From an uncultured bacterium (lineage in GTDB: Bacteria > Actinomycetota > Thermoleophilia > Solirubrobacterales > 70-9): a DNA stretch of 51,494 nucleotides. Below the pieces are notes generated by a model that had not been told where the DNA came from, searched no databases, and saw only the letters and a program-made list of their open reading frames with translations. The position numbers were made by a program, and so were the translations under genes. The stretch covers positions 1 through 51,494 of the forward strand of contig CAIUSP010000018.1 in NCBI GenBank assembly GCA_903901855.1, written 5' to 3'. Positions 1 to 51,494 of this stretch are shown here, in pieces. Numbering within the stretch: the first letter of the stretch is position 1; each line of letters starts with the position of its first letter.

Positions 1-46
1 CCGGGCCAGCACCGACCAGATAGGCAACTCCCGGACGGGCGCTCAT
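1..46 (-). CDS. cobA: Uroporphyrinogen-III C-methyltransferase, N-terminal fragment
   Basis: Only the first 15 codons lie inside the window. The ATG overlaps the hemC stop codon (ATGA, 43-46). The visible peptide contains VAYLVGAGP, the N-terminal glycine-rich SAM-binding strand and loop of uroporphyrinogen-III methyltransferases (usual form VYLVGAGPGDP). This enzyme methylates uroporphyrinogen III to precorrin-2, for sirohaem and B12. In many actinobacteria the gene is fused to hemD, which would suit its place directly after hemC, but the rest is off the edge. Family assignment rests on one short motif plus context. Confidence 0.7.
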   Translation of the reverse strand, partial: MSARPGVAYLVGAGP

Positions 47-963
47 GAGCTCTCCCCGGCAGCCATCGCGGCCGAGCGCTCGAGGTTTTCACCCGCACCT
101 GCAGACAGCAGCCGTTCGGCGACCCTCTCTCCGAGCGCGACCGGGTCTCCGGAATCGCCCTCCACCGAATCCGAAATCCAGTCGGACCCGTCGGGCAACC
201 CACACCAGGCGCGGGCCTCGATCAGATCCCCCGCGCAGGTGGCGAGGATCCCTACCGACGAGTCGCAACTGGCGCCGAGGCGACGCGCGGCGGTGCGCTC
301 GCAGCTCAACTCGAGGTGCGAGGTGCGGTCGTCCACGGCTGCCGCCCGCTCCCCGGCCGGATCACCCTCTCTGGACTGGAACGCCACTGTCCCTTGTCCG
401 GGTGACGGGGTGAAGGTGTGTGGATCGAGGGAAAAGGAGATCTCGTCGCTTCGGCCAAGTCGCTTGAGACCGGCGCTGGCGAGGATCAGCGCATCTACCT
501 CGCCGGCGGCGAGCTTGTCGAGTCGGGTGTCGACGTTGCCCCGAACTTCCACCGGCACCAGATCGGGTCGCCGTGCCAACAACTGCGCCCGCCGACGCAG
601 GCTCGAGGTTCCGACTCTGGATCCCTTAGGGAGTTCATCGAGAGTCTTCGCGTCTGCGCGGGTGACGATCGCATCGGTGGGGTCCTCACGTGGCCCGGTT
701 GCGATGATCTCGAGGCCAGCTGGATTCTCCCCGGGCAAGTCCTTGGCCGAGTGGACCGCGAGGTCGATGCTCTCTTCCCGCAGAGCGGCCTCGAGCCCGT
801 CGACGAATCGTGACTTGTCGCCAGCCTCTCCACGGTCTCCGCTGGTCGTGATCTCCACCAGTTCGAACTCACCCAGTGGCGCCGACGCAGCGGCTGCCTG
901 TGCGAGCGCCAGCGCACTCGCACGGGTGCCGATTCGTAGGGGCTTGCGGTCCAGCTCAGGCAC
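43..963 (-). CDS. hemC: Porphobilinogen deaminase (hydroxymethylbilane synthase)
   Basis: Cytosolic enzyme that joins four porphobilinogen molecules into hydroxymethylbilane, the linear tetrapyrrole precursor. The 306-residue product has the family order: N-terminal IGTRASALALAQA, then TSGDR, the AVHSAKDLP segment, GTSSLRRRAQ and EVRGNVDTRL for substrate and cofactor contacts. Near the C-terminus, RRLGASCDSSVG carries the cysteine that should hold the dipyrromethane cofactor. I start it at GTG 963, because the protein begins just before the conserved PLRIGTRAS strand and this GTG overlaps the hemA stop by 8 bases. The reading frame runs open further upstream, but that extension is only antisense-like sequence inside hemA. 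It overlaps cobA downstream by 4 bases, so the genes are translationally coupled. Confidence 0.95.
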   Translation of the reverse strand: MPELDRKPLRIGTRASALALAQAAAASAPLGEFELVEITTSGDRGEAGDKSRFVDGLEAALREESIDLAVHSAKDLPGENPAGLEIIATGPREDPTDAIVTRADAKTLDELPKGSRVGTSSLRRRAQLLARRPDLVPVEVRGNVDTRLDKLAAGEVDALILASAGLKRLGRSDEISFSLDPHTFTPSPGQGTVAFQSREGDPAGERAAAVDDRTSHLELSCERTAARRLGASCDSSVGILATCAGDLIEARAWCGLPDGSDWISDSVEGDSGDPVALGERVAERLLSAGAGENLERSAAMAAGESS

Positions 964-2305
964 GCTTCTCGCGGCGATGTTCGTCCAGCGAGGCGATCTC
1001 GGCGTGGCCGTTCTCTTCGCCGCCGATCGGTTCGCTCGCCGAATCGAGACCGAAGATCTCACGCAGCAGAGCGAGATCCCGGTATCCGTTCTCGGAGTCG
1101 GCCAAGCCTCGCAAACGAGCAGTCGGCTCGTGCAGCAAGCGGTTTGCCACCGCGCGCGCGAGCACCTCGGCCCGTTCGCGGTCTGCCTCGGTGAGGTTCT
1201 CCCATCGGTTCTCGTTCTCGGAGAGCACCTGCTCGACGATCGCATCCGCCCGGCCTCGGAGCTCCGCGATCGTAGGAGCCACCGACTGGGCCTCGAGCCA
1301 CTCGCGGTAGAGGTCGAATTCCGCCTCGAGGATCCGATCGGCTTTCGCGGCCTCGTTCTCCCGGTTGCTCGCGTTCCGGTCCACCATCCGCTGCAGGTCA
1401 TCGACATCGCTGAGGCTCACTCCCGTGAGCTCTCGGCAGTCGGGGTCGATGTCCCTCGGTACCGCGAGGTCGATCATCAGCAGCGGACTCGAGTCCCGCT
1501 CCTGCATCACGTGCTCGAGCTCGGGGCGCTCGATCAGAGGGTGGGGTGAGTCGGTTGCCGAGACCACGATGTCCGCGGTCTCGAGGTACACGGGCAGGTC
1601 GTTGATCCGCAGAGCGGATCCCCCGAAGCGCTCGGCGAGGCCGATCGCCCGGTTGTAGCGACGATTTGCCACGAAGACCGTCTGCACCCCGCGTGCCGCC
1701 AGTGCGCGCGCGGTGAGCTCTGCGGTTTCTCCTGCCCCGATCAGCACCACCTTGCGGTCGGCCAGATCTCCCAGGTGCTGTCGCGCCAGCTCGACCGCCA
1801 CGGAAGGGATCGATACACCCTTCTCTCCGATAGCCGTCTCGGCTCGCGCACGTTTACCCGCAGAGAGGGCGCCTCTGAAGAGCCGATTGATCACCGGTCC
1901 AGTCACCCCCTCCACCAGAGCGAGCTCGTAGGCTCGTTTCACCTGACCCTGGATCTCCGCCTCCCCGATGATCATCGAGTCGAGTCCGGCCGTCACCCGG
2001 AAGAGATGCCTCGCGGCCTCCTCGTCGCGCAGCGAATAGAGCGGGCCGAGCAGGTCGGTCGCCCTGATTCCGGCCTCTCTGCTCAGCGCTCCGAGAGCCG
2101 TGGCTTCGGCATCCACCGAGTCAGCGGCGACCAGATAGAGCTCCGTCCGGTTGCAGGTCGAGATCGCGGCTGCCTCGCTGATGCCCTCCTCCGAGACCAG
2201 CGCTCGCAGCAGGCTTGCGGCCCTGCCCTCAGGGAGAGCGAGACGCTCCCGCAAATCGATCCCCGCGGTGCGGTGAGAGCAGCCGAGTGCCAGCAGGATG
2301 CTCAT
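956..2305 (-). CDS. hemA: Glutamyl-tRNA reductase
   Basis: Catalyses the first committed step of C5-pathway tetrapyrrole synthesis, NADPH-dependent reduction of glutamyl-tRNA to glutamate-1-semialdehyde. The 449-residue length fits the family. Visible landmarks are the N-terminal GCSHRTAGIDLRERLAL, the catalytic-cysteine segment STCNRTELY (about residue 50), the long GEAEIQGQVKRAYELA helix region, the nucleotide-binding VVLIGAGETAEL near residue 180 and the C-terminal dimerisation helices with HEPTARLR. Its ATG overlaps the stop of the small ccmD gene by one base (TGATG) and its end overlaps hemC, so haem synthesis is co-transcribed with the ccm haem-export genes. HemL (the next enzyme) is not in the window. 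Confidence 0.96.
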   Translation of the reverse strand: MSILLALGCSHRTAGIDLRERLALPEGRAASLLRALVSEEGISEAAAISTCNRTELYLVAADSVDAEATALGALSREAGIRATDLLGPLYSLRDEEAARHLFRVTAGLDSMIIGEAEIQGQVKRAYELALVEGVTGPVINRLFRGALSAGKRARAETAIGEKGVSIPSVAVELARQHLGDLADRKVVLIGAGETAELTARALAARGVQTVFVANRRYNRAIGLAERFGGSALRINDLPVYLETADIVVSATDSPHPLIERPELEHVMQERDSSPLLMIDLAVPRDIDPDCRELTGVSLSDVDDLQRMVDRNASNRENEAAKADRILEAEFDLYREWLEAQSVAPTIAELRGRADAIVEQVLSENENRWENLTEADRERAEVLARAVANRLLHEPTARLRGLADSENGYRDLALLREIFGLDSASEPIGGEENGHAEIASLDEHRREKRA

Positions 2306-2475
2306 CAGTCAGCTTGATCTCGCTCTCGTCCGGACTGGACGAGAGCGCTGATCCTCCTCTGGATTTTCTGGACCTTCGCCGCGATGATCGCCACGTAGAT
2401 CAGGGTCATGGCGAGGAAGACGATGTACGCGGCGGCCACGTACTTCCCGGCCTCGTCGAGCGGCAGCGCAGGCAT
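2305..2475 (-). CDS. ccmD: Small CcmD-like haem exporter subunit
   Basis: A 56-residue protein easily missed by length cut-offs. It begins MPALPLDEAGKYVAAAY and has one hydrophobic segment of about 20 residues (YIVFLAMTLIYVAIIAAK) followed by a basic, charged cytoplasmic tail. That is the CcmD topology. The start ATG overlaps the ccmC stop and its stop overlaps the hemA ATG, each by a single base (TGATG), so it is clearly part of the operon. In system I cytochrome c maturation CcmD helps release haem-loaded CcmE from the CcmABC complex. Sequence conservation of CcmD is low, so identification rests on size, topology and position right after ccmC. Confidence 0.8.
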   Translation of the reverse strand: MPALPLDEAGKYVAAAYIVFLAMTLIYVAIIAAKVQKIQRRISALVQSGRERDQAD

Positions 2476-3299
2476 CAGAGGCTTCCCCGGTCTGGCCGGT
2501 CGGCCTCCATGCTCACGCTCGCTCCCAGATCGGTCGGGGCGGCGGTGCGGCGATACGGCGCCTCGTAGTCGGGCGCCAGCTGTCGTTCCAGTCTGCTCAG
2601 CTCAGCTGCGGTGCGTTTGGCCTCGAGCTCGAATTTGATCAGGGCGAAGAACATCAAGCCCAGCCCGATGAAGCAGACCAGGAAGGTGAGCGCCATCGAT
2701 CCGGGCAGACCGCCCTCCGCGGTAGCGAAGGTGCGCGGGTGGATCAGGCTCTCGGCCAGTCGCACGGCCATGAAGTTGAGTGGCACGAAGGCCCCGGCGA
2801 CGATCGCGAAGACCGAGGCGTAGCGTGCCTGACGTTCACGGTCCTCGATCGAGTAGCGCAGTGGGTAGTAGGTGGCGTAGAGCAGGAAGATGATCAGGAA
2901 GCTGACCAGGGTCGGCTCGTCCCAGATCCACCACTTGCCCCATGCGGCCTTGGCCCAGATCGACCCGGTGATCAGGACCGTGGTGGCGAAGATGACCGAC
3001 TGGTGGATGAGCACGTACGACCGAGCGTCGTGGGCGGGATCGTTGGTCCTCAGGTACTTGATTCCGTAGATCCCGGCGATGATGAACCCCAGCAGCGCCC
3101 AGATGGCAAGAGGCACGTGGAGGTAGAAGATCTTCTGGATGAAGCCCTGATCCGCATCCAGCGGGGCGTAGAAGAAGACCATCCCGAAGCCCGCCGTTAT
3201 GACCACGGCCGCGGCTGTCACGAGCGTAGGTGCGGAGGTGAGTCGGGCTTTCAAGGTCTCGTTGTGCTCCTGATCTGGTGGTTGAAGGTGCCTACTCAT
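2475..3299 (-). CDS. ccmC: Haem exporter protein CcmC
   Basis: Integral membrane haem-handling protein of cytochrome c maturation system I. The 274-residue sequence has six hydrophobic segments and the diagnostic tryptophan-rich periplasmic motif WGKWWIWDEP near residue 125, which binds haem, with flanking histidines in FYLHVPLAIWAL and LIHQSVIFAT. The C-terminal 60 residues are a charged extension (EAKRTAAELSRLERQ onward) beyond the usual core. The start ATG overlaps ccmB by 8 bases. CcmC loads haem onto CcmE, but no ccmE, ccmF, ccmG or ccmH is in this window. If those genes are absent elsewhere, the module would need another partner. Confidence 0.93.
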   Translation of the reverse strand: MSRHLQPPDQEHNETLKARLTSAPTLVTAAAVVITAGFGMVFFYAPLDADQGFIQKIFYLHVPLAIWALLGFIIAGIYGIKYLRTNDPAHDARSYVLIHQSVIFATTVLITGSIWAKAAWGKWWIWDEPTLVSFLIIFLLYATYYPLRYSIEDRERQARYASVFAIVAGAFVPLNFMAVRLAESLIHPRTFATAEGGLPGSMALTFLVCFIGLGLMFFALIKFELEAKRTAAELSRLERQLAPDYEAPYRRTAAPTDLGASVSMEADRPDRGSL

Positions 3300-3960
3300 C
3301 GAGCAGGTAGTCGAAGACGGCGAAACCGATTGCGCAGAAGATCACATCGTAGAGCCCCAGAACTGCAAGCCATGTGCCGTAACGCTCGAACCCGGGACCA
3401 CCCGCCTCGAGGACCGGGGAAGCCGCTCCCGCTGCAGCGATCACCAGAGGGATCGAGAGCGGCAGCAGCAGCAGCGGTGCGAGCAGGTCTCTGGCCGACG
3501 ACATGGTCGCGATGGTCGAGATCAAGGCTCCTACAGCCGCGAGACCAAGGGCAGCGAGGACGAGCACAGGTGCGAGCGCCGGAAGCGCCTCGGCTGAGTC
3601 GAGGAAGAAGAGGGCGAACAGGGGCACCGCGATCAACTCCAGCAGGATCAGGTAGATGGTCAGCGCGGCTGTCTTCGCGAGGAACATCATGCTGGGGTCG
3701 CACGGCGAGAGCCGGATCAGGTCGAACCCGCCCTCCTCGCGCTCGCTGATGAAGATCCGGTTGATTGCGAGGAGAGACGCGAAGAGCAGGGTCGTGACGA
3801 GGACACCGGCGGCAATCCCGCCCTCGAGCCGCTCGCGGTCGAGTGCGAATCGGAAGATCACGAACACGGTCGCCGAGAAGAGCGCCATGGGTGCCAGCGA
3901 GCGCCATGCCCGCAGCTCGATCCTCAGATCCTTGCCGAGTATCGCCAGCAAGCCGCTCAT
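3292..3960 (-). CDS. ccmB: Haem exporter protein CcmB
   Basis: Membrane subunit that pairs with the CcmA ATPase in the CcmABCD ABC complex. The 222-residue length matches the family, and there are six hydrophobic segments. Family-typical features are the N-terminal LLAILGKDLRIELRAW, the cytoplasmic loop SEREEGGFDLIRLSP that contacts the ATPase (compare ISEREDGTLEQLLLSP in other bacteria), and the final segment near YDVIFCAIGFAVFDYLL. It overlaps ccmA upstream by 4 bases (ATGA) and ccmC downstream by 8 bases. The complex uses ATP to release haem-loaded CcmE; it is not proven to transport haem itself. Confidence 0.93.
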   Translation of the reverse strand: MSGLLAILGKDLRIELRAWRSLAPMALFSATVFVIFRFALDRERLEGGIAAGVLVTTLLFASLLAINRIFISEREEGGFDLIRLSPCDPSMMFLAKTAALTIYLILLELIAVPLFALFFLDSAEALPALAPVLVLAALGLAAVGALISTIATMSSARDLLAPLLLLPLSIPLVIAAAGAASPVLEAGGPGFERYGTWLAVLGLYDVIFCAIGFAVFDYLLDE

Positions 3961-4610
3961 CCGAGCTCCAAGGTCTGATCGGAGATAGATCTGAGGCGAT
4001 CCCGATCGTGGCTTGCGATCACCCGGGTCCGCCCGCTTCGGGAGAAGATCTTCTCGAGCCTTTCCCTCGACTCGTCGTCGAGGTTTGCCTCGGGTTCGTC
4101 GAGAACCAGCAGGTCCGGGTCGTGCAGCACCGCTCGGCAGGCAGCGACCCGCTGGGTCAAGCCGGCCGACAGTTCGATCACCCTGCGCTCCGCGACCGCC
4201 TCCAGCGCGGCGTCACCCAGCAGCCTCTCGATCTTCGCTTCGGCGTCATCCAGACCATGGAGTCGAGCCGCGAAGGCGAGATTCTCGCGCGCGCTGAGAT
4301 CCCGATAGAGAAGGGGCTCGTGTCCGAGATAGCCGACTCTGCCTCTGATCTTCCAGGTCTCCTTCGGGATCTCCGCATCGAGCACGCGGGCGGCGCCGTG
4401 ACTGGGGCGCAGCAGACCCGCGAGGATCCGCAGCAGGGTGGATTTCCCCGAACCGTTCGGACCCAGTACGGCAAGGGTCTCACCGGCAGCGACCGTGGCG
4501 TCTACAGGTGGCAAGCCCGGGCGATCGCCGAAGTCCCGTCGGAGTCCATCCAGTATGAGGGCGGGCGCTGGCGAACCCCCAGCGGTATCTGATTGCGCGG
4601 GCAGGGACAT
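3957..4610 (-). CDS. ccmA: ABC transporter ATPase CcmA
   Basis: ATP-binding subunit of the CcmABCD complex, cytoplasmic face. At 217 residues it is a compact single ABC domain. Walker A is GPNGSGKST (about residue 54), the signature is LSAGLTQRV, which is the LSAGxxxR variant seen in CcmA rather than LSGGQ, and Walker B is LLVLDEPEANLD, followed by the switch histidine in VIASHDRD. First gene of the ccm-hem operon. A TACCTT hexamer at 4618-4623 ends 7 bases before the ATG, with no Shine-Dalgarno sequence, which suggests a leaderless mRNA starting at or next to this ATG. Confidence 0.92.
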   Translation of the reverse strand: MSLPAQSDTAGGSPAPALILDGLRRDFGDRPGLPPVDATVAAGETLAVLGPNGSGKSTLLRILAGLLRPSHGAARVLDAEIPKETWKIRGRVGYLGHEPLLYRDLSARENLAFAARLHGLDDAEAKIERLLGDAALEAVAERRVIELSAGLTQRVAACRAVLHDPDLLVLDEPEANLDDESRERLEKIFSRSGRTRVIASHDRDRLRSISDQTLELG

Positions 4611-4617
4611 ACAGGTG

Positions 4618-4623
4618 AAGGTA
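4618..4623 (-). promoter_or_regulatory. Leaderless -10 box for ccmA operon
   Basis: TACCTT ends 7 bases before the ccmA ATG. It would place the transcription start on or beside the start codon and drive the whole ccmABCD-hemA-hemC-cobA unit. Confidence 0.55.
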
Positions 4624-4653
4624 CCGCCAGCCGAATAGGCGGTGTGGGCCCGA

Positions 4654-6363
4654 TCAGCCGCGCAGGGTGCGGCGACCGACCTCGATCAGAGAACCGAGGC
4701 CGCTGCGCAGGGCGGTACGCCGCTCGGTTGGTGATCCGTAGAGGATCTTCCCGCTGGCCCGCACTGCCTTGCCGAGAGTTTCGTCGTACGGGTGCCACCA
4801 GAAGTCCCGGGTGAGCCCGGGCTCGTAGGTGATCGTCTTGACGTTGACGCACTCGTAGAAGCCGAACTTCGAGTGGGAGATACCCACACCCGAGTCCTTG
4901 ACCCCGCTCCAGGCGCACTGGCAGGCACCGTGGGTGAAGGCGTGGTCGTTGATCCAGGCCATTCCGGCTTCGAGTCGGCGGGCGATCCTCTCGCCCCTCT
5001 CACGATCGCGGGTCCAGACCGATGCGCCGAGCCCGAACTCCGAGTCATTCGCGAGCCGCAGGGCCTCAGCCTCGTCGGCGACCCGGATGATCGGCAGTAC
5101 CGGACCGAAGATCTCCTCCTTCATTATCCGCATCTCGTGGGTGACTCCCGTGAGCACGGTAGGAGCGATGAATCTCCCGCTCAGACCTGCCACCTCTCTC
5201 GCCCCTCCACAGCGCATCTCGGCTCCTCGAGCTACTGCGTCGGCAATGAGTTCTTCCACCAGGTCGGCCTGGCTTTCGGAGGTCATCGGGCCGATCTCCG
5301 TGCTCCACGACATCGGGTTGCCGACACTCATGGCCTGAGCTCTCGAGACCACGCCCTCGATGAATCGATCCGCCATCGACTCGACCACGTACGCCCGCTC
5401 GATGCTGGCGCAGGTCTGCCCTCCGTTGGCGAACGCTCCCCAGATCGCGCCCGGGATGGTGTGTTTCAGGTCGGCATCGGAGCAGACGATCATCGGGTCC
5501 TTGCCGCCGAGTTCCAGCACCGCGCCCTTCAGCCGCTTGGCGGCTTCGACTCCGACCTTGCGGCCTACCTCCACGGATCCGGTGAAGAAGATCTTCTCGG
5601 CCTTCGACTTGACCAACGCGTCACCGATCCTGCCACCGCCGTGGACGGTCCTCACGAGCCCCTGCGGCAGGCCCGCGCGCTCGAACACCTTCCGCACCTC
5701 CTCGCCGATCAGCGGGGTGAGGCTTGCGGGTTTGAGGACCACCCCGTTTCCTGCCATCAGGGCGATCGCAACTTCGGTCAGCGGAATCGACCAGGGAAAG
5801 TTCCACGGGGCGATCACACCGATCACCCCCACCGGCTCGAAGGCGAACTTCGCCGACTTGCTGGCAAACAGGGCACTGCGCATCGGGATCTTCTCGTCGG
5901 CCAGCAGTCGCTGGCCCTCGTCGGCGATCCAGCGGAGACCATCGACGCTCGGGATCAACTCCATGGTGTAGCTCTCGACGATCGGCTTGCCCTGCTCCTG
6001 GCTCAAGAGTCGTGCCAAGCGGTCGCTTTCGGCAAGCACCACATCGGCTGTGCGGCGGATGTAGCGCGCCCGCTCGCTTACCGGTAATTGTGCCCAGAAC
6101 CTCTGCAGCTCCGATACCTCGCCCACCACGGACTCGACAGCCCCCGGACCGATCGTGGAAACCGCTCCGAGCAGTTCACCGGTGGCCGGATCGAATGACT
6201 CCAGGCCCTTTGCCCTCGGTGCCTTGCGGCGCGGCTTGGAAGCGGCCGCTTTCGGCTTCGCCGCCTTGGCACCATTTCGGTTGCCGTTCGCGGAGATCGC
6301 TGGAGCCTTCGCCGAGCGCTTGGTCGCGCCCTTCTTCCCGGTCTTCTTCGGCTGATCTGCCAT
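4654..6363 (-). CDS. Aldehyde dehydrogenase with basic N-terminal tail
   Basis: NAD(P)-dependent aldehyde dehydrogenase, 569 residues. The catalytic core starts near residue 52 (GLESFDPATGELLG). Landmarks are PWNFPWSIPLTEV for the cofactor fold, GSVEVGRKV, LELGGKDPMIV with the general-base glutamate, GGQTCASIERAYV with the nucleophilic cysteine, and EEIFGPVLPI. Substrate cannot be told from sequence; succinate semialdehyde or another short aldehyde is plausible. The odd part is residues 1-52, an alanine- and lysine-rich low-complexity tail (MADQPKKTGKKGATKRSAK and on) that has no place in the ALDH fold. I start at ATG 6363 because a TAGAAT box ends 8 bases upstream. The frame runs open to 6438, but that extension would cross the box. 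Confidence 0.88.
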   Translation of the reverse strand: MADQPKKTGKKGATKRSAKAPAISANGNRNGAKAAKPKAAASKPRRKAPRAKGLESFDPATGELLGAVSTIGPGAVESVVGEVSELQRFWAQLPVSERARYIRRTADVVLAESDRLARLLSQEQGKPIVESYTMELIPSVDGLRWIADEGQRLLADEKIPMRSALFASKSAKFAFEPVGVIGVIAPWNFPWSIPLTEVAIALMAGNGVVLKPASLTPLIGEEVRKVFERAGLPQGLVRTVHGGGRIGDALVKSKAEKIFFTGSVEVGRKVGVEAAKRLKGAVLELGGKDPMIVCSDADLKHTIPGAIWGAFANGGQTCASIERAYVVESMADRFIEGVVSRAQAMSVGNPMSWSTEIGPMTSESQADLVEELIADAVARGAEMRCGGAREVAGLSGRFIAPTVLTGVTHEMRIMKEEIFGPVLPIIRVADEAEALRLANDSEFGLGASVWTRDRERGERIARRLEAGMAWINDHAFTHGACQCAWSGVKDSGVGISHSKFGFYECVNVKTITYEPGLTRDFWWHPYDETLGKAVRASGKILYGSPTERRTALRSGLGSLIEVGRRTLRG

Positions 6364-6371
6364 CGCGCCCG

Positions 6372-6377
6372 ATTCTA
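6372..6377 (-). promoter_or_regulatory. Leaderless -10 box for aldehyde dehydrogenase
   Basis: TAGAAT ends 8 bases before ATG 6363. There is no Shine-Dalgarno sequence. It supports the shorter start. Confidence 0.55.
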
Positions 6378-6563
6378 GGTTGCCGGTCACCCAACTCGGG
6401 TCGTTACCGGCTGGTTGGCGGCACCCGATGGTGCTCACGCGTGCCCTGCACCTCCCGGCTGAATACGCAACTGCACGCCCTGGCCTGTGTTACCTTCATC
6501 GAGTGGCGGGGGTAGGAACCATGCCTCGAAGTGGTGTTCGAACACACTGAACAGGGAGAAAAG

Positions 6564-8003
6564 ATGACCCCCAAAATCCGACTCACCCTCGCCTCGATCC
6601 TCGCGTTGGTGGCCCTTGGTGCCATCGCGCCTGCGGCCAACGCATACGTCTATTGGAGCAACGCCGGCACCAATTCGATCACCCGAGCCAGCCTCGATGG
6701 CACCGGCACCAACCAGCCCTTGATCACCAGCGGAGGGTATCCCCGTGGAGTCGCGGTCGAGGGCAACCACATCTACTGGACCGACAGCGACACCTCCTCC
6801 ATCGGGCGCGCCAACCTCGACGGCACCGGCGCCAACCTGTCGTTCATCACCGGAGCCGCCTATCCCTCGGGAGTCGCGGTCGAGGGCAACTACATCTACT
6901 GGACCAACTCCTCTGGCACCTCCATCGGCCGCGCCAACCTCGATGGTTCCGGCGCCAACCAGTCCTTCATCACCGGTGCAAGCTCTCCCGTTGGAGTCGC
7001 GGTCGAGGGCAACTACATCTATTGGGCCAACAACGGCTCCCACTCGATCGCCCGCGCGAACCTCGACGGCACCGGCGCCAACCTGTCGTTCATCACCGGA
7101 GCCGATTATCCCAATGGACTTGCGGTCAAGGGCAATTACATCTACTGGACCAACGCTTCCTACGCCACCAACACCATTGCCCGCGCCAACCTCGACGGCA
7201 CCGGCGCCAACCAGTCGTTCATCACCGGCGTCAATTTTGCCGGGGGAGTAGCGGTCGACGACAACTACATCTACTGGGTCATCCCCTATTCGAATTCCAT
7301 CGGCCGCGCCAATCTCGATGGTTCCGGCGCCAATCCGTCCTTCATAACCGGTGCAAGCTTTCCCTCGGGGCTCGCGGTCGTCGATCCGCCCTCCGGCAGC
7401 CTCAGTCCGTCCTCCCACGACTTCGGCAACCGTTTGGTGGGCACCGAGACGACGGCCACCTTCACCTTGAGCTCATCTGCATCGACTGCTCTGGATATCG
7501 AGGCCATGGGTATTGGTGGAAGTGGCGACGAGAACTTCGGGATCTTCGGTGACAGCACCTGCTCGATCGCGACGACTCAGCTCTCCAGCGGCCAATCCTG
7601 CACGATCAAGGTGAATTTCTCTCCCTCCAGCACCGGCTCGAAGTCGGCCACCCTCGACGTCCAGACCAACGACGGCCTGAAGTCGGTCGCTCTCACCGGT
7701 ACGGGAACTCCCATCCCAACCATCTCCGGAGCCGGCAAGCCCACCAAGATCTCACTGAAGGTCAAGGTCGGATGCGGTGATGCGAATACCTGCACCCTCC
7801 AGTTCACCGGCAAGAAGATGGGGACGAACGCTGCGATCACACCCAAGACCGTCTTCGTCCCGGCGGGCCAGCAGCCCACCGTCACCCTCGCCTACTCCAG
7901 AGCCCTCAAGACGGCGCTGGCCAGAGGCGGGCGGGTCAGCGTCACCGTGACCAATCCGGTGAGCGGGGGAGCCAAGTCGATAGTCGTGCAGGTGGCCAGG
8001 TAG
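6564..8003 (+). CDS. Secreted YWTD-type beta-propeller protein
   Basis: A 479-residue exported protein. Residues 1-27 are a signal peptide (MTPKIRLTLASILALVALG, cut after APAANA). Then come six imperfect repeats of 41-43 residues, each with IYWTN, SIGRANLDGTG and GVAVEGNY: a six-bladed propeller of the YWTD/LDL-receptor class (about residues 28-276). Next is a choice-of-anchor D/HYDIN-like Ig domain (SLSPSSHDFGNRLVG to LTGTG, about 282-390), and last a 95-residue module starting TISGAGKPTKISLKVKVGCG that is shared with the next gene. No LPXTG or lipobox is seen, so it is secreted or wall-associated by other means. A Shine-Dalgarno GGGAG sits 5 bases before the ATG. Function unknown; binding or adhesion is inference. 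Confidence 0.85.
   Translation: MTPKIRLTLASILALVALGAIAPAANAYVYWSNAGTNSITRASLDGTGTNQPLITSGGYPRGVAVEGNHIYWTDSDTSSIGRANLDGTGANLSFITGAAYPSGVAVEGNYIYWTNSSGTSIGRANLDGSGANQSFITGASSPVGVAVEGNYIYWANNGSHSIARANLDGTGANLSFITGADYPNGLAVKGNYIYWTNASYATNTIARANLDGTGANQSFITGVNFAGGVAVDDNYIYWVIPYSNSIGRANLDGSGANPSFITGASFPSGLAVVDPPSGSLSPSSHDFGNRLVGTETTATFTLSSSASTALDIEAMGIGGSGDENFGIFGDSTCSIATTQLSSGQSCTIKVNFSPSSTGSKSATLDVQTNDGLKSVALTGTGTPIPTISGAGKPTKISLKVKVGCGDANTCTLQFTGKKMGTNAAITPKTVFVPAGQQPTVTLAYSRALKTALARGGRVSVTVTNPVSGGAKSIVVQVAR
6645..7391 (+). repeat. Six tandem ~123-bp propeller repeats
   Basis: Six in-frame repeats of 41-43 codons encode the propeller blades. Stretches such as the codons for GRANLDGTGAN are nearly identical at DNA level between blades, so unequal recombination here could change blade number. 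Confidence 0.85.
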
Positions 8004-9206
8004 ATGACCCGCAAGCTCCGACTCACCCTCGCCTCGATCCTCGCCGTAGCGGCCCTTGGTGCCATCGCGCCTGCTGCGAATGCGTATGTGTATTGGAGTA
8101 ACTCCAGCTCTGGCTCTATCGGCCGGGCCAACGACGACGGCACCGGCACCGCTTCTCGCTACGACCGCCAGTTCCTGTCATCAGATTCGCGCACTGGTCA
8201 TGTTCCTAATTGGTCGTGCTGGCAGCCTGCCTGCCCCCGCATCATCCCGTCCTCCGTCGACTACGAAACCTGCCTTGTCTCAGGCGGGCCTTGCCATCGA
8301 ACCGTCACGCTCCACGCAGACCAGCCCTACTATACGTTGCACCCCCCGACCCCCGTGACCATCCCGGTCAACGGGATCGTCCTGATCGACGACGTAGCCG
8401 ATGAGTTCCGAGTCACCGGCGGCACCTGCGTCGGCTTAACTTCACTCCCCACCGCCGCCAACTGCGGAATCACCGTGGCTTTCAACCCTCGAAGTGTCGG
8501 CTCGAAATCAGCCACCCTCCGCGTCGATACCAACAAGGGCGCCAGGTCCGTCACTCTCACTGGCATCGGCACTGCACCCGCCGGGTCGCTGAGCCCCTCG
8601 TACAGCGCCTTCGGCAGCCGGCTCGTCTCGGCCGGCCTTTCCTCGGCTGCTACCTTCACGCTCGTCTCCAACGGCAATCACGGTCTTACCATTCCCGAGG
8701 ACGGGATCAACCTCACCGGCGCCGATCCTGATCAGTTCCAAGTCACCGGCGGCACCTGCTCGGCCGCCTCTACTTCACTTGCGCAGTACCAGAGCTGCAC
8801 GGTCACCGTGGCCTTCGACCCCTCGAGTACCGGCTCGAAGGTGGCCGCCCTAGAAATCCAGACGAACGACGGCACCAAGACCGCCACCATCACCGGCACC
8901 GGCACCGCCACCGCCGAACCCACCATCTCCGGGGTCGGGAAACCCACCAAGACCTCACTCAAGGTCAAGGTCGGATGCGGTGATGAGAATGCCTGCACGG
9001 TCCGGCTCACCGGCAAGAAGGTGGGGACGAACGCTGCGATCACACCCGAGACCGTCTTCGTCCCGGCGGGCCAGCAGCCCAGCGTCACCCTCGCCTACTC
9101 CAGAGCCCTGAAGACGGCTGTTGCCCGTGGCGGGCGGGTGAGCGTCACCGTGACCAACCCGGTAAGTGGCGCCGCCAAGTCGATAGTCGTGCAGGTGGCC
9201 AGGTAG
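8004..9206 (+). CDS. Secreted paralogue lacking the propeller, with HYDIN-like domains
   Basis: A 400-residue exported paralogue whose ATG directly follows the previous stop (TAG then ATG). It shares the signal peptide and first propeller strand almost exactly (LTLASILAVAALGAIAPAANAY, then YWSN and SIGRAN), then the propeller breaks off after half a blade. A cysteine-containing stretch of about 100 residues without recognised homology follows (PNWSCWQPACPR, CLVSGGPC). Then there are two choice-of-anchor D-like domains (VTGGTC, ITVAFNPRSVGSK; and SLSPSYSAFGSRLVS to TITGTG). The final 95 residues match the C-terminus of the upstream gene at well over three quarters of positions. Probably translated from the same mRNA. 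Function unknown. Confidence 0.8.
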   Translation: MTRKLRLTLASILAVAALGAIAPAANAYVYWSNSSSGSIGRANDDGTGTASRYDRQFLSSDSRTGHVPNWSCWQPACPRIIPSSVDYETCLVSGGPCHRTVTLHADQPYYTLHPPTPVTIPVNGIVLIDDVADEFRVTGGTCVGLTSLPTAANCGITVAFNPRSVGSKSATLRVDTNKGARSVTLTGIGTAPAGSLSPSYSAFGSRLVSAGLSSAATFTLVSNGNHGLTIPEDGINLTGADPDQFQVTGGTCSAASTSLAQYQSCTVTVAFDPSSTGSKVAALEIQTNDGTKTATITGTGTATAEPTISGVGKPTKTSLKVKVGCGDENACTVRLTGKKVGTNAAITPETVFVPAGQQPSVTLAYSRALKTAVARGGRVSVTVTNPVSGAAKSIVVQVAR

Positions 9207-9217
9207 AGAAAAGGGGG

Positions 9218-9244
9218 GAGGGCCGGGCATCGCCCGACCCTCCT
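9218..9244 (+). terminator. GC-rich hairpin after the paralogue pair
   Basis: Stem of 6 + 5 base pairs (GGAGGG with CCCTCC, CGGGC with GCCCG) around one mismatch and a 3-base loop. No T-run follows, so it may be a weak intrinsic terminator or an mRNA 3' end stabiliser. Confidence 0.6.
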
Positions 9245-9430
9245 GTCCACTCCCCGGCTTTCGACGCTTTGGCCGACGGATCGTCTCCCTGCCACTTGAC
9301 TCGAGTTAGACGATGCGCCTCGGCCTCAGACGCACCCATAAGAACATTCCACCGAGGCAGGAGTTGCGGCTTTAGACGAGCTTTCGGATTTGCCCTTCTG
9401 GCGCTGAATTCACGCCTGTCTGCTCACGGG

Positions 9431-9436
9431 TATCGT
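9431..9436 (+). promoter_or_regulatory. Leaderless -10 box for M20 peptidase
   Basis: TATCGT ends 8 bases before ATG 9445. The rest of 9245-9430 holds no ORF, hairpin or RNA gene that I can recognise. Confidence 0.5.
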
Positions 9437-9444
9437 CTCTGCGG

Positions 9445-10797
9445 ATGAGCGCTGAACCACCGTCTTCCGCCCGAATCGCTCCACCGGAATCGCTCGGCTC
9501 CTCTGCGGTCGAGCTGACCCGCAAGCTGATCCGGTTCGACACGGTCAACCCACCCGGTAACGAGCTGCCGCTGCAGGAGTTCCTGCTCGAGATGCTCGAG
9601 TCAGCCGGCTTCGAATGCGATCTGCTCGAGTCCGAGCCCACGCGGGCAAATCTCGTGGCGAGACTGCCGGGGAACGAGCCTGGCAAGAACCTCGCCTTTC
9701 TCGCCCATGTGGATACGGTCAAGGCCGACACCTCCGACTGGCAGCACGATCCGTGGGGAGGAGATCTGATCGACGGGGTCGTCTGGGGCAGGGGGGCGAT
9801 CGACATGAAGGGTCAGGTCTCCTGCGAGGTCTCCGCAGCGATCGCGCTCGCCGAGGCCGGCTGGCGCCCACCGAGCGGCGATCTGAAACTGATCCTCACC
9901 TGCGACGAGGAGACCAGCGGCACCCGCGGTGCGATCTGGCTCTGCCGCGAGCACCCGGAACTCGTCCAGGCCGACTACATAGTCAACGAGGGAGGCGGGG
10001 ATTACTTCGAACTCGACGGCCAGCGGTTCTACGGGATCTGCCACTCCGAGAAAGGTTTGATGAGGTTCAAGGTCCGCTCACGAGGCAGCGCCGGTCATGC
10101 ATCTCAGCCTGCCATCTCCGAGAACGCCCTGATCAAGTTGGCCCCACTGATCACCCGCTTTACCGAGCAGCCCCCTCCCGAGCCGAGCCGCGACGGCCTG
10201 GCCTTCCTCTCGGCAGTCAGGGGATCCGAGGTTTCCCCCGACGAGGTCGCAGTCGAGGTGGAGCGGATGCGCGCCTCAGATCAACGACTGGTCGACTATC
10301 TGGTGGGGCCAATGTTGGGGATCACGATGTCTCCGACGATGGTTTCGGCTTCAGAAAAAGCAAATGTGATCCCCGCCGCCGCCGAGGTATTCATCGACTG
10401 TCGCATCCCGCCCGAGTGCGGAGAGCGCGAAGCCCGCGAGCGCGCCGAGGCGCTCCTGGGCGAGGGCGACTATGAGATCGAGTTCGTCGAGGCCGTTCCC
10501 GGCAACTCTTCCGAGCCCGAGTCGCCACTGCGCGACGCGATAGCCGAGTGGATCGACGAGGTCGATCCGGGCGCGCGCGTGGCGCCGATCGCAACCCCCT
10601 TCTTCAGCGACAGCAACGCCTTCCGCAAGGCCTTCCCCGACTCGTTCGTGTACGGATTCTTCCCGCGTCGGGATCAAGGACTGTTCGATGCCGCGCCACT
10701 GATGCACGCGGCCGATGAGCGCGCGATGGTGAGCGATCTCGAGTTGGCCGCAGAGTTCTTCTTCGACCTGCCGCAGCGGTTGATGCAGCCCGACTAG
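9445..10797 (+). CDS. M20-family metallopeptidase (ArgE/DapE-like)
   Basis: Di-zinc amidohydrolase/peptidase of 450 residues. Metal-binding and catalytic pieces are visible in order: LAHVDTV (histidine ligand and catalytic aspartate, about residue 91), GRGAIDMKG (bridging aspartate), CDEETSGTRG (catalytic and ligand glutamates), and a late histidine in APLMHAADE. The inserted dimerisation domain begins near GICHSEKGLMRFKVRSRGSAGHAS. Family members include acetylornithine deacetylase, succinyl-diaminopimelate desuccinylase and carboxypeptidases. The neighbours give no pathway clue, so the substrate is open. The stop codon TAG forms part of the -10 box of the next gene. Confidence 0.88.
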   Translation: MSAEPPSSARIAPPESLGSSAVELTRKLIRFDTVNPPGNELPLQEFLLEMLESAGFECDLLESEPTRANLVARLPGNEPGKNLAFLAHVDTVKADTSDWQHDPWGGDLIDGVVWGRGAIDMKGQVSCEVSAAIALAEAGWRPPSGDLKLILTCDEETSGTRGAIWLCREHPELVQADYIVNEGGGDYFELDGQRFYGICHSEKGLMRFKVRSRGSAGHASQPAISENALIKLAPLITRFTEQPPPEPSRDGLAFLSAVRGSEVSPDEVAVEVERMRASDQRLVDYLVGPMLGITMSPTMVSASEKANVIPAAAEVFIDCRIPPECGEREARERAEALLGEGDYEIEFVEAVPGNSSEPESPLRDAIAEWIDEVDPGARVAPIATPFFSDSNAFRKAFPDSFVYGFFPRRDQGLFDAAPLMHAADERAMVSDLELAAEFFFDLPQRLMQPD

Positions 10798-10800
10798 ACT
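10795..10800 (+). promoter_or_regulatory. Leaderless -10 box for mce, overlapping a stop codon
   Basis: TAGACT starts with the stop codon of the M20 peptidase gene and ends 8 bases before ATG 10809. Confidence 0.5.
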
Positions 10801-10808
10801 GCGGCTGG

Positions 10809-11219
10809 ATGCTCGACCGTATCGACCACGTGGGAATCGCCGTTGCCGACCTCGACTCGGCGATCGCCCTCTACGAGAAGACCCTTGGTATGCCGTTGGT
10901 GCACCGTGAGAAGGTCACCGAGCAGGGTGTGGAGGCCGTTCTGCTGGATGTGGGCGATGGCCATATCGAGCTGCTGGAGCCTCTGGGAGAGGACACACCG
11001 GTGGGCAAGTTCCTCGCCAAGAAGGGTCCAGGCCTGCATCACGTCGCCTACGCGGTCAGCGATGTCACCGCAGCCCTGGCCGCGCTCGCAGAGCAGGGAG
11101 TGGCGTTGATCGACAGCGAGCCCCGTCGCGGGATCCGCGACTCTCGAGTTGCCTTCCTTCACCCCAAATCGACTGGCGGGGTATTGACCGAAATAGTCCA
11201 ACCGGCGGAGGTCCACTGA
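10809..11219 (+). CDS. mce: Methylmalonyl-CoA epimerase
   Basis: Small VOC-fold metalloenzyme (136 residues) that interconverts the 2R and 2S forms of methylmalonyl-CoA, linking propionyl-CoA breakdown to succinyl-CoA. Family marks are the N-terminal IDHVGIAVADLDSAI (histidine metal ligand), the central HIELLEPL segment, LHHVAYAVSDV (second histidine) and the C-terminal FLHPKSTGGVLTEIVQ with the ligand glutamate. Mutase and carboxylase genes are not in the window. A TAGACT box sits 8 bases upstream. A small unknown gene follows after 2 bases and is probably co-transcribed. Confidence 0.93.
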   Translation: MLDRIDHVGIAVADLDSAIALYEKTLGMPLVHREKVTEQGVEAVLLDVGDGHIELLEPLGEDTPVGKFLAKKGPGLHHVAYAVSDVTAALAALAEQGVALIDSEPRRGIRDSRVAFLHPKSTGGVLTEIVQPAEVH

Positions 11220-11221
11220 CC

Positions 11222-11458
11222 ATGGCTCAAGCGAAGAAGAAGGGGCCCGAACGGGCCGAGATCGGTTTTTCCGGAGGTCAGGTCGCGGCAGTCCGGATGA
11301 CGGCCAAGCAGATGACCGATCTGCGAAAGGCACTCGACGGCGGCGAGGGGTGGCACGACCTCGAGACAGAGGACGGCCAACTCTCGGTCGATCTTGCGAA
11401 GGTGGCGTTCATCAGGGTGGCAGCGACCGATCAGCGAATCGGGTTTAGCGACGCCTAG
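11222..11458 (+). CDS. Conserved-looking small protein after mce
   Basis: A 78-residue soluble protein I do not recognise. The N-terminus is basic (MAQAKKKGPERAE), followed by a compact alpha/beta-looking region (IGFSGGQVAAVRMTAKQM, then GWHDLETEDGQLSVDLAKV and FIRVAATDQRIGF). No cysteine, signal peptide or membrane segment. Its Shine-Dalgarno GGAGGT lies inside the last codons of mce, 9 bases before the ATG, so the two are translationally linked. Codon use and the strong ribosome site say it is a real gene. A role beside methylmalonyl-CoA metabolism is only suggested by position. Confidence 0.75.
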   Translation: MAQAKKKGPERAEIGFSGGQVAAVRMTAKQMTDLRKALDGGEGWHDLETEDGQLSVDLAKVAFIRVAATDQRIGFSDA

Positions 11459-11492
11459 CGTCGGGAGCCTCGGACCGGTTGCCCACAGACAG

Positions 11493-11996
11493 TTGCTCGC
11501 CGATCTCGACAGACGGGTTCTCTACGCAATGCGAACCCGCGGCCACGGTCGCGTTCCCGAGACGATCGCCCGAGTGCTCGGCAAGATCGGAGAGCACGGC
11601 GCGATCTGGTTGGCCCTGGGCATCCTGTTCGCCCTGATAGATCCGGCCAACCGCTGGGAATGGTTGTTTGCCGGCGTGCTCGGACCGGTCGGAATCGTCT
11701 TGAACTTCCTGGTCAAGCTGGTGGTCAAGCGCCCCCGCCCACAGATTCCTGGACACCCCCCGATCGGCGGTGCACCCAGCTCGTTGAGCTTTCCCTCTGC
11801 CCACGCGACCTCGTCGTTTGCTGCGGCCACGGCGATGACGCGAGTCGATGACACTGCGGCGCTCCTGTTCATCCTCGCCTTCGCGATCGCGTTCTGTCGG
11901 CCTTATCTCGGCATGCACTACCCGAGTGATGTGATCGCGGGCGCGATCCTCGGGACGATCCTCGGTCTGGTCTGGCCGCTCGGGCTCGTCTCTTGA
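11493..11996 (+). CDS. PAP2-family membrane phosphatase
   Basis: Phosphatidic acid phosphatase type 2 (acid phosphatase/vanadium haloperoxidase fold), acting on lipid phosphates such as undecaprenyl or phosphatidylglycerol phosphate at the membrane. All three motifs are present: KLVVKRPRP (KxxxxxxRP), PSAHATSSF (PSGH variant with alanine) and RPYLGMHYPSDVIAG (SRxxxxxHxxxD variant). There are four or five hydrophobic segments. The start is uncertain: TTG 11493 gives 167 residues and ATG 11529 would give 155. Neither has a clear ribosome site, though a TAGCGT at 11456-11461 could promote it. Confidence 0.82.
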   Translation: MLADLDRRVLYAMRTRGHGRVPETIARVLGKIGEHGAIWLALGILFALIDPANRWEWLFAGVLGPVGIVLNFLVKLVVKRPRPQIPGHPPIGGAPSSLSFPSAHATSSFAAATAMTRVDDTAALLFILAFAIAFCRPYLGMHYPSDVIAGAILGTILGLVWPLGLVS

Positions 11997-12027
11997 CTGT
12001 TCGCACCAGCCATCTGAGGGCGACCGG

Positions 12028-13101
12028 ATGAAGGTCGGGATAGTCGGGCTGCCGAACGCAGGCAAGTCGACGCTCTTCAACGCGCTCACTGCGGCGGGTG
12101 CCGAGACCGGCGCCTATCCGTTCACCACGATCGATCCCAATGTCGCGATCGTCGAGGTGCCCGACAAGCGTTTGGATGAGCTAGCAACCACTCTGAACGC
12201 CTCCAAGGTCACCCCGGCGACGGTCGAGTTCCACGACATCGCAGGACTGGTCCAGGGCGCAGCGCAGGGTGAGGGCTTGGGTAACCGTTTCCTCGCGGCC
12301 ATCCGCGAGACCGATGCGATCTGTCACGTGGTCAGGGTTCACGACTCCGGTGATGTGACCCATCCGGAGGGCCGGATCGACCCGATCGCGGATCTCGACC
12401 TGATCGACACGGAGTTGTTGGCGGCCGACCTCGAACAGGCCGAGCGCAGGCTGGAGAGGCTGGTCAAAGAGGCTCGCTCAGGGGACGAAGAGGCGGTTGC
12501 AGAGCGCGACTGGCTGCAGGCCGTGGTGGCAGGTCTCGAGGAGGGCAAGCCGGTGCGGGAGTTCCCGCCTCCCGAAGCGGCGCCCGAGGCCGCCATGCGC
12601 CTCTCTGCGCTTACTTCGAAACCGGTTCTCTATGTCGCCAATGTCGAAGAGGGCGAAGTAGAGGTTCCAGCAGATGTAGCCGAGCGGGCCGCGGCCGCCG
12701 GGGCCGGTGCTGTTGCGATCTCAGCCAGAGTCGAGTCGGAGTTGAGAGAGCTCGATTCCGCCGAGGCCTCGGAGATGCGCGAGGAACTGGGGATCGAGGG
12801 ATCGGGCCTCGAGCGCCTGATCAGGGCTGCTTTCGATCTACTCGATCTGATCACCTTCTTCACCGCCGGCATGGAAACCGAGGCGGTCGCACGCACCCTG
12901 CCGCGAGGCGGAACCGCTTGGGACTCCGCCGGAACGATCCACACCGATATCCAGGAAGGCTTCGTCAAGGCGGAGGTGGTGACGTGGTCCGACCTCGTGG
13001 AACTCGGCGATTATCCGGCTGCCCGCGACAGGGGCCTGTTGCGCACCGAGGGTCGCGACTACGTGGTCGCCGACGGCGATGTGATCACGATCAAGCACTG
13101 A
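12028..13101 (+). CDS. ychF: YchF-type ATPase (Obg-related)
   Basis: Universally conserved P-loop protein of the Obg family that prefers ATP and associates with ribosomes. The 357 residues show G1 GLPNAGKST at residues 7-15, G2 region YPFTTIDPNVA, G3 DIAGLVQGA and the altered G4 VANVEEGE (in place of NKxD), which is what gives ATP rather than GTP specificity in YchF. The C-terminal TGS-like domain carries LITFFTAGMETEAVARTL and the GTIHTDIQEGFVKAEV segment. A GAGGG ribosome site lies 7 bases upstream. A clean single-copy housekeeping gene. Confidence 0.96.
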   Translation: MKVGIVGLPNAGKSTLFNALTAAGAETGAYPFTTIDPNVAIVEVPDKRLDELATTLNASKVTPATVEFHDIAGLVQGAAQGEGLGNRFLAAIRETDAICHVVRVHDSGDVTHPEGRIDPIADLDLIDTELLAADLEQAERRLERLVKEARSGDEEAVAERDWLQAVVAGLEEGKPVREFPPPEAAPEAAMRLSALTSKPVLYVANVEEGEVEVPADVAERAAAAGAGAVAISARVESELRELDSAEASEMREELGIEGSGLERLIRAAFDLLDLITFFTAGMETEAVARTLPRGGTAWDSAGTIHTDIQEGFVKAEVVTWSDLVELGDYPAARDRGLLRTEGRDYVVADGDVITIKH

Positions 13102-13117
13102 GACCTGCTTTCTGATC

Positions 13118-13123
13118 TAGCCT
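13118..13123 (+). promoter_or_regulatory. Leaderless -10 box for the deaminase gene
   Basis: TAGCCT ends 6 bases before ATG 13130, in the 28-base gap after ychF. Confidence 0.5.
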
Positions 13124-13129
13124 GAGTAG

Positions 13130-14380
13130 ATGGAGCCACTGTTCGTCGCAGACGTCCTGCTCGATGAGGAGCGTGTTTCCATCCGCTGTGAGGATGGAGT
13201 GATCGCGGCCGTCGGCGCCGACCTCTCGCCATCCGACGGTGATCAGGTGATCGAAGCCGACGGGATGCTGATCACCCCACCGATGGTCAACTGCCACACA
13301 CATTCGGCGATGACCCTCTTTCGCGCTTACGGTGACGATCTTCCGCTCATGCAGTGGCTCGAGGAGATGATCTGGCCCGCGGAGGCGAAGTTGACTGCCG
13401 AGGATGTCTACTGGGGGACGAAGCTGGCCACCGTCGAGATGCTGCGCTCCGGAACCACCAAGTTCTATGACATCTATTGGAACTCGGATCAGGTGGCTCA
13501 AGCCGCGGTCGATGCCGGAATGCGGGTGGCCGCAGGGCAGGCCGTGATCGACCAGATGGATTCGGCCAAGGCTCCGGAGTTGGTTGCCGAATCGTCGGAG
13601 TTCCTCGATCGCCTGGGCGAGATGGGGCCGTTGGTGACTCCGTGCATCGCGCCTCATGCGATCTACACGGTCAGCGAGGAGTCGCTGAGGGGTCTCGCGG
13701 AGTTGATGCAGGAGCGAGACGCCATATTCAACATCCACCTCTCCGAGACCGAGCATGAGGTGCAGCAGTGCCTGGAGCGCACCGGCAAGCGACCGGCCGA
13801 TTACCTGGACAGCCTAGGGGCGCTCGGACCCCTGTCGATCCTCGCTCATGGCGTTTGGCTCGGCGAGTCCGAGTTGGAGCTGATCGCCGACCGGGGTTCG
13901 ACCGTGGTCACCAACCCGTGCGCCAATATGAAGCTCGCGGTGGGAGGAGCGCTTCCGTACCCTGCCGCGCTGGAGAGAGGGGTGGACCTTGCGCTCGGAA
14001 CCGACGGTCCGTCCTCCAACTCCAACCTGAACATGTTCGAGGAGGCGAAGATCTTCGCTCTCTTGCAAAAGCACCAGGCGGTCGATCCCTCTGTGGCGCC
14101 AGCGGGCGAGGTGCTTGCTCTGGCCAGAGGTGAACGTTCGAAGTTGGTTGCCGGTACTCCGATTGCCGAGGGAGAGGCGGCCGACTTCCTCCTGCTGGAT
14201 CTGCGAGTACCCGAGATGGCCGCCGGCGATCTCGATGCGCGGCTCGTCTACGGAGCGCCGTCTGAGGCGGTGGACACCGCTGTGGTGGCGGGCTCGGTCG
14301 TGATGCGGGGCCGGGAGGTTCCGGGAGCCGATGAGGCGCTGGCCGAGGTACGCGAGCGGTCGCAGAGGCTCACATCCTGA
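13130..14380 (+). CDS. Amidohydrolase, MTA/SAH deaminase-like
   Basis: Zinc amidohydrolase of 416 residues in the TrzA/AtzA/MtaD group. Metal-site pieces are NCHTHSAM (HxH, about residue 55), HLSETEHEV (histidine plus catalytic glutamate), ILAHGVWLGE (histidine) and LGTDGPSSNSNLNMFEE (aspartate and the substrate-binding serine/asparagine loop). This last loop is typical of 5-methylthioadenosine/S-adenosylhomocysteine deaminases. A small beta-sandwich domain wraps both termini (residues 1-50 and the ADFLLLDLRVPEM region). The reaction is probably deamination of an adenosyl thioether, but related enzymes act on guanine or triazines, so the exact substrate is not settled. Confidence 0.82.
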   Translation: MEPLFVADVLLDEERVSIRCEDGVIAAVGADLSPSDGDQVIEADGMLITPPMVNCHTHSAMTLFRAYGDDLPLMQWLEEMIWPAEAKLTAEDVYWGTKLATVEMLRSGTTKFYDIYWNSDQVAQAAVDAGMRVAAGQAVIDQMDSAKAPELVAESSEFLDRLGEMGPLVTPCIAPHAIYTVSEESLRGLAELMQERDAIFNIHLSETEHEVQQCLERTGKRPADYLDSLGALGPLSILAHGVWLGESELELIADRGSTVVTNPCANMKLAVGGALPYPAALERGVDLALGTDGPSSNSNLNMFEEAKIFALLQKHQAVDPSVAPAGEVLALARGERSKLVAGTPIAEGEAADFLLLDLRVPEMAAGDLDARLVYGAPSEAVDTAVVAGSVVMRGREVPGADEALAEVRERSQRLTS

Positions 14381-14414
14381 TGCCTGGTCGTCTGCACGAA
14401 CCGCCCGCCTCACC

Positions 14415-14420
14415 TAATCT
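14415..14420 (+). promoter_or_regulatory. Possible -10 box with a leader for the second ALDH gene
   Basis: TAATCT lies about 64 bases before ATG 14484. The leader carries a short CGACC/GGTCG inverted repeat and a GGGAGAG ribosome site. No convincing -35 box. Confidence 0.3.
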
Positions 14421-14483
14421 CCAGCAGTCTGACAACCGACCGGGGAAATCCTCTGGTCGCAGAGCGACGGGAGAGTTACCCAG

Positions 14484-15929
14484 ATGACAAAGCATTCTTT
14501 CGAGGCCCGTGATCATGCGTTGTTCGTGGACGGCGAGCGTCTCGAGACCGGTACCTGGGACGAGGTCCTGAGCCCCTATGACGAGTCGCCTGTAGGCCGG
14601 GTTGCCATCTGTGATGGCGCAACTGTGGATCGAGCCTGCGAAGCGGCACACGCTGCCTTCGAGACGGGCGGCTTCCCCCAGCATCAGCGGGCCGAGGTTC
14701 TCAATCGCGCTGCCGATCTGGTGGCCGAGCGACAGGAGGATCTCGCCCTGACCATCGCCGCCGAGGCCGGCAAGCCTTTGAAGACCGCGCGGGTCGAGGC
14801 GAACCGCACGGTCGGCACCCTGCGGTTCTCCGCGGTCGAGGCCCTCAAGTTGAGCGGAGAGATGGTTCCCATGGAGGCCGGCGAGGCCGGGATGGGGAAG
14901 CTCGGCTTCATCCTGCGAATTCCTTACGGCGTGGTCGGTGCGATCAGTCCCTTCAACTTCCCGCTCAATCTCGTCGCCCACAAGCTCGGTCCTTCGATCG
15001 CGGCCGGCAACGCGACCGTCCTGAAGCCTGCTGGCGTCACTCCGATCTCGGCGATCAAGTTGACCGAGATCCTCTACGAGGCAGGCCTGCCCGAGAACTG
15101 GCTCCAGGTCGTCTGTGGCAGCGGCTCAGAGGTGGGACAGGCAATCGTGGAGAGTCCGCTGACCAAGGCGATCACCTTCACCGGCTCACCGCCGGTCGGC
15201 TGGGGGATCCGGGCCGAGGCGGCTCGCAAGAAGGTCAACCTCGAGTTGGGCTCGACCGCGCCGCTGATCGTCTGCGAGGACGGTGATTGGGAATCCGCAG
15301 CTGACAAGGCCCAGCTCCACGCCTTCTCCCATGCTGGCCAGAGCTGTATCTCGATCCAGCGGATCCTGGTGCACGAGTCCCTGATCGATGGCTTCCGTGA
15401 TCGATTCCTTGCCAAGGTCGCTGAACTGAAGGTCGGTGATCCGTTGGACGACGAAACCGATGTAGGTCCGCTCATCAGCCGCGGAGACCGGGATCGGGTG
15501 AAGACCTGGGTCGACGAAGCCGCCGCCGCGGGTGCCATGGTGCTTGCCGGCGGCGATCTGGTCGACGATGATCGCTGTCTGGCGCCGACCGTGTTGGCCG
15601 AGACACCGCGCGAGGAGAAGATGTGGTGCGAGGAAGTGTTCGGCCCCGTTTGCACACTGCATCCGTTCGCCGACTTCGATCAGGCGATCTCGATGGCGAA
15701 CGACGCCAAGTTCGGTCTGCAGGCGGGGATATTCACCCGCGATGTCGGTCGGGCGATCGAGGCGGGGAATCGTCTCGAGTTCGGAGGCGTGATGGTGAAC
15801 GAGGCACCGACCTTCCGTACCGACCAGATGCCGTACGGCGGAATCAAGGATTCAGGCAACACCCGTGAAGGCCCCGCCTATTCGGTCCTCGAACTGACCG
15901 AGGAGCGTCTGGTCTCACTTCAAGGCTGA
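14484..15929 (+). CDS. Aldehyde dehydrogenase (lactaldehyde/SSADH-like)
   Basis: NAD(P)-dependent aldehyde dehydrogenase of 481 residues, the normal family length and without the basic tail of the other copy. Visible are ISPFNFPLNLVAHKLG for the cofactor site, TGSPPVGWGIR, LELGSTAPLIV with the general base, GQSCISIQRILV with the catalytic cysteine, CEEVFGPV and the C-terminal MPYGGIKDSGNTREGP. The LELGSTAP form and the GQSCISIQR loop are typical of the lactaldehyde/glyceraldehyde-type branch. The substrate is inferred only. GGGAGAG lies 8 bases before the ATG. The gene ends at a strong convergent terminator. Confidence 0.88.
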   Translation: MTKHSFEARDHALFVDGERLETGTWDEVLSPYDESPVGRVAICDGATVDRACEAAHAAFETGGFPQHQRAEVLNRAADLVAERQEDLALTIAAEAGKPLKTARVEANRTVGTLRFSAVEALKLSGEMVPMEAGEAGMGKLGFILRIPYGVVGAISPFNFPLNLVAHKLGPSIAAGNATVLKPAGVTPISAIKLTEILYEAGLPENWLQVVCGSGSEVGQAIVESPLTKAITFTGSPPVGWGIRAEAARKKVNLELGSTAPLIVCEDGDWESAADKAQLHAFSHAGQSCISIQRILVHESLIDGFRDRFLAKVAELKVGDPLDDETDVGPLISRGDRDRVKTWVDEAAAAGAMVLAGGDLVDDDRCLAPTVLAETPREEKMWCEEVFGPVCTLHPFADFDQAISMANDAKFGLQAGIFTRDVGRAIEAGNRLEFGGVMVNEAPTFRTDQMPYGGIKDSGNTREGPAYSVLELTEERLVSLQG

Positions 15930-15950
15930 GTTTCTTCTCGGCCGACGAAA

Positions 15951-15978
15951 AGAGCCCCGGAGTTTCCTCCGGGGCTCT
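15951..15978. terminator. Bidirectional 12-bp hairpin terminator
   Basis: Perfect 12-base-pair stem (AGAGCCCCGGAG with CTCCGGGGCTCT) and a 4-base loop, between the convergent aldehyde dehydrogenase and rhodopsin genes. It is preceded by AAA on the plus strand, giving a short U-run for the minus-strand transcript. Confidence 0.85.
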
Positions 15979-16021
15979 CGTTGAATCTCGGTGGCTGCGG
16001 TTGAACCGCAGCAGATCGCTG

Positions 16022-16825
16022 CTACCGGGCCGTCTTGCGCCTGGCAGTGGTCTTCTTCGCGGTGCTCTTGCGGGCACTGCTCCGGCGAGCCGGACGCTTG
16101 GAATAGACCTTCTTGACGCCGGTGACGAGCAGCAGGCCGAATCCGACCTTGGCCAGGAGATCGACGATCGCGAAGATCGTGATTTCCGTGGTCAGATTGA
16201 TCACTGCCTCACCCTCGGTGCCGAGTATCCAGACGATCGGGTAGATGAACCAGAGCACGGTCAAGACGCTGGCGAGAGTGACCCAGAGCTTCTTGGTCTC
16301 CCCTCCCTGCTTCTTGGCCGCGGTGTATACCGGCCCCCAAACCGCGACCAGCACGAGCAGGAAGCCGAGGCACGAAAGTCCGTACCAGACATACCTGTTC
16401 GTCTCGTCAGCGGTGAGTGCGGCAACGAATCCGGTCACGATCATGAACACATCGGCTGCAATGACGCCGCCGATGAGCGCGTTCCTCTCTCGCCCGTCTT
16501 CACCACCGCCGCGGAGCGACGGAAGGCCGACCATCAACAGGCCGACGAGAAGCAGGGGAGTGGTGAACGCCCAATCGATGTAGCGGGCAAAGTAGACATC
16601 GATCCCGCGAGCTGATTCCAGAACGCCTGCACCGGTCGCCATCGCGAAGTAAGCCGCGGTAGCGATCAGACAGACGAGGAAGGAAGCAATCGCGTGATGA
16701 CGCTCCTTTGCCGGCAGACTGGTTCCGATCATGGCGATCAAGATCGCGCCCGCCGCCATACCGGCGAATCCGATCCAGAGCCATGTCTCGTTAACCACAG
16801 CTGCAGCTGCCAAAGGAATACTCAT
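16022..16825 (-). CDS. Microbial rhodopsin, D-T-G type, with basic C-terminal tail
   Basis: Seven-helix retinal protein of 267 residues. Retinal attaches at Lys226 (DLLAKVGFG, counter-ion Asp222). Helix C reads RYIDWAFTTPLLLVG: Arg81, Asp84 and Thr88 match bacteriorhodopsin R82, D85 and T89, but Gly95 stands where the proton donor D96 should be. Glu204 (ILGTEGE) and Glu214 (TTEI) match the proton-release pair E194/E204, Asp125 matches D115, and helix F has the retinal-pocket W192-Y195-P196-W199. Leu92 at the colour-tuning site suggests green absorption. An outward proton pump is most likely. Residues 243-267 form a basic tail with 12 Lys/Arg and no acidic residue. AAGGAGG lies just before the ATG. 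No retinal-synthesis or transducer gene is adjacent. Confidence 0.95.
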   Translation of the reverse strand: MSIPLAAAAVVNETWLWIGFAGMAAGAILIAMIGTSLPAKERHHAIASFLVCLIATAAYFAMATGAGVLESARGIDVYFARYIDWAFTTPLLLVGLLMVGLPSLRGGGEDGRERNALIGGVIAADVFMIVTGFVAALTADETNRYVWYGLSCLGFLLVLVAVWGPVYTAAKKQGGETKKLWVTLASVLTVLWFIYPIVWILGTEGEAVINLTTEITIFAIVDLLAKVGFGLLLVTGVKKVYSKRPARRSSARKSTAKKTTARRKTAR

Positions 16826-16859
16826 TCATCCTCCTTGTAGGGAATGGACTGACCTCACC

Positions 16860-16865
16860 ATCTTA
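16860..16865 (-). promoter_or_regulatory. -10 box for rhodopsin, with a true leader
   Basis: TAAGAT (overlapped by TAATAA) lies about 34 bases before the rhodopsin ATG, leaving a roughly 28-base leader with a near-perfect AAGGAGG. No good -35 box was found. Confidence 0.4.
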
Positions 16866-16956
16866 TTAGCGCTGGCAGAGGCAAGTTGCCCCGCCCGCCG
16901 GCGATTTGACCTCTTCCGTGCCTGAGGTGACTACAGGTCACACAACGGAGGCCAGT

Positions 16957-17505
16957 TCAGCATCTTGCGCTCCGTTCTTCTACTCGCCTCTTGATTGCAA
17001 TGAGCCAGCGTCTCCTGATCAAGGCCGAGAGCGGGGAGATTGCGGTCCAGTAGAGATTGAATCTCAACTGCGCGGACTCATCTATCGCTTCAACCTGTGT
17101 TTCGGTGATCAGGCGGCAGCGCGGTCCCAACTCGCTATCGGGGAGCGGCTCGGTGATGAGTGTGCCGACCGCCTTGACGGTTCCTGGCTCACGCCAAGTG
17201 GTCCAGCCCGCCGGGTCTTGGAGTTTCGGATTTCCGCCCCTCGGCAGCCAGACCTTTGCCGCCGTACCGCCGACGAACTCCGTCGGATCGCGCTTCAGCA
17301 CCAGCATGCCGGTATCCGCCCGGATGAACTCTTCGATACTTCGTCGCGGGTCGAGCCCGCGCGCCGCAAGGAGTGACCAGGTGAGCGGGTCCATGGCGAT
17401 AGGAGCAGAAAGGGCCCCGGCCAGCGTCTCTTCTGCAGTCTCGTTCACGACGCATTGATGAACTGTTTCGACTGTCGGCTGCTCGATCCAGTCTGCTGCT
17501 GGCAT
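16957..17505 (-). CDS. Uncharacterised protein, possibly SRPBCC-like
   Basis: A 182-residue soluble protein that starts 14 bases after fumC and probably sits in its transcript. I do not recognise it firmly. The layout (IEEFIRADTGMLVLKRDP, a strand-rich middle with VKAVGTLITEPLPDSELG and CRLITETQVEAIDES, then FNLYWTAISPLSALIRRRWL) resembles SRPBCC/START-type folds, in which a long C-terminal helix covers a hydrophobic cavity. The last 20 residues are strongly basic (RRRWLIAIKRRVEERSAR). No signal peptide. Start at ATG 17505 is the only reasonable choice near fumC. Confidence 0.6.
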   Translation of the reverse strand: MPAADWIEQPTVETVHQCVVNETAEETLAGALSAPIAMDPLTWSLLAARGLDPRRSIEEFIRADTGMLVLKRDPTEFVGGTAAKVWLPRGGNPKLQDPAGWTTWREPGTVKAVGTLITEPLPDSELGPRCRLITETQVEAIDESAQLRFNLYWTAISPLSALIRRRWLIAIKRRVEERSARC

Positions 17506-17519
17506 GCGGCCTGGTTTGT

Positions 17520-18836
17520 CTAGTCGTGCGGACGCGCGAGCTTGCGGTGGTTCAGCGCTTCGTCCAGCACCGATTCGTCGACCCCGAGCTCGATCGCGAC
17601 CTCGCGCAGGGTGCGTCCCGAGGAGGCGGCTTCCTTGACCACCTCGGCGGCCTTGTCGTAACCGATGTGGGGGTTGAGCGCAGTCGCAGTGGCGAGGGTC
17701 GACTCAGCGTGTCGGTCGAGCATCTCGAGGTTCGGCTCGACTCCCTGGATCACCTTCTCGTCGAGCGCGCTGCAGGCGCCGGTCAGGAGGTTGATCGAAT
17801 CCAGGAGATTCCTTGCGATCAGCGGAACCCTGACGTTCAATTCGAATTGCCCTTGTGAACCAGCGAGCGTGATCGCCGCATCGTTTCCGATCACCTGGTC
17901 TCCTACCTGGATCACTACTTCCGGGATCACGGGGTTGACCTTTCCCGGCATGATTGAGGAGCCCTTCTGTAGCTCGGGCAGCAAGAGTTCCGCGAGACCG
18001 GCTCTCGGCCCGGATCCCATCAGGGCGAGGTCGTTCGCGATCTTGATCAGCGATACGGCGAGGGTCTTGAGAGCACCTGACATCTCGACCAGGGCGTCCC
18101 GGTTTCCCTGAGCCTCGAAGGGATCGGCAGGGGCGAGGATTTCGAGTCCGGTTTCGCTGGCGAGCAACTCACGCACCTTGCCGGCGAACTCATGGTGGGT
18201 GTTGAGTCCGGTGCCGGTTGCAGTGCCACCCAGCGGAATCTGACCGACCCGCCCGAAGGTGTCCCTGATCCGATCGGCTCCAAGTCTGGTCTGGGCCGCG
18301 AAGCCCGAGAACTCCTGTCCGAGGGTCACCGGCACTGCGTCCATCAGGTGGGTGCGGCCCGCCTTGACCACATCCGCGAACTCCTCGGCCTTCTGCTCGA
18401 GTGACGCGGTGAGGGCCTCGACGGCCGGGATGAGATTGTCGTGGGCTTCCTGCAGGGCAGCCAAGTGCACTGCAGAGGGGAATACGTCGTTGGACGACTG
18501 GCCCATATTCACGTGGTCGTTCGCGTGAGCGCCGTCGTCGGCAATCGCGGCGATCACCTCGTTCGCGTTCATGTTCGAGGAAGTCCCCGAACCCGTCTGG
18601 AAGACGTCCACGGGGAACTGGTCGTCGTGCTTGCCTGCCGCCACCTCGTCGGCTGCCTCGGCGATCTTCTCGGCGAGCTTCGCATCCAGCCCCCCGATCT
18701 CGCCGTTGGCCCGGGCAGCCGCCGCCTTGATCCGACCGAGCCAGTGGATCACCGGTGGGGGTATGGGGGCCCCCGAGATCTTGAAGTTCTCGACGGCCTT
18801 GGTGGTTTCGCCGCCCCAGAGTTGGTCTGGACTCAT
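17520..18836 (-). CDS. fumC: Fumarate hydratase, class II
   Basis: Iron-independent fumarase of the TCA cycle, reversible hydration of fumarate to L-malate. The product is 438 residues, slightly shorter than usual (about 460). It has the superfamily signature GSSIMPGKVNP (about residue 292), the active-site stretches TGSGTSSNMNANEV and MGQSSNDVFPSAVH, GRTHLMDAVPVTLGQEF with the catalytic histidine, and IPLGGTATGTGLNTH. The C-terminal small domain ends LNPHIGYDKAAEVVKEA. A TAGCCT box ends 6 bases before the ATG, in the short gap after the lipoprotein stop codon. Confidence 0.95.
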   Translation of the reverse strand: MSPDQLWGGETTKAVENFKISGAPIPPPVIHWLGRIKAAAARANGEIGGLDAKLAEKIAEAADEVAAGKHDDQFPVDVFQTGSGTSSNMNANEVIAAIADDGAHANDHVNMGQSSNDVFPSAVHLAALQEAHDNLIPAVEALTASLEQKAEEFADVVKAGRTHLMDAVPVTLGQEFSGFAAQTRLGADRIRDTFGRVGQIPLGGTATGTGLNTHHEFAGKVRELLASETGLEILAPADPFEAQGNRDALVEMSGALKTLAVSLIKIANDLALMGSGPRAGLAELLLPELQKGSSIMPGKVNPVIPEVVIQVGDQVIGNDAAITLAGSQGQFELNVRVPLIARNLLDSINLLTGACSALDEKVIQGVEPNLEMLDRHAESTLATATALNPHIGYDKAAEVVKEAASSGRTLREVAIELGVDESVLDEALNHRKLARPHD

Positions 18837-18842
18837 GCCTGC

Positions 18843-18848
18843 AGGCTA
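18843..18848 (-). promoter_or_regulatory. Leaderless -10 box for fumC
   Basis: TAGCCT ends 6 bases before the fumC ATG and begins one base after the stop codon of the upstream lipoprotein gene. Confidence 0.5.
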
Positions 18849-18849
18849 T

Positions 18850-19365
18850 CTAGCCACGGGTGTTTCCCGCTTCGAGGCCTCGGTCGAATCCGGGCATCAA
18901 TATCCCCGGGTCATCCCCCGACGGTACGTAGCGAGCGGCTGCGCTGACCCGGCGCACGAGATCACTGTGGATCCCGTTGGTCGACCCGGCCGCCCTCTCG
19001 ACCGCGCCGAGCAGATAGCCAGCGCGTAACGACCAGGGCCCGGCCGGGTCCTCGAGGGCGTCGGCATTCAGGGTGGTAGCGGCGGCAACCAGATCCGAGC
19101 CGACGGTCGCCATCTCGCCTCCGGGCTGGCGAGGTGGCAGACACTCGGAGATCCTGGTTCCGTCAGCCATCTCCACCCGACCGGGAGCTCCCTCAAGCGC
19201 TGTCAGATAGGCCTCGGTGCCGGAGAGGCAGGCGAGCGGTGCGATCTCGGGGTCACTCGACCTCGCGCAACCCGTGATCGCGATCGCACAGGTGATCACC
19301 AGGGCGGCCAAGGTGGCCATGGGAGCGATCCTTGGGCGGCTGCGGCTGCTGAGCAGGGGCTTCAC
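18850..19365 (-). CDS. Predicted lipoprotein
   Basis: A 171-residue exported protein of unknown function. The N-terminus is basic (KPLLSSRSRPR), then hydrophobic (MATLAALVITCAIA), ending in the lipobox ITGC near residue 30, so the mature protein should be lipid-anchored outside the membrane. The mature part has cysteines (PLACLSG and SECLPPR) that could form a disulfide, and a helical second half (SDLVAAATTLNADAL, SLRAGYLLGAVERAAG). The start is GTG 19365: a TAGGAT box ends 7 bases upstream, and the longer open frame upstream has no signal-peptide logic. It faces marR with 49 bases between the two start codons. Confidence 0.75.
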   Translation of the reverse strand: MKPLLSSRSRPRIAPMATLAALVITCAIAITGCARSSDPEIAPLACLSGTEAYLTALEGAPGRVEMADGTRISECLPPRQPGGEMATVGSDLVAAATTLNADALEDPAGPWSLRAGYLLGAVERAAGSTNGIHSDLVRRVSAAARYVPSGDDPGILMPGFDRGLEAGNTRG

Positions 19366-19372
19366 TGAGTCA

Positions 19373-19378
19373 ATCCTA
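19373..19378 (-). promoter_or_regulatory. Leaderless -10 box for the lipoprotein gene
   Basis: TAGGAT ends 7 bases before GTG 19365. The 13 bases TAGGATTGACTCA recur exactly at the inositol-phosphatase promoter (33325-33337). Confidence 0.55.
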
Positions 19379-19400
19379 GGGTTTCGTCCGCCGCGGCCCC

Positions 19401-19406
19401 TAGTTT
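19401..19406 (+). promoter_or_regulatory. Leaderless -10 box for marR
   Basis: TAGTTT ends 8 bases before GTG 19415. It is back to back with the lipoprotein promoter, their -10 boxes only 22 bases apart. Confidence 0.5.
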
Positions 19407-19414
19407 CCACTCTT

Positions 19415-19864
19415 GTGAGCGAGGCGACGCCTCTAAGGGCAATCGACCCACTCGCGCACCGAGCCATGGAAGCACTGGTTCGTGCGGAGGCGACGGTTTC
19501 ACGTCGTCTTGCCGCCGACCTCGATCGGATCGGTGTGTCGGCAACCGGGTTCTCGATGTTGGTTCTGCTCGTCGGCGGCGGCGACGAGATGGAACTTCGT
19601 GCGATCCGTCGGCGTCTCAATGCGTCCAAAGCGACCGCCACTGAGGTACTCGACACGCTCGAGGGCAAGGGTTTCGTGGTGCGGACGCGACTGGAGTCCG
19701 ACCGCCGCGCCGTCTCGGTCGCGTTGACCGAGGCCGGGAGGAATCTGGTCACACATGCGTTCCCGGCTCATGCGCAACGGGTAACGGAGGCGTTCGGTGT
19801 GCTCGATGACGACGAGAAGCGTCAGTTGGCCGAGATCTGCCGCAAGCTCGACCGGGCAGCCTGA
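19415..19864 (+). CDS. MarR-family transcriptional regulator
   Basis: Winged-helix DNA-binding protein of 149 residues, typical MarR size. Recognition region LRAIRRRLNASKATATEVLDTLEGKG (about residues 64-90) is followed by the wing with the conserved RTRLESDRRAVSVALTEAG (D-x-R motif). The flanking helices would form the dimer. It is divergent from a lipoprotein gene, and MarR proteins often control the divergent neighbour, so the 49-base gap between the start codons is the likely operator. No clear palindrome was found there. GTG 19415 is chosen from the TAGTTT box 8 bases upstream; the upstream open frame overlaps the lipoprotein promoter. Confidence 0.88.
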   Translation: MSEATPLRAIDPLAHRAMEALVRAEATVSRRLAADLDRIGVSATGFSMLVLLVGGGDEMELRAIRRRLNASKATATEVLDTLEGKGFVVRTRLESDRRAVSVALTEAGRNLVTHAFPAHAQRVTEAFGVLDDDEKRQLAEICRKLDRAA

Positions 19865-19920
19865 CCCCAGTCGGGATCTGTGACGGGGCAGGGAGTCCCG
19901 CCGATCGTAGGTCCCGACCG

Positions 19921-19926
19921 TAGAAT
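19921..19926 (+). promoter_or_regulatory. Leaderless -10 box for ileS
   Basis: TAGAAT ends 9 bases before ATG 19936. The spacer sequence ATCGCCCGTCG is repeated exactly at the tauE promoter (27464-27474). Confidence 0.55.
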
Positions 19927-19935
19927 CGCCCGTCG

Positions 19936-22900
19936 ATGACGAATTTCCGGGCTGTAGCCCCAAATCAGAACTTCCCCGAGATGGAGGAGCGCGTGCTCGC
20001 CGGGTGGCGCGAGCGCAAGGTCTTCGAGCGGTCCCTCGCTCAGCGGGAGAATGCGCCGCTCTGGAGTTTCTACGAGGGACCTCCCACGGCAAACGGCAAG
20101 CCCGGTTCGCACCACGTCCTCTCGCGGGTCTTCAAAGACGTCTATCCCCGCTACAAGGCGATGAAAGGTCATTACGTACCCCGCAAGGCCGGCTGGGACT
20201 GCCACGGCCTCCCGGTCGAGTTGGAGGTCGAGAAGGAGCTCGGCATCTCGTCCAAGGACGAGATCGAGGAGTACGGGATCGCCGAGTTCAACGCCCGTTG
20301 CCGTGACTCGGTCTTCCGTTACGTAGAGGACTGGAACCGACTCACCGAGCGAATCGGGTTCTGGATCGATCTCGACGATCCCTACGTGACCATGGACGAC
20401 GACTACATCGAGTCCGTCTGGTGGGCGATCTCGCAGATGTGGACTGCCAACTCGCTCTACGAGGGGCACAAGGTGGTCCCCTACTGTCCGCGCTGCGGCA
20501 CGGCGTTGTCCTCTCACGAGGTCGCTCTCGGCTACCGGGAGGTCGAGGATCTCTCGGCGTACGTCAAGTTCGAGGTGAACGAGCCTGGTGCATCTGGGAT
20601 CCAGGCGGGCGACTCACTCCTCGTCTGGACGACCACTCCCTGGACGCTCCTGTCCAACGCAGCCGTGGCGATCGGAGAGGGGATCGAATACGTCCGCGCT
20701 GTTCCTGCGGACAGTGAAGAGGTGTTGATACTGGCGGCCGAGAGGGTCGAACACGTGCTGGGGGAGGGAGCCGAGATCCTCGATCGTTTCAAGGGTTCCG
20801 ATATGGCCGGCACTCGGTATCTGCCGCCGTTCCCGTACCTCGATGACTTCGGCCCGAACGGCCACACAGCGCTGGAGGCCTCGTTCGTTACCACCGACGA
20901 GGGAACGGGGATGGTCCACACCGCGCTCGCGTTCGGAGAGGACGACTTCAGATTCGGGCAGGACCACGGCCTCGCCCTGATCAACCCGGTCGGGCTCGAC
21001 GGCAGGTTCGACAGCTCGGTCGGGGAGTACGAAGGCAGATTCGTCAAGGAAGCTGATCGCGACATCGTGACCGCCCTGGGAGAGTCAGGGTCGCTGTTCA
21101 GATCGGAGGCGTACCTCCATTCCTACCCGCACTGCTGGCGCTGCGACACACCCCTCCTCTACTACGCCAAGTCGAGTTGGTACGTCAGGACCTCCGATGC
21201 TCGCGACCGGATGCTCGAGGCGAACAAGGAGATCGGCTGGCACCCTGACCACATCAGGGAAGGTCGTTTCGGCCGCTGGCTCGAGGGAAACGTGGACTGG
21301 GCCCTATCCCGCGATCGCTATTGGGGCACCCCGCTGCCGATCTGGAGTTGCGAGTCGGATGGGTGCGATCAGACCGTCTGCATCGGCTCGCGCGAGGATC
21401 TCCGCAAGCACGGTGGCGAGGTCCCTGACGACCTGCATCGTCCGTTCATCGACGAGGTGGAGTTGGATTGTCCAGCCGACGGTTGTGGCGGCAGGATGGT
21501 TCGCTCACCGGCGGTGATAGATACCTGGTTCGACTCGGGTTCGATGCCCTGGGCGCAATACCACTACCCGTTCGAGAATCGCGAGATCTTCGAAGAGCGC
21601 TTCCCTGCGGACTTCATCTGCGAGGCGATCGACCAGACGCGAGGCTGGTTCTACACCCTGCTCGCCGAGTCCGTCCAGCTGTTCGATCGCACCAGCTACC
21701 TCAACTGTGTCTGCCTCGGGTTGATCCTCGATGGGGATGGCCAGAAGATGTCCAAGAGCAAAGGCAATGTGGTTTCGCCTCAGGAGGTGATCGACTCGCA
21801 TGGTGCTGACGCTCTGCGCTGGTACTACCTGACCTCGCAGCAGCCCTGGTCGGGCTACCGGTTCTCATCGGAGGCGGTCGGTGAGTCGATGCGACAGTTC
21901 CTGCTCACCCTCTGGAACACCTACTCCTTCTGGGTCCTCTACGCGAATACGGAGGAACTCGATTCCTCCTCTCCGCCCGATCCGCCCAACGATCCGACCG
22001 ATGAACTGGATCGCTGGATCCTCTCCCGCCTCCAGGGGACCGTCGCAACGGTGTCCGAGCACATGGACGGGTTCGACTGCACCAGCGCCGGTAGGGAGAT
22101 AGCTACCTTCACCGACGATCTCTCCAACTGGTACGTACGGCTCTGCAGGTCGAGATTCTGGGAGGGAGACGCGGAGGCGTTCGCCACCCTTCGCCACTGC
22201 TTGGTCCAGGTGGCCAAGTTGCTCGCTCCGTTCACACCGTTCGTAGCTGATGAGATCTACTCGAACCTAGTCGGGGGCGCAGGGACCGAGTTCGGCGAAG
22301 GACCTGATTCGGTCCACCTCTGCGACTTTCCAGAGGCGGAGCAGGGACGCGTCGATCACGATCTCGAGGCGTCGATGTCCGCCGTACATCGCACGGTCGA
22401 ACTCGGACGCGCTGCACGCGCTCAGGCCAAGGTGAAGATCCGTCAGCCACTGCGCCGTGCCATCGTCGTCGCCAATGACGAGGAGAGGGCCGCGGTCGAG
22501 AGGCTCGAGAGCCTCGTTGCCACAGAGCTGAACGTGAAAGAGGTCGATTTCGTCTCCGACGCTACGGAGTTGGTCTCCTATCGGGTCAAACCCAACTACA
22601 GGAGCCTCGGCCCGCGCTTCGGGAAGGAGATGCCACTGGTCGCCGCAGCGGTCGAGGCTCTGGACCCCGCGGTCGTCTCTCGTGTGATGGAGGGCGACGG
22701 TCAGGTCGGGATCTCGATCGAGGGCAAGGAGCATGAACTCCTCGCGGAGGATCTCGAATTGGCGATGGAGCCTCTCGAGGGCTACGAGGTCGAAGCCTCC
22801 TCAGGCCACGCGGTCGCGCTGTCGGTCGAGCTCGACGAGGAGTTGCTCTCGGAAGGGCAGGCTCGTGAGATCGTGCGCGCCGTGCAAAATGCGCGAAAGG

Positions 22901-23106
22901 AGGCCGGGTTCGAGGTTTCGGACAGGATCAAACTCGACCTCGGTGGAGATGCGGATCTGATGGCGGCCGCCCGGAAGCACACCGACTACATAACTTCCGA
23001 GACTCTCAGCGAGGAGATCGGCTGGAGCCCCGGATCCGAGAGCACCACGGTCAAGGTCGAGGACCGCGAGCTGTTGCTCGAGGTCCAGCGCCTCACCAGC
23101 GACTAG
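19936..23106 (+). CDS. ileS: Isoleucyl-tRNA synthetase, type 2, with GxHH signature
   Basis: Class I aminoacyl-tRNA synthetase of 1056 residues, charging tRNA-Ile. The KMSKS loop is intact (DGQKMSKSKGNVV). The HIGH-type motif is not: after GPPTANGKP, where type 2 enzymes have HxGH, this protein has Gly57-Ser58-His59-His60, a permuted GxHH. The core continues normally (GWDCHGLPVELEVEKEL). The editing domain (about 190-390) has the TTPWTLLSN and GTGMVHTALAFGEDD motifs. Zinc-type cysteines appear in YCPRCG, HCWRCD and the C-x4-C pair near residue 475. The C-terminal region has the type 2 (eukaryote-like) architecture, the group naturally insensitive to mupirocin. Single transcription unit, convergent with trxA. 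Confidence 0.97.
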   Translation: MTNFRAVAPNQNFPEMEERVLAGWRERKVFERSLAQRENAPLWSFYEGPPTANGKPGSHHVLSRVFKDVYPRYKAMKGHYVPRKAGWDCHGLPVELEVEKELGISSKDEIEEYGIAEFNARCRDSVFRYVEDWNRLTERIGFWIDLDDPYVTMDDDYIESVWWAISQMWTANSLYEGHKVVPYCPRCGTALSSHEVALGYREVEDLSAYVKFEVNEPGASGIQAGDSLLVWTTTPWTLLSNAAVAIGEGIEYVRAVPADSEEVLILAAERVEHVLGEGAEILDRFKGSDMAGTRYLPPFPYLDDFGPNGHTALEASFVTTDEGTGMVHTALAFGEDDFRFGQDHGLALINPVGLDGRFDSSVGEYEGRFVKEADRDIVTALGESGSLFRSEAYLHSYPHCWRCDTPLLYYAKSSWYVRTSDARDRMLEANKEIGWHPDHIREGRFGRWLEGNVDWALSRDRYWGTPLPIWSCESDGCDQTVCIGSREDLRKHGGEVPDDLHRPFIDEVELDCPADGCGGRMVRSPAVIDTWFDSGSMPWAQYHYPFENREIFEERFPADFICEAIDQTRGWFYTLLAESVQLFDRTSYLNCVCLGLILDGDGQKMSKSKGNVVSPQEVIDSHGADALRWYYLTSQQPWSGYRFSSEAVGESMRQFLLTLWNTYSFWVLYANTEELDSSSPPDPPNDPTDELDRWILSRLQGTVATVSEHMDGFDCTSAGREIATFTDDLSNWYVRLCRSRFWEGDAEAFATLRHCLVQVAKLLAPFTPFVADEIYSNLVGGAGTEFGEGPDSVHLCDFPEAEQGRVDHDLEASMSAVHRTVELGRAARAQAKVKIRQPLRRAIVVANDEERAAVERLESLVATELNVKEVDFVSDATELVSYRVKPNYRSLGPRFGKEMPLVAAAVEALDPAVVSRVMEGDGQVGISIEGKEHELLAEDLELAMEPLEGYEVEASSGHAVALSVELDEELLSEGQAREIVRAVQNARKEAGFEVSDRIKLDLGGDADLMAAARKHTDYITSETLSEEIGWSPGSESTTVKVEDRELLLEVQRLTSD

Positions 23107-23116
23107 AGCCGCTTGC

Positions 23117-23446
23117 TCAGGAAGACAGAGCGGGGTCCAGCTCTGCTTCCAGGCGAGCCTTCGGCATCGCCCCGACGACCCGCTTGGCGACCTCGCCGCC
23201 CTTGAACAGGATCATCGTCGGGATCGAGAGGACCTCGTACTTCCCGGCCGTCTCCTGGTTCTCGTCGGTGTTTAGGCTGAGGATCGTCAGGTCGTCGCGC
23301 TCGCCGTCGATCTCCTCGAGAACGGGGAGTACGGCGCGGCAGGGGCCACACCAAGGAGCCCAGAAATCCACCAGCACGGGGCCCTCGGCGTCGAGCACCT
23401 TCGCCTTGAAGTCGCCATCGGATACGTCATCAAGTTTTCCAGCCAC
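23117..23446 (-). CDS. trxA: Thioredoxin
   Basis: Cytosolic disulfide reductase of 109 residues. The active site WAPWCGPCR lies near residue 30, and the cis-proline loop is YEVLSIPTMILFKGGE. I start at GTG 23446 because AGGAGG lies 5 bases upstream and the protein then begins at the normal position for thioredoxins (AGKLDDVSDGDFKAKV). The open frame further upstream is non-coding leader. An AT-rich TATACTATACT element 107 bases upstream is the likely promoter, leaving a long 5' leader. Convergent with ileS, 10 bases apart. No thioredoxin reductase gene nearby. Confidence 0.95.
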   Translation of the reverse strand: MAGKLDDVSDGDFKAKVLDAEGPVLVDFWAPWCGPCRAVLPVLEEIDGERDDLTILSLNTDENQETAGKYEVLSIPTMILFKGGEVAKRVVGAMPKARLEAELDPALSS

Positions 23447-23552
23447 TGTTTCCTCCTGTCTGTTTCTGGTTGCCGGTCGGTTGGAGTGAGAAAGAAAAGC
23501 AGACGCGGCAGCGGTCGTGTCCTGCCCCTGACCACTTGTCTTTACTTCACAA

Positions 23553-23563
23553 AGTATAGTATA
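23553..23563 (-). promoter_or_regulatory. Overlapping double TATACT -10 box for trxA
   Basis: TATACTATACT contains two overlapping consensus -10 hexamers in an otherwise GC-rich region. The implied leader to GTG 23446 is about 100 bases. No good -35 box was found at 17 bases. Confidence 0.45.
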
Positions 23564-23571
23564 GACAGGCT

Positions 23572-24315
23572 TCAGCTGCCTTTGTGTGCATGTTCGTTCG
23601 GTCCGAACCGCAGCGCGGGGACCCTCCAGATCGCCTCGAAGAAGATCGAGCGGCTCATCTTCGAGGCTCCCAGATCCCGATCTTTGAACACGATCGGTAC
23701 CTCGACCACATTCATGCCTGCACAAAGTGCTCGATAGGTCATCTCGACCTGGAATGCATACCCACGGGTCGCAACCTGATCGAGGTCGATTCGCGAGAGC
23801 GCCTCGCTGCGCCAAGCCTTGAAGCCACCGGTCAGGTCGCGAACTCCTACGCCGAGCACCATGCGGGCGTAGGTACTGCCTCCCCGACTGATCGCCCGCC
23901 TCATGGCACCCCAGTTCTCCACGCCTCCGCCGCGGACATAGCGCGAACCGATCGCGAGGTCGGCCTGCCGCGTGGCGGCAATCAACTCAGGGAGGTAAGC
24001 CGGGTCATGTGAGAAGTCGGCGTCCATTTGGACTACCGTCTCGGCGCCGCCTGCCAGAGCGTGGGCGAAGCCAGCAAGGTAGGCAGGCCCGATCCCCTCC
24101 TTCCCTGCCCGATGGATCACCCCCAGATCTCCGCGTTCCGCTGCCAGACGGTCGGCGATCTCACCGGTGCCGTCGGGGGAGTTGTCGTCGACTACGAGGA
24201 TGTGATGGGCAGCCGGGAGACGCTCCGCGATCGCCAGGACGATCTTCTCGAGGTTCTCCGCCTCGTCGTAGGTCGGCAGCACTACCCAGACACCGGATGG
24301 TTCTTGATTGACCAC
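23572..24315 (-). CDS. Polyprenol-phosphate mannosyltransferase (Dpm1/Ppm1-like GT2)
   Basis: Family 2 glycosyltransferase of 247 residues, cytoplasmic and membrane-associated, that would move mannose from GDP-mannose to polyprenyl phosphate. Motifs are VVLPTYDEAENLEKIV, VVDDNSPDGTGEIAD for the nucleotide, QMDADFSHDPAYLPEL with the metal-binding DAD, the GSRYVRGGGVENW loop and LTGGFKAWRSEAL. These match the short, soluble dolichol-phosphate mannose synthase type without a C-terminal membrane domain. Start is GTG 24315, with TAGGAT ending 6 bases upstream. It is divergent from polX with a 63-base gap. Confidence 0.88.
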   Translation of the reverse strand: MVNQEPSGVWVVLPTYDEAENLEKIVLAIAERLPAAHHILVVDDNSPDGTGEIADRLAAERGDLGVIHRAGKEGIGPAYLAGFAHALAGGAETVVQMDADFSHDPAYLPELIAATRQADLAIGSRYVRGGGVENWGAMRRAISRGGSTYARMVLGVGVRDLTGGFKAWRSEALSRIDLDQVATRGYAFQVEMTYRALCAGMNVVEVPIVFKDRDLGASKMSRSIFFEAIWRVPALRFGPNEHAHKGS

Positions 24316-24321
24316 GGCGCG

Positions 24322-24327
24322 ATCCTA
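24322..24327 (-). promoter_or_regulatory. Leaderless -10 box for the GT2 gene
   Basis: TAGGAT ends 6 bases before GTG 24315. Confidence 0.55.
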
Positions 24328-24342
24328 CCCGCCGCAGCACCC

Positions 24343-24371
24343 CTGACCCCGGGTGGAGGCGTCGGTAGCGT
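24343..24371 (+). promoter_or_regulatory. Promoter for polX with -35 and leaderless -10
   Basis: CTGACC (24343-24348), 17-base spacer, TAGCGT (24366-24371), ending 7 bases before GTG 24379. One of the few leaderless promoters here with a plausible -35 box. Confidence 0.55.
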
Positions 24372-24378
24372 TCGGCTG

Positions 24379-26124
24379 GTGACGAATGCCGAGATAGCCG
24401 AAGCCCTGCGGGAACTCGGGATCCTCTACGAGCTCGACGGAGCTGATCGGTACCGGATCCTGGCCTACGAGAACGCCGCGAAAACGGTCTCGGAGTGGCC
24501 TCAGTCCCTCGAGCAGATGTCCCATGAGGGGCGGTTGCAGGAGCTTCCCGGTGTCGGTAAGACCCTCGCCGAGAAAATCACGGCTCTCGTCGAGACCGGG
24601 ACCATCCCGGCGGCGGACGAGCTGAAGAAGAGGATCCCCGAGGGACTGGTCCAGGTGACGCGGGTTCCCGGGCTTGGATCGAAGACCGCCAGCAGGCTGC
24701 ATACCGAACTGGGAGTGGAGGACCTCGACGGACTTCGGGCAGCGGCGGAGCAGGGTCAGATCCGGGAGTTGAAAGGCCTCGGGGAGAAGGTCGAGAACAA
24801 CATCCTCGAGGGACTCGACTCGATGGAGAAGAACTCTGGCGATGCGGGCGGGCGGGTCCTTCTCTCCAAGGTCCTGCCCCTCGCGGAGCAGCTGATCGAA
24901 GACCTCTCCGCGGTCGACGGCTGCAAGAGGATCGAGCCTGGGGGATCCGTGAGGCGCTGGGCCGATACCTGCCATGACCTCGATCTGGTCGCCGCCTCAG
25001 ATGATCCCGAAGCCCTGATCGAGGCATTCACCTCGCATCCGCTGGTCTCCAAAGTCGATTCCAGCGGAGAGGCAGGAGCGAGCGTCACCACCAATAGCGG
25101 CATCCAGATCGACTTGCGGCTCACCGGGCCAGAGACATACGGGAATCTGCTCCAACACTTCACTGGATCGATGGAGCACAACGTGGAACTCCGCGAACGG
25201 GCTCAGGACCGCGGTCTGTCGGTAAGCGAGCACGGTGTGACGGAGGTCGGGAAGCGTAAACGTGTCCACCGATTCGATGACGAGCACGGCGTCTACGAAC
25301 TCCTCGGCCTCGAATACATCGAGCCCGAACTGCGTGAGGGGCGGGGCGAAATCGAGGCCGCCGAGGCGGGCAATCTCCCGGCGCTGGTCGAGTTGGGACA
25401 GATCCGTGGAGAGCTGCACAGCCACACGACCCTCTCTGACGGGAAGAACGGACTCGCCGAGATGGCCAAGGCAGCGAAGGAACTCGGCTACTCGTATCTC
25501 GCGATCACCGATCACTCCGCATCACACGGATTCGGCAACAACGTCGACGAGAAGGCATTGCGTAAGAGGATCTCGGAGATCAAGCGCTTCAATACCAAAG
25601 CGCCGAAGGGGTTCCGGCTGCTCAGCGGCTCGGAAGTGAACATCCTCCCCGACGGCTCGCTCGACTACTCAGACGAGTTGCTCTCTGACCTCGACTGGGT
25701 GATCGCGAGCGTCCATACCTCTTTCGGAAAGGGAGAGAAGGCGATGACCGACCGGATCATCGCCGCCTGTGAGCATCCGTGGGTGGATTGCATCGGCCAT
25801 TTGACGGGAAGGCTGCTCTTGGACAGGGAGCCTTATCCGCTCGATATCGAGGCAGTGGTAGAGGCTGCGGCCCGAACCGGAACGATGCTGGAGATAAACG
25901 GCAACCCGAAGCGGCGTGACCTCTCCGACCGCCACGCCAGGTTGGCCTCCGAGGCCGGGGTGAAGATCGTCCTCACCACCGATGCGCATTCCACCGAGGG
26001 GTTCGAGTTCATGCGCTACGCGGTTGCTACGGCAAGGCGGGGTTGGCTGGAGACGGCCGATGTGGCCAACACCCGGCCGTGGAGGTCATTCGCGCCATTG
26101 CGCAAGCGTCACCGCCGGGCTTGA
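24379..26124 (+). CDS. polX: DNA polymerase/3'-5' exonuclease PolX
   Basis: Bacterial family X repair polymerase with a C-terminal PHP nuclease domain, 581 residues, the usual length. Order: helix-hairpin-helix elements (LPGVGKTLAEKI, VPGLGSKTASRL, LKGLGEKVENNI), the nucleotidyltransferase motif PGGSVRRWADTCHDLDLV with two catalytic aspartates and the third in IQIDLRL, then PHP from about residue 345 with GELHSHTTLSDG, AITDHSASHG, SVHTSFG, CIGHLTG and LTTDAHST. The PHP metal histidines and aspartates are all present, so the exonuclease should be active. It works in gap filling and end processing in base excision repair. GTG 24379 is chosen from the TAGCGT box. It overlaps the convergent membrane-protein gene by 16 bases. 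Confidence 0.95.
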   Translation: MTNAEIAEALRELGILYELDGADRYRILAYENAAKTVSEWPQSLEQMSHEGRLQELPGVGKTLAEKITALVETGTIPAADELKKRIPEGLVQVTRVPGLGSKTASRLHTELGVEDLDGLRAAAEQGQIRELKGLGEKVENNILEGLDSMEKNSGDAGGRVLLSKVLPLAEQLIEDLSAVDGCKRIEPGGSVRRWADTCHDLDLVAASDDPEALIEAFTSHPLVSKVDSSGEAGASVTTNSGIQIDLRLTGPETYGNLLQHFTGSMEHNVELRERAQDRGLSVSEHGVTEVGKRKRVHRFDDEHGVYELLGLEYIEPELREGRGEIEAAEAGNLPALVELGQIRGELHSHTTLSDGKNGLAEMAKAAKELGYSYLAITDHSASHGFGNNVDEKALRKRISEIKRFNTKAPKGFRLLSGSEVNILPDGSLDYSDELLSDLDWVIASVHTSFGKGEKAMTDRIIAACEHPWVDCIGHLTGRLLLDREPYPLDIEAVVEAAARTGTMLEINGNPKRRDLSDRHARLASEAGVKIVLTTDAHSTEGFEFMRYAVATARRGWLETADVANTRPWRSFAPLRKRHRRA

Positions 26125-26633
26125 CCGGCCGGTTGTCCGGTCTTGAGACCCGGCGAGCGGACGAGACTGACCGGTTCGAAGGTAGACCCCGGCTCTACGT
26201 AGAACCGGACTCCGTCGCGACCCTCTATCGCATGGACCGCCTTCTCTCTCCCGCGCCAGGTCATCGCCACTGCGATTCCGTAGCCAGCACCGATCGCAGC
26301 TACGCCGGGGAAGAAGATCCCCAGTACACCGGCGAAGAGGGCAAAGGCGAATATCGGCCAGAGTCGCGCCAACGCGACTCGGTCAGGCCGATCGGTTGGC
26401 AATTCCGTGCTCGTCCTCGACTTGGCGAGGAGCGGGCGCATCGCATCCGCCGCCCGTCGTGGCCTGCCGAGCATCAGCCCTGCAACCAGAGCCAGAGGCC
26501 ACCAGATCGAGCACACGAGCAGGGTGAGGCGGTCGTCGTCGGAGCCGGCCACGAGTATCGATACAGCCCCCAGTACGGAGGCAGCTGCCGCGGTGCTGAG
26601 GACCGTTCCCCTGATCAGATCGCAGAAGTACAA
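26109..26633 (-). CDS. Membrane protein of unknown function
   Basis: A 174-residue protein with four hydrophobic segments (VLSTAAAASVLGAVSILVAG, LLVCSIWWPLALVAGLMLG, LWPIFAFALFAGVLGIFF, and VAAIGAGYGIAVAMTW). A cytoplasmic loop rich in arginine lies between segments two and three, and the C-terminal tail contains RFYVEPGSTFEPV. I do not recognise the family. Start is TTG 26633, one base after the otsB stop (TGA-C-TTG), so translation is coupled to otsB. Tail-to-tail overlap with polX is 16 bases. Confidence 0.7.
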   Translation of the reverse strand: MYFCDLIRGTVLSTAAAASVLGAVSILVAGSDDDRLTLLVCSIWWPLALVAGLMLGRPRRAADAMRPLLAKSRTSTELPTDRPDRVALARLWPIFAFALFAGVLGIFFPGVAAIGAGYGIAVAMTWRGREKAVHAIEGRDGVRFYVEPGSTFEPVSLVRSPGLKTGQPAGQARR

Positions 26634-26634
26634 G

Positions 26635-27453
26635 TCAGCCGCCGATCCTGACGATCAGGTCCGCCACCTCGCCTGGCCCTGAGAGCTCGATGTCGGCGCG
26701 CTCAGCGAGGCCCAGATCCGAGGTCTCGCCGGAGAGAACCGCCACCTTGGTCGCCGAGCCGAGTTTCTGGCTCGCTACGAGCCCGTCCAGTGCCTCGAAC
26801 GCATCGAGGTCGGTGAGATCATCCCCGATGAAGATCGCCGACTCGATTACGGGGCGAGCCGTCAAGAGCGCGGTCACGGCGACACCCTTGTCGACGGCAA
26901 CGTCAGGGCGCAGTTCGAGCACCATCCTGCCGCTCCGTGGCTGCAGACCGGCTGTCCGCGCATCGCTGCCAACCCGCTCGATCCACTCGTTCAGCTCCTC
27001 CGTCGGTTCCGAGCCTCTCCAGTGCAGCGCGACGATCGGCCCCTTGTCCTCACTCCGGATTCCGAGAATCTCCATCTTCTCGACATCCAGTGTGGCCAGG
27101 AAATCGTGCGCATCGTCTTCGTGACCCGCCAGCAGGGGATCAGGGATTGCGACTTCCTCACCTGGTTCGAGCAGCTCCAGCCCGTGGTTTCCCGCGTAGA
27201 GCACAGTGTCCAGCCCGGTCAGTCGCCGGGCTTCGAGCGCCGGACGGCCCGTAACGACCGCACACAACCCGAGCCTCTCCGCGGCGACGGCAAGAGCTTC
27301 GACGGCAATTGGCGGGACCTCTACCTGTTCCGGACGTTCCACGATCGGAGCCAGGGTCCCGTCGAAGTCGCAGAGGAGGGCGAACTCATCAGGTCGCTCC
27401 AGGACCTCGCGGGACAGTTCCTCGAGCCGTCGGTCTGTCGAATCCTCGGACAC
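26635..27453 (-). CDS. otsB: Trehalose-6-phosphate phosphatase
   Basis: HAD-superfamily phosphatase of 272 residues releasing trehalose from trehalose-6-phosphate, the second step of the OtsA-OtsB route. Motif I LLCDFDGTLAPIVERP holds the nucleophile and acid/base aspartates (about residues 28-36), followed by VVTGR, the substrate-binding YAGNHGLELLEPG, VALHWRG, a VDKGVAV segment and the metal motif FIGDDLTDLDAFEAL. No otsA is nearby. Start is GTG 27453; AGAGGAC precedes it. The start codon faces tauE with only 20 bases between them, so the promoters overlap. Confidence 0.93.
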   Translation of the reverse strand: MSEDSTDRRLEELSREVLERPDEFALLCDFDGTLAPIVERPEQVEVPPIAVEALAVAAERLGLCAVVTGRPALEARRLTGLDTVLYAGNHGLELLEPGEEVAIPDPLLAGHEDDAHDFLATLDVEKMEILGIRSEDKGPIVALHWRGSEPTEELNEWIERVGSDARTAGLQPRSGRMVLELRPDVAVDKGVAVTALLTARPVIESAIFIGDDLTDLDAFEALDGLVASQKLGSATKVAVLSGETSDLGLAERADIELSGPGEVADLIVRIGG

Positions 27454-27459
27454 GTCCTC

Positions 27460-27465
27460 TAGTAT
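27460..27465 (+). promoter_or_regulatory. Leaderless -10 box for the split tauE pair
   Basis: TAGTAT ends 8 bases before GTG 27474. It shares the following ATCGCCCGTCG block with the ileS promoter, and lies inside the 20-base gap to the divergent otsB gene. Confidence 0.55.
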
Positions 27466-27473
27466 CGCCCGTC

Positions 27474-27830
27474 GTGCCCCGCTTTCTCCAGCTGGCAGTG
27501 ATCGGAACCGCCGCCGGCCTGTTCAGTGGCCTCTTCGGGGTGGGAGGAGGCACCATCATCGTGCCCCTCCTGATCGCCTGGCTTGCGTACGGAGAGCGTG
27601 AGGCGACCGGGACCAGCATGGTCTCGATCTTCGTGATCGCAGTCGCTGCGGTCGTGGTCCAGGCCCTCTACGGGAATGTCAGTTGGGTCGACGCAATCGT
27701 GATCGGCCTCGCAGGTACCGTCGGAGCGCTGCTCGGAACGGCTCTCCAGCAGCGGGTTCCGGAGAGGGTCGTAGCCGGGATGTTCTCGGTATTGCTGTTC
27801 GTGGTCGCCGTGCAGTTGGTGGTTTCGTGA
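27474..27830 (+). CDS. TauE/SafE-family half-transporter, N-terminal-type half
   Basis: A 118-residue membrane protein with four hydrophobic segments. It carries the family glycine motif GLFSGLFGVGGGTIIVPLL at the start, then REATGTSMVSIFVIA. Normal TauE/SafE transporters (sulfite, sulfoacetate and related anion export) are about 250 residues with two such halves in one chain. This is one half only. The second half is the next gene, which overlaps it by 4 bases (GTGA), so the two proteins are probably made in equal amounts and form a heterodimer. GTG 27474 is chosen from the TAGTAT box. Substrate unknown. Confidence 0.82.
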   Translation: MPRFLQLAVIGTAAGLFSGLFGVGGGTIIVPLLIAWLAYGEREATGTSMVSIFVIAVAAVVVQALYGNVSWVDAIVIGLAGTVGALLGTALQQRVPERVVAGMFSVLLFVVAVQLVVS

Positions 27831-28204
27831 CGGTCGTCGCACTGATCGCCTGCGGACTCGCAGCCGGGATCCTCGGTGGGATGCTGGGTGTCGGCGGCGG
27901 AATCATCTTCGTACCGGCGCTCGTCCTGATCGTCGGCCTCTCCCAAGTCGAGGCAGAAGCGACCTCGCTGCTCGCGATCATCCCCGTGGCAGTCGCCGCC
28001 GTCTGGCGACAGCGGGAGTACGGAAATGTCCGCATGAAGGAAGGGCTGCTGGTCGGAGTCCTTGCGATCGCCGGGGTGGCGGTCGGCGTCGTGATCGCCA
28101 ACGCGGTCAGCGGAGAGATCCTCAAGATCGCGTTCGCAGCATTGCTCGTGCTGGTCGCCATTCGGATGGCGATGCGGGCCCTGAGGCCTGCCACGACCGA
28201 CTAG
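27827..28204 (+). CDS. TauE/SafE-family half-transporter, second half
   Basis: A 125-residue membrane protein with four hydrophobic segments and the same motif as its partner (GILGGMLGVGGGIIFVPALVL), followed by VEAEATSLLAIIPVAVAAVW and the GNVRMKEGLLVGVLAIAG segment. It starts at GTG 27827 inside the previous stop codon. The frame runs open upstream within the first half-gene, but that part is arginine-rich shadow sequence without membrane character. Its stop overlaps the convergent YhaM-like gene through the palindrome CTAG. It should form the second half of a split anion exporter. Confidence 0.82.
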   Translation: MTVVALIACGLAAGILGGMLGVGGGIIFVPALVLIVGLSQVEAEATSLLAIIPVAVAAVWRQREYGNVRMKEGLLVGVLAIAGVAVGVVIANAVSGEILKIAFAALLVLVAIRMAMRALRPATTD

Positions 28205-29157
28205 TCGTTCACTCCGATACCTCGCTCGAGCGCTCCCTTCACCCCCGCATCGAGCGCATTGAGTCGGTACAGCGCAAGCGCCTCGGGCGAGCCGAAACCC
28301 TTGCCGCGTCCCGCCTGCGGAGGTTCCCCGTGATGAGAGATGACGCAGTTGATCAGTGCGGCCCGGCGTTCCGGCGCCAGATGCGAGCCCGCAGCACCGA
28401 TCATCTCGGCTCCGATCGTGAGGTGCCCGACTAGCCGGCCTTCATCTGTGAGGCCGAAGTCGGCACCGTAGGTGAACTCCCTGACTTTCCCGACATCGTG
28501 GAGGAGAGCGGCCGCCATCAGCAGGTCGCTGTCCAGTCGAGGATGCAGTTGACAGGTCTCCAGGGTGAGCGTTCCGACCGCGACCGTGTGCTCGAGCAGG
28601 CCGCCGAGATAGGAGTGATGTCCCGCTCGGGTGCAGGGGGCCCGCCTGAATGCCTCGGCAACGTCCTTACGGGCGAACAGCAGATCCTCGACCACCCTCC
28701 TGAGGGGCTCGTCGTAGATCTCCCGGCTCAGGTGCTCGAGGAAGCCATCGAGTTCTTCCCGACTCCGGTACGCGGCCGGGAGGAAGCTCTCGGGATCGGC
28801 CTCTTCGGGTGCGAGTGTCCTGATGTCGGTCAACTCCACCACCAACTCTCCGCGGAAGCGCTCGACCCTTCCGGCCACCCGAACCGGGTCTCCTTCCGAG
28901 AACTTCGCAGAGAGGACGTCGGCGCGGTCGAACGCCCGGGCCTTGATCGAACCGGTCCTGTCCTTCAACTCGACCGAGAGGTATGAGGATCCGTTGCGGG
29001 CCGTCAGTCGATCCTTCCGCCCGCAGGCGAAATCGCCTCTCAGCGTCTGCCCGGGCCGGAGTTCCGAAATGGTCGGACCGGCGACCACCACATCGGATCC
29101 ATCGGCTCTCTCCTCCTTGCCGGCTTGTTCGGGCTCGGGTGCGGTGTGCGCGCTCAT
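28201..29157 (-). CDS. YhaM-like 3'-5' exoribonuclease (OB fold + HD domain)
   Basis: A 318-residue protein with two domains. Residues 25-120 form an OB-fold (YLSVELKDRTGSIKARAFD, DPVRVAGRVERFRGELVVEL) that should bind single-stranded nucleic acid. Residues 160-310 are an HD metal-phosphohydrolase domain with HHSYLGGLLEHTVAVG, the LMAAALLHDVGKVREF HD motif, GHLTIGAEMI and INCVISHHGE. That is the architecture of YhaM/CbfI 3'-5' exonucleases, which trim RNA or DNA ends. An N-terminal 20-residue acidic stretch is probably disordered. The ATG overlaps no neighbour; no clear leaderless box or ribosome site is seen. Confidence 0.87.
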   Translation of the reverse strand: MSAHTAPEPEQAGKEERADGSDVVVAGPTISELRPGQTLRGDFACGRKDRLTARNGSSYLSVELKDRTGSIKARAFDRADVLSAKFSEGDPVRVAGRVERFRGELVVELTDIRTLAPEEADPESFLPAAYRSREELDGFLEHLSREIYDEPLRRVVEDLLFARKDVAEAFRRAPCTRAGHHSYLGGLLEHTVAVGTLTLETCQLHPRLDSDLLMAAALLHDVGKVREFTYGADFGLTDEGRLVGHLTIGAEMIGAAGSHLAPERRAALINCVISHHGEPPQAGRGKGFGSPEALALYRLNALDAGVKGALERGIGVND

Positions 29158-29203
29158 CAGTCGATCTTTTCGCCTCAGTCGGACGCACGGCTGCCCGCTG
29201 GTC

Positions 29204-29209
29204 TACGCT
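29204..29209 (+). promoter_or_regulatory. Leaderless -10 box for the PAC2 gene
   Basis: TACGCT ends 7 bases before ATG 29217, in the 59-base divergent gap to the YhaM-like gene. Confidence 0.5.
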
Positions 29210-29216
29210 CGTCCAG

Positions 29217-30083
29217 ATGGATTCGATCGCTTGGGAAAACGATCCGCCCGATCTGCGGTCCCCGATCCTGGTCGGGGCATTCGCCGGGTGGAACGATGCC
29301 GCTGGTGCGGCGACGACCGTCGTCACGACCATCGCCGAGACGATGGACGCCGAATTGATCGCCCAGATCGACCCTGAAGAGTTCTTCGACTTCCAGGCCA
29401 ATCGCCCCACCATCACCCTCACCGAGGGGAGCAAGAGGGAGATCGAGTGGCCGGGGAACATCCTGCTCGCGGTTTCGACCCCCAATGCCGAGAGGGATCT
29501 GGTCCTCCTCGTCGGCACCGAACCAAATCTCCGGTGGCGCACCTTCTCCGAGACCCTGGCCGAGGCAGCCGACTCCCTCGGAGTCGAGATGATCGTGACT
29601 CTTGGCTCTCTCGTCGCCGATGTGGCTCACACCCTTCCCGTACCGATCACCGGTTTCGCATCGGATGAGTCCCTGGCTCGTGAACTCGATCTGGAACGGT
29701 CCAACTACGAGGGCCCGGTCGGCATCACGGGGGTGTTGCATGACGCCTGCTCACGTCGAGACCTGCCCTCGGCGAGCCTCTGGGCAGCCGTTCCACACTA
29801 CGCAGCCGCCGTTCCCAATCCGAAAGCTTCGCTCGCGCTCCTGCGCAGACTCGAGGGCTTGACCGGCGTGGCGCTCGACGGTGCTGATCTCGAGGAGGAG
29901 TCCTCCTCCTACGAGGATCAAGTCAGCAATGCCGTCGCGGCAAACCCCGAGATAGCGGAGATGGTCTCGAGGCTCGAGGAGGAGCAGTCGGAGAGGCTCG
30001 ATCAGGGTTCCGAACTTCCTTCCGGAGAGGCGATCGCGGAGGAGTTCGAGCGGTTCCTGCGTCAGCAGGGAGATGGTCGCTAG
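29217..30083 (+). CDS. PAC2-family protein
   Basis: A 288-residue soluble protein of the PAC2 (proteasome assembly chaperone-like) family, widespread in actinobacteria and archaea. Diagnostic pieces are PILVGAFAGWNDAAGAATTVV at the N-terminus, IDPEEFFDFQANRPTI, LLVGTEPNLRW, MIVTLGSLVADVAHTLPVPI and ASLWAAVPHYAAAVPNPKAS. The C-terminal 60 residues are acidic and helical. Biochemical function is not established; a link to the proteasome or ATP-grasp ligases is discussed for the family. No proteasome subunit genes are in the window, though pafBC, often beside them in actinobacteria, lies 20 kb away. Its stop overlaps the convergent nuclease gene by 4 bases. Confidence 0.85.
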   Translation: MDSIAWENDPPDLRSPILVGAFAGWNDAAGAATTVVTTIAETMDAELIAQIDPEEFFDFQANRPTITLTEGSKREIEWPGNILLAVSTPNAERDLVLLVGTEPNLRWRTFSETLAEAADSLGVEMIVTLGSLVADVAHTLPVPITGFASDESLARELDLERSNYEGPVGITGVLHDACSRRDLPSASLWAAVPHYAAAVPNPKASLALLRRLEGLTGVALDGADLEEESSSYEDQVSNAVAANPEIAEMVSRLEEEQSERLDQGSELPSGEAIAEEFERFLRQQGDGR

Positions 30084-33000
30084 GCGGCCTCGTTCCGGCC
30101 CTCGGAGGCCGGGCAGATCAACTTGAAGTCGCACCAGTTGCAGATGGTCGGCGACGGTCGTGGTTCGAAGTCCTGACTGGCGATCCCCTCTCCAACTTCG
30201 TGGGTGAGCGCCTCGATCCGCTCCCGCTCGTCCCCGCTCTCATCGACCGCGACCTTCTCGTCGGCAAGCACGTACCAGAAGCTCCCCCTGGTGGGCTCCT
30301 CTATGCCCCACGACTCCTTGGCGGCTATCTGGTAGATCGCGAGCTGAACGTCGTTCCGAAGATCCTTGGCTGCCTTGGGATCGCCGGTTTTGTAGTCGAT
30401 CAGCTCGAATCCCCCTTCGGGCAGGGCATCCACCCGGTCGACCCGACCCCGGAGGTGATGCGGTCCGATGGTGAAGTCGAAACCCTTCTCCAGCCAGCGC
30501 GGCGTCGCCTCCAGCCGGGTTGACCTCTCGTAGTAGCGCTTGAGAGCCTCCACGGCCCGGTCGTGGAACTGGATCTCGTCGTCGCTCTCGCCGAATCCTC
30601 CCTTGCGCCAGGCTTCGACGAAGAGTGCCATCAGCCTCTCCCGGGTTTGCTGACTTTCAGGGTCGTGATACCGCTCGAGGACCTGATGGATGGCGATGCC
30701 GACCCTCTGGTTGACGGTCTGCTGCTGCGGAATCCCGAATACCCTGGCGAACTTGTACTTGAGTGGACAGGTGCGGTACAGGTCGATATCTGTCGCTGAG
30801 AGCGCCATGCCCTGACCCTTGCGGGGCAGGAAGGCTTCGAGAGAGGGTTCGTCCCGCTCCGCGACTAGTTCACCACTGCGCTCCCTCTCTGCCTCTCCGG
30901 CAAGGATGAACTCGTCGAGTTTCGATTCCCCCAGCGCCTCTGACTGACCCACAGAGAGGTCGTGGGAGAGCAACTGATTGACGTGCTCGAGCGCCTCGTC
31001 CAGTGGCTCCTCGTCCCGCTTCTGGATCAGGGCAGCGAGTTTGATCGATTCGAGGAATCTCGCGACGGCCGCGTGGATGTCCATATGCGCATCGAGACGC
31101 GGGTCTCCCAGTCCGCCACCCGCCCTCCACGCTCCTTCGAGCGCCTCCTCCTGGATCATCCTGTACGCAGCGTGGAGACCCTCTGCCGGGCCGAATATCT
31201 CCTCGACTTGACGATCCTCGGTGGCCTTCAGGGTCGCTCTGGCTCTCTCGAAGGCGGGGGCGGGTCCGGCGCGCTCGCCGGTGGAGTCGGTCTTGGGTCT
31301 GCTCAGGATGAGCCGCTCTCTGGCTCTGGTCATCGCCGAGTACAGGCCGAGCCGGGCAGTCTCCTCGGCCGGCCGCCGGCGCGCCGCCAGTTCGACCGGC
31401 AGTTGCGCTGCGGGTCTCTCCCCGGAGAGTGCGCCTGCCTTCAGTCCGAGCACGAACACGGCTTCGAACTCGTTCCCCTTGAAGCGATCCAGACGCCCGA
31501 CCTGAACGGTGTCCGGACTCTGTGGCCAGCGGTCATCGGAGAACGGGAGATCGGCCTCCGAGACGGTGATCAGGTGGTTGACGAAAGACCTGTTCGATCC
31601 CGTCGGATGTCGCCGCGCCCACGCCGTCGCGAACTCGTCGAGTCGGGAGAGTTCCCGCAGGCGCTCGACGGTGTCCGTCGTTGCCCCGTAGAGGCGCTCC
31701 CGCCTCAGTCCGATGCGCTCGATCAGCCGACGAACGAAGACGTCGGGGGTCATGGCCTCCATCGCTTTGGACGCCGCCGCGTAGAGGCCCAAGAACTCGC
31801 GTATGCGCTCGCGGGCATCCTGCGGGAGCTGAGGACTCTCCAATGCCGCCTCGCTCGCCGAAACCATGTCGAGCTTCCTGCGGCGCGCGATAGAAGTACA
31901 GCTGGCCACATCCACGGACCGGAGTTCGATCGGAGCCCGCCCCAGTACCCGTACGGCCGCCGGGCCGTCGGTCGGGTCGGCCAGGAGGCGCAGCCACGCG
32001 ATCGCGTCACGCACCTTCGCCCGGCTGAGGAATCCCCGCCCCTCGATCGATCTGAACGGAATATGGCGCTCGGTCAGAGCAGCCGCAATCTCTCGTTCTG
32101 CCCGTGTATCCGCGAGCGCCACACAGATCTCACCACCGGGGACGCCGTTCGAGAGCATCGTTTCGATCTCTCTCGCCGCTGCCTGCGCCTCCGCCCGTTC
32201 GTTCTCGCAAACCCAGAAGTCGACGGCTCCGCTGCCGGAATCGCCCTCGCCCTCGATCTGACCCTGCTCCACATCTGCAGCCGCGAGGGCGGTCATGGAG
32301 ATCCTCTCATCGTGTCGATGGCAGCCCTCGAGGGTGACCTCCTCGAGTCCATCGATCGCTCGACGGGCCCACTCGATACCGATCCCTCCGTCGGACCCCG
32401 CGATCAGATCGCAGGCCAGCGCGGTCGTGGCAGCGCGTTTGGCGAGGGCACCAACCAGCTGGAGCTCAGCGGCGGAGAGGATCTCGAGCTCGTCTACGAC
32501 CAGCGCAGGGTGCCTCTCGGCGATCGCCGTTGCGGCGCTCGGATGTTCGGCCAGAAAGGCAGTGAGTGCGAGGATCGCTTCCCCTCCATCGATCCCTCCT
32601 GCTTCCCTGACCAGCCGATCGTGTGTCTCGAAGAGTTCGGCGAATTCGAGTTCCCGTTCGGCCAGATCCAGATCGGCCTGATTCTCTGCCGCCCGTTCCT
32701 TCGCAACCGCCCAGGACCTGAAGCCGGTCGAGTCGGTTCCTGCGTCTTTCAGCGCATCGATCCGGGTTACGATCCTCGCCAGCAGCCCCCCCGGGTTCCC
32801 CCGGATCTCATGGAGTCGCAGGGGGAGTTGGTCGAATTCGTCGAGCATCAGCGCGACCCGCTCACCCGGGCCGAGGAGGTCGAAGAAGGCGTCGGAGCCA
32901 ACCAGTTCTCCGTGGGCGGCGAGAAGCCTCGCAGCCGCCTCACGCACGGGCAGACATTCGATCGGCTCGAAGCCCTGATCGCTGATTCGCGCCTCGGCTC

Positions 33001-33220
33001 TGCGCCGCAGCGCGGAGGCTCCTGCCGTAGTCCGGGCGATGGCCAGCGCGCTCTCGGACCGGCTTGCCAGCCGGGCGAGCCTCTCGGCCAGTGCCTCGGT
33101 CCTCCCTGAGCCCGCTCCTCCGGTGACCAGGACCGACTTGCGCTCCGGGTCAGCTGCCCTGCTCTGGGCGTCGGTCAGGGTGATCGGTTGTCTCGTAGTT
33201 TCCTGGTCCAGGTACTTCAT
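30080..33220 (-). CDS. AdnA/AddB-like helicase-nuclease subunit with degenerate motor
   Basis: A 1046-residue UvrD-fold protein with a C-terminal RecB-family nuclease. Walker A reads VTGGAGSGRTEAL, so Arg40 replaces the catalytic lysine. Motif II is LVVDELEILS instead of DExQD. Motif VI (LYSAMTRARERLILS) is kept. The nuclease looks complete: GRVDRVDAL and ELIDYKTGDP carry the metal-binding aspartates and the lysine, and four cysteines (one in RTCPLKYKFA, three in CNWCDFKLIC) should hold an iron-sulfur cluster, as in AddB and AdnAB. It is best read as the non-motor nuclease subunit of a double-strand break resection complex. Its expected partner (AdnB-like) is not in the window. TAGCCT lies 8 bases before the ATG. 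Confidence 0.82.
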   Translation of the reverse strand: MKYLDQETTRQPITLTDAQSRAADPERKSVLVTGGAGSGRTEALAERLARLASRSESALAIARTTAGASALRRRAEARISDQGFEPIECLPVREAAARLLAAHGELVGSDAFFDLLGPGERVALMLDEFDQLPLRLHEIRGNPGGLLARIVTRIDALKDAGTDSTGFRSWAVAKERAAENQADLDLAERELEFAELFETHDRLVREAGGIDGGEAILALTAFLAEHPSAATAIAERHPALVVDELEILSAAELQLVGALAKRAATTALACDLIAGSDGGIGIEWARRAIDGLEEVTLEGCHRHDERISMTALAAADVEQGQIEGEGDSGSGAVDFWVCENERAEAQAAAREIETMLSNGVPGGEICVALADTRAEREIAAALTERHIPFRSIEGRGFLSRAKVRDAIAWLRLLADPTDGPAAVRVLGRAPIELRSVDVASCTSIARRRKLDMVSASEAALESPQLPQDARERIREFLGLYAAASKAMEAMTPDVFVRRLIERIGLRRERLYGATTDTVERLRELSRLDEFATAWARRHPTGSNRSFVNHLITVSEADLPFSDDRWPQSPDTVQVGRLDRFKGNEFEAVFVLGLKAGALSGERPAAQLPVELAARRRPAEETARLGLYSAMTRARERLILSRPKTDSTGERAGPAPAFERARATLKATEDRQVEEIFGPAEGLHAAYRMIQEEALEGAWRAGGGLGDPRLDAHMDIHAAVARFLESIKLAALIQKRDEEPLDEALEHVNQLLSHDLSVGQSEALGESKLDEFILAGEAERERSGELVAERDEPSLEAFLPRKGQGMALSATDIDLYRTCPLKYKFARVFGIPQQQTVNQRVGIAIHQVLERYHDPESQQTRERLMALFVEAWRKGGFGESDDEIQFHDRAVEALKRYYERSTRLEATPRWLEKGFDFTIGPHHLRGRVDRVDALPEGGFELIDYKTGDPKAAKDLRNDVQLAIYQIAAKESWGIEEPTRGSFWYVLADEKVAVDESGDERERIEALTHEVGEGIASQDFEPRPSPTICNWCDFKLICPASEGRNEAA

Positions 33221-33228
33221 CTCCAGTG

Positions 33229-33234
33229 AGGCTA
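33229..33234 (-). promoter_or_regulatory. Leaderless -10 box for the AdnA-like gene
   Basis: TAGCCT ends 8 bases before ATG 33220. A weak GGAG also sits against the start codon. Confidence 0.5.
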
Positions 33235-33324
33235 TTCCATGATCACAGGACGTAATTTCGGCCCCGAACCATCTCGCGCAGGCGATCTCGGAAGTTGGGG
33301 AGTCGGCATCCGGTGGTCCCGTCG

Positions 33325-33330
33325 TAGGAT
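33325..33330 (+). promoter_or_regulatory. Leaderless -10 box for the inositol-phosphatase gene
   Basis: TAGGAT ends 6 bases before ATG 33337. Confidence 0.55.
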
Positions 33331-33336
33331 TGACTC

Positions 33337-34218
33337 ATGTCCGACTCTCCAGCAACCGGAACCGGTTCCGCCTCCTCTGGCTCGACGCCCAGCGTCGAGC
33401 GTTGGTTGACGGCCTGCCGTTCGGCGGTCGAGGGACAGCGTCGGGTCTTCGACGAGCACGTGGGGATCGAAGCTCGCACCCACTACGACGGGGTTGGAGA
33501 AGGGGGCGACAACACGCTGGTCATCGATCGCCTCTGCGAGGACGTGTTCTTCGAACAGTTGGAAATGTTGGCCGCCGAGGGATACTCGTTCACCGCGATC
33601 TCCGAGGAACGCGGCGAGGTCCGTTTCGGTGAAGACGACTCAGCTAGCCACACCATCGTCGTGATCGATCCGATCGACGGCTCGTTGAACGCTCGCAGGA
33701 CCATCCCTTGCCACAGCCTCAGCGTTGCCATCTCGACCGGCATGTCGATGGCCGATGTCACATTCGGCTACGTATACGAGTTCGGTGCGGCCGAGGAGTT
33801 CTATGCCGAGCGGGGATCGGGCGCCGTGTTGGACGGAAGTCCGGTCCGGATCGATGACTCCCTCGGCGACGGACTCGAGATAGTCGGCATGGAAGCAACC
33901 AGACCGGAGCGCATGGTCAGGGTTGCGGACGAGATGACCGATCGGGTCTTCCGCCTGCGCACGCCAGGTTCTCTCGCCGTCTCTCTGGTCTATGTGGCAG
34001 CGGGCCGTTTCGACGGCATGCTCTCGATGCGCGGCTGCCGCTCGGTCGACGCCGCGGCCGGTCAACTCATCGTCAGAGAGGCAGGCGCGAGCCTCAGTTT
34101 CGCCGGAGAGCCACTGGAGCAGGCAGCCCTCGATCTCGGAGCCCGCTACCACGTGGCCGCAGCCCGCACCGCGTCAGACCTCGACTTCCTCCTCTCCGCT
34201 CAGGCACTGCTCGAATGA
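33337..34218 (+). CDS. Inositol monophosphatase-family phosphatase
   Basis: Lithium-sensitive-type sugar or nucleotide phosphatase, 293 residues. Metal-binding motifs are AISEERGEV (glutamate, about residue 89), VVIDPIDGSLNARR (the DPxDGTxN motif with serine) and RSVDAAAGQLIVREAGA (the late aspartate, here RSVD rather than WD). The N-terminal 20 residues are serine/threonine/glycine-rich and disordered. Substrates in the family include inositol-1-phosphate, fructose-1,6-bisphosphate and histidinol phosphate, and I cannot choose between them. The gene overlaps the downstream metalloprotease gene by 4 bases (ATGA). Confidence 0.86.
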   Translation: MSDSPATGTGSASSGSTPSVERWLTACRSAVEGQRRVFDEHVGIEARTHYDGVGEGGDNTLVIDRLCEDVFFEQLEMLAAEGYSFTAISEERGEVRFGEDDSASHTIVVIDPIDGSLNARRTIPCHSLSVAISTGMSMADVTFGYVYEFGAAEEFYAERGSGAVLDGSPVRIDDSLGDGLEIVGMEATRPERMVRVADEMTDRVFRLRTPGSLAVSLVYVAAGRFDGMLSMRGCRSVDAAAGQLIVREAGASLSFAGEPLEQAALDLGARYHVAAARTASDLDFLLSAQALLE

Positions 34219-35327
34219 GCGAGCGTCTGGTCGACTGGAACCTCGCCGAGCGCATCGCCTGCACCATCGCCGGCGAGGGACCCGCTTGGCTTGGCGCAGG
34301 GGAGGCGGAGTTACGCCGGGAATCGGACAGGGCGATCGAAATCGTCAGCGATTACACCGGACTTCGCGCGCGCACGGAGATTCCACCTGCGGAACTGGTG
34401 ACTCGCGAGGAGTGGGTCGATTCCTCGATCAAGTCCTTCCAGGAGATCTCTGCCGAACTCGAGCGCGAGTTGATCGAACGTTCACAGATGCCCAGCGGAA
34501 TCGGGAGACGGCTCGGGGCTGCCGCTACGGGAGTGGAGGTCGGGCTGGCTACCGGATACCTAGCGCAGAAGGTCGTGGGCCAGTACGACGTGGCTCTGTT
34601 CGGTCCAGCGAGATCACCGCGACTCCTCTTCGTCGCACCGAACCTCGCGGCCGCCAGACAGAGGTTGGGCGCGGAGCCCGAGCCGTTCCTCCACTGGATT
34701 GCCCTGCACGAAGGAACTCATGCCTTGCAGTTCGCGGCCGTGCCATGGCTGAGGGAGCACATCGGTGGCTTGGCCCGTGAACTGCTCACCAAGGCATCTC
34801 TGGACGTGAAGACCTCGGATGTCCTCTCGAAGCTGGTCGGCCTCGGTCCACGCGGAATCTCCGAGGCGGTCAGGCGAGGCGATCTCGCCAACCTTTTCTG
34901 GACTCAACCACAGATGGAGTTGGTCGACCAACTGACGGCGGCGATGACCGTGGTCGAGGGGTATGCGGAGCACGTGATGGACGCTGCCGCTTCCGAGATG
35001 GGGGAGGGGGTCGAGGATCTCCGAGAGAGCCTCGAGAAGGACCGCGGCAGTCGAGGGACCCTCGATCAGGTGGTAGCCCGCCTCCTCGGACTCGATGCGA
35101 AACTCGCTCAGTACCGTCGTGGCAAGGCCTTCTGCGATCAAGTGGTCGAGGCGGGTGGAATCGACACCCTGAATCGGGTTTGGAGATCCGCCGAGGATCT
35201 ACCCACCCTGTCCGAGATAGATCAGCCTTTGAGTTGGATCGATCGAGTGGGAGCGAGCCGGCTGCCCAGAATCCACCCGGTACGCAGCCTTCGCAGGCTG
35301 ATCCTGCGACGGACTTCGACGGCCTGA
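34215..35327 (+). CDS. Zinc metalloprotease, DUF2342 (F420-biosynthesis-associated) type
   Basis: A 370-residue protein matching the actinobacterial family annotated as zinc-dependent metalloprotease or coenzyme F420 biosynthesis-associated protein. The zinc motif HEGTHALQF (HExxH, about residue 167) is followed by a distal VVEGYAEHVMDAAA segment that supplies a third ligand. Other family blocks are VTREEWVDSSIKSFQEI near the N-terminus and LARELLTKASLDVKTSDVLSKL. No signal peptide, so it acts in the cytosol. Substrate is unknown, and despite the family name a direct role in F420 synthesis is unproven. Translationally coupled to the phosphatase gene upstream. Confidence 0.85.
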   Translation: MSERLVDWNLAERIACTIAGEGPAWLGAGEAELRRESDRAIEIVSDYTGLRARTEIPPAELVTREEWVDSSIKSFQEISAELERELIERSQMPSGIGRRLGAAATGVEVGLATGYLAQKVVGQYDVALFGPARSPRLLFVAPNLAAARQRLGAEPEPFLHWIALHEGTHALQFAAVPWLREHIGGLARELLTKASLDVKTSDVLSKLVGLGPRGISEAVRRGDLANLFWTQPQMELVDQLTAAMTVVEGYAEHVMDAAASEMGEGVEDLRESLEKDRGSRGTLDQVVARLLGLDAKLAQYRRGKAFCDQVVEAGGIDTLNRVWRSAEDLPTLSEIDQPLSWIDRVGASRLPRIHPVRSLRRLILRRTSTA

Positions 35328-35345
35328 CGAAACCCCGGCTTCGTC
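35326..35345 (+). terminator. Short hairpin after the metalloprotease gene
   Basis: GACGAA pairs with TTCGTC across an 8-base GC-rich loop, starting inside the stop codon. No T-run, so terminator function is tentative. Confidence 0.4.
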
Positions 35346-35373
35346 GGTGTAACCACTGCCCCGATCGAGGGTA

Positions 35374-35387
35374 AGAACATGTGTTCG
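35374..35387 (+). promoter_or_regulatory. LexA-like SOS box
   Basis: AGAACATGTGTTCG matches the Gram-positive LexA consensus CGAACRNRYGTTYG at 13 of 14 positions; only the first base differs. It lies 67 bases before the start of the small helical protein gene at 35455, the only gene it could control downstream. Confidence 0.55.
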
Positions 35388-35454
35388 CCTCACTTCGAGT
35401 GCGTACATCAGTCACTAAAACGACCCAATCGAGAAACAGAGGTGCATTCAATTG

Positions 35455-35883
35455 ATGGGTAGAAAGCAGCAGGAAACGGAGTCGAGCGAGGCCACGAGAG
35501 CGAAGGCTTCGTCCAAGAACGGCAGTGCCGAGGTCGAAGCGGCTGCAGCGAAGCCCGCCGATCAGGCTCTCCAGGTCGTGGACGCCGTAGTCGGCGTCGT
35601 CGACAACGCGGTTGCCGACTACGTCGAGCCCGCTCGCGAAAAGGTGGAGGCCTTGCTCGATCCCGAGCGTCGCTCCGACGAACTCGAGACGATGCGCGTG
35701 ACCTTCGCCGAGGAGTTCGACAGGGCGGGTCGCCGCGGTTCCGAGGTGCGTGAGCGCGCACAGGGAGAGGTCGCCGACCGTCTCCGTGGCGCCGCCGATC
35801 GCATCGCGCCGGTCACCGATCGGATGGAGCCTGTCAAGCAGCGCATCGAGCCGCTGGTTCAGCGTGTCCGCGAACTCGTCTGA
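35455..35883 (+). CDS. Small amphipathic-helix protein, possibly DNA-damage regulated
   Basis: A 142-residue protein with no recognised family. Residues 1-40 are polar and disordered (MGRKQQETESSEATRAKASS). The rest is predicted helix with charged heptad or 11-residue patterning, clearest at the end (DRMEPVKQRIEPLVQRVREL), where proline-spaced units recall apolipoprotein- or phasin-like amphipathic helices. The middle AVVGVVDNAVADYV is more hydrophobic and may lie on a membrane or lipid surface. No cysteine and no signal peptide. TTG 35452 is an alternative start, better spaced (7 bases) from GAGGTG. A LexA-like box upstream and a strong terminator downstream mark it as its own transcription unit. 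Confidence 0.72.
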   Translation: MGRKQQETESSEATRAKASSKNGSAEVEAAAAKPADQALQVVDAVVGVVDNAVADYVEPAREKVEALLDPERRSDELETMRVTFAEEFDRAGRRGSEVRERAQGEVADRLRGAADRIAPVTDRMEPVKQRIEPLVQRVRELV

Positions 35884-35925
35884 GCATTCGGCCTCGGTCA
35901 TCTGTCGAGGGGACCTCATCCGGAC

Positions 35926-35962
35926 AGCCCGCGCCCTCCAGCAGTCACGGAGGGAGCGGGCT
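35926..35962 (+). terminator. 13-bp hairpin terminator
   Basis: Left arm AGCCCGC plus CCCTCC pairs with GGAGGG plus GCGGGCT across one G/A mismatch and a 9-base loop. It ends in a short pyrimidine run (CTCTTCC). It separates the helical protein gene from mrp. Confidence 0.75.
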
Positions 35963-36011
35963 CTTCCGGTTGCGCGGCAGAAAGACCACTTCTGCGAAAC
36001 TGCTTGATCAG

Positions 36012-37181
36012 ATGAGCAACCCGACACCTTCACATGAAGCAATCACCGAAGCCCTCTCCGGCGTGATCGATCCCGAGCTCGGGCGCGACATCGTCGAGCT
36101 CGAGATGGTTCGTTCGATCGAGGTCAGCGATGCCGGTCGGGTCGAGGTGGTCGTGTCACTGACTACCCCCGGATGCCCGATTCGCGGTCACTTCGAGCAG
36201 GCCGTCTCTCAGAGAGTAGGGGCGATCGAAGGGGTCACCGAGGTGGAAGTTGGCTTCGACGTCTTGAGCGAGGAGGAGAAGTCGGGACTCCAGGAGAAAC
36301 TGGGCAGACCGAAGCTTCCGCAGGGATCACTCGCTCAGGTGAAGAACGTGATCTGTGTCGCCTCCGGCAAGGGAGGTGTAGGGAAGTCCACCATGACGGC
36401 GAACCTCGCCGCTGCGTTGGCTGCCGAAGGAAAGTCAGTGGGTGCGCTCGATTGCGATGTATACGGATATTCGATCCCCAGGATGCTCGGTATCGATGGT
36501 CGCCCCGAGGTGTCCGCCGACCGGAAGATCATCCCGCTCGTCTCACCCGCCGGTCCGAAGGTCATCTCGATGGGGTTCTTCGTCGAGTCGGACGCTGCGG
36601 TGGTCTGGCGCGGACCGATGCTGCATAAGGCGATCCAGCAGTTCCTGGAGGACGTGGATTGGGGCGAGCTCGATTTCCTATTGCTCGACCTGCCCCCGGG
36701 TACCGGAGACGTCTCGATGAGCCTCGCCCAGCTGCTTCCTCAGGCAAAATTCGTGCTCGTGACGACCCCGCAGCCTGCGGCTCAGTCCGTCGCCCGGCGC
36801 TCGGCCGACATGGCTGAGAAGGTCGATCTCGAAGTGGTTGGAGTGATCGAGAACATGTCTGCTTTCCAGTCTCCGGACGGAGAACGGGTTGCGATCTTCG
36901 GCGAGGGCGGTGGTCAGATCCTGGCCGAGGAGATCGACGTTCCACTCCTTGCAAAAGTTCCGCTCGAGACCGATCTCCGTGAGGGGGCAGACGAGGGCCG
37001 CCCACTGGTGGTCGATAAGCCAGATGCCCCTGCGGCTCAGGCGATTCGTCAGGCTGCGCGAGGAATACTCGCAATGACGCCAGAGGACCTGCCGATGATG
37101 GCTGCGCCGGTATCGGGCGATCCTCCTCCAGGCCCGAAGACCCCCGGGCCCGGGGCCACCGAGCTACCGGTCATCCAATAG
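36012..37181 (+). CDS. mrp: Mrp/ApbC-family iron-sulfur cluster carrier ATPase, lacking CxxC
   Basis: A 389-residue P-loop protein. Residues 5-95 are a MIP18/DUF59 domain (GVIDPELGRDIVELEMV, TTPGCPIRGHFEQ). The ATPase begins near residue 112 with the deviant Walker A CVASGKGGVGKSTMTANLA, then LDCDVYGYSIPRMLG, WRGPMLHKAIQQFL, LLLDLPPGTGDVSMSLAQLLP and GVIENMSAF. Classic Mrp/Nbp35 proteins have a CxxC after ENMS to bridge an iron-sulfur cluster in the dimer; here it is replaced by QSPDGERV. The C-terminal 25 residues are proline-rich. Role inferred: cluster delivery or a related assembly function. ATG 36012 is preferred because the upstream frame crosses the terminator region; no ribosome site is clear. 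Confidence 0.9.
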   Translation: MSNPTPSHEAITEALSGVIDPELGRDIVELEMVRSIEVSDAGRVEVVVSLTTPGCPIRGHFEQAVSQRVGAIEGVTEVEVGFDVLSEEEKSGLQEKLGRPKLPQGSLAQVKNVICVASGKGGVGKSTMTANLAAALAAEGKSVGALDCDVYGYSIPRMLGIDGRPEVSADRKIIPLVSPAGPKVISMGFFVESDAAVVWRGPMLHKAIQQFLEDVDWGELDFLLLDLPPGTGDVSMSLAQLLPQAKFVLVTTPQPAAQSVARRSADMAEKVDLEVVGVIENMSAFQSPDGERVAIFGEGGGQILAEEIDVPLLAKVPLETDLREGADEGRPLVVDKPDAPAAQAIRQAARGILAMTPEDLPMMAAPVSGDPPPGPKTPGPGATELPVIQ

Positions 37182-37203
37182 CTGCTGGCTTCCGGCGCAG
37201 CAG
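37182..37203. terminator. Weak hairpin between mrp and fdxA
   Basis: CTGCTG pairs with CAGCAG across a 10-base loop, at the end of two convergent genes. No T-run. Tentative. Confidence 0.3.
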
Positions 37204-37230
37204 GACCCGGCTAGCGCGCCGAGCCACCGT

Positions 37231-37497
37231 CTACTTCTTGGAGGAGTAGTACTTCGCGTTGATCTCGGTGTACTTGGCCCACTCCGAGGGGAGCTGATCC
37301 TCGGCGAAGCAGGCGTCTACGGGGCAGGCCTCGACGCACGCGTCGCAGTCGATGCACTCGTCTGGATCGATATAGAGCTGCTCGACCTCGCTGTGGTCGG
37401 CCTCGTCGGGAGTCGGGTGGATGCAATCCACCGGGCAGACCTCGACGCACGAGTTGTCTTTGGTCCCGATGCATGGCTCGGCGATGACGTATGCCAC
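37231..37497 (-). CDS. fdxA: Ferredoxin, 3Fe-4S/4Fe-4S (FdxA type)
   Basis: An 88-residue electron carrier. The N-terminal half has the seven-iron pattern CIGTKDNSCVEVCPVDCIH, with cysteine spacing for a 3Fe-4S cluster plus one ligand to the second cluster. The second motif CIDCDACVEACPVDACF holds the 4Fe-4S cluster. The linker between them (HPTPDEADHSEVEQLYIDPDE) is longer than in mycobacterial FdxA. Start is GTG 37497, with GGAGG 10 bases upstream; the upstream open frame is non-coding. It may feed electrons to cytochromes P450 or other oxidoreductases. It is divergent from the SDR gene. Confidence 0.93.
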   Translation of the reverse strand: MAYVIAEPCIGTKDNSCVEVCPVDCIHPTPDEADHSEVEQLYIDPDECIDCDACVEACPVDACFAEDQLPSEWAKYTEINAKYYSSKK

Positions 37498-37611
37498 TTT
37501 CTCTGTTCCTCCCTCGTCGTGAAGAGTTGTATTTGAGCGCCAACCTGATTGCGATAGGCGAGGTCGCCATTTTACGCAGACCCGCGCGACGATGACTCCC
37601 GGCCACCCCGA

Positions 37612-37617
37612 TACCTT
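37612..37617 (+). promoter_or_regulatory. -10 box for the SDR gene
   Basis: TACCTT ends 8 bases before ATG 37626. The spacer is AGAGGAG-like, so a short-leader start with a ribosome site cannot be excluded. Confidence 0.45.
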
Positions 37618-37625
37618 TAGAGGAG

Positions 37626-38513
37626 ATGATCCTCTTGACCGGTGCGACCGGAACGGTCGGCACACGACTCCTGCCCCGCCTGATCGACGCCGGTCGTTCT
37701 TTGCGCGTGCTGGTGCGTGATCCACAGGACCTCGGCGCCTCGCGCGTCGATGTCCAGTTGGTGCTTGGAGATCTGGCGGACGCCAATTCGCTGCGGCATG
37801 CCACACGTGGAGTGGACACCGTGGTCCACCTCGCTGCGACCTTCCGCGATCAGGATCGAAGCGGCGGGTCGATCGAGCAGATCAACGGTCTTGCTACCGC
37901 CAGACTGCTCCGGGCGGCCGAGCAGGCCGGCGCCGAGAGGTTCATCTACATGTCCTGTCTCGGAGCCGACGACCTCTCGGGCTCTCGTTTCGTGCGCTCG
38001 AAGGCAGCGGCTGAGAAGGATGTCCTCGAATCGGATCTCGCCTCGACGGTTATCTCTGCCTCGTCCATCCACGCATCGGATTCGATCTGGGAGAGGATCG
38101 TCTCCGGCCTCTCGGTGCTGCCGGTCACGACACTTCCCTCGGGCACACTTCGTGCCCGTATCCAGCCGGTGGCAGCCGAGGATGTGGCTGCCGCCGTGTT
38201 CGCGGAGATCGCTCGCGGTGCGCCTGACTCAACCGAACATCCCCGCAGGGTGGAGCTAGCGGGGGATCAGGCCACCACTCAGTTCTCATACCTCGCAGGC
38301 CTCGCCATGCGCAGGCACCATCGTTCGGTGCGTCTGCCACTCCCTCTGGTCGAGGCAAAACTGCGTCTCCTCACCCCGTTCATCCGCGAGGGGAGGCTTC
38401 CTGCCCCGGAGGAGTTGGAGGTGCTTTCGGTTTCGCTCTGGTCGGAGAGAGGTTCCTCGGATCTCCGTGACCTCGACATCGAGCCGACACCGGTCAATCC
38501 GTTGACTGGCTGA
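37626..38513 (+). CDS. NAD(P)-binding SDR/NmrA-like protein
   Basis: An atypical short-chain dehydrogenase of 295 residues related to NmrA and the NDUFA9 subunit of complex I. The dinucleotide fold starts immediately (MILLTGATGTVGTRLLPRL, GxxGxxG), followed by VRDPQDLGAS, LGDLADANSLRHATRGVDTVVHLAA and the FIYMSCLGAD strand. The catalytic YxxxK is missing (RFVRSKAAAEKDVL has lysine but no tyrosine), so it may sense the cofactor or chaperone instead of being a dehydrogenase. The C-terminal half resembles the substrate domain of the family. Neighbours give no pathway hint. Confidence 0.8.
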   Translation: MILLTGATGTVGTRLLPRLIDAGRSLRVLVRDPQDLGASRVDVQLVLGDLADANSLRHATRGVDTVVHLAATFRDQDRSGGSIEQINGLATARLLRAAEQAGAERFIYMSCLGADDLSGSRFVRSKAAAEKDVLESDLASTVISASSIHASDSIWERIVSGLSVLPVTTLPSGTLRARIQPVAAEDVAAAVFAEIARGAPDSTEHPRRVELAGDQATTQFSYLAGLAMRRHHRSVRLPLPLVEAKLRLLTPFIREGRLPAPEELEVLSVSLWSERGSSDLRDLDIEPTPVNPLTG

Positions 38514-38520
38514 GACAAAG

Positions 38521-38556
38521 AAAAGGACCCCGCCGCATCAGCGACGGGGTCCTTGG
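38521..38556. terminator. Bidirectional terminator between SDR gene and groEL
   Basis: A 10-base-pair stem AAGGACCCCG / CGGGGTCCTT with a 12-base loop, preceded by A-rich and followed by a short T sequence, between convergent genes. Confidence 0.8.
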
Positions 38557-38584
38557 AAATCCGACCCTCGGGAATGAGGGCTGG

Positions 38585-40225
38585 TTACATCATGCCGCCC
38601 ATGTCGGGCATGCCGCCGGGCATTCCGCCGCCTCCGCCGCCGTCCTTGTCGGGCGGCTCGGCGACTATCGCCTCGGTGGTGAGGATGTTCTTGGCGATCG
38701 AGGCCGCATTCTGCAGCGCGGAGCGCGTGACCATGGTCGGGTCGATGACACCGGCCTTGATCAGGTCTCCGTAGTCGCCGTTCCCGGCATTCAGGCCTTC
38801 ACCGGCCTTCATGCCCCTGACCTTCTCGACCACCACCGATGCCTCGAACCCTGAGTTCGAAGCGATCTGGCGGATCGGCTCTTCGAGCGACCGCTTGATG
38901 ATCGATGCGCCGGTGCGCTCGTCGTCGTCGTCGTAGGAGTCGAGGTCGACCGCATCCTGTGCGTTCAGCAGTGCAACACCGCCGCCAGGGACGATTCCCT
39001 CTTCGAGCGCCGCACGGGTCGCCTGCAGAGCGTCCTCGACACGGTGCTTCTTCTCCTTCATCTCCGTTTCGGTGGCTGCACCGACCTTGACCACCGCGAC
39101 ACCGCCGGCCAGCTTGGCCAAGCGCTCCTGCAGCTTCTCGCGGTCGAAGTCGGAGTCGGTGTTCTCCACCTCGGACTTGATCTGCTTGATCCGGCCCTTG
39201 ATCTGGTCGCTGTCACCGCCACCGTCGATGATCGTGGTGTCGTCCTTGCTGACGACCACTCGACGGGCGGAACCGAGCTGGGTGAGCTGGGTGTTCTCCA
39301 GCTTGAGACCCATCTCCTCGGTGATCACCTCTGCACCGGTGAGGATCGCGATGTCCTCGAGCATCCGCTTGCGGCGATCGCCGAAGCCCGGAGCCTTGAC
39401 CGCCACACCGGTGAAGGTGCCGCGGAGCTTGTTCACGACCAGCGTCGCGAGGCTCTCGCCCTCGACGTCCTCGGCGATGATCAGGAGTGGCTTGCCACCC
39501 TGCATCACCTGCTCGAGCACGGGGAGGAGATCCCTGACCGAACCGATCTTCTGGTTGACGATCAACACGTAGGGCTCTTCCAGGACGGCTTCCATCCGGT
39601 CCTGGTCGGTGACCATGTACGGGGAGATGTAGCCCTTATCGAACTGCATTCCCTCGGTGAACTCGAGCTCCATTCCGAAGGTCTGGCCTTCTTCGACGTT
39701 CACCACACCGTCCTTGCCGACCTTGTCGATCGCATCAGCGATGATGTTGCCGATCTCCTCGTCAGCTGCCGAGATCTCGGCGACGCGGGCGATCTGCTCC
39801 TTGCCGGAGATCTCCTTGGACTGCTTGGTGGCGAGCTGCTCTACCACCTGTCCAACGGCTATCTCGATCCCCTTACGCAGGCCGAGCGGGTTCGCTCCGG
39901 CCGCGACGTTGCGGAGGCCGTGACGAACGATCGTCTGGGCGAGCAGGGTCGCTGTCGTGGTGCCGTCACCGGCCACGTCGTTGGTCGCCGTGGCGACCTC
40001 GCGGACGAGCTGGGCACCCTGGTTCTCGAAGACGTCCTCGACTTCGATCTCGCGGGCGATCGTCACTCCGTCATTGGTGATCGTGGGGGCGCCGAACTTC
40101 TTGTCGAGCACCACGTAACGGCCCTTGGGACCGAGGGTCACCTTGACCGCATTCGCCACGGCATCTACGCCAGCCTGCAGCGCTCCACGTGCTTCTTCGT
40201 CGTACTTCAGTTCCTTGTAAGACAT
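38585..40225 (-). CDS. groEL: Chaperonin GroEL
   Basis: The 60-kDa chaperonin subunit, 546 residues, forming the cytosolic double-ring folding chamber. It has [29 protein letters not shown] at the start, the ATPase loop [15 protein letters not shown], the family signature region near [12 protein letters not shown] (here [18 protein letters not shown]), and the C-terminal Gly-Met tail ([18 protein letters not shown]) found in canonical GroEL copies. Actinobacteria often carry a second groEL without groES and with a His-rich tail; this is the Gly-Met kind. It lies 33 bases after groES and is preceded by AAGGAGG. Heat control comes from the CIRCE upstream of groES. Confidence 0.98.
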
Positions 40226-40258
40226 TTCTTCTGGTTCCTCCTTGTTGAGTGGCGGGGA

Positions 40259-40546
40259 CTAGCCGACCTTGGCGAGTACGTCTGACTCGCGAAGGACGAG
40301 AAGTTCCTCGCCGTCGATGGTGATTTCCGTTCCTCCGTACTTGGAGTAGAGGACCTCGTCCCCCTCCTCGACGTCGAGAGGACGGCGGCTGCCGTCTTCG
40401 TTGAGCGCACCGTCACCGACGGCCAGGACCTTCCCCTTCTGGGGCTTCTCCTTGGCGGTGTCGGGCAGGACGATCCCGCTCGCAGTCTTCTCTTCTTCCT
40501 CGGTTGCCTGCACAATCAGGCGGTCACCCAGGGGCTTCAGTTTCAT
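40259..40546 (-). CDS. groES: Co-chaperonin GroES
   Basis: Ten-kDa lid of the chaperonin, 95 residues. [36 protein letters not shown] is the canonical N-terminus with the mobile loop, and [31 protein letters not shown] the C-terminal strand pair. GGAGGT lies 7 bases before the ATG. First gene of the groESL operon, under a sigma-A-type promoter with a CIRCE operator. Confidence 0.98.
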
Positions 40547-40618
40547 CGTTGATACCTCCGTTGCTGAGGGTCGAATTGTCAGCGCTCAGGACAGGCGTTC
40601 AGCGTGTCTCTGGCGCTC

Positions 40619-40643
40619 TGGCACTCTCTACTGGAGAGTGCCA
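40619..40643 (-). promoter_or_regulatory. CIRCE operator (HrcA site)
   Basis: TGGCACTC-N9-GAGTGCCA, and palindromic for 10 bases on each side (TGGCACTCTC / GAGAGTGCCA). It differs from the TTAGCACTC consensus by TGG for TAG at the ends. It starts about 12 bases after the -10 box, right at the expected transcription start, the classical repressor position. HrcA itself is not in the window. Confidence 0.9.
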
Positions 40644-40654
40644 AGTTCCGGAGG

Positions 40655-40683
40655 AGTATAGGCAACTAGGGCCGATTTTCCAA
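40655..40683 (-). promoter_or_regulatory. Promoter of groESL
   Basis: TTGGAA (-35, 40678-40683), 17-base spacer, TATACT (-10, 40655-40660). The best housekeeping-type promoter in the window. Confidence 0.8.
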
Positions 40684-40700
40684 GGCCTCCGCCGGAATCC

Positions 40701-41105
40701 TCAGTTCTGGGACGGCGGATCGCCGTTGCCGCCCAGCAGGGCACCGGGACGCTCGACGATCTGGGAGAAGCGGATCACGCTGACCGTGTCATCCGGCGAG
40801 ATCGGCCGACCGTAGATCTGCTCGAGGAAGGCGAGACTGTCTTCGAGCCTGCGGAACTCGGGATTGTCGTGCTCGATGTCCCGGGGAGAGAGCTCGGAGG
40901 CCTTCTTCATCTCGACATCGTCGACCACCGCCGCAAATATCTTCTCGCGAGGCTGATGTCTGTATCCAACGGTGATCCAGACGACCAAACCCCGCTTGTA
41001 CTTACGAGATTTGTCTCCCAGTCGGATGGTGGCGGTCTTCCGACCTCGCTTCAATTGGTCGACGAATACGGCAGAGTAGAAATTGAGTACGTAGATCCCG
41101 CTCAC
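40701..41105 (-). CDS. ASCH-domain protein
   Basis: A 134-residue beta-barrel protein of the ASCH (PUA-related) superfamily, thought to bind RNA. The N-terminal strand IYVLNFYSAVFVDQLKRGRKTATIRLGD contains the typical lysine- and threonine-bearing signature, then KYKRGLVVWITVGYRHQPREKIFAAVV, and a helix with RRLEDSLAFLEQIYG. The start GTG 41105 is set by a TAGGCT box 7 bases upstream; the longer open frame upstream overlaps the divergent RTX gene and is not coding. Molecular role unknown. Confidence 0.8.
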   Translation of the reverse strand: MSGIYVLNFYSAVFVDQLKRGRKTATIRLGDKSRKYKRGLVVWITVGYRHQPREKIFAAVVDDVEMKKASELSPRDIEHDNPEFRRLEDSLAFLEQIYGRPISPDDTVSVIRFSQIVERPGALLGGNGDPPSQN

Positions 41106-41112
41106 CACGGGC

Positions 41113-41118
41113 AGCCTA
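41113..41118 (-). promoter_or_regulatory. Leaderless -10 box for the ASCH gene
   Basis: TAGGCT ends 7 bases before GTG 41105. Confidence 0.5.
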
Positions 41119-41169
41119 GAGCAAGCAGGCGCACAACCTTTGCCTCCCGTGCGTGTTCTTGATGATGCG

Positions 41170-42978
41170 ATGAAAGTGATCAGATACCCCCTAGTCCTGA
41201 CCGCTACGGTCCTGGCAGCCCAGCTGGTCCTGGGTGTGTCGCTGACGCAGGCCCGCCCGACCTGTGGCGGAAAGGTCGCCGACATCGTCAAGGGCCCTGG
41301 CAACGACCGTCTGGTCAACCCGATCGGCCCTCAGGTGATCGTCCTCGGGGGCGGTAACGACGTTTTGATCACCCGAACCGGATCCAAAGGTCCGGACACC
41401 GTTTGCGGTGGACCGGGAGACGACCAGATCAACAGCGGCAGCGGTGCCGATCGAGTCTTCGGAAACGACGGTGCCGACTCGATAATCGGTGAGAAGGGTG
41501 GAGACAAGGTCTACGGAGGAACGGGCAACGATCTCGTCCGATCCGGTCGTGGTGTGGACAGGATCTACGGATCCAGCGGCGACGATTCCATCTACACCGA
41601 TGCCGGCAAGGACTGGATCGACGCTGGTTCAGGCGATGACACCGTGTTCGGTCAGGACGGGAGAGAGAAGGCGACCCGCGGCGGGGACGGAGACGATTTC
41701 ATCGATACGGGTGCCGGTGGTGAGACGGTCTACGGAGGCAGTGGCGCCGACTACATCCGGGGACGCGACGGGAGTGACTTCATATACGGAGGATCAGGAC
41801 CGGACCGCATCTACGGTGACCAGGTCGACGACCATCTCTACGGCGAGGCCGGAGACGATGTGGTGATAGGCGGTCACGGGATCGACTTCCTGTACGGCGA
41901 CGAGGATGCCGATCTCTTGCGCGGTGGCACCAACGGAGATGACTACTTCGGTGGATCGGGAATCGATACCGTGAGTTTCGCCACTGCCACACCTCCCGGA
42001 GCAAGCGCGGGAATTCCAGGTGTGAGGATCGATGCCGGCTCGGCCGCTGGCGACGATGGCAGCTCCGAGACCCTCAGCAGTATCGAATCGATTCTCGGCT
42101 CTCCTTATGCCGATGACAACAACTCGGGTCGCGCGTTCGAGGATCTATGTGGAGCCCCAGGTTGCGCCCACGAGCAGGTGCTGGTCGACGATCGCACCGA
42201 CCGCGATGTGGGTCTGGTCTTGATCGGCGACGACAGCGCCGACGACAACTGGGTCGTCTCGTCCAGCGAAACGACTGTCAGCATCGTCGCCTCTTCGCCT
42301 CTTTCGGCCGGAAACGGATGCACCCCCACGGCAAGCGGTGCCACCTGTGAGATACCTGCCGATCTCGGCTTCATCGCCGCGTGGACAGGAGATGGAGACG
42401 ACCGCATCGAGATCAACTCAGCCGTTGCTGATACTGCCACGACCGACCTCGATGGCTCCGACGGTGACGACGAGGTAATCGGCGGGCCGCTCGATGACGT
42501 GATCATCGACGGCGGAGGGCGTGACCTGCTTTCGGGTCGGGCCGGCGCAGACGCCCTGATCAGCAATATCGGTGCCGACGAACTGCTCGGTGGCGACGGC
42601 AATGATCAGTTGGTCACCAACACGATCTGCGTTCCGCACTCGTTCTCTGGAGGCGGCGGTATCCAGGACATCGCCGGATTCGCGCGCGTTCAGGACGTGG
42701 GGATCGAGGCCAAGTTGGGGGGCACGGCCAAGGCCCGCAACGACTCGTCCTGTGCCGCCACGACCGTCTCGGCCGATCTCGAGATCCTCGAGGGTACGAG
42801 TCAGAACGATGTCCTGATCGGGACAAACGGCTCCGACACGATCTACGCGAGGCAGGGAGATGACCTGCTGAAGGGGCTCAGGGGCGAAGACAGACTCTTC
42901 GGATCGATCGGAAGAGACGACTGCTCGGGCGGTGGAGGTCCTACGCTCTTCGACAGTTGCGAGATCAAGCGCAGGTAG
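41170..42978 (+). CDS. Secreted RTX-repeat (haemolysin-type calcium-binding) protein
   Basis: A 602-residue exported protein. Residues 1-28 are a signal peptide (MKVIRYPLVLTATVLAAQLV, then LGVSLTQARP). Residues 60-270 are tandem RTX-like nonapeptides of the GGxGxDxUx kind (GGPGDDQIN, GGTGNDLVR, GGSGADYIR, GGSGPDRIY, GEAGDDVVI), which fold into a calcium-loaded parallel beta roll. A second RTX block lies near 440-490, and a third at the end (GTNGSDTIYARQGDDLLKG). No adhesin, protease or lipase domain is seen. The Sec-type signal peptide is unusual beside the type I secretion that RTX proteins use in Gram-negatives. Function unknown; ATG 41170 lacks a clear ribosome site. Confidence 0.83.
   Translation: MKVIRYPLVLTATVLAAQLVLGVSLTQARPTCGGKVADIVKGPGNDRLVNPIGPQVIVLGGGNDVLITRTGSKGPDTVCGGPGDDQINSGSGADRVFGNDGADSIIGEKGGDKVYGGTGNDLVRSGRGVDRIYGSSGDDSIYTDAGKDWIDAGSGDDTVFGQDGREKATRGGDGDDFIDTGAGGETVYGGSGADYIRGRDGSDFIYGGSGPDRIYGDQVDDHLYGEAGDDVVIGGHGIDFLYGDEDADLLRGGTNGDDYFGGSGIDTVSFATATPPGASAGIPGVRIDAGSAAGDDGSSETLSSIESILGSPYADDNNSGRAFEDLCGAPGCAHEQVLVDDRTDRDVGLVLIGDDSADDNWVVSSSETTVSIVASSPLSAGNGCTPTASGATCEIPADLGFIAAWTGDGDDRIEINSAVADTATTDLDGSDGDDEVIGGPLDDVIIDGGGRDLLSGRAGADALISNIGADELLGGDGNDQLVTNTICVPHSFSGGGGIQDIAGFARVQDVGIEAKLGGTAKARNDSSCAATTVSADLEILEGTSQNDVLIGTNGSDTIYARQGDDLLKGLRGEDRLFGSIGRDDCSGGGGPTLFDSCEIKRR
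41395..41960 (+). repeat. Tandem 27-bp RTX nonapeptide repeats
   Basis: In-frame 9-codon units encoding GGxGxDxUx. They are degenerate at DNA level, so this is a protein repeat, not a satellite. Confidence 0.8.
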
Positions 42979-42989
42979 CCAAACGGCGC

Positions 42990-43637
42990 TCAGCCCTCGT
43001 AGCCGGCCTCCCCGATCAGCGGTACGAAGCGGCAGGGCCCGATCTCCTCGACGTTACGCTGTCCGGTGTCGCCGAGCGTGACTCGGGTCAGCACCTCACC
43101 GCCGTCTGCCGAGACTGGAACCACCAGCCTCCCTCCCTGCTCCAATTGGGAAACGAGACGCTCCGACAGGTTCGGAGCCCCCGCGTGTACCGCGATCGCG
43201 CCATAAGGAGCCAGCGCAGGCCAGCCACCCGATCCGTCCCCGGAGATACAGGTCACGCGCTCGACTCCGCACTCACGCAGCGCTGCCTCTGCCCGATTGG
43301 TCAGTTCCGGGATCCGCTCGATCGAGATCACCTCTTTGCAGAGATGGGAGAGGACCGCCGCCGAATAACCTGACCCGGTTCCGATCTCGAGCACCTTCTC
43401 ATCTCCGGTCAGAAGCAGGCTCTGGCAGATCTCGGCGACCATCAGAGGCTGGGAGATCGTCTGATCGAATCCGATCGGCAGGGCTCCGTCGGCGTAGGCG
43501 AGATGCCTGCTCTCCTCGGGGACGAATGCCTCTCTTGGTACCGCTCCCATCGCAGTGAGGACCCGCTCGTCGGTGATCCCCCGGCCCCGAAGCTGCTGCT
43601 CGACCATTTCGGCCCTGAGTCCGGGGTAGTCGCTCAA
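42990..43637 (-). CDS. pcm: Protein-L-isoaspartate O-methyltransferase
   Basis: SAM-dependent repair enzyme that methylates isoaspartyl residues in aged proteins, 215 residues. Motif I is VLEIGTGSGYSAAVLSHL (about residue 85), preceded by the family-specific GFDQTISQPLMVA and REAFVPEESRHLAYAD. The rest of the methyltransferase fold follows (ISIERIPEL, CISGDGSGGWPALAPYGAIAV). Start is TTG 43637, overlapping the stop of the regulator gene (TTGA), so the two are translated together. Convergent with the RTX gene, 11 bases apart. Confidence 0.92.
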   Translation of the reverse strand: MSDYPGLRAEMVEQQLRGRGITDERVLTAMGAVPREAFVPEESRHLAYADGALPIGFDQTISQPLMVAEICQSLLLTGDEKVLEIGTGSGYSAAVLSHLCKEVISIERIPELTNRAEAALRECGVERVTCISGDGSGGWPALAPYGAIAVHAGAPNLSERLVSQLEQGGRLVVPVSADGGEVLTRVTLGDTGQRNVEEIGPCRFVPLIGEAGYEG

Positions 43638-44332
43638 GGGACGTAGTTCTGGAGATCATCCGGGCGCAGGATCGTCAGCCTGCCCCGTCCGACCTTGACC
43701 ACACCCTCGCGCTCCAGACCCGCGATGAACCGGCTGACGCTCTCCCGCGAGGTGCCGGCGAGTTGGGCGAGATCCGCCTGGCGCATGTTCAATGTGACGG
43801 GCTCGTTGGTTCCACCGGCACTTGCTTCGGGAGTCGAGAGCGCCTGGATCAGGGCCGCTGAAACCCTTGCGGGAACGGTCTGGAAGGACTGGCTGGCCAG
43901 ACGCTCGTTGGCCGCCCTGAGCCTCTCGGCGAGGGCCACGACCATCTTCTCGGCCAACTCCGGATGCTGCCGAAGCAGCGAACGCATGTCGGTAGCGGGT
44001 ATGGCGAGCAGTTCGACCGCATCCGAGGTTTCGACGCTCGCGGATCTCTTCCCCTCATCGAACAGCGACATCTCACCGAACACCGCACCCGGACCGAGGT
44101 TGGCGAGGGTGATCGCCCGCCCGTCCCTGTGCTCTCTGGTCACACGGCACGACCCCGACTTCAGTACGAAGCAGGTTCCCCCGTCATCCCCCTCGCTGAA
44201 GACCCTGGTCTCAGCAGGGAACCGACGCGGTATAGCGAGAGCGGCAACCTGCTTCAGCTCGTCGGTCGAAAGCGACGAGAACAGGGGAACCCCTGCCAGC
44301 AGTTGCACGATGCCTTCGGCTCTCTCCTCCAT
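43634..44332 (-). CDS. Crp/Fnr-family transcriptional regulator
   Basis: A 232-residue regulator. Residues 10-125 form a cyclic-nucleotide-binding barrel with the phosphate cassette FGEMSLFDEGKRSASV, which keeps the glutamate and the R-S-A pattern needed to bind cAMP (or cGMP). A long dimer helix follows (LAERLRAANERLASQSFQT). The C-terminal winged helix has the recognition region MRQADLAQLAGTSRESVSRFIAGLEREGVV, typical of CRP/GlxR proteins, and no cluster-binding cysteines as in Fnr. It is a likely global regulator. A GATAAT lies 9 bases before the ATG, again with no room for a leader. Coupled to pcm. Confidence 0.9.
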   Translation of the reverse strand: MEERAEGIVQLLAGVPLFSSLSTDELKQVAALAIPRRFPAETRVFSEGDDGGTCFVLKSGSCRVTREHRDGRAITLANLGPGAVFGEMSLFDEGKRSASVETSDAVELLAIPATDMRSLLRQHPELAEKMVVALAERLRAANERLASQSFQTVPARVSAALIQALSTPEASAGGTNEPVTLNMRQADLAQLAGTSRESVSRFIAGLEREGVVKVGRGRLTILRPDDLQNYVP

Positions 44333-44391
44333 CCCTTCTGGATTATCCAGCCTCTGGCAAGCGCGTGTTGGAAGGTGACGCTCTCGGGTGG

Positions 44392-44943
44392 CTACCAGGG
44401 GAGGTCATCGGCGATCTCGGAGAGCCTGGGAGCGGTGTCGTCCCTGTCCGAGACCAAGCGTGACATGGCCGGCCAGTCGACGTTCACATCAGGGTCGTTC
44501 CATGCGATGCCGCTCTCAGTGGCTGCGTCGTAGTAGCTGGAGAGCTTGTAGATCACATCGGCCTCGTCGCTGAGAACGCAGAATGCGTGACCGAATCCGA
44601 TCGGAACCAGCAGTTGACGCCGGTTGACGTCGCTCAACTCGAAACCCTCCCAGCTGCCGAAGGTGGGTGACTCCCTCCTCAGGTCCACCGCGACATCGAG
44701 GATCGTGCCACGCGCACAGCGGACGAGCTTTGCCTGACCTGGCGCGGTCTGGAAGTGGATACCTCTCAGCGTTCCCTTGATCGAGCGTGAGTGGTTCTCC
44801 TGGACGAAGTCACATTCGATGCCAAGCTCGCCCATCACATCGCTGCGCCAACTCTCGCTGAGGAATCCTCGCGGGTCCTCATTGGCCGACACCTCGAAGA
44901 GAATCAGTCCCTCCAGCTCGGTATCGAGGCGCTCGAAGCTCAT
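44392..44943 (-). CDS. rfbC: dTDP-4-dehydrorhamnose 3,5-epimerase
   Basis: Third enzyme of dTDP-L-rhamnose synthesis, 183 residues, cupin fold. Family marks are FEVSANEDPRGFLSESWR, FVQENHSRSIKGTLRGIHFQ with the catalytic histidine, CARGTILDVAVDLRRESPTFGSW, LLVPIGFGHAFCVLSDEADVIYKLSSYYD with the tyrosine proton donor, and GIAWNDPDVNVDWP. Last gene of the rml operon; overlaps rfbB by 4 bases (ATGA). Rhamnose is used in the arabinogalactan linker or other cell-wall glycans of actinobacteria. Confidence 0.95.
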   Translation of the reverse strand: MSFERLDTELEGLILFEVSANEDPRGFLSESWRSDVMGELGIECDFVQENHSRSIKGTLRGIHFQTAPGQAKLVRCARGTILDVAVDLRRESPTFGSWEGFELSDVNRRQLLVPIGFGHAFCVLSDEADVIYKLSSYYDAATESGIAWNDPDVNVDWPAMSRLVSDRDDTAPRLSEIADDLPW

Positions 44944-45959
44944 CTGTCGGAGCCTGCTCCCAGCTCTTGGCCGTAATGGCTCAGGTAGTAGTCCCGATAC
45001 TCACCCGACCGGATTGGTTCCCACCACTGCGGGTTGTCTCGATACCAGGCAAAAGTGCTCTCGATCCCCTCGTGGAATCCGATCTCCGCCTTCCAGCCGA
45101 GCGCTTCGAGCCGAGCTGACGAGAGCGAGTAGCGAAGGTCGTGGCCAGGGCGGTCCTCGATGAAGTCGATCCGGGACTCGTCTCCGCCTGCCAGCTCGAT
45201 GATCCTCTTAACGACCTCGATGTTCTCGAGCTCGTCGGGCCCTCCGACGTTGTAGGCCTCTCCGGTCGCTCCGCACTCGAGCACGACGTCTATCGCGGCA
45301 CAGAAGTCCTGGACGTTGAGCCAGTTCCGGACTTGCTTTCCATCCCCGTAGACCGGGAGTTGGTCGCCGGCGAGTGCGTTGAGGATGCAGAGGGGGATGA
45401 GTTTCTCGGGATGCTGGCGGGCACCGTAATTGTTGGATGCGCGCACGATCAGGGCATCGGAGCCGTAGGTGCGCGCGAACGCGCCCACGAGCAGGTCTCC
45501 TCCTGCCTTCGAGGCCGAGTACGGGGAGGAGGGATCGAGCGGTGAGGACTCGGTAGCGGACCCCTCTGTGCCCGAGAAGTCACCGTAGACCTCGTCGGTC
45601 GAAATCTGCAGATGCCGTATGCCGGCCTCGCGGGCCGCATCGAGCAGGACGTAGGTGCCGAACACATCGGTTTCGATGAACTCACCAGGCGTCTCTATGG
45701 AGCGATCGACATGGCTCTCAGCCGCGAAATTGATCACCGCATCACATCCCGTGATGGCCGCCGAAACCGCGGTTCGGTCCCGGATGTCACCTTGGACGAA
45801 TTCGAGTCTGTCCGACGCCGCGCCTTCGAGATTCTCCCGTCTTCCTGCGTAGGTCAGTTTGTCTAGGACGACGATGTGATCCTCCGGATGGACCTCGAGC
45901 CGACGCTCGACGAAATTGGAACCGATGAAACCTGCACCACCTGTGACCAGTAACTTCAT
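44940..45959 (-). CDS. rfbB: dTDP-glucose 4,6-dehydratase
   Basis: Extended SDR enzyme (339 residues) making dTDP-4-keto-6-deoxyglucose, the second step to dTDP-rhamnose. NAD site LLVTGGAGFIGSNFVE, catalytic ISTDEVYGDF with the T-D-E triad pattern, and the YSASKAGGD tyrosine-lysine pair are all in place, then IVRASNNYGARQHPEKLIP and RNWLNVQDFCAAID. ATG 45959 overlaps the rfbD stop (ATGA). The frame extends upstream inside rfbD, but that part is shadow sequence. Confidence 0.97.
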   Translation of the reverse strand: MKLLVTGGAGFIGSNFVERRLEVHPEDHIVVLDKLTYAGRRENLEGAASDRLEFVQGDIRDRTAVSAAITGCDAVINFAAESHVDRSIETPGEFIETDVFGTYVLLDAAREAGIRHLQISTDEVYGDFSGTEGSATESSPLDPSSPYSASKAGGDLLVGAFARTYGSDALIVRASNNYGARQHPEKLIPLCILNALAGDQLPVYGDGKQVRNWLNVQDFCAAIDVVLECGATGEAYNVGGPDELENIEVVKRIIELAGGDESRIDFIEDRPGHDLRYSLSSARLEALGWKAEIGFHEGIESTFAWYRDNPQWWEPIRSGEYRDYYLSHYGQELGAGSDR

Positions 45960-46822
45960 GCAGGCACCTCGTCTGGACTCGGCGTGCGTCGGCTCTGGAG
46001 ATATTCGGCGAGACCTGTCTTCCATTCGGGCAGCATGATGGGAGTTTCCCACTCGCTGACCAGAACCGAGTTCGCGGGGCGTCGAGCAGGGCGCGGGAAC
46101 GCTGCAGTGTCGATCGGAATCAGGTCGACCTCCATCTGCGCCTGCCTGAAGATCTCCTCTGCGAATTCGTACCAGGAGCACTCTCCGGTGCCGGCCATGT
46201 GATGGATGCCGTAGGAGTCGGTCTCGATCAAACGTGCCAGCCCTGCTGCGAGATGACCCGTAAAGGTAGGGCTGCCGACCTGGTCATGGACGACCTTCAC
46301 CGGCACGCCGGTCGATCCGACCTCGAGCATCGTCTCCACGAAGTTCGGCTTCTGGTTTGCGACCCCGAACAGCCATGAGGTCCTGACGATGAAGTGGTTG
46401 GGGTTGGCCGCTCGCACAGTCTCCTCTCCGGCCAGCTTCGATCGGCCGTAGGCCTGAATCGGTGAGGTCGGGTCGGATTCGACATACGGGGTCTCCTTGG
46501 CCCCGTCGAAGACGTAGTCGGTTGAGATCTGGCAGATACTCGCCCCGATCGCCGCAGCAGCAGCTCCCAGGTAACCAGCTCCTGAAGCGTTGACCTCGGT
46601 CGCTTCCTCCTCATGGGTTTCGGCCCCGTCGACATCCGTCCAAGCGGCGCAGTTGACCACCGTTGCGGGCGCATGCTCCTTCACCAATGTCTCGACGGCC
46701 GACTGATCGGTCAGGTCGAGGTCGCTGCGAGAAAGTGCGATTACCTCGTGGCCGAGTTCTCGCGCGGCTACGGTGAAGTCCCCTCCGAGCATCCCGCTCG
46801 CTCCGGTGATCAGGATCTTCAT
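45956..46822 (-). CDS. rfbD: dTDP-4-dehydrorhamnose reductase
   Basis: Final enzyme of the pathway, 288 residues, NAD(P)H-dependent reductase. Starts with the nucleotide fold MKILITGASGMLGGDFTVAA, then NCAAWTDVDGAE, ISTDYVFDG (T-D-Y pattern), the YGRSKLAGEE tyrosine-lysine pair and VRTSWLFG. The C-terminal substrate domain has the typical RPANSVL motif. It lies 10 bases after rfbA and overlaps rfbB. Gene order rmlA-D-B-C. Confidence 0.96.
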   Translation of the reverse strand: MKILITGASGMLGGDFTVAARELGHEVIALSRSDLDLTDQSAVETLVKEHAPATVVNCAAWTDVDGAETHEEEATEVNASGAGYLGAAAAAIGASICQISTDYVFDGAKETPYVESDPTSPIQAYGRSKLAGEETVRAANPNHFIVRTSWLFGVANQKPNFVETMLEVGSTGVPVKVVHDQVGSPTFTGHLAAGLARLIETDSYGIHHMAGTGECSWYEFAEEIFRQAQMEVDLIPIDTAAFPRPARRPANSVLVSEWETPIMLPEWKTGLAEYLQSRRTPSPDEVPA

Positions 46823-46832
46823 GCCGTGAGGG

Positions 46833-47909
46833 TCATGGCATCGTGATCTCTGCGTGGTCGCCGACCAGGAACTGCAGCGCCCTTGGCCGGTCCGCTCCTC
46901 CGGTGATGGTCACGTCGCGCCCGAGCAGACTCCGTTCCATTCGCGAGCCGAGATCCGAGATGCTGGAGTTCGCGAGGACGATCGAGTGTTCGATCTCTGA
47001 GTTGTTCACGCGCACTCCGCGACCTATGGATGTGTAGGGACCGATGTAGGCGTCTCGGAGATCGGCATCGGCGTCGATCACGGCGGGGCCCCTGACCACG
47101 GTTCTCTCCAGCCTTGCTCCCGGCGCGATGACCACACGTCCATCGACTTCGGAATCGATCAGCTCGCCATCGATGCTGGATTCGAGGTCTTCGAGTACCA
47201 GACGGTTGGCCTCGAGCATGTCCTCGAGCCGCCCGGTGTCCTTCCACCATCCCTTGACGCGATGTGCGCTCACCTTGGAGCCACCGTCGATCAACTTCTG
47301 GATCGCGTCGGTGATCTCCAGTTCCCCTCTCGGCGATGGCTCGATCTCCCGGGCGGCCTGGTGGATCGATGGCGCGAACATGTAGACGCCGACGAGAGCC
47401 AGATCGCTCGGAGGATCCTCTGGCTTTTCGATCAGCCGCACCACTCGCTCGCCATCGAGCTCGGCAACTCCGTAGGAAGAGGGATCATCGACCGGCGTGA
47501 GGAGGATCAGAGCGTCGGGTTCCTGACTGCGGAAGGCCTCGACCAGATCGACGATTCCGTCTCGCAATAGGTTGTCGCCGAGGTACATCACGAAGGGGCT
47601 GTCGGCGAGGAAGTCAGCCGCTGTCAACATCGCGTGGGCCAGGCCCAGCGGTTCGGCCTGTTCGATGTAGGTGATCCTGGCTCCGAAGGCGCTGCCATCT
47701 CCTGCCGTATGCCGTATCTCGTCGCCGGTCGCGGGAGCGATGATGATCCCGATCTCGGTGATGCCTGCCTCCACCAGAGCCTCTATTCCGTAGAAGAGGA
47801 CGGGCTTGTTGGCCACCGGGACGAGCTGTTTGGCGGAGGTGTGCGTGATCGGCCGCAGCCGTGTGCCTGCGCCACCCGAGAGGATCAGCCCTTTCAGATC
47901 TGCACTCAT
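46833..47909 (-). CDS. rfbA: Glucose-1-phosphate thymidylyltransferase, long form
   Basis: First enzyme of dTDP-L-rhamnose synthesis, 358 residues. The nucleotidyltransferase domain has ILSGGAGTRLRPITHTSAKQLVPVANKPVLFYGIE and MYLGDNLLRDGI. Unlike E. coli RmlA (about 290 residues) it carries a C-terminal left-handed beta-helix from about residue 245 (GARLERTVVRGPAVIDADADLRDAYIGPYTSIG), the long form found in actinobacterial sugar pathways. TAGCCT ends 8 bases before the ATG. First gene of the rml operon; the upstream PPOX gene is on the same strand 61 bases away. Confidence 0.95.
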   Translation of the reverse strand: MSADLKGLILSGGAGTRLRPITHTSAKQLVPVANKPVLFYGIEALVEAGITEIGIIIAPATGDEIRHTAGDGSAFGARITYIEQAEPLGLAHAMLTAADFLADSPFVMYLGDNLLRDGIVDLVEAFRSQEPDALILLTPVDDPSSYGVAELDGERVVRLIEKPEDPPSDLALVGVYMFAPSIHQAAREIEPSPRGELEITDAIQKLIDGGSKVSAHRVKGWWKDTGRLEDMLEANRLVLEDLESSIDGELIDSEVDGRVVIAPGARLERTVVRGPAVIDADADLRDAYIGPYTSIGRGVRVNNSEIEHSIVLANSSISDLGSRMERSLLGRDVTITGGADRPRALQFLVGDHAEITMP

Positions 47910-47917
47910 CAGTGTTC

Positions 47918-47923
47918 AGGCTA
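47918..47923 (-). promoter_or_regulatory. Leaderless -10 box for the rml operon
   Basis: TAGCCT ends 8 bases before ATG 47909. Confidence 0.55.
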
Positions 47924-47970
47924 CTGCCGCGCCGCGGGCGTGAGGCCAGCGGCATTGCGGATGCACGGGA

Positions 47971-48438
47971 CTAGTAGGTGCCCCCGAGCTTGCGGTGGTC
48001 CCAACTGGCGGTGCGTACGGGATCGAAGCGGATCACGACCCTCTTCGACGCCTGCGCCTTCAAGGCTTCGGCGGCATCTCCCTCGATCGAGTCGATCCCC
48101 TCGGCGTACCTGATCGTGAGTTCCTTGGCGAACTCGAAGACCGCGTCGAACTCGGTGACCAGCTCCGCTTTCGCCTCGATCTGCACCCCGCGCAGCTCCT
48201 GATACTCGTCGCCGGACTCGATCAGCAGGGTGGCGCGATCGTCGCGCTCGATGTTCTTGACCTTCTGGGACTTTCCATAGGTCCAGACCCATATCTCTCC
48301 ATTCCGAACGACGTACCAGAGCGGCATCAAATGCGGCCAACCTCGTGGACCGAAGGTCGCGACGTTGACGATTCGCTCCTGCCCGAGGAAGTCGAGCTGC
48401 TCCTCCTCGGTCATCACTATCTGGTCTCGACGGCTCAT
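47971..48438 (-). CDS. PPOX-class (pyridoxamine oxidase-like) flavin/F420 protein
   Basis: A 155-residue split-barrel protein of the pyridoxamine 5'-phosphate oxidase superfamily. The N-terminal strands have ERIVNVATFGPRGWPHLMPLWYVVRNGEIWVWTYGKSQKVKNIERDDRATLLIE, a pattern common to actinobacterial F420- or FMN-binding members. The C-terminal WDHRKLGGTY is typical of the PPOX-class F420-dependent group. The size excludes canonical PdxH. The cofactor is not certain; F420 would fit the actinobacterial setting. A TATTCT lies 12 bases before the ATG, giving at most a very short leader. Confidence 0.82.
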   Translation of the reverse strand: MSRRDQIVMTEEEQLDFLGQERIVNVATFGPRGWPHLMPLWYVVRNGEIWVWTYGKSQKVKNIERDDRATLLIESGDEYQELRGVQIEAKAELVTEFDAVFEFAKELTIRYAEGIDSIEGDAAEALKAQASKRVVIRFDPVRTASWDHRKLGGTY

Positions 48439-48513
48439 CGGTCTTGCGTGAGAATAGGCCTAAGACAAGCATCTACGCTCACCCGCGACAGGTGCCCTCT
48501 GGCGAAGAGGGTT

Positions 48514-49269
48514 CTAGTCCAGGGAGTCCGCTGCCAGGAGGCCGTCGTCGATCAGTTTCTCCAGATGCGCCTGCATCGCCAGGGCAGCGGCGGGGCGGAG
48601 CTCCCCAGGCACGTCGTCCCAGACCAGATCCAGCAGCCTCTCCCGCGAACGTTCCCCTGCGTCCAGAACCTCGATCAGTCTCCCCTCGCGGTCGAGTCGA
48701 TGTTGCAGGTAGGTATCGATGACCGCTGCCGGGTCCTCGATCACAGGACCGTGCCCGGGGTAGAGGAGATCCGGCTCGAGAGCCCTCACCCTTCGCAGCG
48801 AACCCAGGTAGTCGGCCAGCGAGCCACCCTCTGCCTTCGGGGGTACGAGTCCCGATCCCGTGCCGAGGAGTAGATCTCCGACGAACACGACCCGCCCGAC
48901 CGACTCCTCGCGGTGAGCGGGGTGCTCGGGTTCGAGGATCAGGCAGAAGTGGTCGACCGCGTGGCCGGGCGTCGCAACCGCCTTCAAGCCTCCGATCTCC
49001 TCGGAGTCGGCGAGAGTCACAGCGGTCTCCTGCATCAGAGCAAGTGCGTCAGAGTGGTCGCCGTGTCGGTGGGTGACGACGATCCCCTCGTGCCCTCCCC
49101 GGGACTCGATTGCCTCGAGGACGACATCCACGTGCGCTTCGTTCGCTGGCCCGGGATCGATCACCAGCGTCGGCTCTCGCCCGACCAGATAGGTATTGGT
49201 CCCGGTGAGAGTCATCGGCCCGGGATTCGGGGCCGTGATCGTGGTCAGATCGAGAGTTCGATGGGCCAT
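48514..49269 (-). CDS. MBL-fold metallo-hydrolase (LACTB2-like)
   Basis: A 251-residue metallo-beta-lactamase fold protein. Zinc ligands are THRHGDHSDA (HxHxDH, about residue 68), ATPGHAVDHF (histidine), VFVGDLLLG (bridging aspartate) and YPGHGPVIED (last histidine). The N-terminal NTYLVG strand and a C-terminal winged-helix region (LRPAAALAMQAHLEKLIDDGLL) match LACTB2-type proteins, some of which are RNA endonucleases. Substrate not assigned. TAGGCT ends 6 bases before the ATG. Confidence 0.86.
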   Translation of the reverse strand: MAHRTLDLTTITAPNPGPMTLTGTNTYLVGREPTLVIDPGPANEAHVDVVLEAIESRGGHEGIVVTHRHGDHSDALALMQETAVTLADSEEIGGLKAVATPGHAVDHFCLILEPEHPAHREESVGRVVFVGDLLLGTGSGLVPPKAEGGSLADYLGSLRRVRALEPDLLYPGHGPVIEDPAAVIDTYLQHRLDREGRLIEVLDAGERSRERLLDLVWDDVPGELRPAAALAMQAHLEKLIDDGLLAADSLD

Positions 49270-49275
49270 GTCCAG

Positions 49276-49281
49276 AGCCTA
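49276..49281 (-). promoter_or_regulatory. Leaderless -10 box for the MBL-fold gene
   Basis: TAGGCT ends 6 bases before ATG 49269. An inverted repeat TGTCC/GGACA (49270-49287) brackets it and might be an operator. Confidence 0.5.
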
Positions 49282-49309
49282 CGGACACGGACCTCGGCAG
49301 GAAGCGGGG

Positions 49310-51433
49310 TCAGGCCGCCTTCGAGGCGGGCTTCCTGGCAGACGTCGATCGCTTCTTGGTCGCCGGGGCCGCCTGGGCATCGTCGGTCAGTTGCTCGACT
49401 ACCGCCTGGCGCGCTGTTTCGGGCTCCAGTACCACCAACTCACCCGCGCCCTTGAGTACCTCTCTGAGGAGCCAGTCCATGCTCCCGTAGGGAACCTCGA
49501 CCACGATCGAACCGTCGGAGAGTTCATCGACGACGGTGCTCTCTTCGCGCGTCCATCGTGCACGTTCGGGTGAAACCCAGATCCGGGCGATGTCGGCGGT
49601 TGGTACCTCTCCGCTCGCAAGCCAGCCCTCGAATGCTGCGATCTCCTCGAGTTCCTTACGGGGCTCGAAGGTCTCTTTGGTCGGTGTGGCTTCCTTGATC
49701 CTGTCGAGGCGGAAGTGCCTCACGTCGTTGCGCTTCCGGTCCCATGCAGCCACGTACCAACCCTCGGATCCGTTGGCCAGACGGTAGGGCTCGACCTCAC
49801 GCTTGGTGAACTCGTCCTCGTTCTCCTTGTAGTAGTTGATCGCGAGGACCTTCTTGCCGGCGATCGCTTCGTTGACGATCCGGGCGGATTCCGAGTCGTC
49901 CCCGCCTGACGAAGCGATCTCGAGGCCTTCTTCCGAGGGGTCGTGCCCGAGTGCAGCGACGACCTTCTTCCGAGCGGTCACCAGCCCGCTCTGGGGGAGG
50001 TGATCTCCGAACAGGTCGATTGCCGCTACCAACGCCTTTGCCTCTAGCGGAAGCAGGCGGGCCGGTCGGGCGAAACTGTCTCCGTACGGCTGAGAGTCGA
50101 CCTCGATCGTGTCTTCGACGATCTCGGCATAGAGCACGTAGGTGCCGCCACCGAAGTTGACGACGTTGAGCAGGTCGATGTCCTCCCGGAGTTCATCGTC
50201 GGTGAGGTTGAGCCGGGTCTTGACCTCCTCGGTCTGCAACGGCTCGAGGTCGGTCGAGGAGTCGATCAGCATGCCGGCGAGCGTGGTCAGTCGGGCGAAC
50301 CTCTCCGGGCGTATGGCCGATTCCGAACGGCTGCCCGACCGCGACGCCCGTTGGGCGGTCTTTTGCTTCTTGGGCGATCGACGAGCCGTCTTGAAGTCTC
50401 CTCGATGGCGATCGATGAGCAGCGCGAGGCGATCGTTCGCTTCGTTGGCGAGCTCCGGAGGGTCGAGTACGAGCGCATTCTGGCGCCAGTGGAGGGCCCA
50501 GGCGACGATCAGTTTGGCCGAGGCAAAGTCGGTCTCGAAGATCGCCCCACGACCGGGAGCAGCGTCGCCCTTGACGGCGCGTCGGATCTCGCCGTACTGG
50601 CCGAAGTCTCGCTCGACCAGCCAGGCGATTCGATCCTTGAGGAAGATCTTGGCCTTGCCGGTGATCTCACCGAGCTGCCACTCGGCTCGGCTCGCATAGT
50701 CCCGGCGATCGAAGTCCTCGGGCGGCGTGAAATCGTGCTCTGCCTTGGAGGCGTAGGAGACCTTGCCCTGCATCCGCGACAGCCGGAACACCCTCACGGC
50801 TTCGCGCTCGTGCGAGTGCCCGATCAGGTAGAACTGCCCGCCGCGGTACACCAAGTGGTACGGATCCACCTTCCGTTTCTCGGTCTTGTCCCGTTCGATC
50901 GTGTAGTAGGTGAACTCGATCGTCTTGCGACGCGAGATCGCTGTTTCGACCTTCGAGAGCCGTTGGGAAACATCCGCGCCGTCGGCTTTCGCGGTGATGC
51001 GCACCTCGACGCTCGCTTCTTCGGGTGAGGTCAGGGGAGAGGGCTTGCCCCAAGAGACCTGCTGGAGCGCGAGGCGCAAGGGCTCCGCGTAGGCGAACTC
51101 GCCTTCGAGCAGACGCAGGGCGGTGGCCATCGCGGCGAGTTCGTCGTCAGAGAACTCGATCGCCGGCAGGTAGTAGTTCTCCGGCGGGAGTGAGTAGAGC
51201 TCTGATTCGTAGCCTTGCAGGCTCTCTCCCGGGCGCTCGACGTGGAGAGTGATCCCAAGGCTCTCGAGCTCTGCGCGGTCGGCGTAGAAGCGACGGGCGA
51301 AGGCGTCCTCGTTCATGTCGCTGTAGCCCTCTACCTCGCGCTTGATCTCTAGTGCGGAGGCCGGTCGGCCCTGCGCCATCAGGAAGGAGATCAGCGAGAG
51401 TTGCCGGATCAGCTTTTCGGTGTCCTTGGCCAA
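49310..51433 (-). CDS. pafBC: PafB-PafC fusion, DNA-damage response activator
   Basis: A 707-residue fusion of two WYL proteins. The first half (1-360) has a winged helix (LIRQLSLISFLMAQGRPASALEIKREV, FARRFYADRAELESLGI), a WYL domain (IEFTYYTIERDKTEKRKVDPYHLVYRGGQFYLIGH) and a WCX domain (AWLVERDFG). The second half (375-680) repeats it (RFARLTTLAGMLI, VLAINYYKENEDEFTKREVEPYRLANGSEGWYVAAWD, MDWLLREVLKG). Linker and C-terminus are basic and low-complexity (TKKRSTSARKPASK). In mycobacteria PafB and PafC form a heterodimer that activates LexA-independent DNA-repair promoters. Start is TTG 51433, near a palindrome. Natural fusions occur in other actinobacteria. Confidence 0.93.
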   Translation of the reverse strand: MAKDTEKLIRQLSLISFLMAQGRPASALEIKREVEGYSDMNEDAFARRFYADRAELESLGITLHVERPGESLQGYESELYSLPPENYYLPAIEFSDDELAAMATALRLLEGEFAYAEPLRLALQQVSWGKPSPLTSPEEASVEVRITAKADGADVSQRLSKVETAISRRKTIEFTYYTIERDKTEKRKVDPYHLVYRGGQFYLIGHSHEREAVRVFRLSRMQGKVSYASKAEHDFTPPEDFDRRDYASRAEWQLGEITGKAKIFLKDRIAWLVERDFGQYGEIRRAVKGDAAPGRGAIFETDFASAKLIVAWALHWRQNALVLDPPELANEANDRLALLIDRHRGDFKTARRSPKKQKTAQRASRSGSRSESAIRPERFARLTTLAGMLIDSSTDLEPLQTEEVKTRLNLTDDELREDIDLLNVVNFGGGTYVLYAEIVEDTIEVDSQPYGDSFARPARLLPLEAKALVAAIDLFGDHLPQSGLVTARKKVVAALGHDPSEEGLEIASSGGDDSESARIVNEAIAGKKVLAINYYKENEDEFTKREVEPYRLANGSEGWYVAAWDRKRNDVRHFRLDRIKEATPTKETFEPRKELEEIAAFEGWLASGEVPTADIARIWVSPERARWTREESTVVDELSDGSIVVEVPYGSMDWLLREVLKGAGELVVLEPETARQAVVEQLTDDAQAAPATKKRSTSARKPASKAA

Positions 51434-51434
51434 G

Positions 51435-51449
51435 AGTCTGGGCAGACTA
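51435..51449 (-). promoter_or_regulatory. Promoter and palindrome before pafBC
   Basis: A perfect inverted repeat AGTCTG-GG-CAGACT (51435-51448) overlaps a TAGTCT -10 box (51444-51449) that ends 10 bases before the TTG start. An operator at this position would block the promoter, so autoregulation or a second repressor is possible. Confidence 0.4.
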
Positions 51450-51494
51450 TCTAGGCGCGGCCTCGCACCTCGCCCGGGTCAGCCAAAAGTGCGC

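What the first reader, a model, noticed from the sequence alone, without database searches (positions are those of the whole stretch)
16022..16825. D-T-G rhodopsin: missing proton donor but bacteriorhodopsin-like proton release pair
Helix C has Asp84-Thr88-Gly95 at the D85-T89-D96 sites. Most bacterial pumps carry a carboxylate or lysine at the third site. Glu204 and Glu214 align with the E194/E204 proton-release group, and Asp125 with D115, features of archaeal-type pumps that proteorhodopsins lack. A few D-T-G pumps are known, but the combination with an intact release group in a high-GC Gram-positive soil-type genome looks unusual. Predicted: green-absorbing outward pump with slow, pH-dependent reprotonation, or a light sensor.
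Basis: partly seen in the sequence, partly recalled or inferred. Interest (0 to 1): 0.74.

Follow-up and report, generated by a model that had tools for sequence, protein, structure and literature searches.

The report
Histidine-pair D-T-G rhodopsin of Thermoleophilia
This gene encodes a light-driven, most likely outward, proton pump of a distinct actinobacterial family that has lost the usual internal proton donor, always carries two histidines at the mouth of the proton entry path, and keeps the proton exit pair of the classic archaeal pump; its small-genome host appears unable to make the retinal it needs.

Summary
The D-T-G observation is correct. The 267-aa protein is a type-1 rhodopsin with Asp84-Thr88-Gly95 in a gap-free helix C, Schiff-base Lys226, Asp125 (BR D115), and Glu204/Glu214 aligned to the BR release pair E194/E204. 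It is not a one-off: 27 other Thermoleophilia genomes have full or nearly full copies with the same set (exceptions: one Ser-to-Gly at the T46 site, one unreadable His). The known D-T-G/D-T-S 'mirror proteorhodopsins' share this pair, but their proposed donor His37 is Ser48 here. A tree built without the motif columns puts the clade beside the proteobacterial DTG/DTS/TTG group (91/83) and rejects union with the Rubrobacter pump RxR (AU p 0.011) and haloarchaeal pumps (p 0.003). An intact release pair is ordinary among RxR-like actinobacterial pumps; combining it with D-T-G plus His-His is the new point. The soil-type label is unsupported: relatives are mostly small-genome, apparently lake-derived MAGs. 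The window genome shows no Blh, RPE65-type oxygenase, phytoene synthase, CrtI above cut-off, or chemotaxis transducer, so a proton pump using scavenged retinal fits better than a sensor. No experiment was done.

The parts
16022..16825 (-). D-T-G type-1 rhodopsin gene, 267 aa
   Evidence: ORF and PF01036 hit; seven-helix model, pLDDT 90
16694..16699 (-). His43-His44, cytoplasmic end of helix B (BR K41/F42); proposed proton-uptake pair
   Evidence: H43 in 28 and H44 in 29 of 30 rows, the rest being one X and one gap; same alignment columns as the SpaR His pair; role inferred
16682..16684 (-). Ser48 at the BR T46 / SpaR H37 site
   Evidence: alignment; one Gly in the clade (L049)
16574..16576 (-). 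Asp84, Schiff-base proton acceptor (BR D85)
   Evidence: alignment; invariant where covered
16562..16564 (-). Thr88 (BR T89)
   Evidence: alignment
16541..16543 (-). Gly95 at the donor site (BR D96)
   Evidence: gap-free helix C alignment; constant in the clade
16499..16501 (-). Glu109, conserved acidic residue (E or D) at the start of helix D; possible partner of the His pair
   Evidence: E in 23, D in 3, gap in 4 of 30 rows; role inferred
16451..16453 (-). Asp125 (BR D115)
   Evidence: 30 of 30 rows
16214..16216 (-). Glu204 (BR E194), release group
   Evidence: invariant where covered
16184..16186 (-). Glu214 (BR E204), release group
   Evidence: invariant where covered
16160..16162 (-). Asp222, second counterion (BR D212)
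   Evidence: alignment
16148..16150 (-). Lys226, retinal Schiff base (BR K216)
   Evidence: alignment
16025..16093 (-). Lys/Arg-rich C-terminal tail (residues 245-267), seen only in the window protein
   Evidence: alignment and conservation counts; low model confidence there

Best explanation
The gene encodes a retinal-binding outward proton pump of a Thermoleophilia D-T-G family. Light isomerises retinal on Lys226, the Schiff-base proton goes to Asp84, and a proton leaves early from the Glu204/Glu214 pair as in BR and RxR. No internal carboxylate reprotonates the Schiff base. The proton instead comes from the cytoplasm through an opened path lined by His43-His44 (perhaps with Glu109) and Ser48/Gly95, which predicts slow, pH-dependent M decay. 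Expected absorption is green, near RxR (541 nm). The host probably takes up retinal from other organisms, or makes it by an unknown route. Shown here: sequence, conservation, predicted fold, phylogenetic position, genes not found. Inferred: transport direction, ion, role of the histidines, colour, retinal source.
For: Acceptor, counterion, Schiff-base Lys, Arg81 and both release Glu are invariant in the clade. The retinal pocket matches BR at 18 of 21 positions, RxR does at 19. RxR's equivalent Glu187/Glu197 were shown to act as the release group (PMC6959264). The His pair is the only invariant titratable feature on helix B, and the same columns carry His-His in SpaR, where reprotonation is proposed to use His37 and the cytoplasmic cavity is lined by H32, H33 and E92 (PMC10154332). 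DTG rhodopsins of Pantoea and Pseudomonas were reported to pump protons. Purifying selection, dN/dS about 0.02-0.13 for close pairs. In L019 a Blh gene lies about 0.9 kb downstream on the same strand, as in G105. No MCP domain in G000.
Against: In SpaR the H32A/H33A double mutant lowered pumping only slightly (PMC10154332), so a His pair alone may not be the donor; here the His37 site is Ser. MpR, another DTG rhodopsin in the neighbouring clade, was reported as a Na+/Li+ pump, and the nearest solved structure, 8xx8 (TTG), is named a halorhodopsin, so the ion cannot be read from the motif. No spectroscopy or transport data exist. The window genome lacks the retinal genes tested.
Confidence: 0.62

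Rival explanations
1. Outward proton pump in which the Schiff base is reprotonated directly from bulk water through a hydrated cavity; the His pair is structural or a metal-binding (Zn) regulatory site.
For: SpaR H32A/H33A is nearly active, and Zn binding at H32/H33/E92 was proposed (PMC10154332). Gly95 and Ser48 leave room for water (inference).
Against: The pair is invariant here, and the f20 proteins L079/L080 also have His-His with a non-carboxylate at site 96.
Confidence: 0.2
2. Light sensor: the slow photocycle caused by the missing donor is used for signalling rather than energy.
For: Donor-less rhodopsins often cycle slowly (general knowledge); in several relatives a sigma-factor gene lies next to the rhodopsin.
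Against: No MCP domain in G000 or in several clade members; no shared operon partner seen; the sigma-factor gene is convergent, not co-transcribed; the release pair is kept.
Confidence: 0.1
3. Pump of another ion (Na+/Li+ like MpR, or Cl- like the TTG protein 8xx8).
For: The tree places the clade beside a group holding MpR-like DTG proteins and 8xx8; MpR was reported as a Na+/Li+ pump.
Against: Asp at site 85 argues against Cl-; the Methylobacterium helix B pattern is absent and the release Glu are kept.
Confidence: 0.06

Closest known systems
Mirror proteorhodopsins (SpaR, 8ANQ; Pantoea/Pseudomonas DTG pumps)
   Same: D-T-G/S helix C, His-His at BR 41/42, D115; inside the sister group in the tree; about 32-35% identity
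   Different: SpaR His37 is Ser48 here; the BR-204 site is Glu here, Ser or Thr there; Trp at BR W189, Phe there; Solir+mPR alone as one clade is disfavoured (AU p 0.025)
RxR, Rubrobacter xylanophilus rhodopsin (6KFQ)
   Same: Intact Glu release pair, BR-like pocket, D115, actinobacterial; about 40% identity
   Different: RxR has D-T-D with Thr at 46 and Phe at 42; here D-T-G with Ser and His; union as one clade rejected (AU p 0.011)
8XX8, 'Glycilhalorhodopsin' of Salinarimonas soli (TTG)
   Same: Best PDB hit by sequence and by fold (36-39% identity); Gly at the third site, D115
   Different: Thr instead of Asp at site 85; no His pair; Thr at BR E204
MpR-like DTG rhodopsins of Methylobacterium
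   Same: D-T-G; in the sister group
   Different: Ala-Asp and His at BR 41/42 and 46 instead of His-His and Ser; Asp plus Ala/Gly at the release sites
f20 DTG/DTT rhodopsins (L080, L079; same family code as the RxR-like proteins)
   Same: His-His, D-T-G (or D-T-T), both release Glu
   Different: Placed apart in the tree, though union with this clade is not rejected (AU p 0.11)

Membership tests
Microbial (type-1) rhodopsin, PF01036 | Seven helices, Schiff-base Lys in helix G, family profile | tested here: met
   178 bits, K226, seven helices
Mirror proteorhodopsin | His-His at SpaR 32/33 | tested here: met
Mirror proteorhodopsin | Donor His at BR T46 site (SpaR H37) | tested here: not met
   Ser48
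Mirror proteorhodopsin | Ser at SpaR S199 (taken here as the BR E204 column) | tested here: not met
   Glu214
Mirror proteorhodopsin | Ser at SpaR S121 | not tested
   column not read
Mirror proteorhodopsin | One clade with SpaR-like proteins alone | tested here: not met
   AU p 0.025; sister to the whole DTG/DTS/TTG group at 91/83
RxR-like / archaeal-type DTD pump | Carboxylate donor at BR D96 | tested here: not met
   Gly95
RxR-like / archaeal-type DTD pump | Glu pair at BR E194/E204 | tested here: met
RxR-like / archaeal-type DTD pump | One clade with RxR or with haloarchaeal pumps | tested here: not met
   AU p 0.011 and 0.003
Xenorhodopsin / ASR | Pro at BR D212 site | tested here: not met
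   Asp222
Outward proton pump (function) | Light-driven, CCCP-sensitive acidification | not testable with these tools
   needs expression

The most novel reading that the evidence does not exclude
A distinct pump design: BR-type early release through a Glu pair combined with His-pair uptake and no carboxylate donor, kept under strong selection across Thermoleophilia, in streamlined hosts that scavenge retinal; it may preserve the state from which mirror proteorhodopsins arose by losing the release pair and gaining His37.
Probability: 0.35. Interest if true: 0.68.

Novelty: new variant of a known kind. Interest (0 to 1): 0.5.

Why it matters
It separates two features of a pump: how it takes a proton up and how it lets it go. 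A natural family with the release half of bacteriorhodopsin and the donor-less uptake half of mirror proteorhodopsins makes the role of each testable by mutation in both directions. It also adds another case of a selected rhodopsin in genomes that seem unable to make retinal. D-T-G motifs have been noted in freshwater MAGs before (fewer than ten sequences with DTG or ATI motifs, PMC9878933), and retinal dependence has been proposed for other freshwater actinobacteria (PMC12422013), so the setting is not new.

Tried and rejected
Archaeal-type pump that lost its donor: rejected as one clade with RxR (p 0.011) or haloarchaeal pumps (p 0.003). Plain mirror proteorhodopsin: His37 and Ser199 absent, union disfavoured. 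Sensor with chemotaxis transducer: no MCP domain in G000. Misbinned contig: full-length IleRS copies in other genera of the same family are 63-68% identical to the one on this contig, those of another family of the order 58-59%, of the wider class and phylum 49-54%. A carotenoid pathway elsewhere in the genome: PSY, CrtI above cut-off, RPE65 and Blh not found in G000; lycopene cyclase was not searched. Viral relatives: one locus at 36% identity, not followed. Promoter/terminator scan: nothing. Literature searches naming Thermoleophilia, Solirubrobacter or Solirubrobacterales with rhodopsin gave few papers, and from their titles and abstracts none treats this family (not read in full).

Full report
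Observation. The ORF at 16022-16825 on the minus strand encodes a 267-aa Bac_rhodopsin protein, the only one found in the 1.66-Mb, 92%-complete genome. Helix C aligns without gaps to bacteriorhodopsin, giving Asp84, Thr88, Gly95 at D85, T89, D96; Arg81, Asp125, Glu204, Glu214, Asp222 and Lys226 match R82, D115, E194, E204, D212 and K216. The AlphaFold model has seven helices at mean pLDDT 90; the best PDB matches by fold are 8xx8, RxR 6kfq and deltarhodopsin.

A conserved family. Nineteen of 232 genomes searched in the order, and further ones elsewhere in the class, carry a relative; the genome contigs relatives at about 47-56% identity are mostly titled as Solirubrobacterales or Solirubrobacteraceae MAGs. 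In the extended alignment of 30 rows (28 full or nearly full), Arg81, Asp84, Glu204, Glu214, Asp222 and Lys226 are present wherever the position is covered, Asp125 in all 30, and His43 and His44 in all readable rows. Gly95 and Thr88 are likewise constant, and Ser48 is Ser except for one Gly. dN/dS for close pairs within the clade is about 0.02-0.13.

Position. In a tree made without the columns for BR 41, 42, 46, 96, 194 and 204, the clade (99/97) is sister at 91/83 to a group of mirror proteorhodopsins, Methylobacterium DTG proteins and 8xx8 (99/91). Holding it with RxR-like pumps is rejected (AU p 0.011), with haloarchaeal pumps p 0.003, with mirror proteorhodopsins alone p 0.025; holding it with the f20 DTG/DTT pair is not rejected (p 0.11). 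These groups were partly named after seeing the tree. On that tree, loss of the carboxylate at 96 needs one change, His-His four, Glu-Glu three. A quick tree with the added class members keeps them with the clade.

Mechanism. The extracellular half matches BR and RxR, where the equivalent Glu pair was shown by mutation to act as the release group (PMC6959264). On the cytoplasmic side the invariant titratable residues are His43, His44, Arg112, Arg114 and the near-invariant Glu/Asp109. In SpaR, the His pair and E92 line a wide cytoplasmic cavity, His37 is the proposed donor, and H32A/H33A only slightly lowers pumping (PMC10154332). Since the His37 site is Ser here, either the His pair donates or water carries the proton from the bulk. 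Both predict slow, pH-dependent reprotonation. Direction and ion are inferred.

Chromophore. Blh was found in 2 of 232 genomes of the order, one of them G105, which also has the rhodopsin; L019 shows the two genes about 0.9 kb apart on one strand. RPE65-type oxygenase, phytoene synthase and CrtI above cut-off were not found in G000; among the rhodopsin carriers scanned only G105 and G170 have CrtI above cut-off and an RPE65-type oxygenase. MAG incompleteness could hide single genes. Functional rhodopsin without known retinal genes is documented in Aurantimicrobium minutum (PMC7734400), and dependence on outside retinal has been proposed for other freshwater actinobacteria (PMC12422013).

Host and neighbours. 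The flanking genes are an aldehyde dehydrogenase, a 182-aa protein without Pfam or NCBIfam hit, and a fumarase/aspartase-type lyase. No operon partner was seen to be shared across the loci looked at. The 'soil-type' label is not supported: isolate names in the record titles (LaPlata, Loc...-4m/-5m, Umea, RH-23may17, SupBloom) point mostly to lakes and reservoirs, which is an inference from names. The contig fits its bin by IleRS identity.

Noticed in passing
window 16025-16093 (-): Lys/Arg-rich C-terminal tail (residues 245-267) found only in the window protein of this clade.
   Followed up: no
L016 (CAMCVN010000039.1): Record titled as a Bifidobacterium breve MAG carries a rhodopsin of the Solirubrobacterales clade; the organism name is probably wrong.
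   Followed up: no
L079, L080: The family code f20, which holds the RxR-like proteins, also holds His-His rhodopsins with D-T-T or D-T-G and an intact release pair, a possible separate origin.
   Followed up: partly
L165, L166, L167, L067: Another family of the same class carries a D-T-D rhodopsin with Trp-Phe at the His sites and the same release pair.
   Followed up: partly
L062 2411-3145: Salinibacter ruber plasmid rhodopsin with an odd helix C (D-G-N by this alignment).
   Followed up: no
L002, L003, L004, L005, L017: A sigma-70 type gene lies convergent to the rhodopsin in two families of the order.
   Followed up: no
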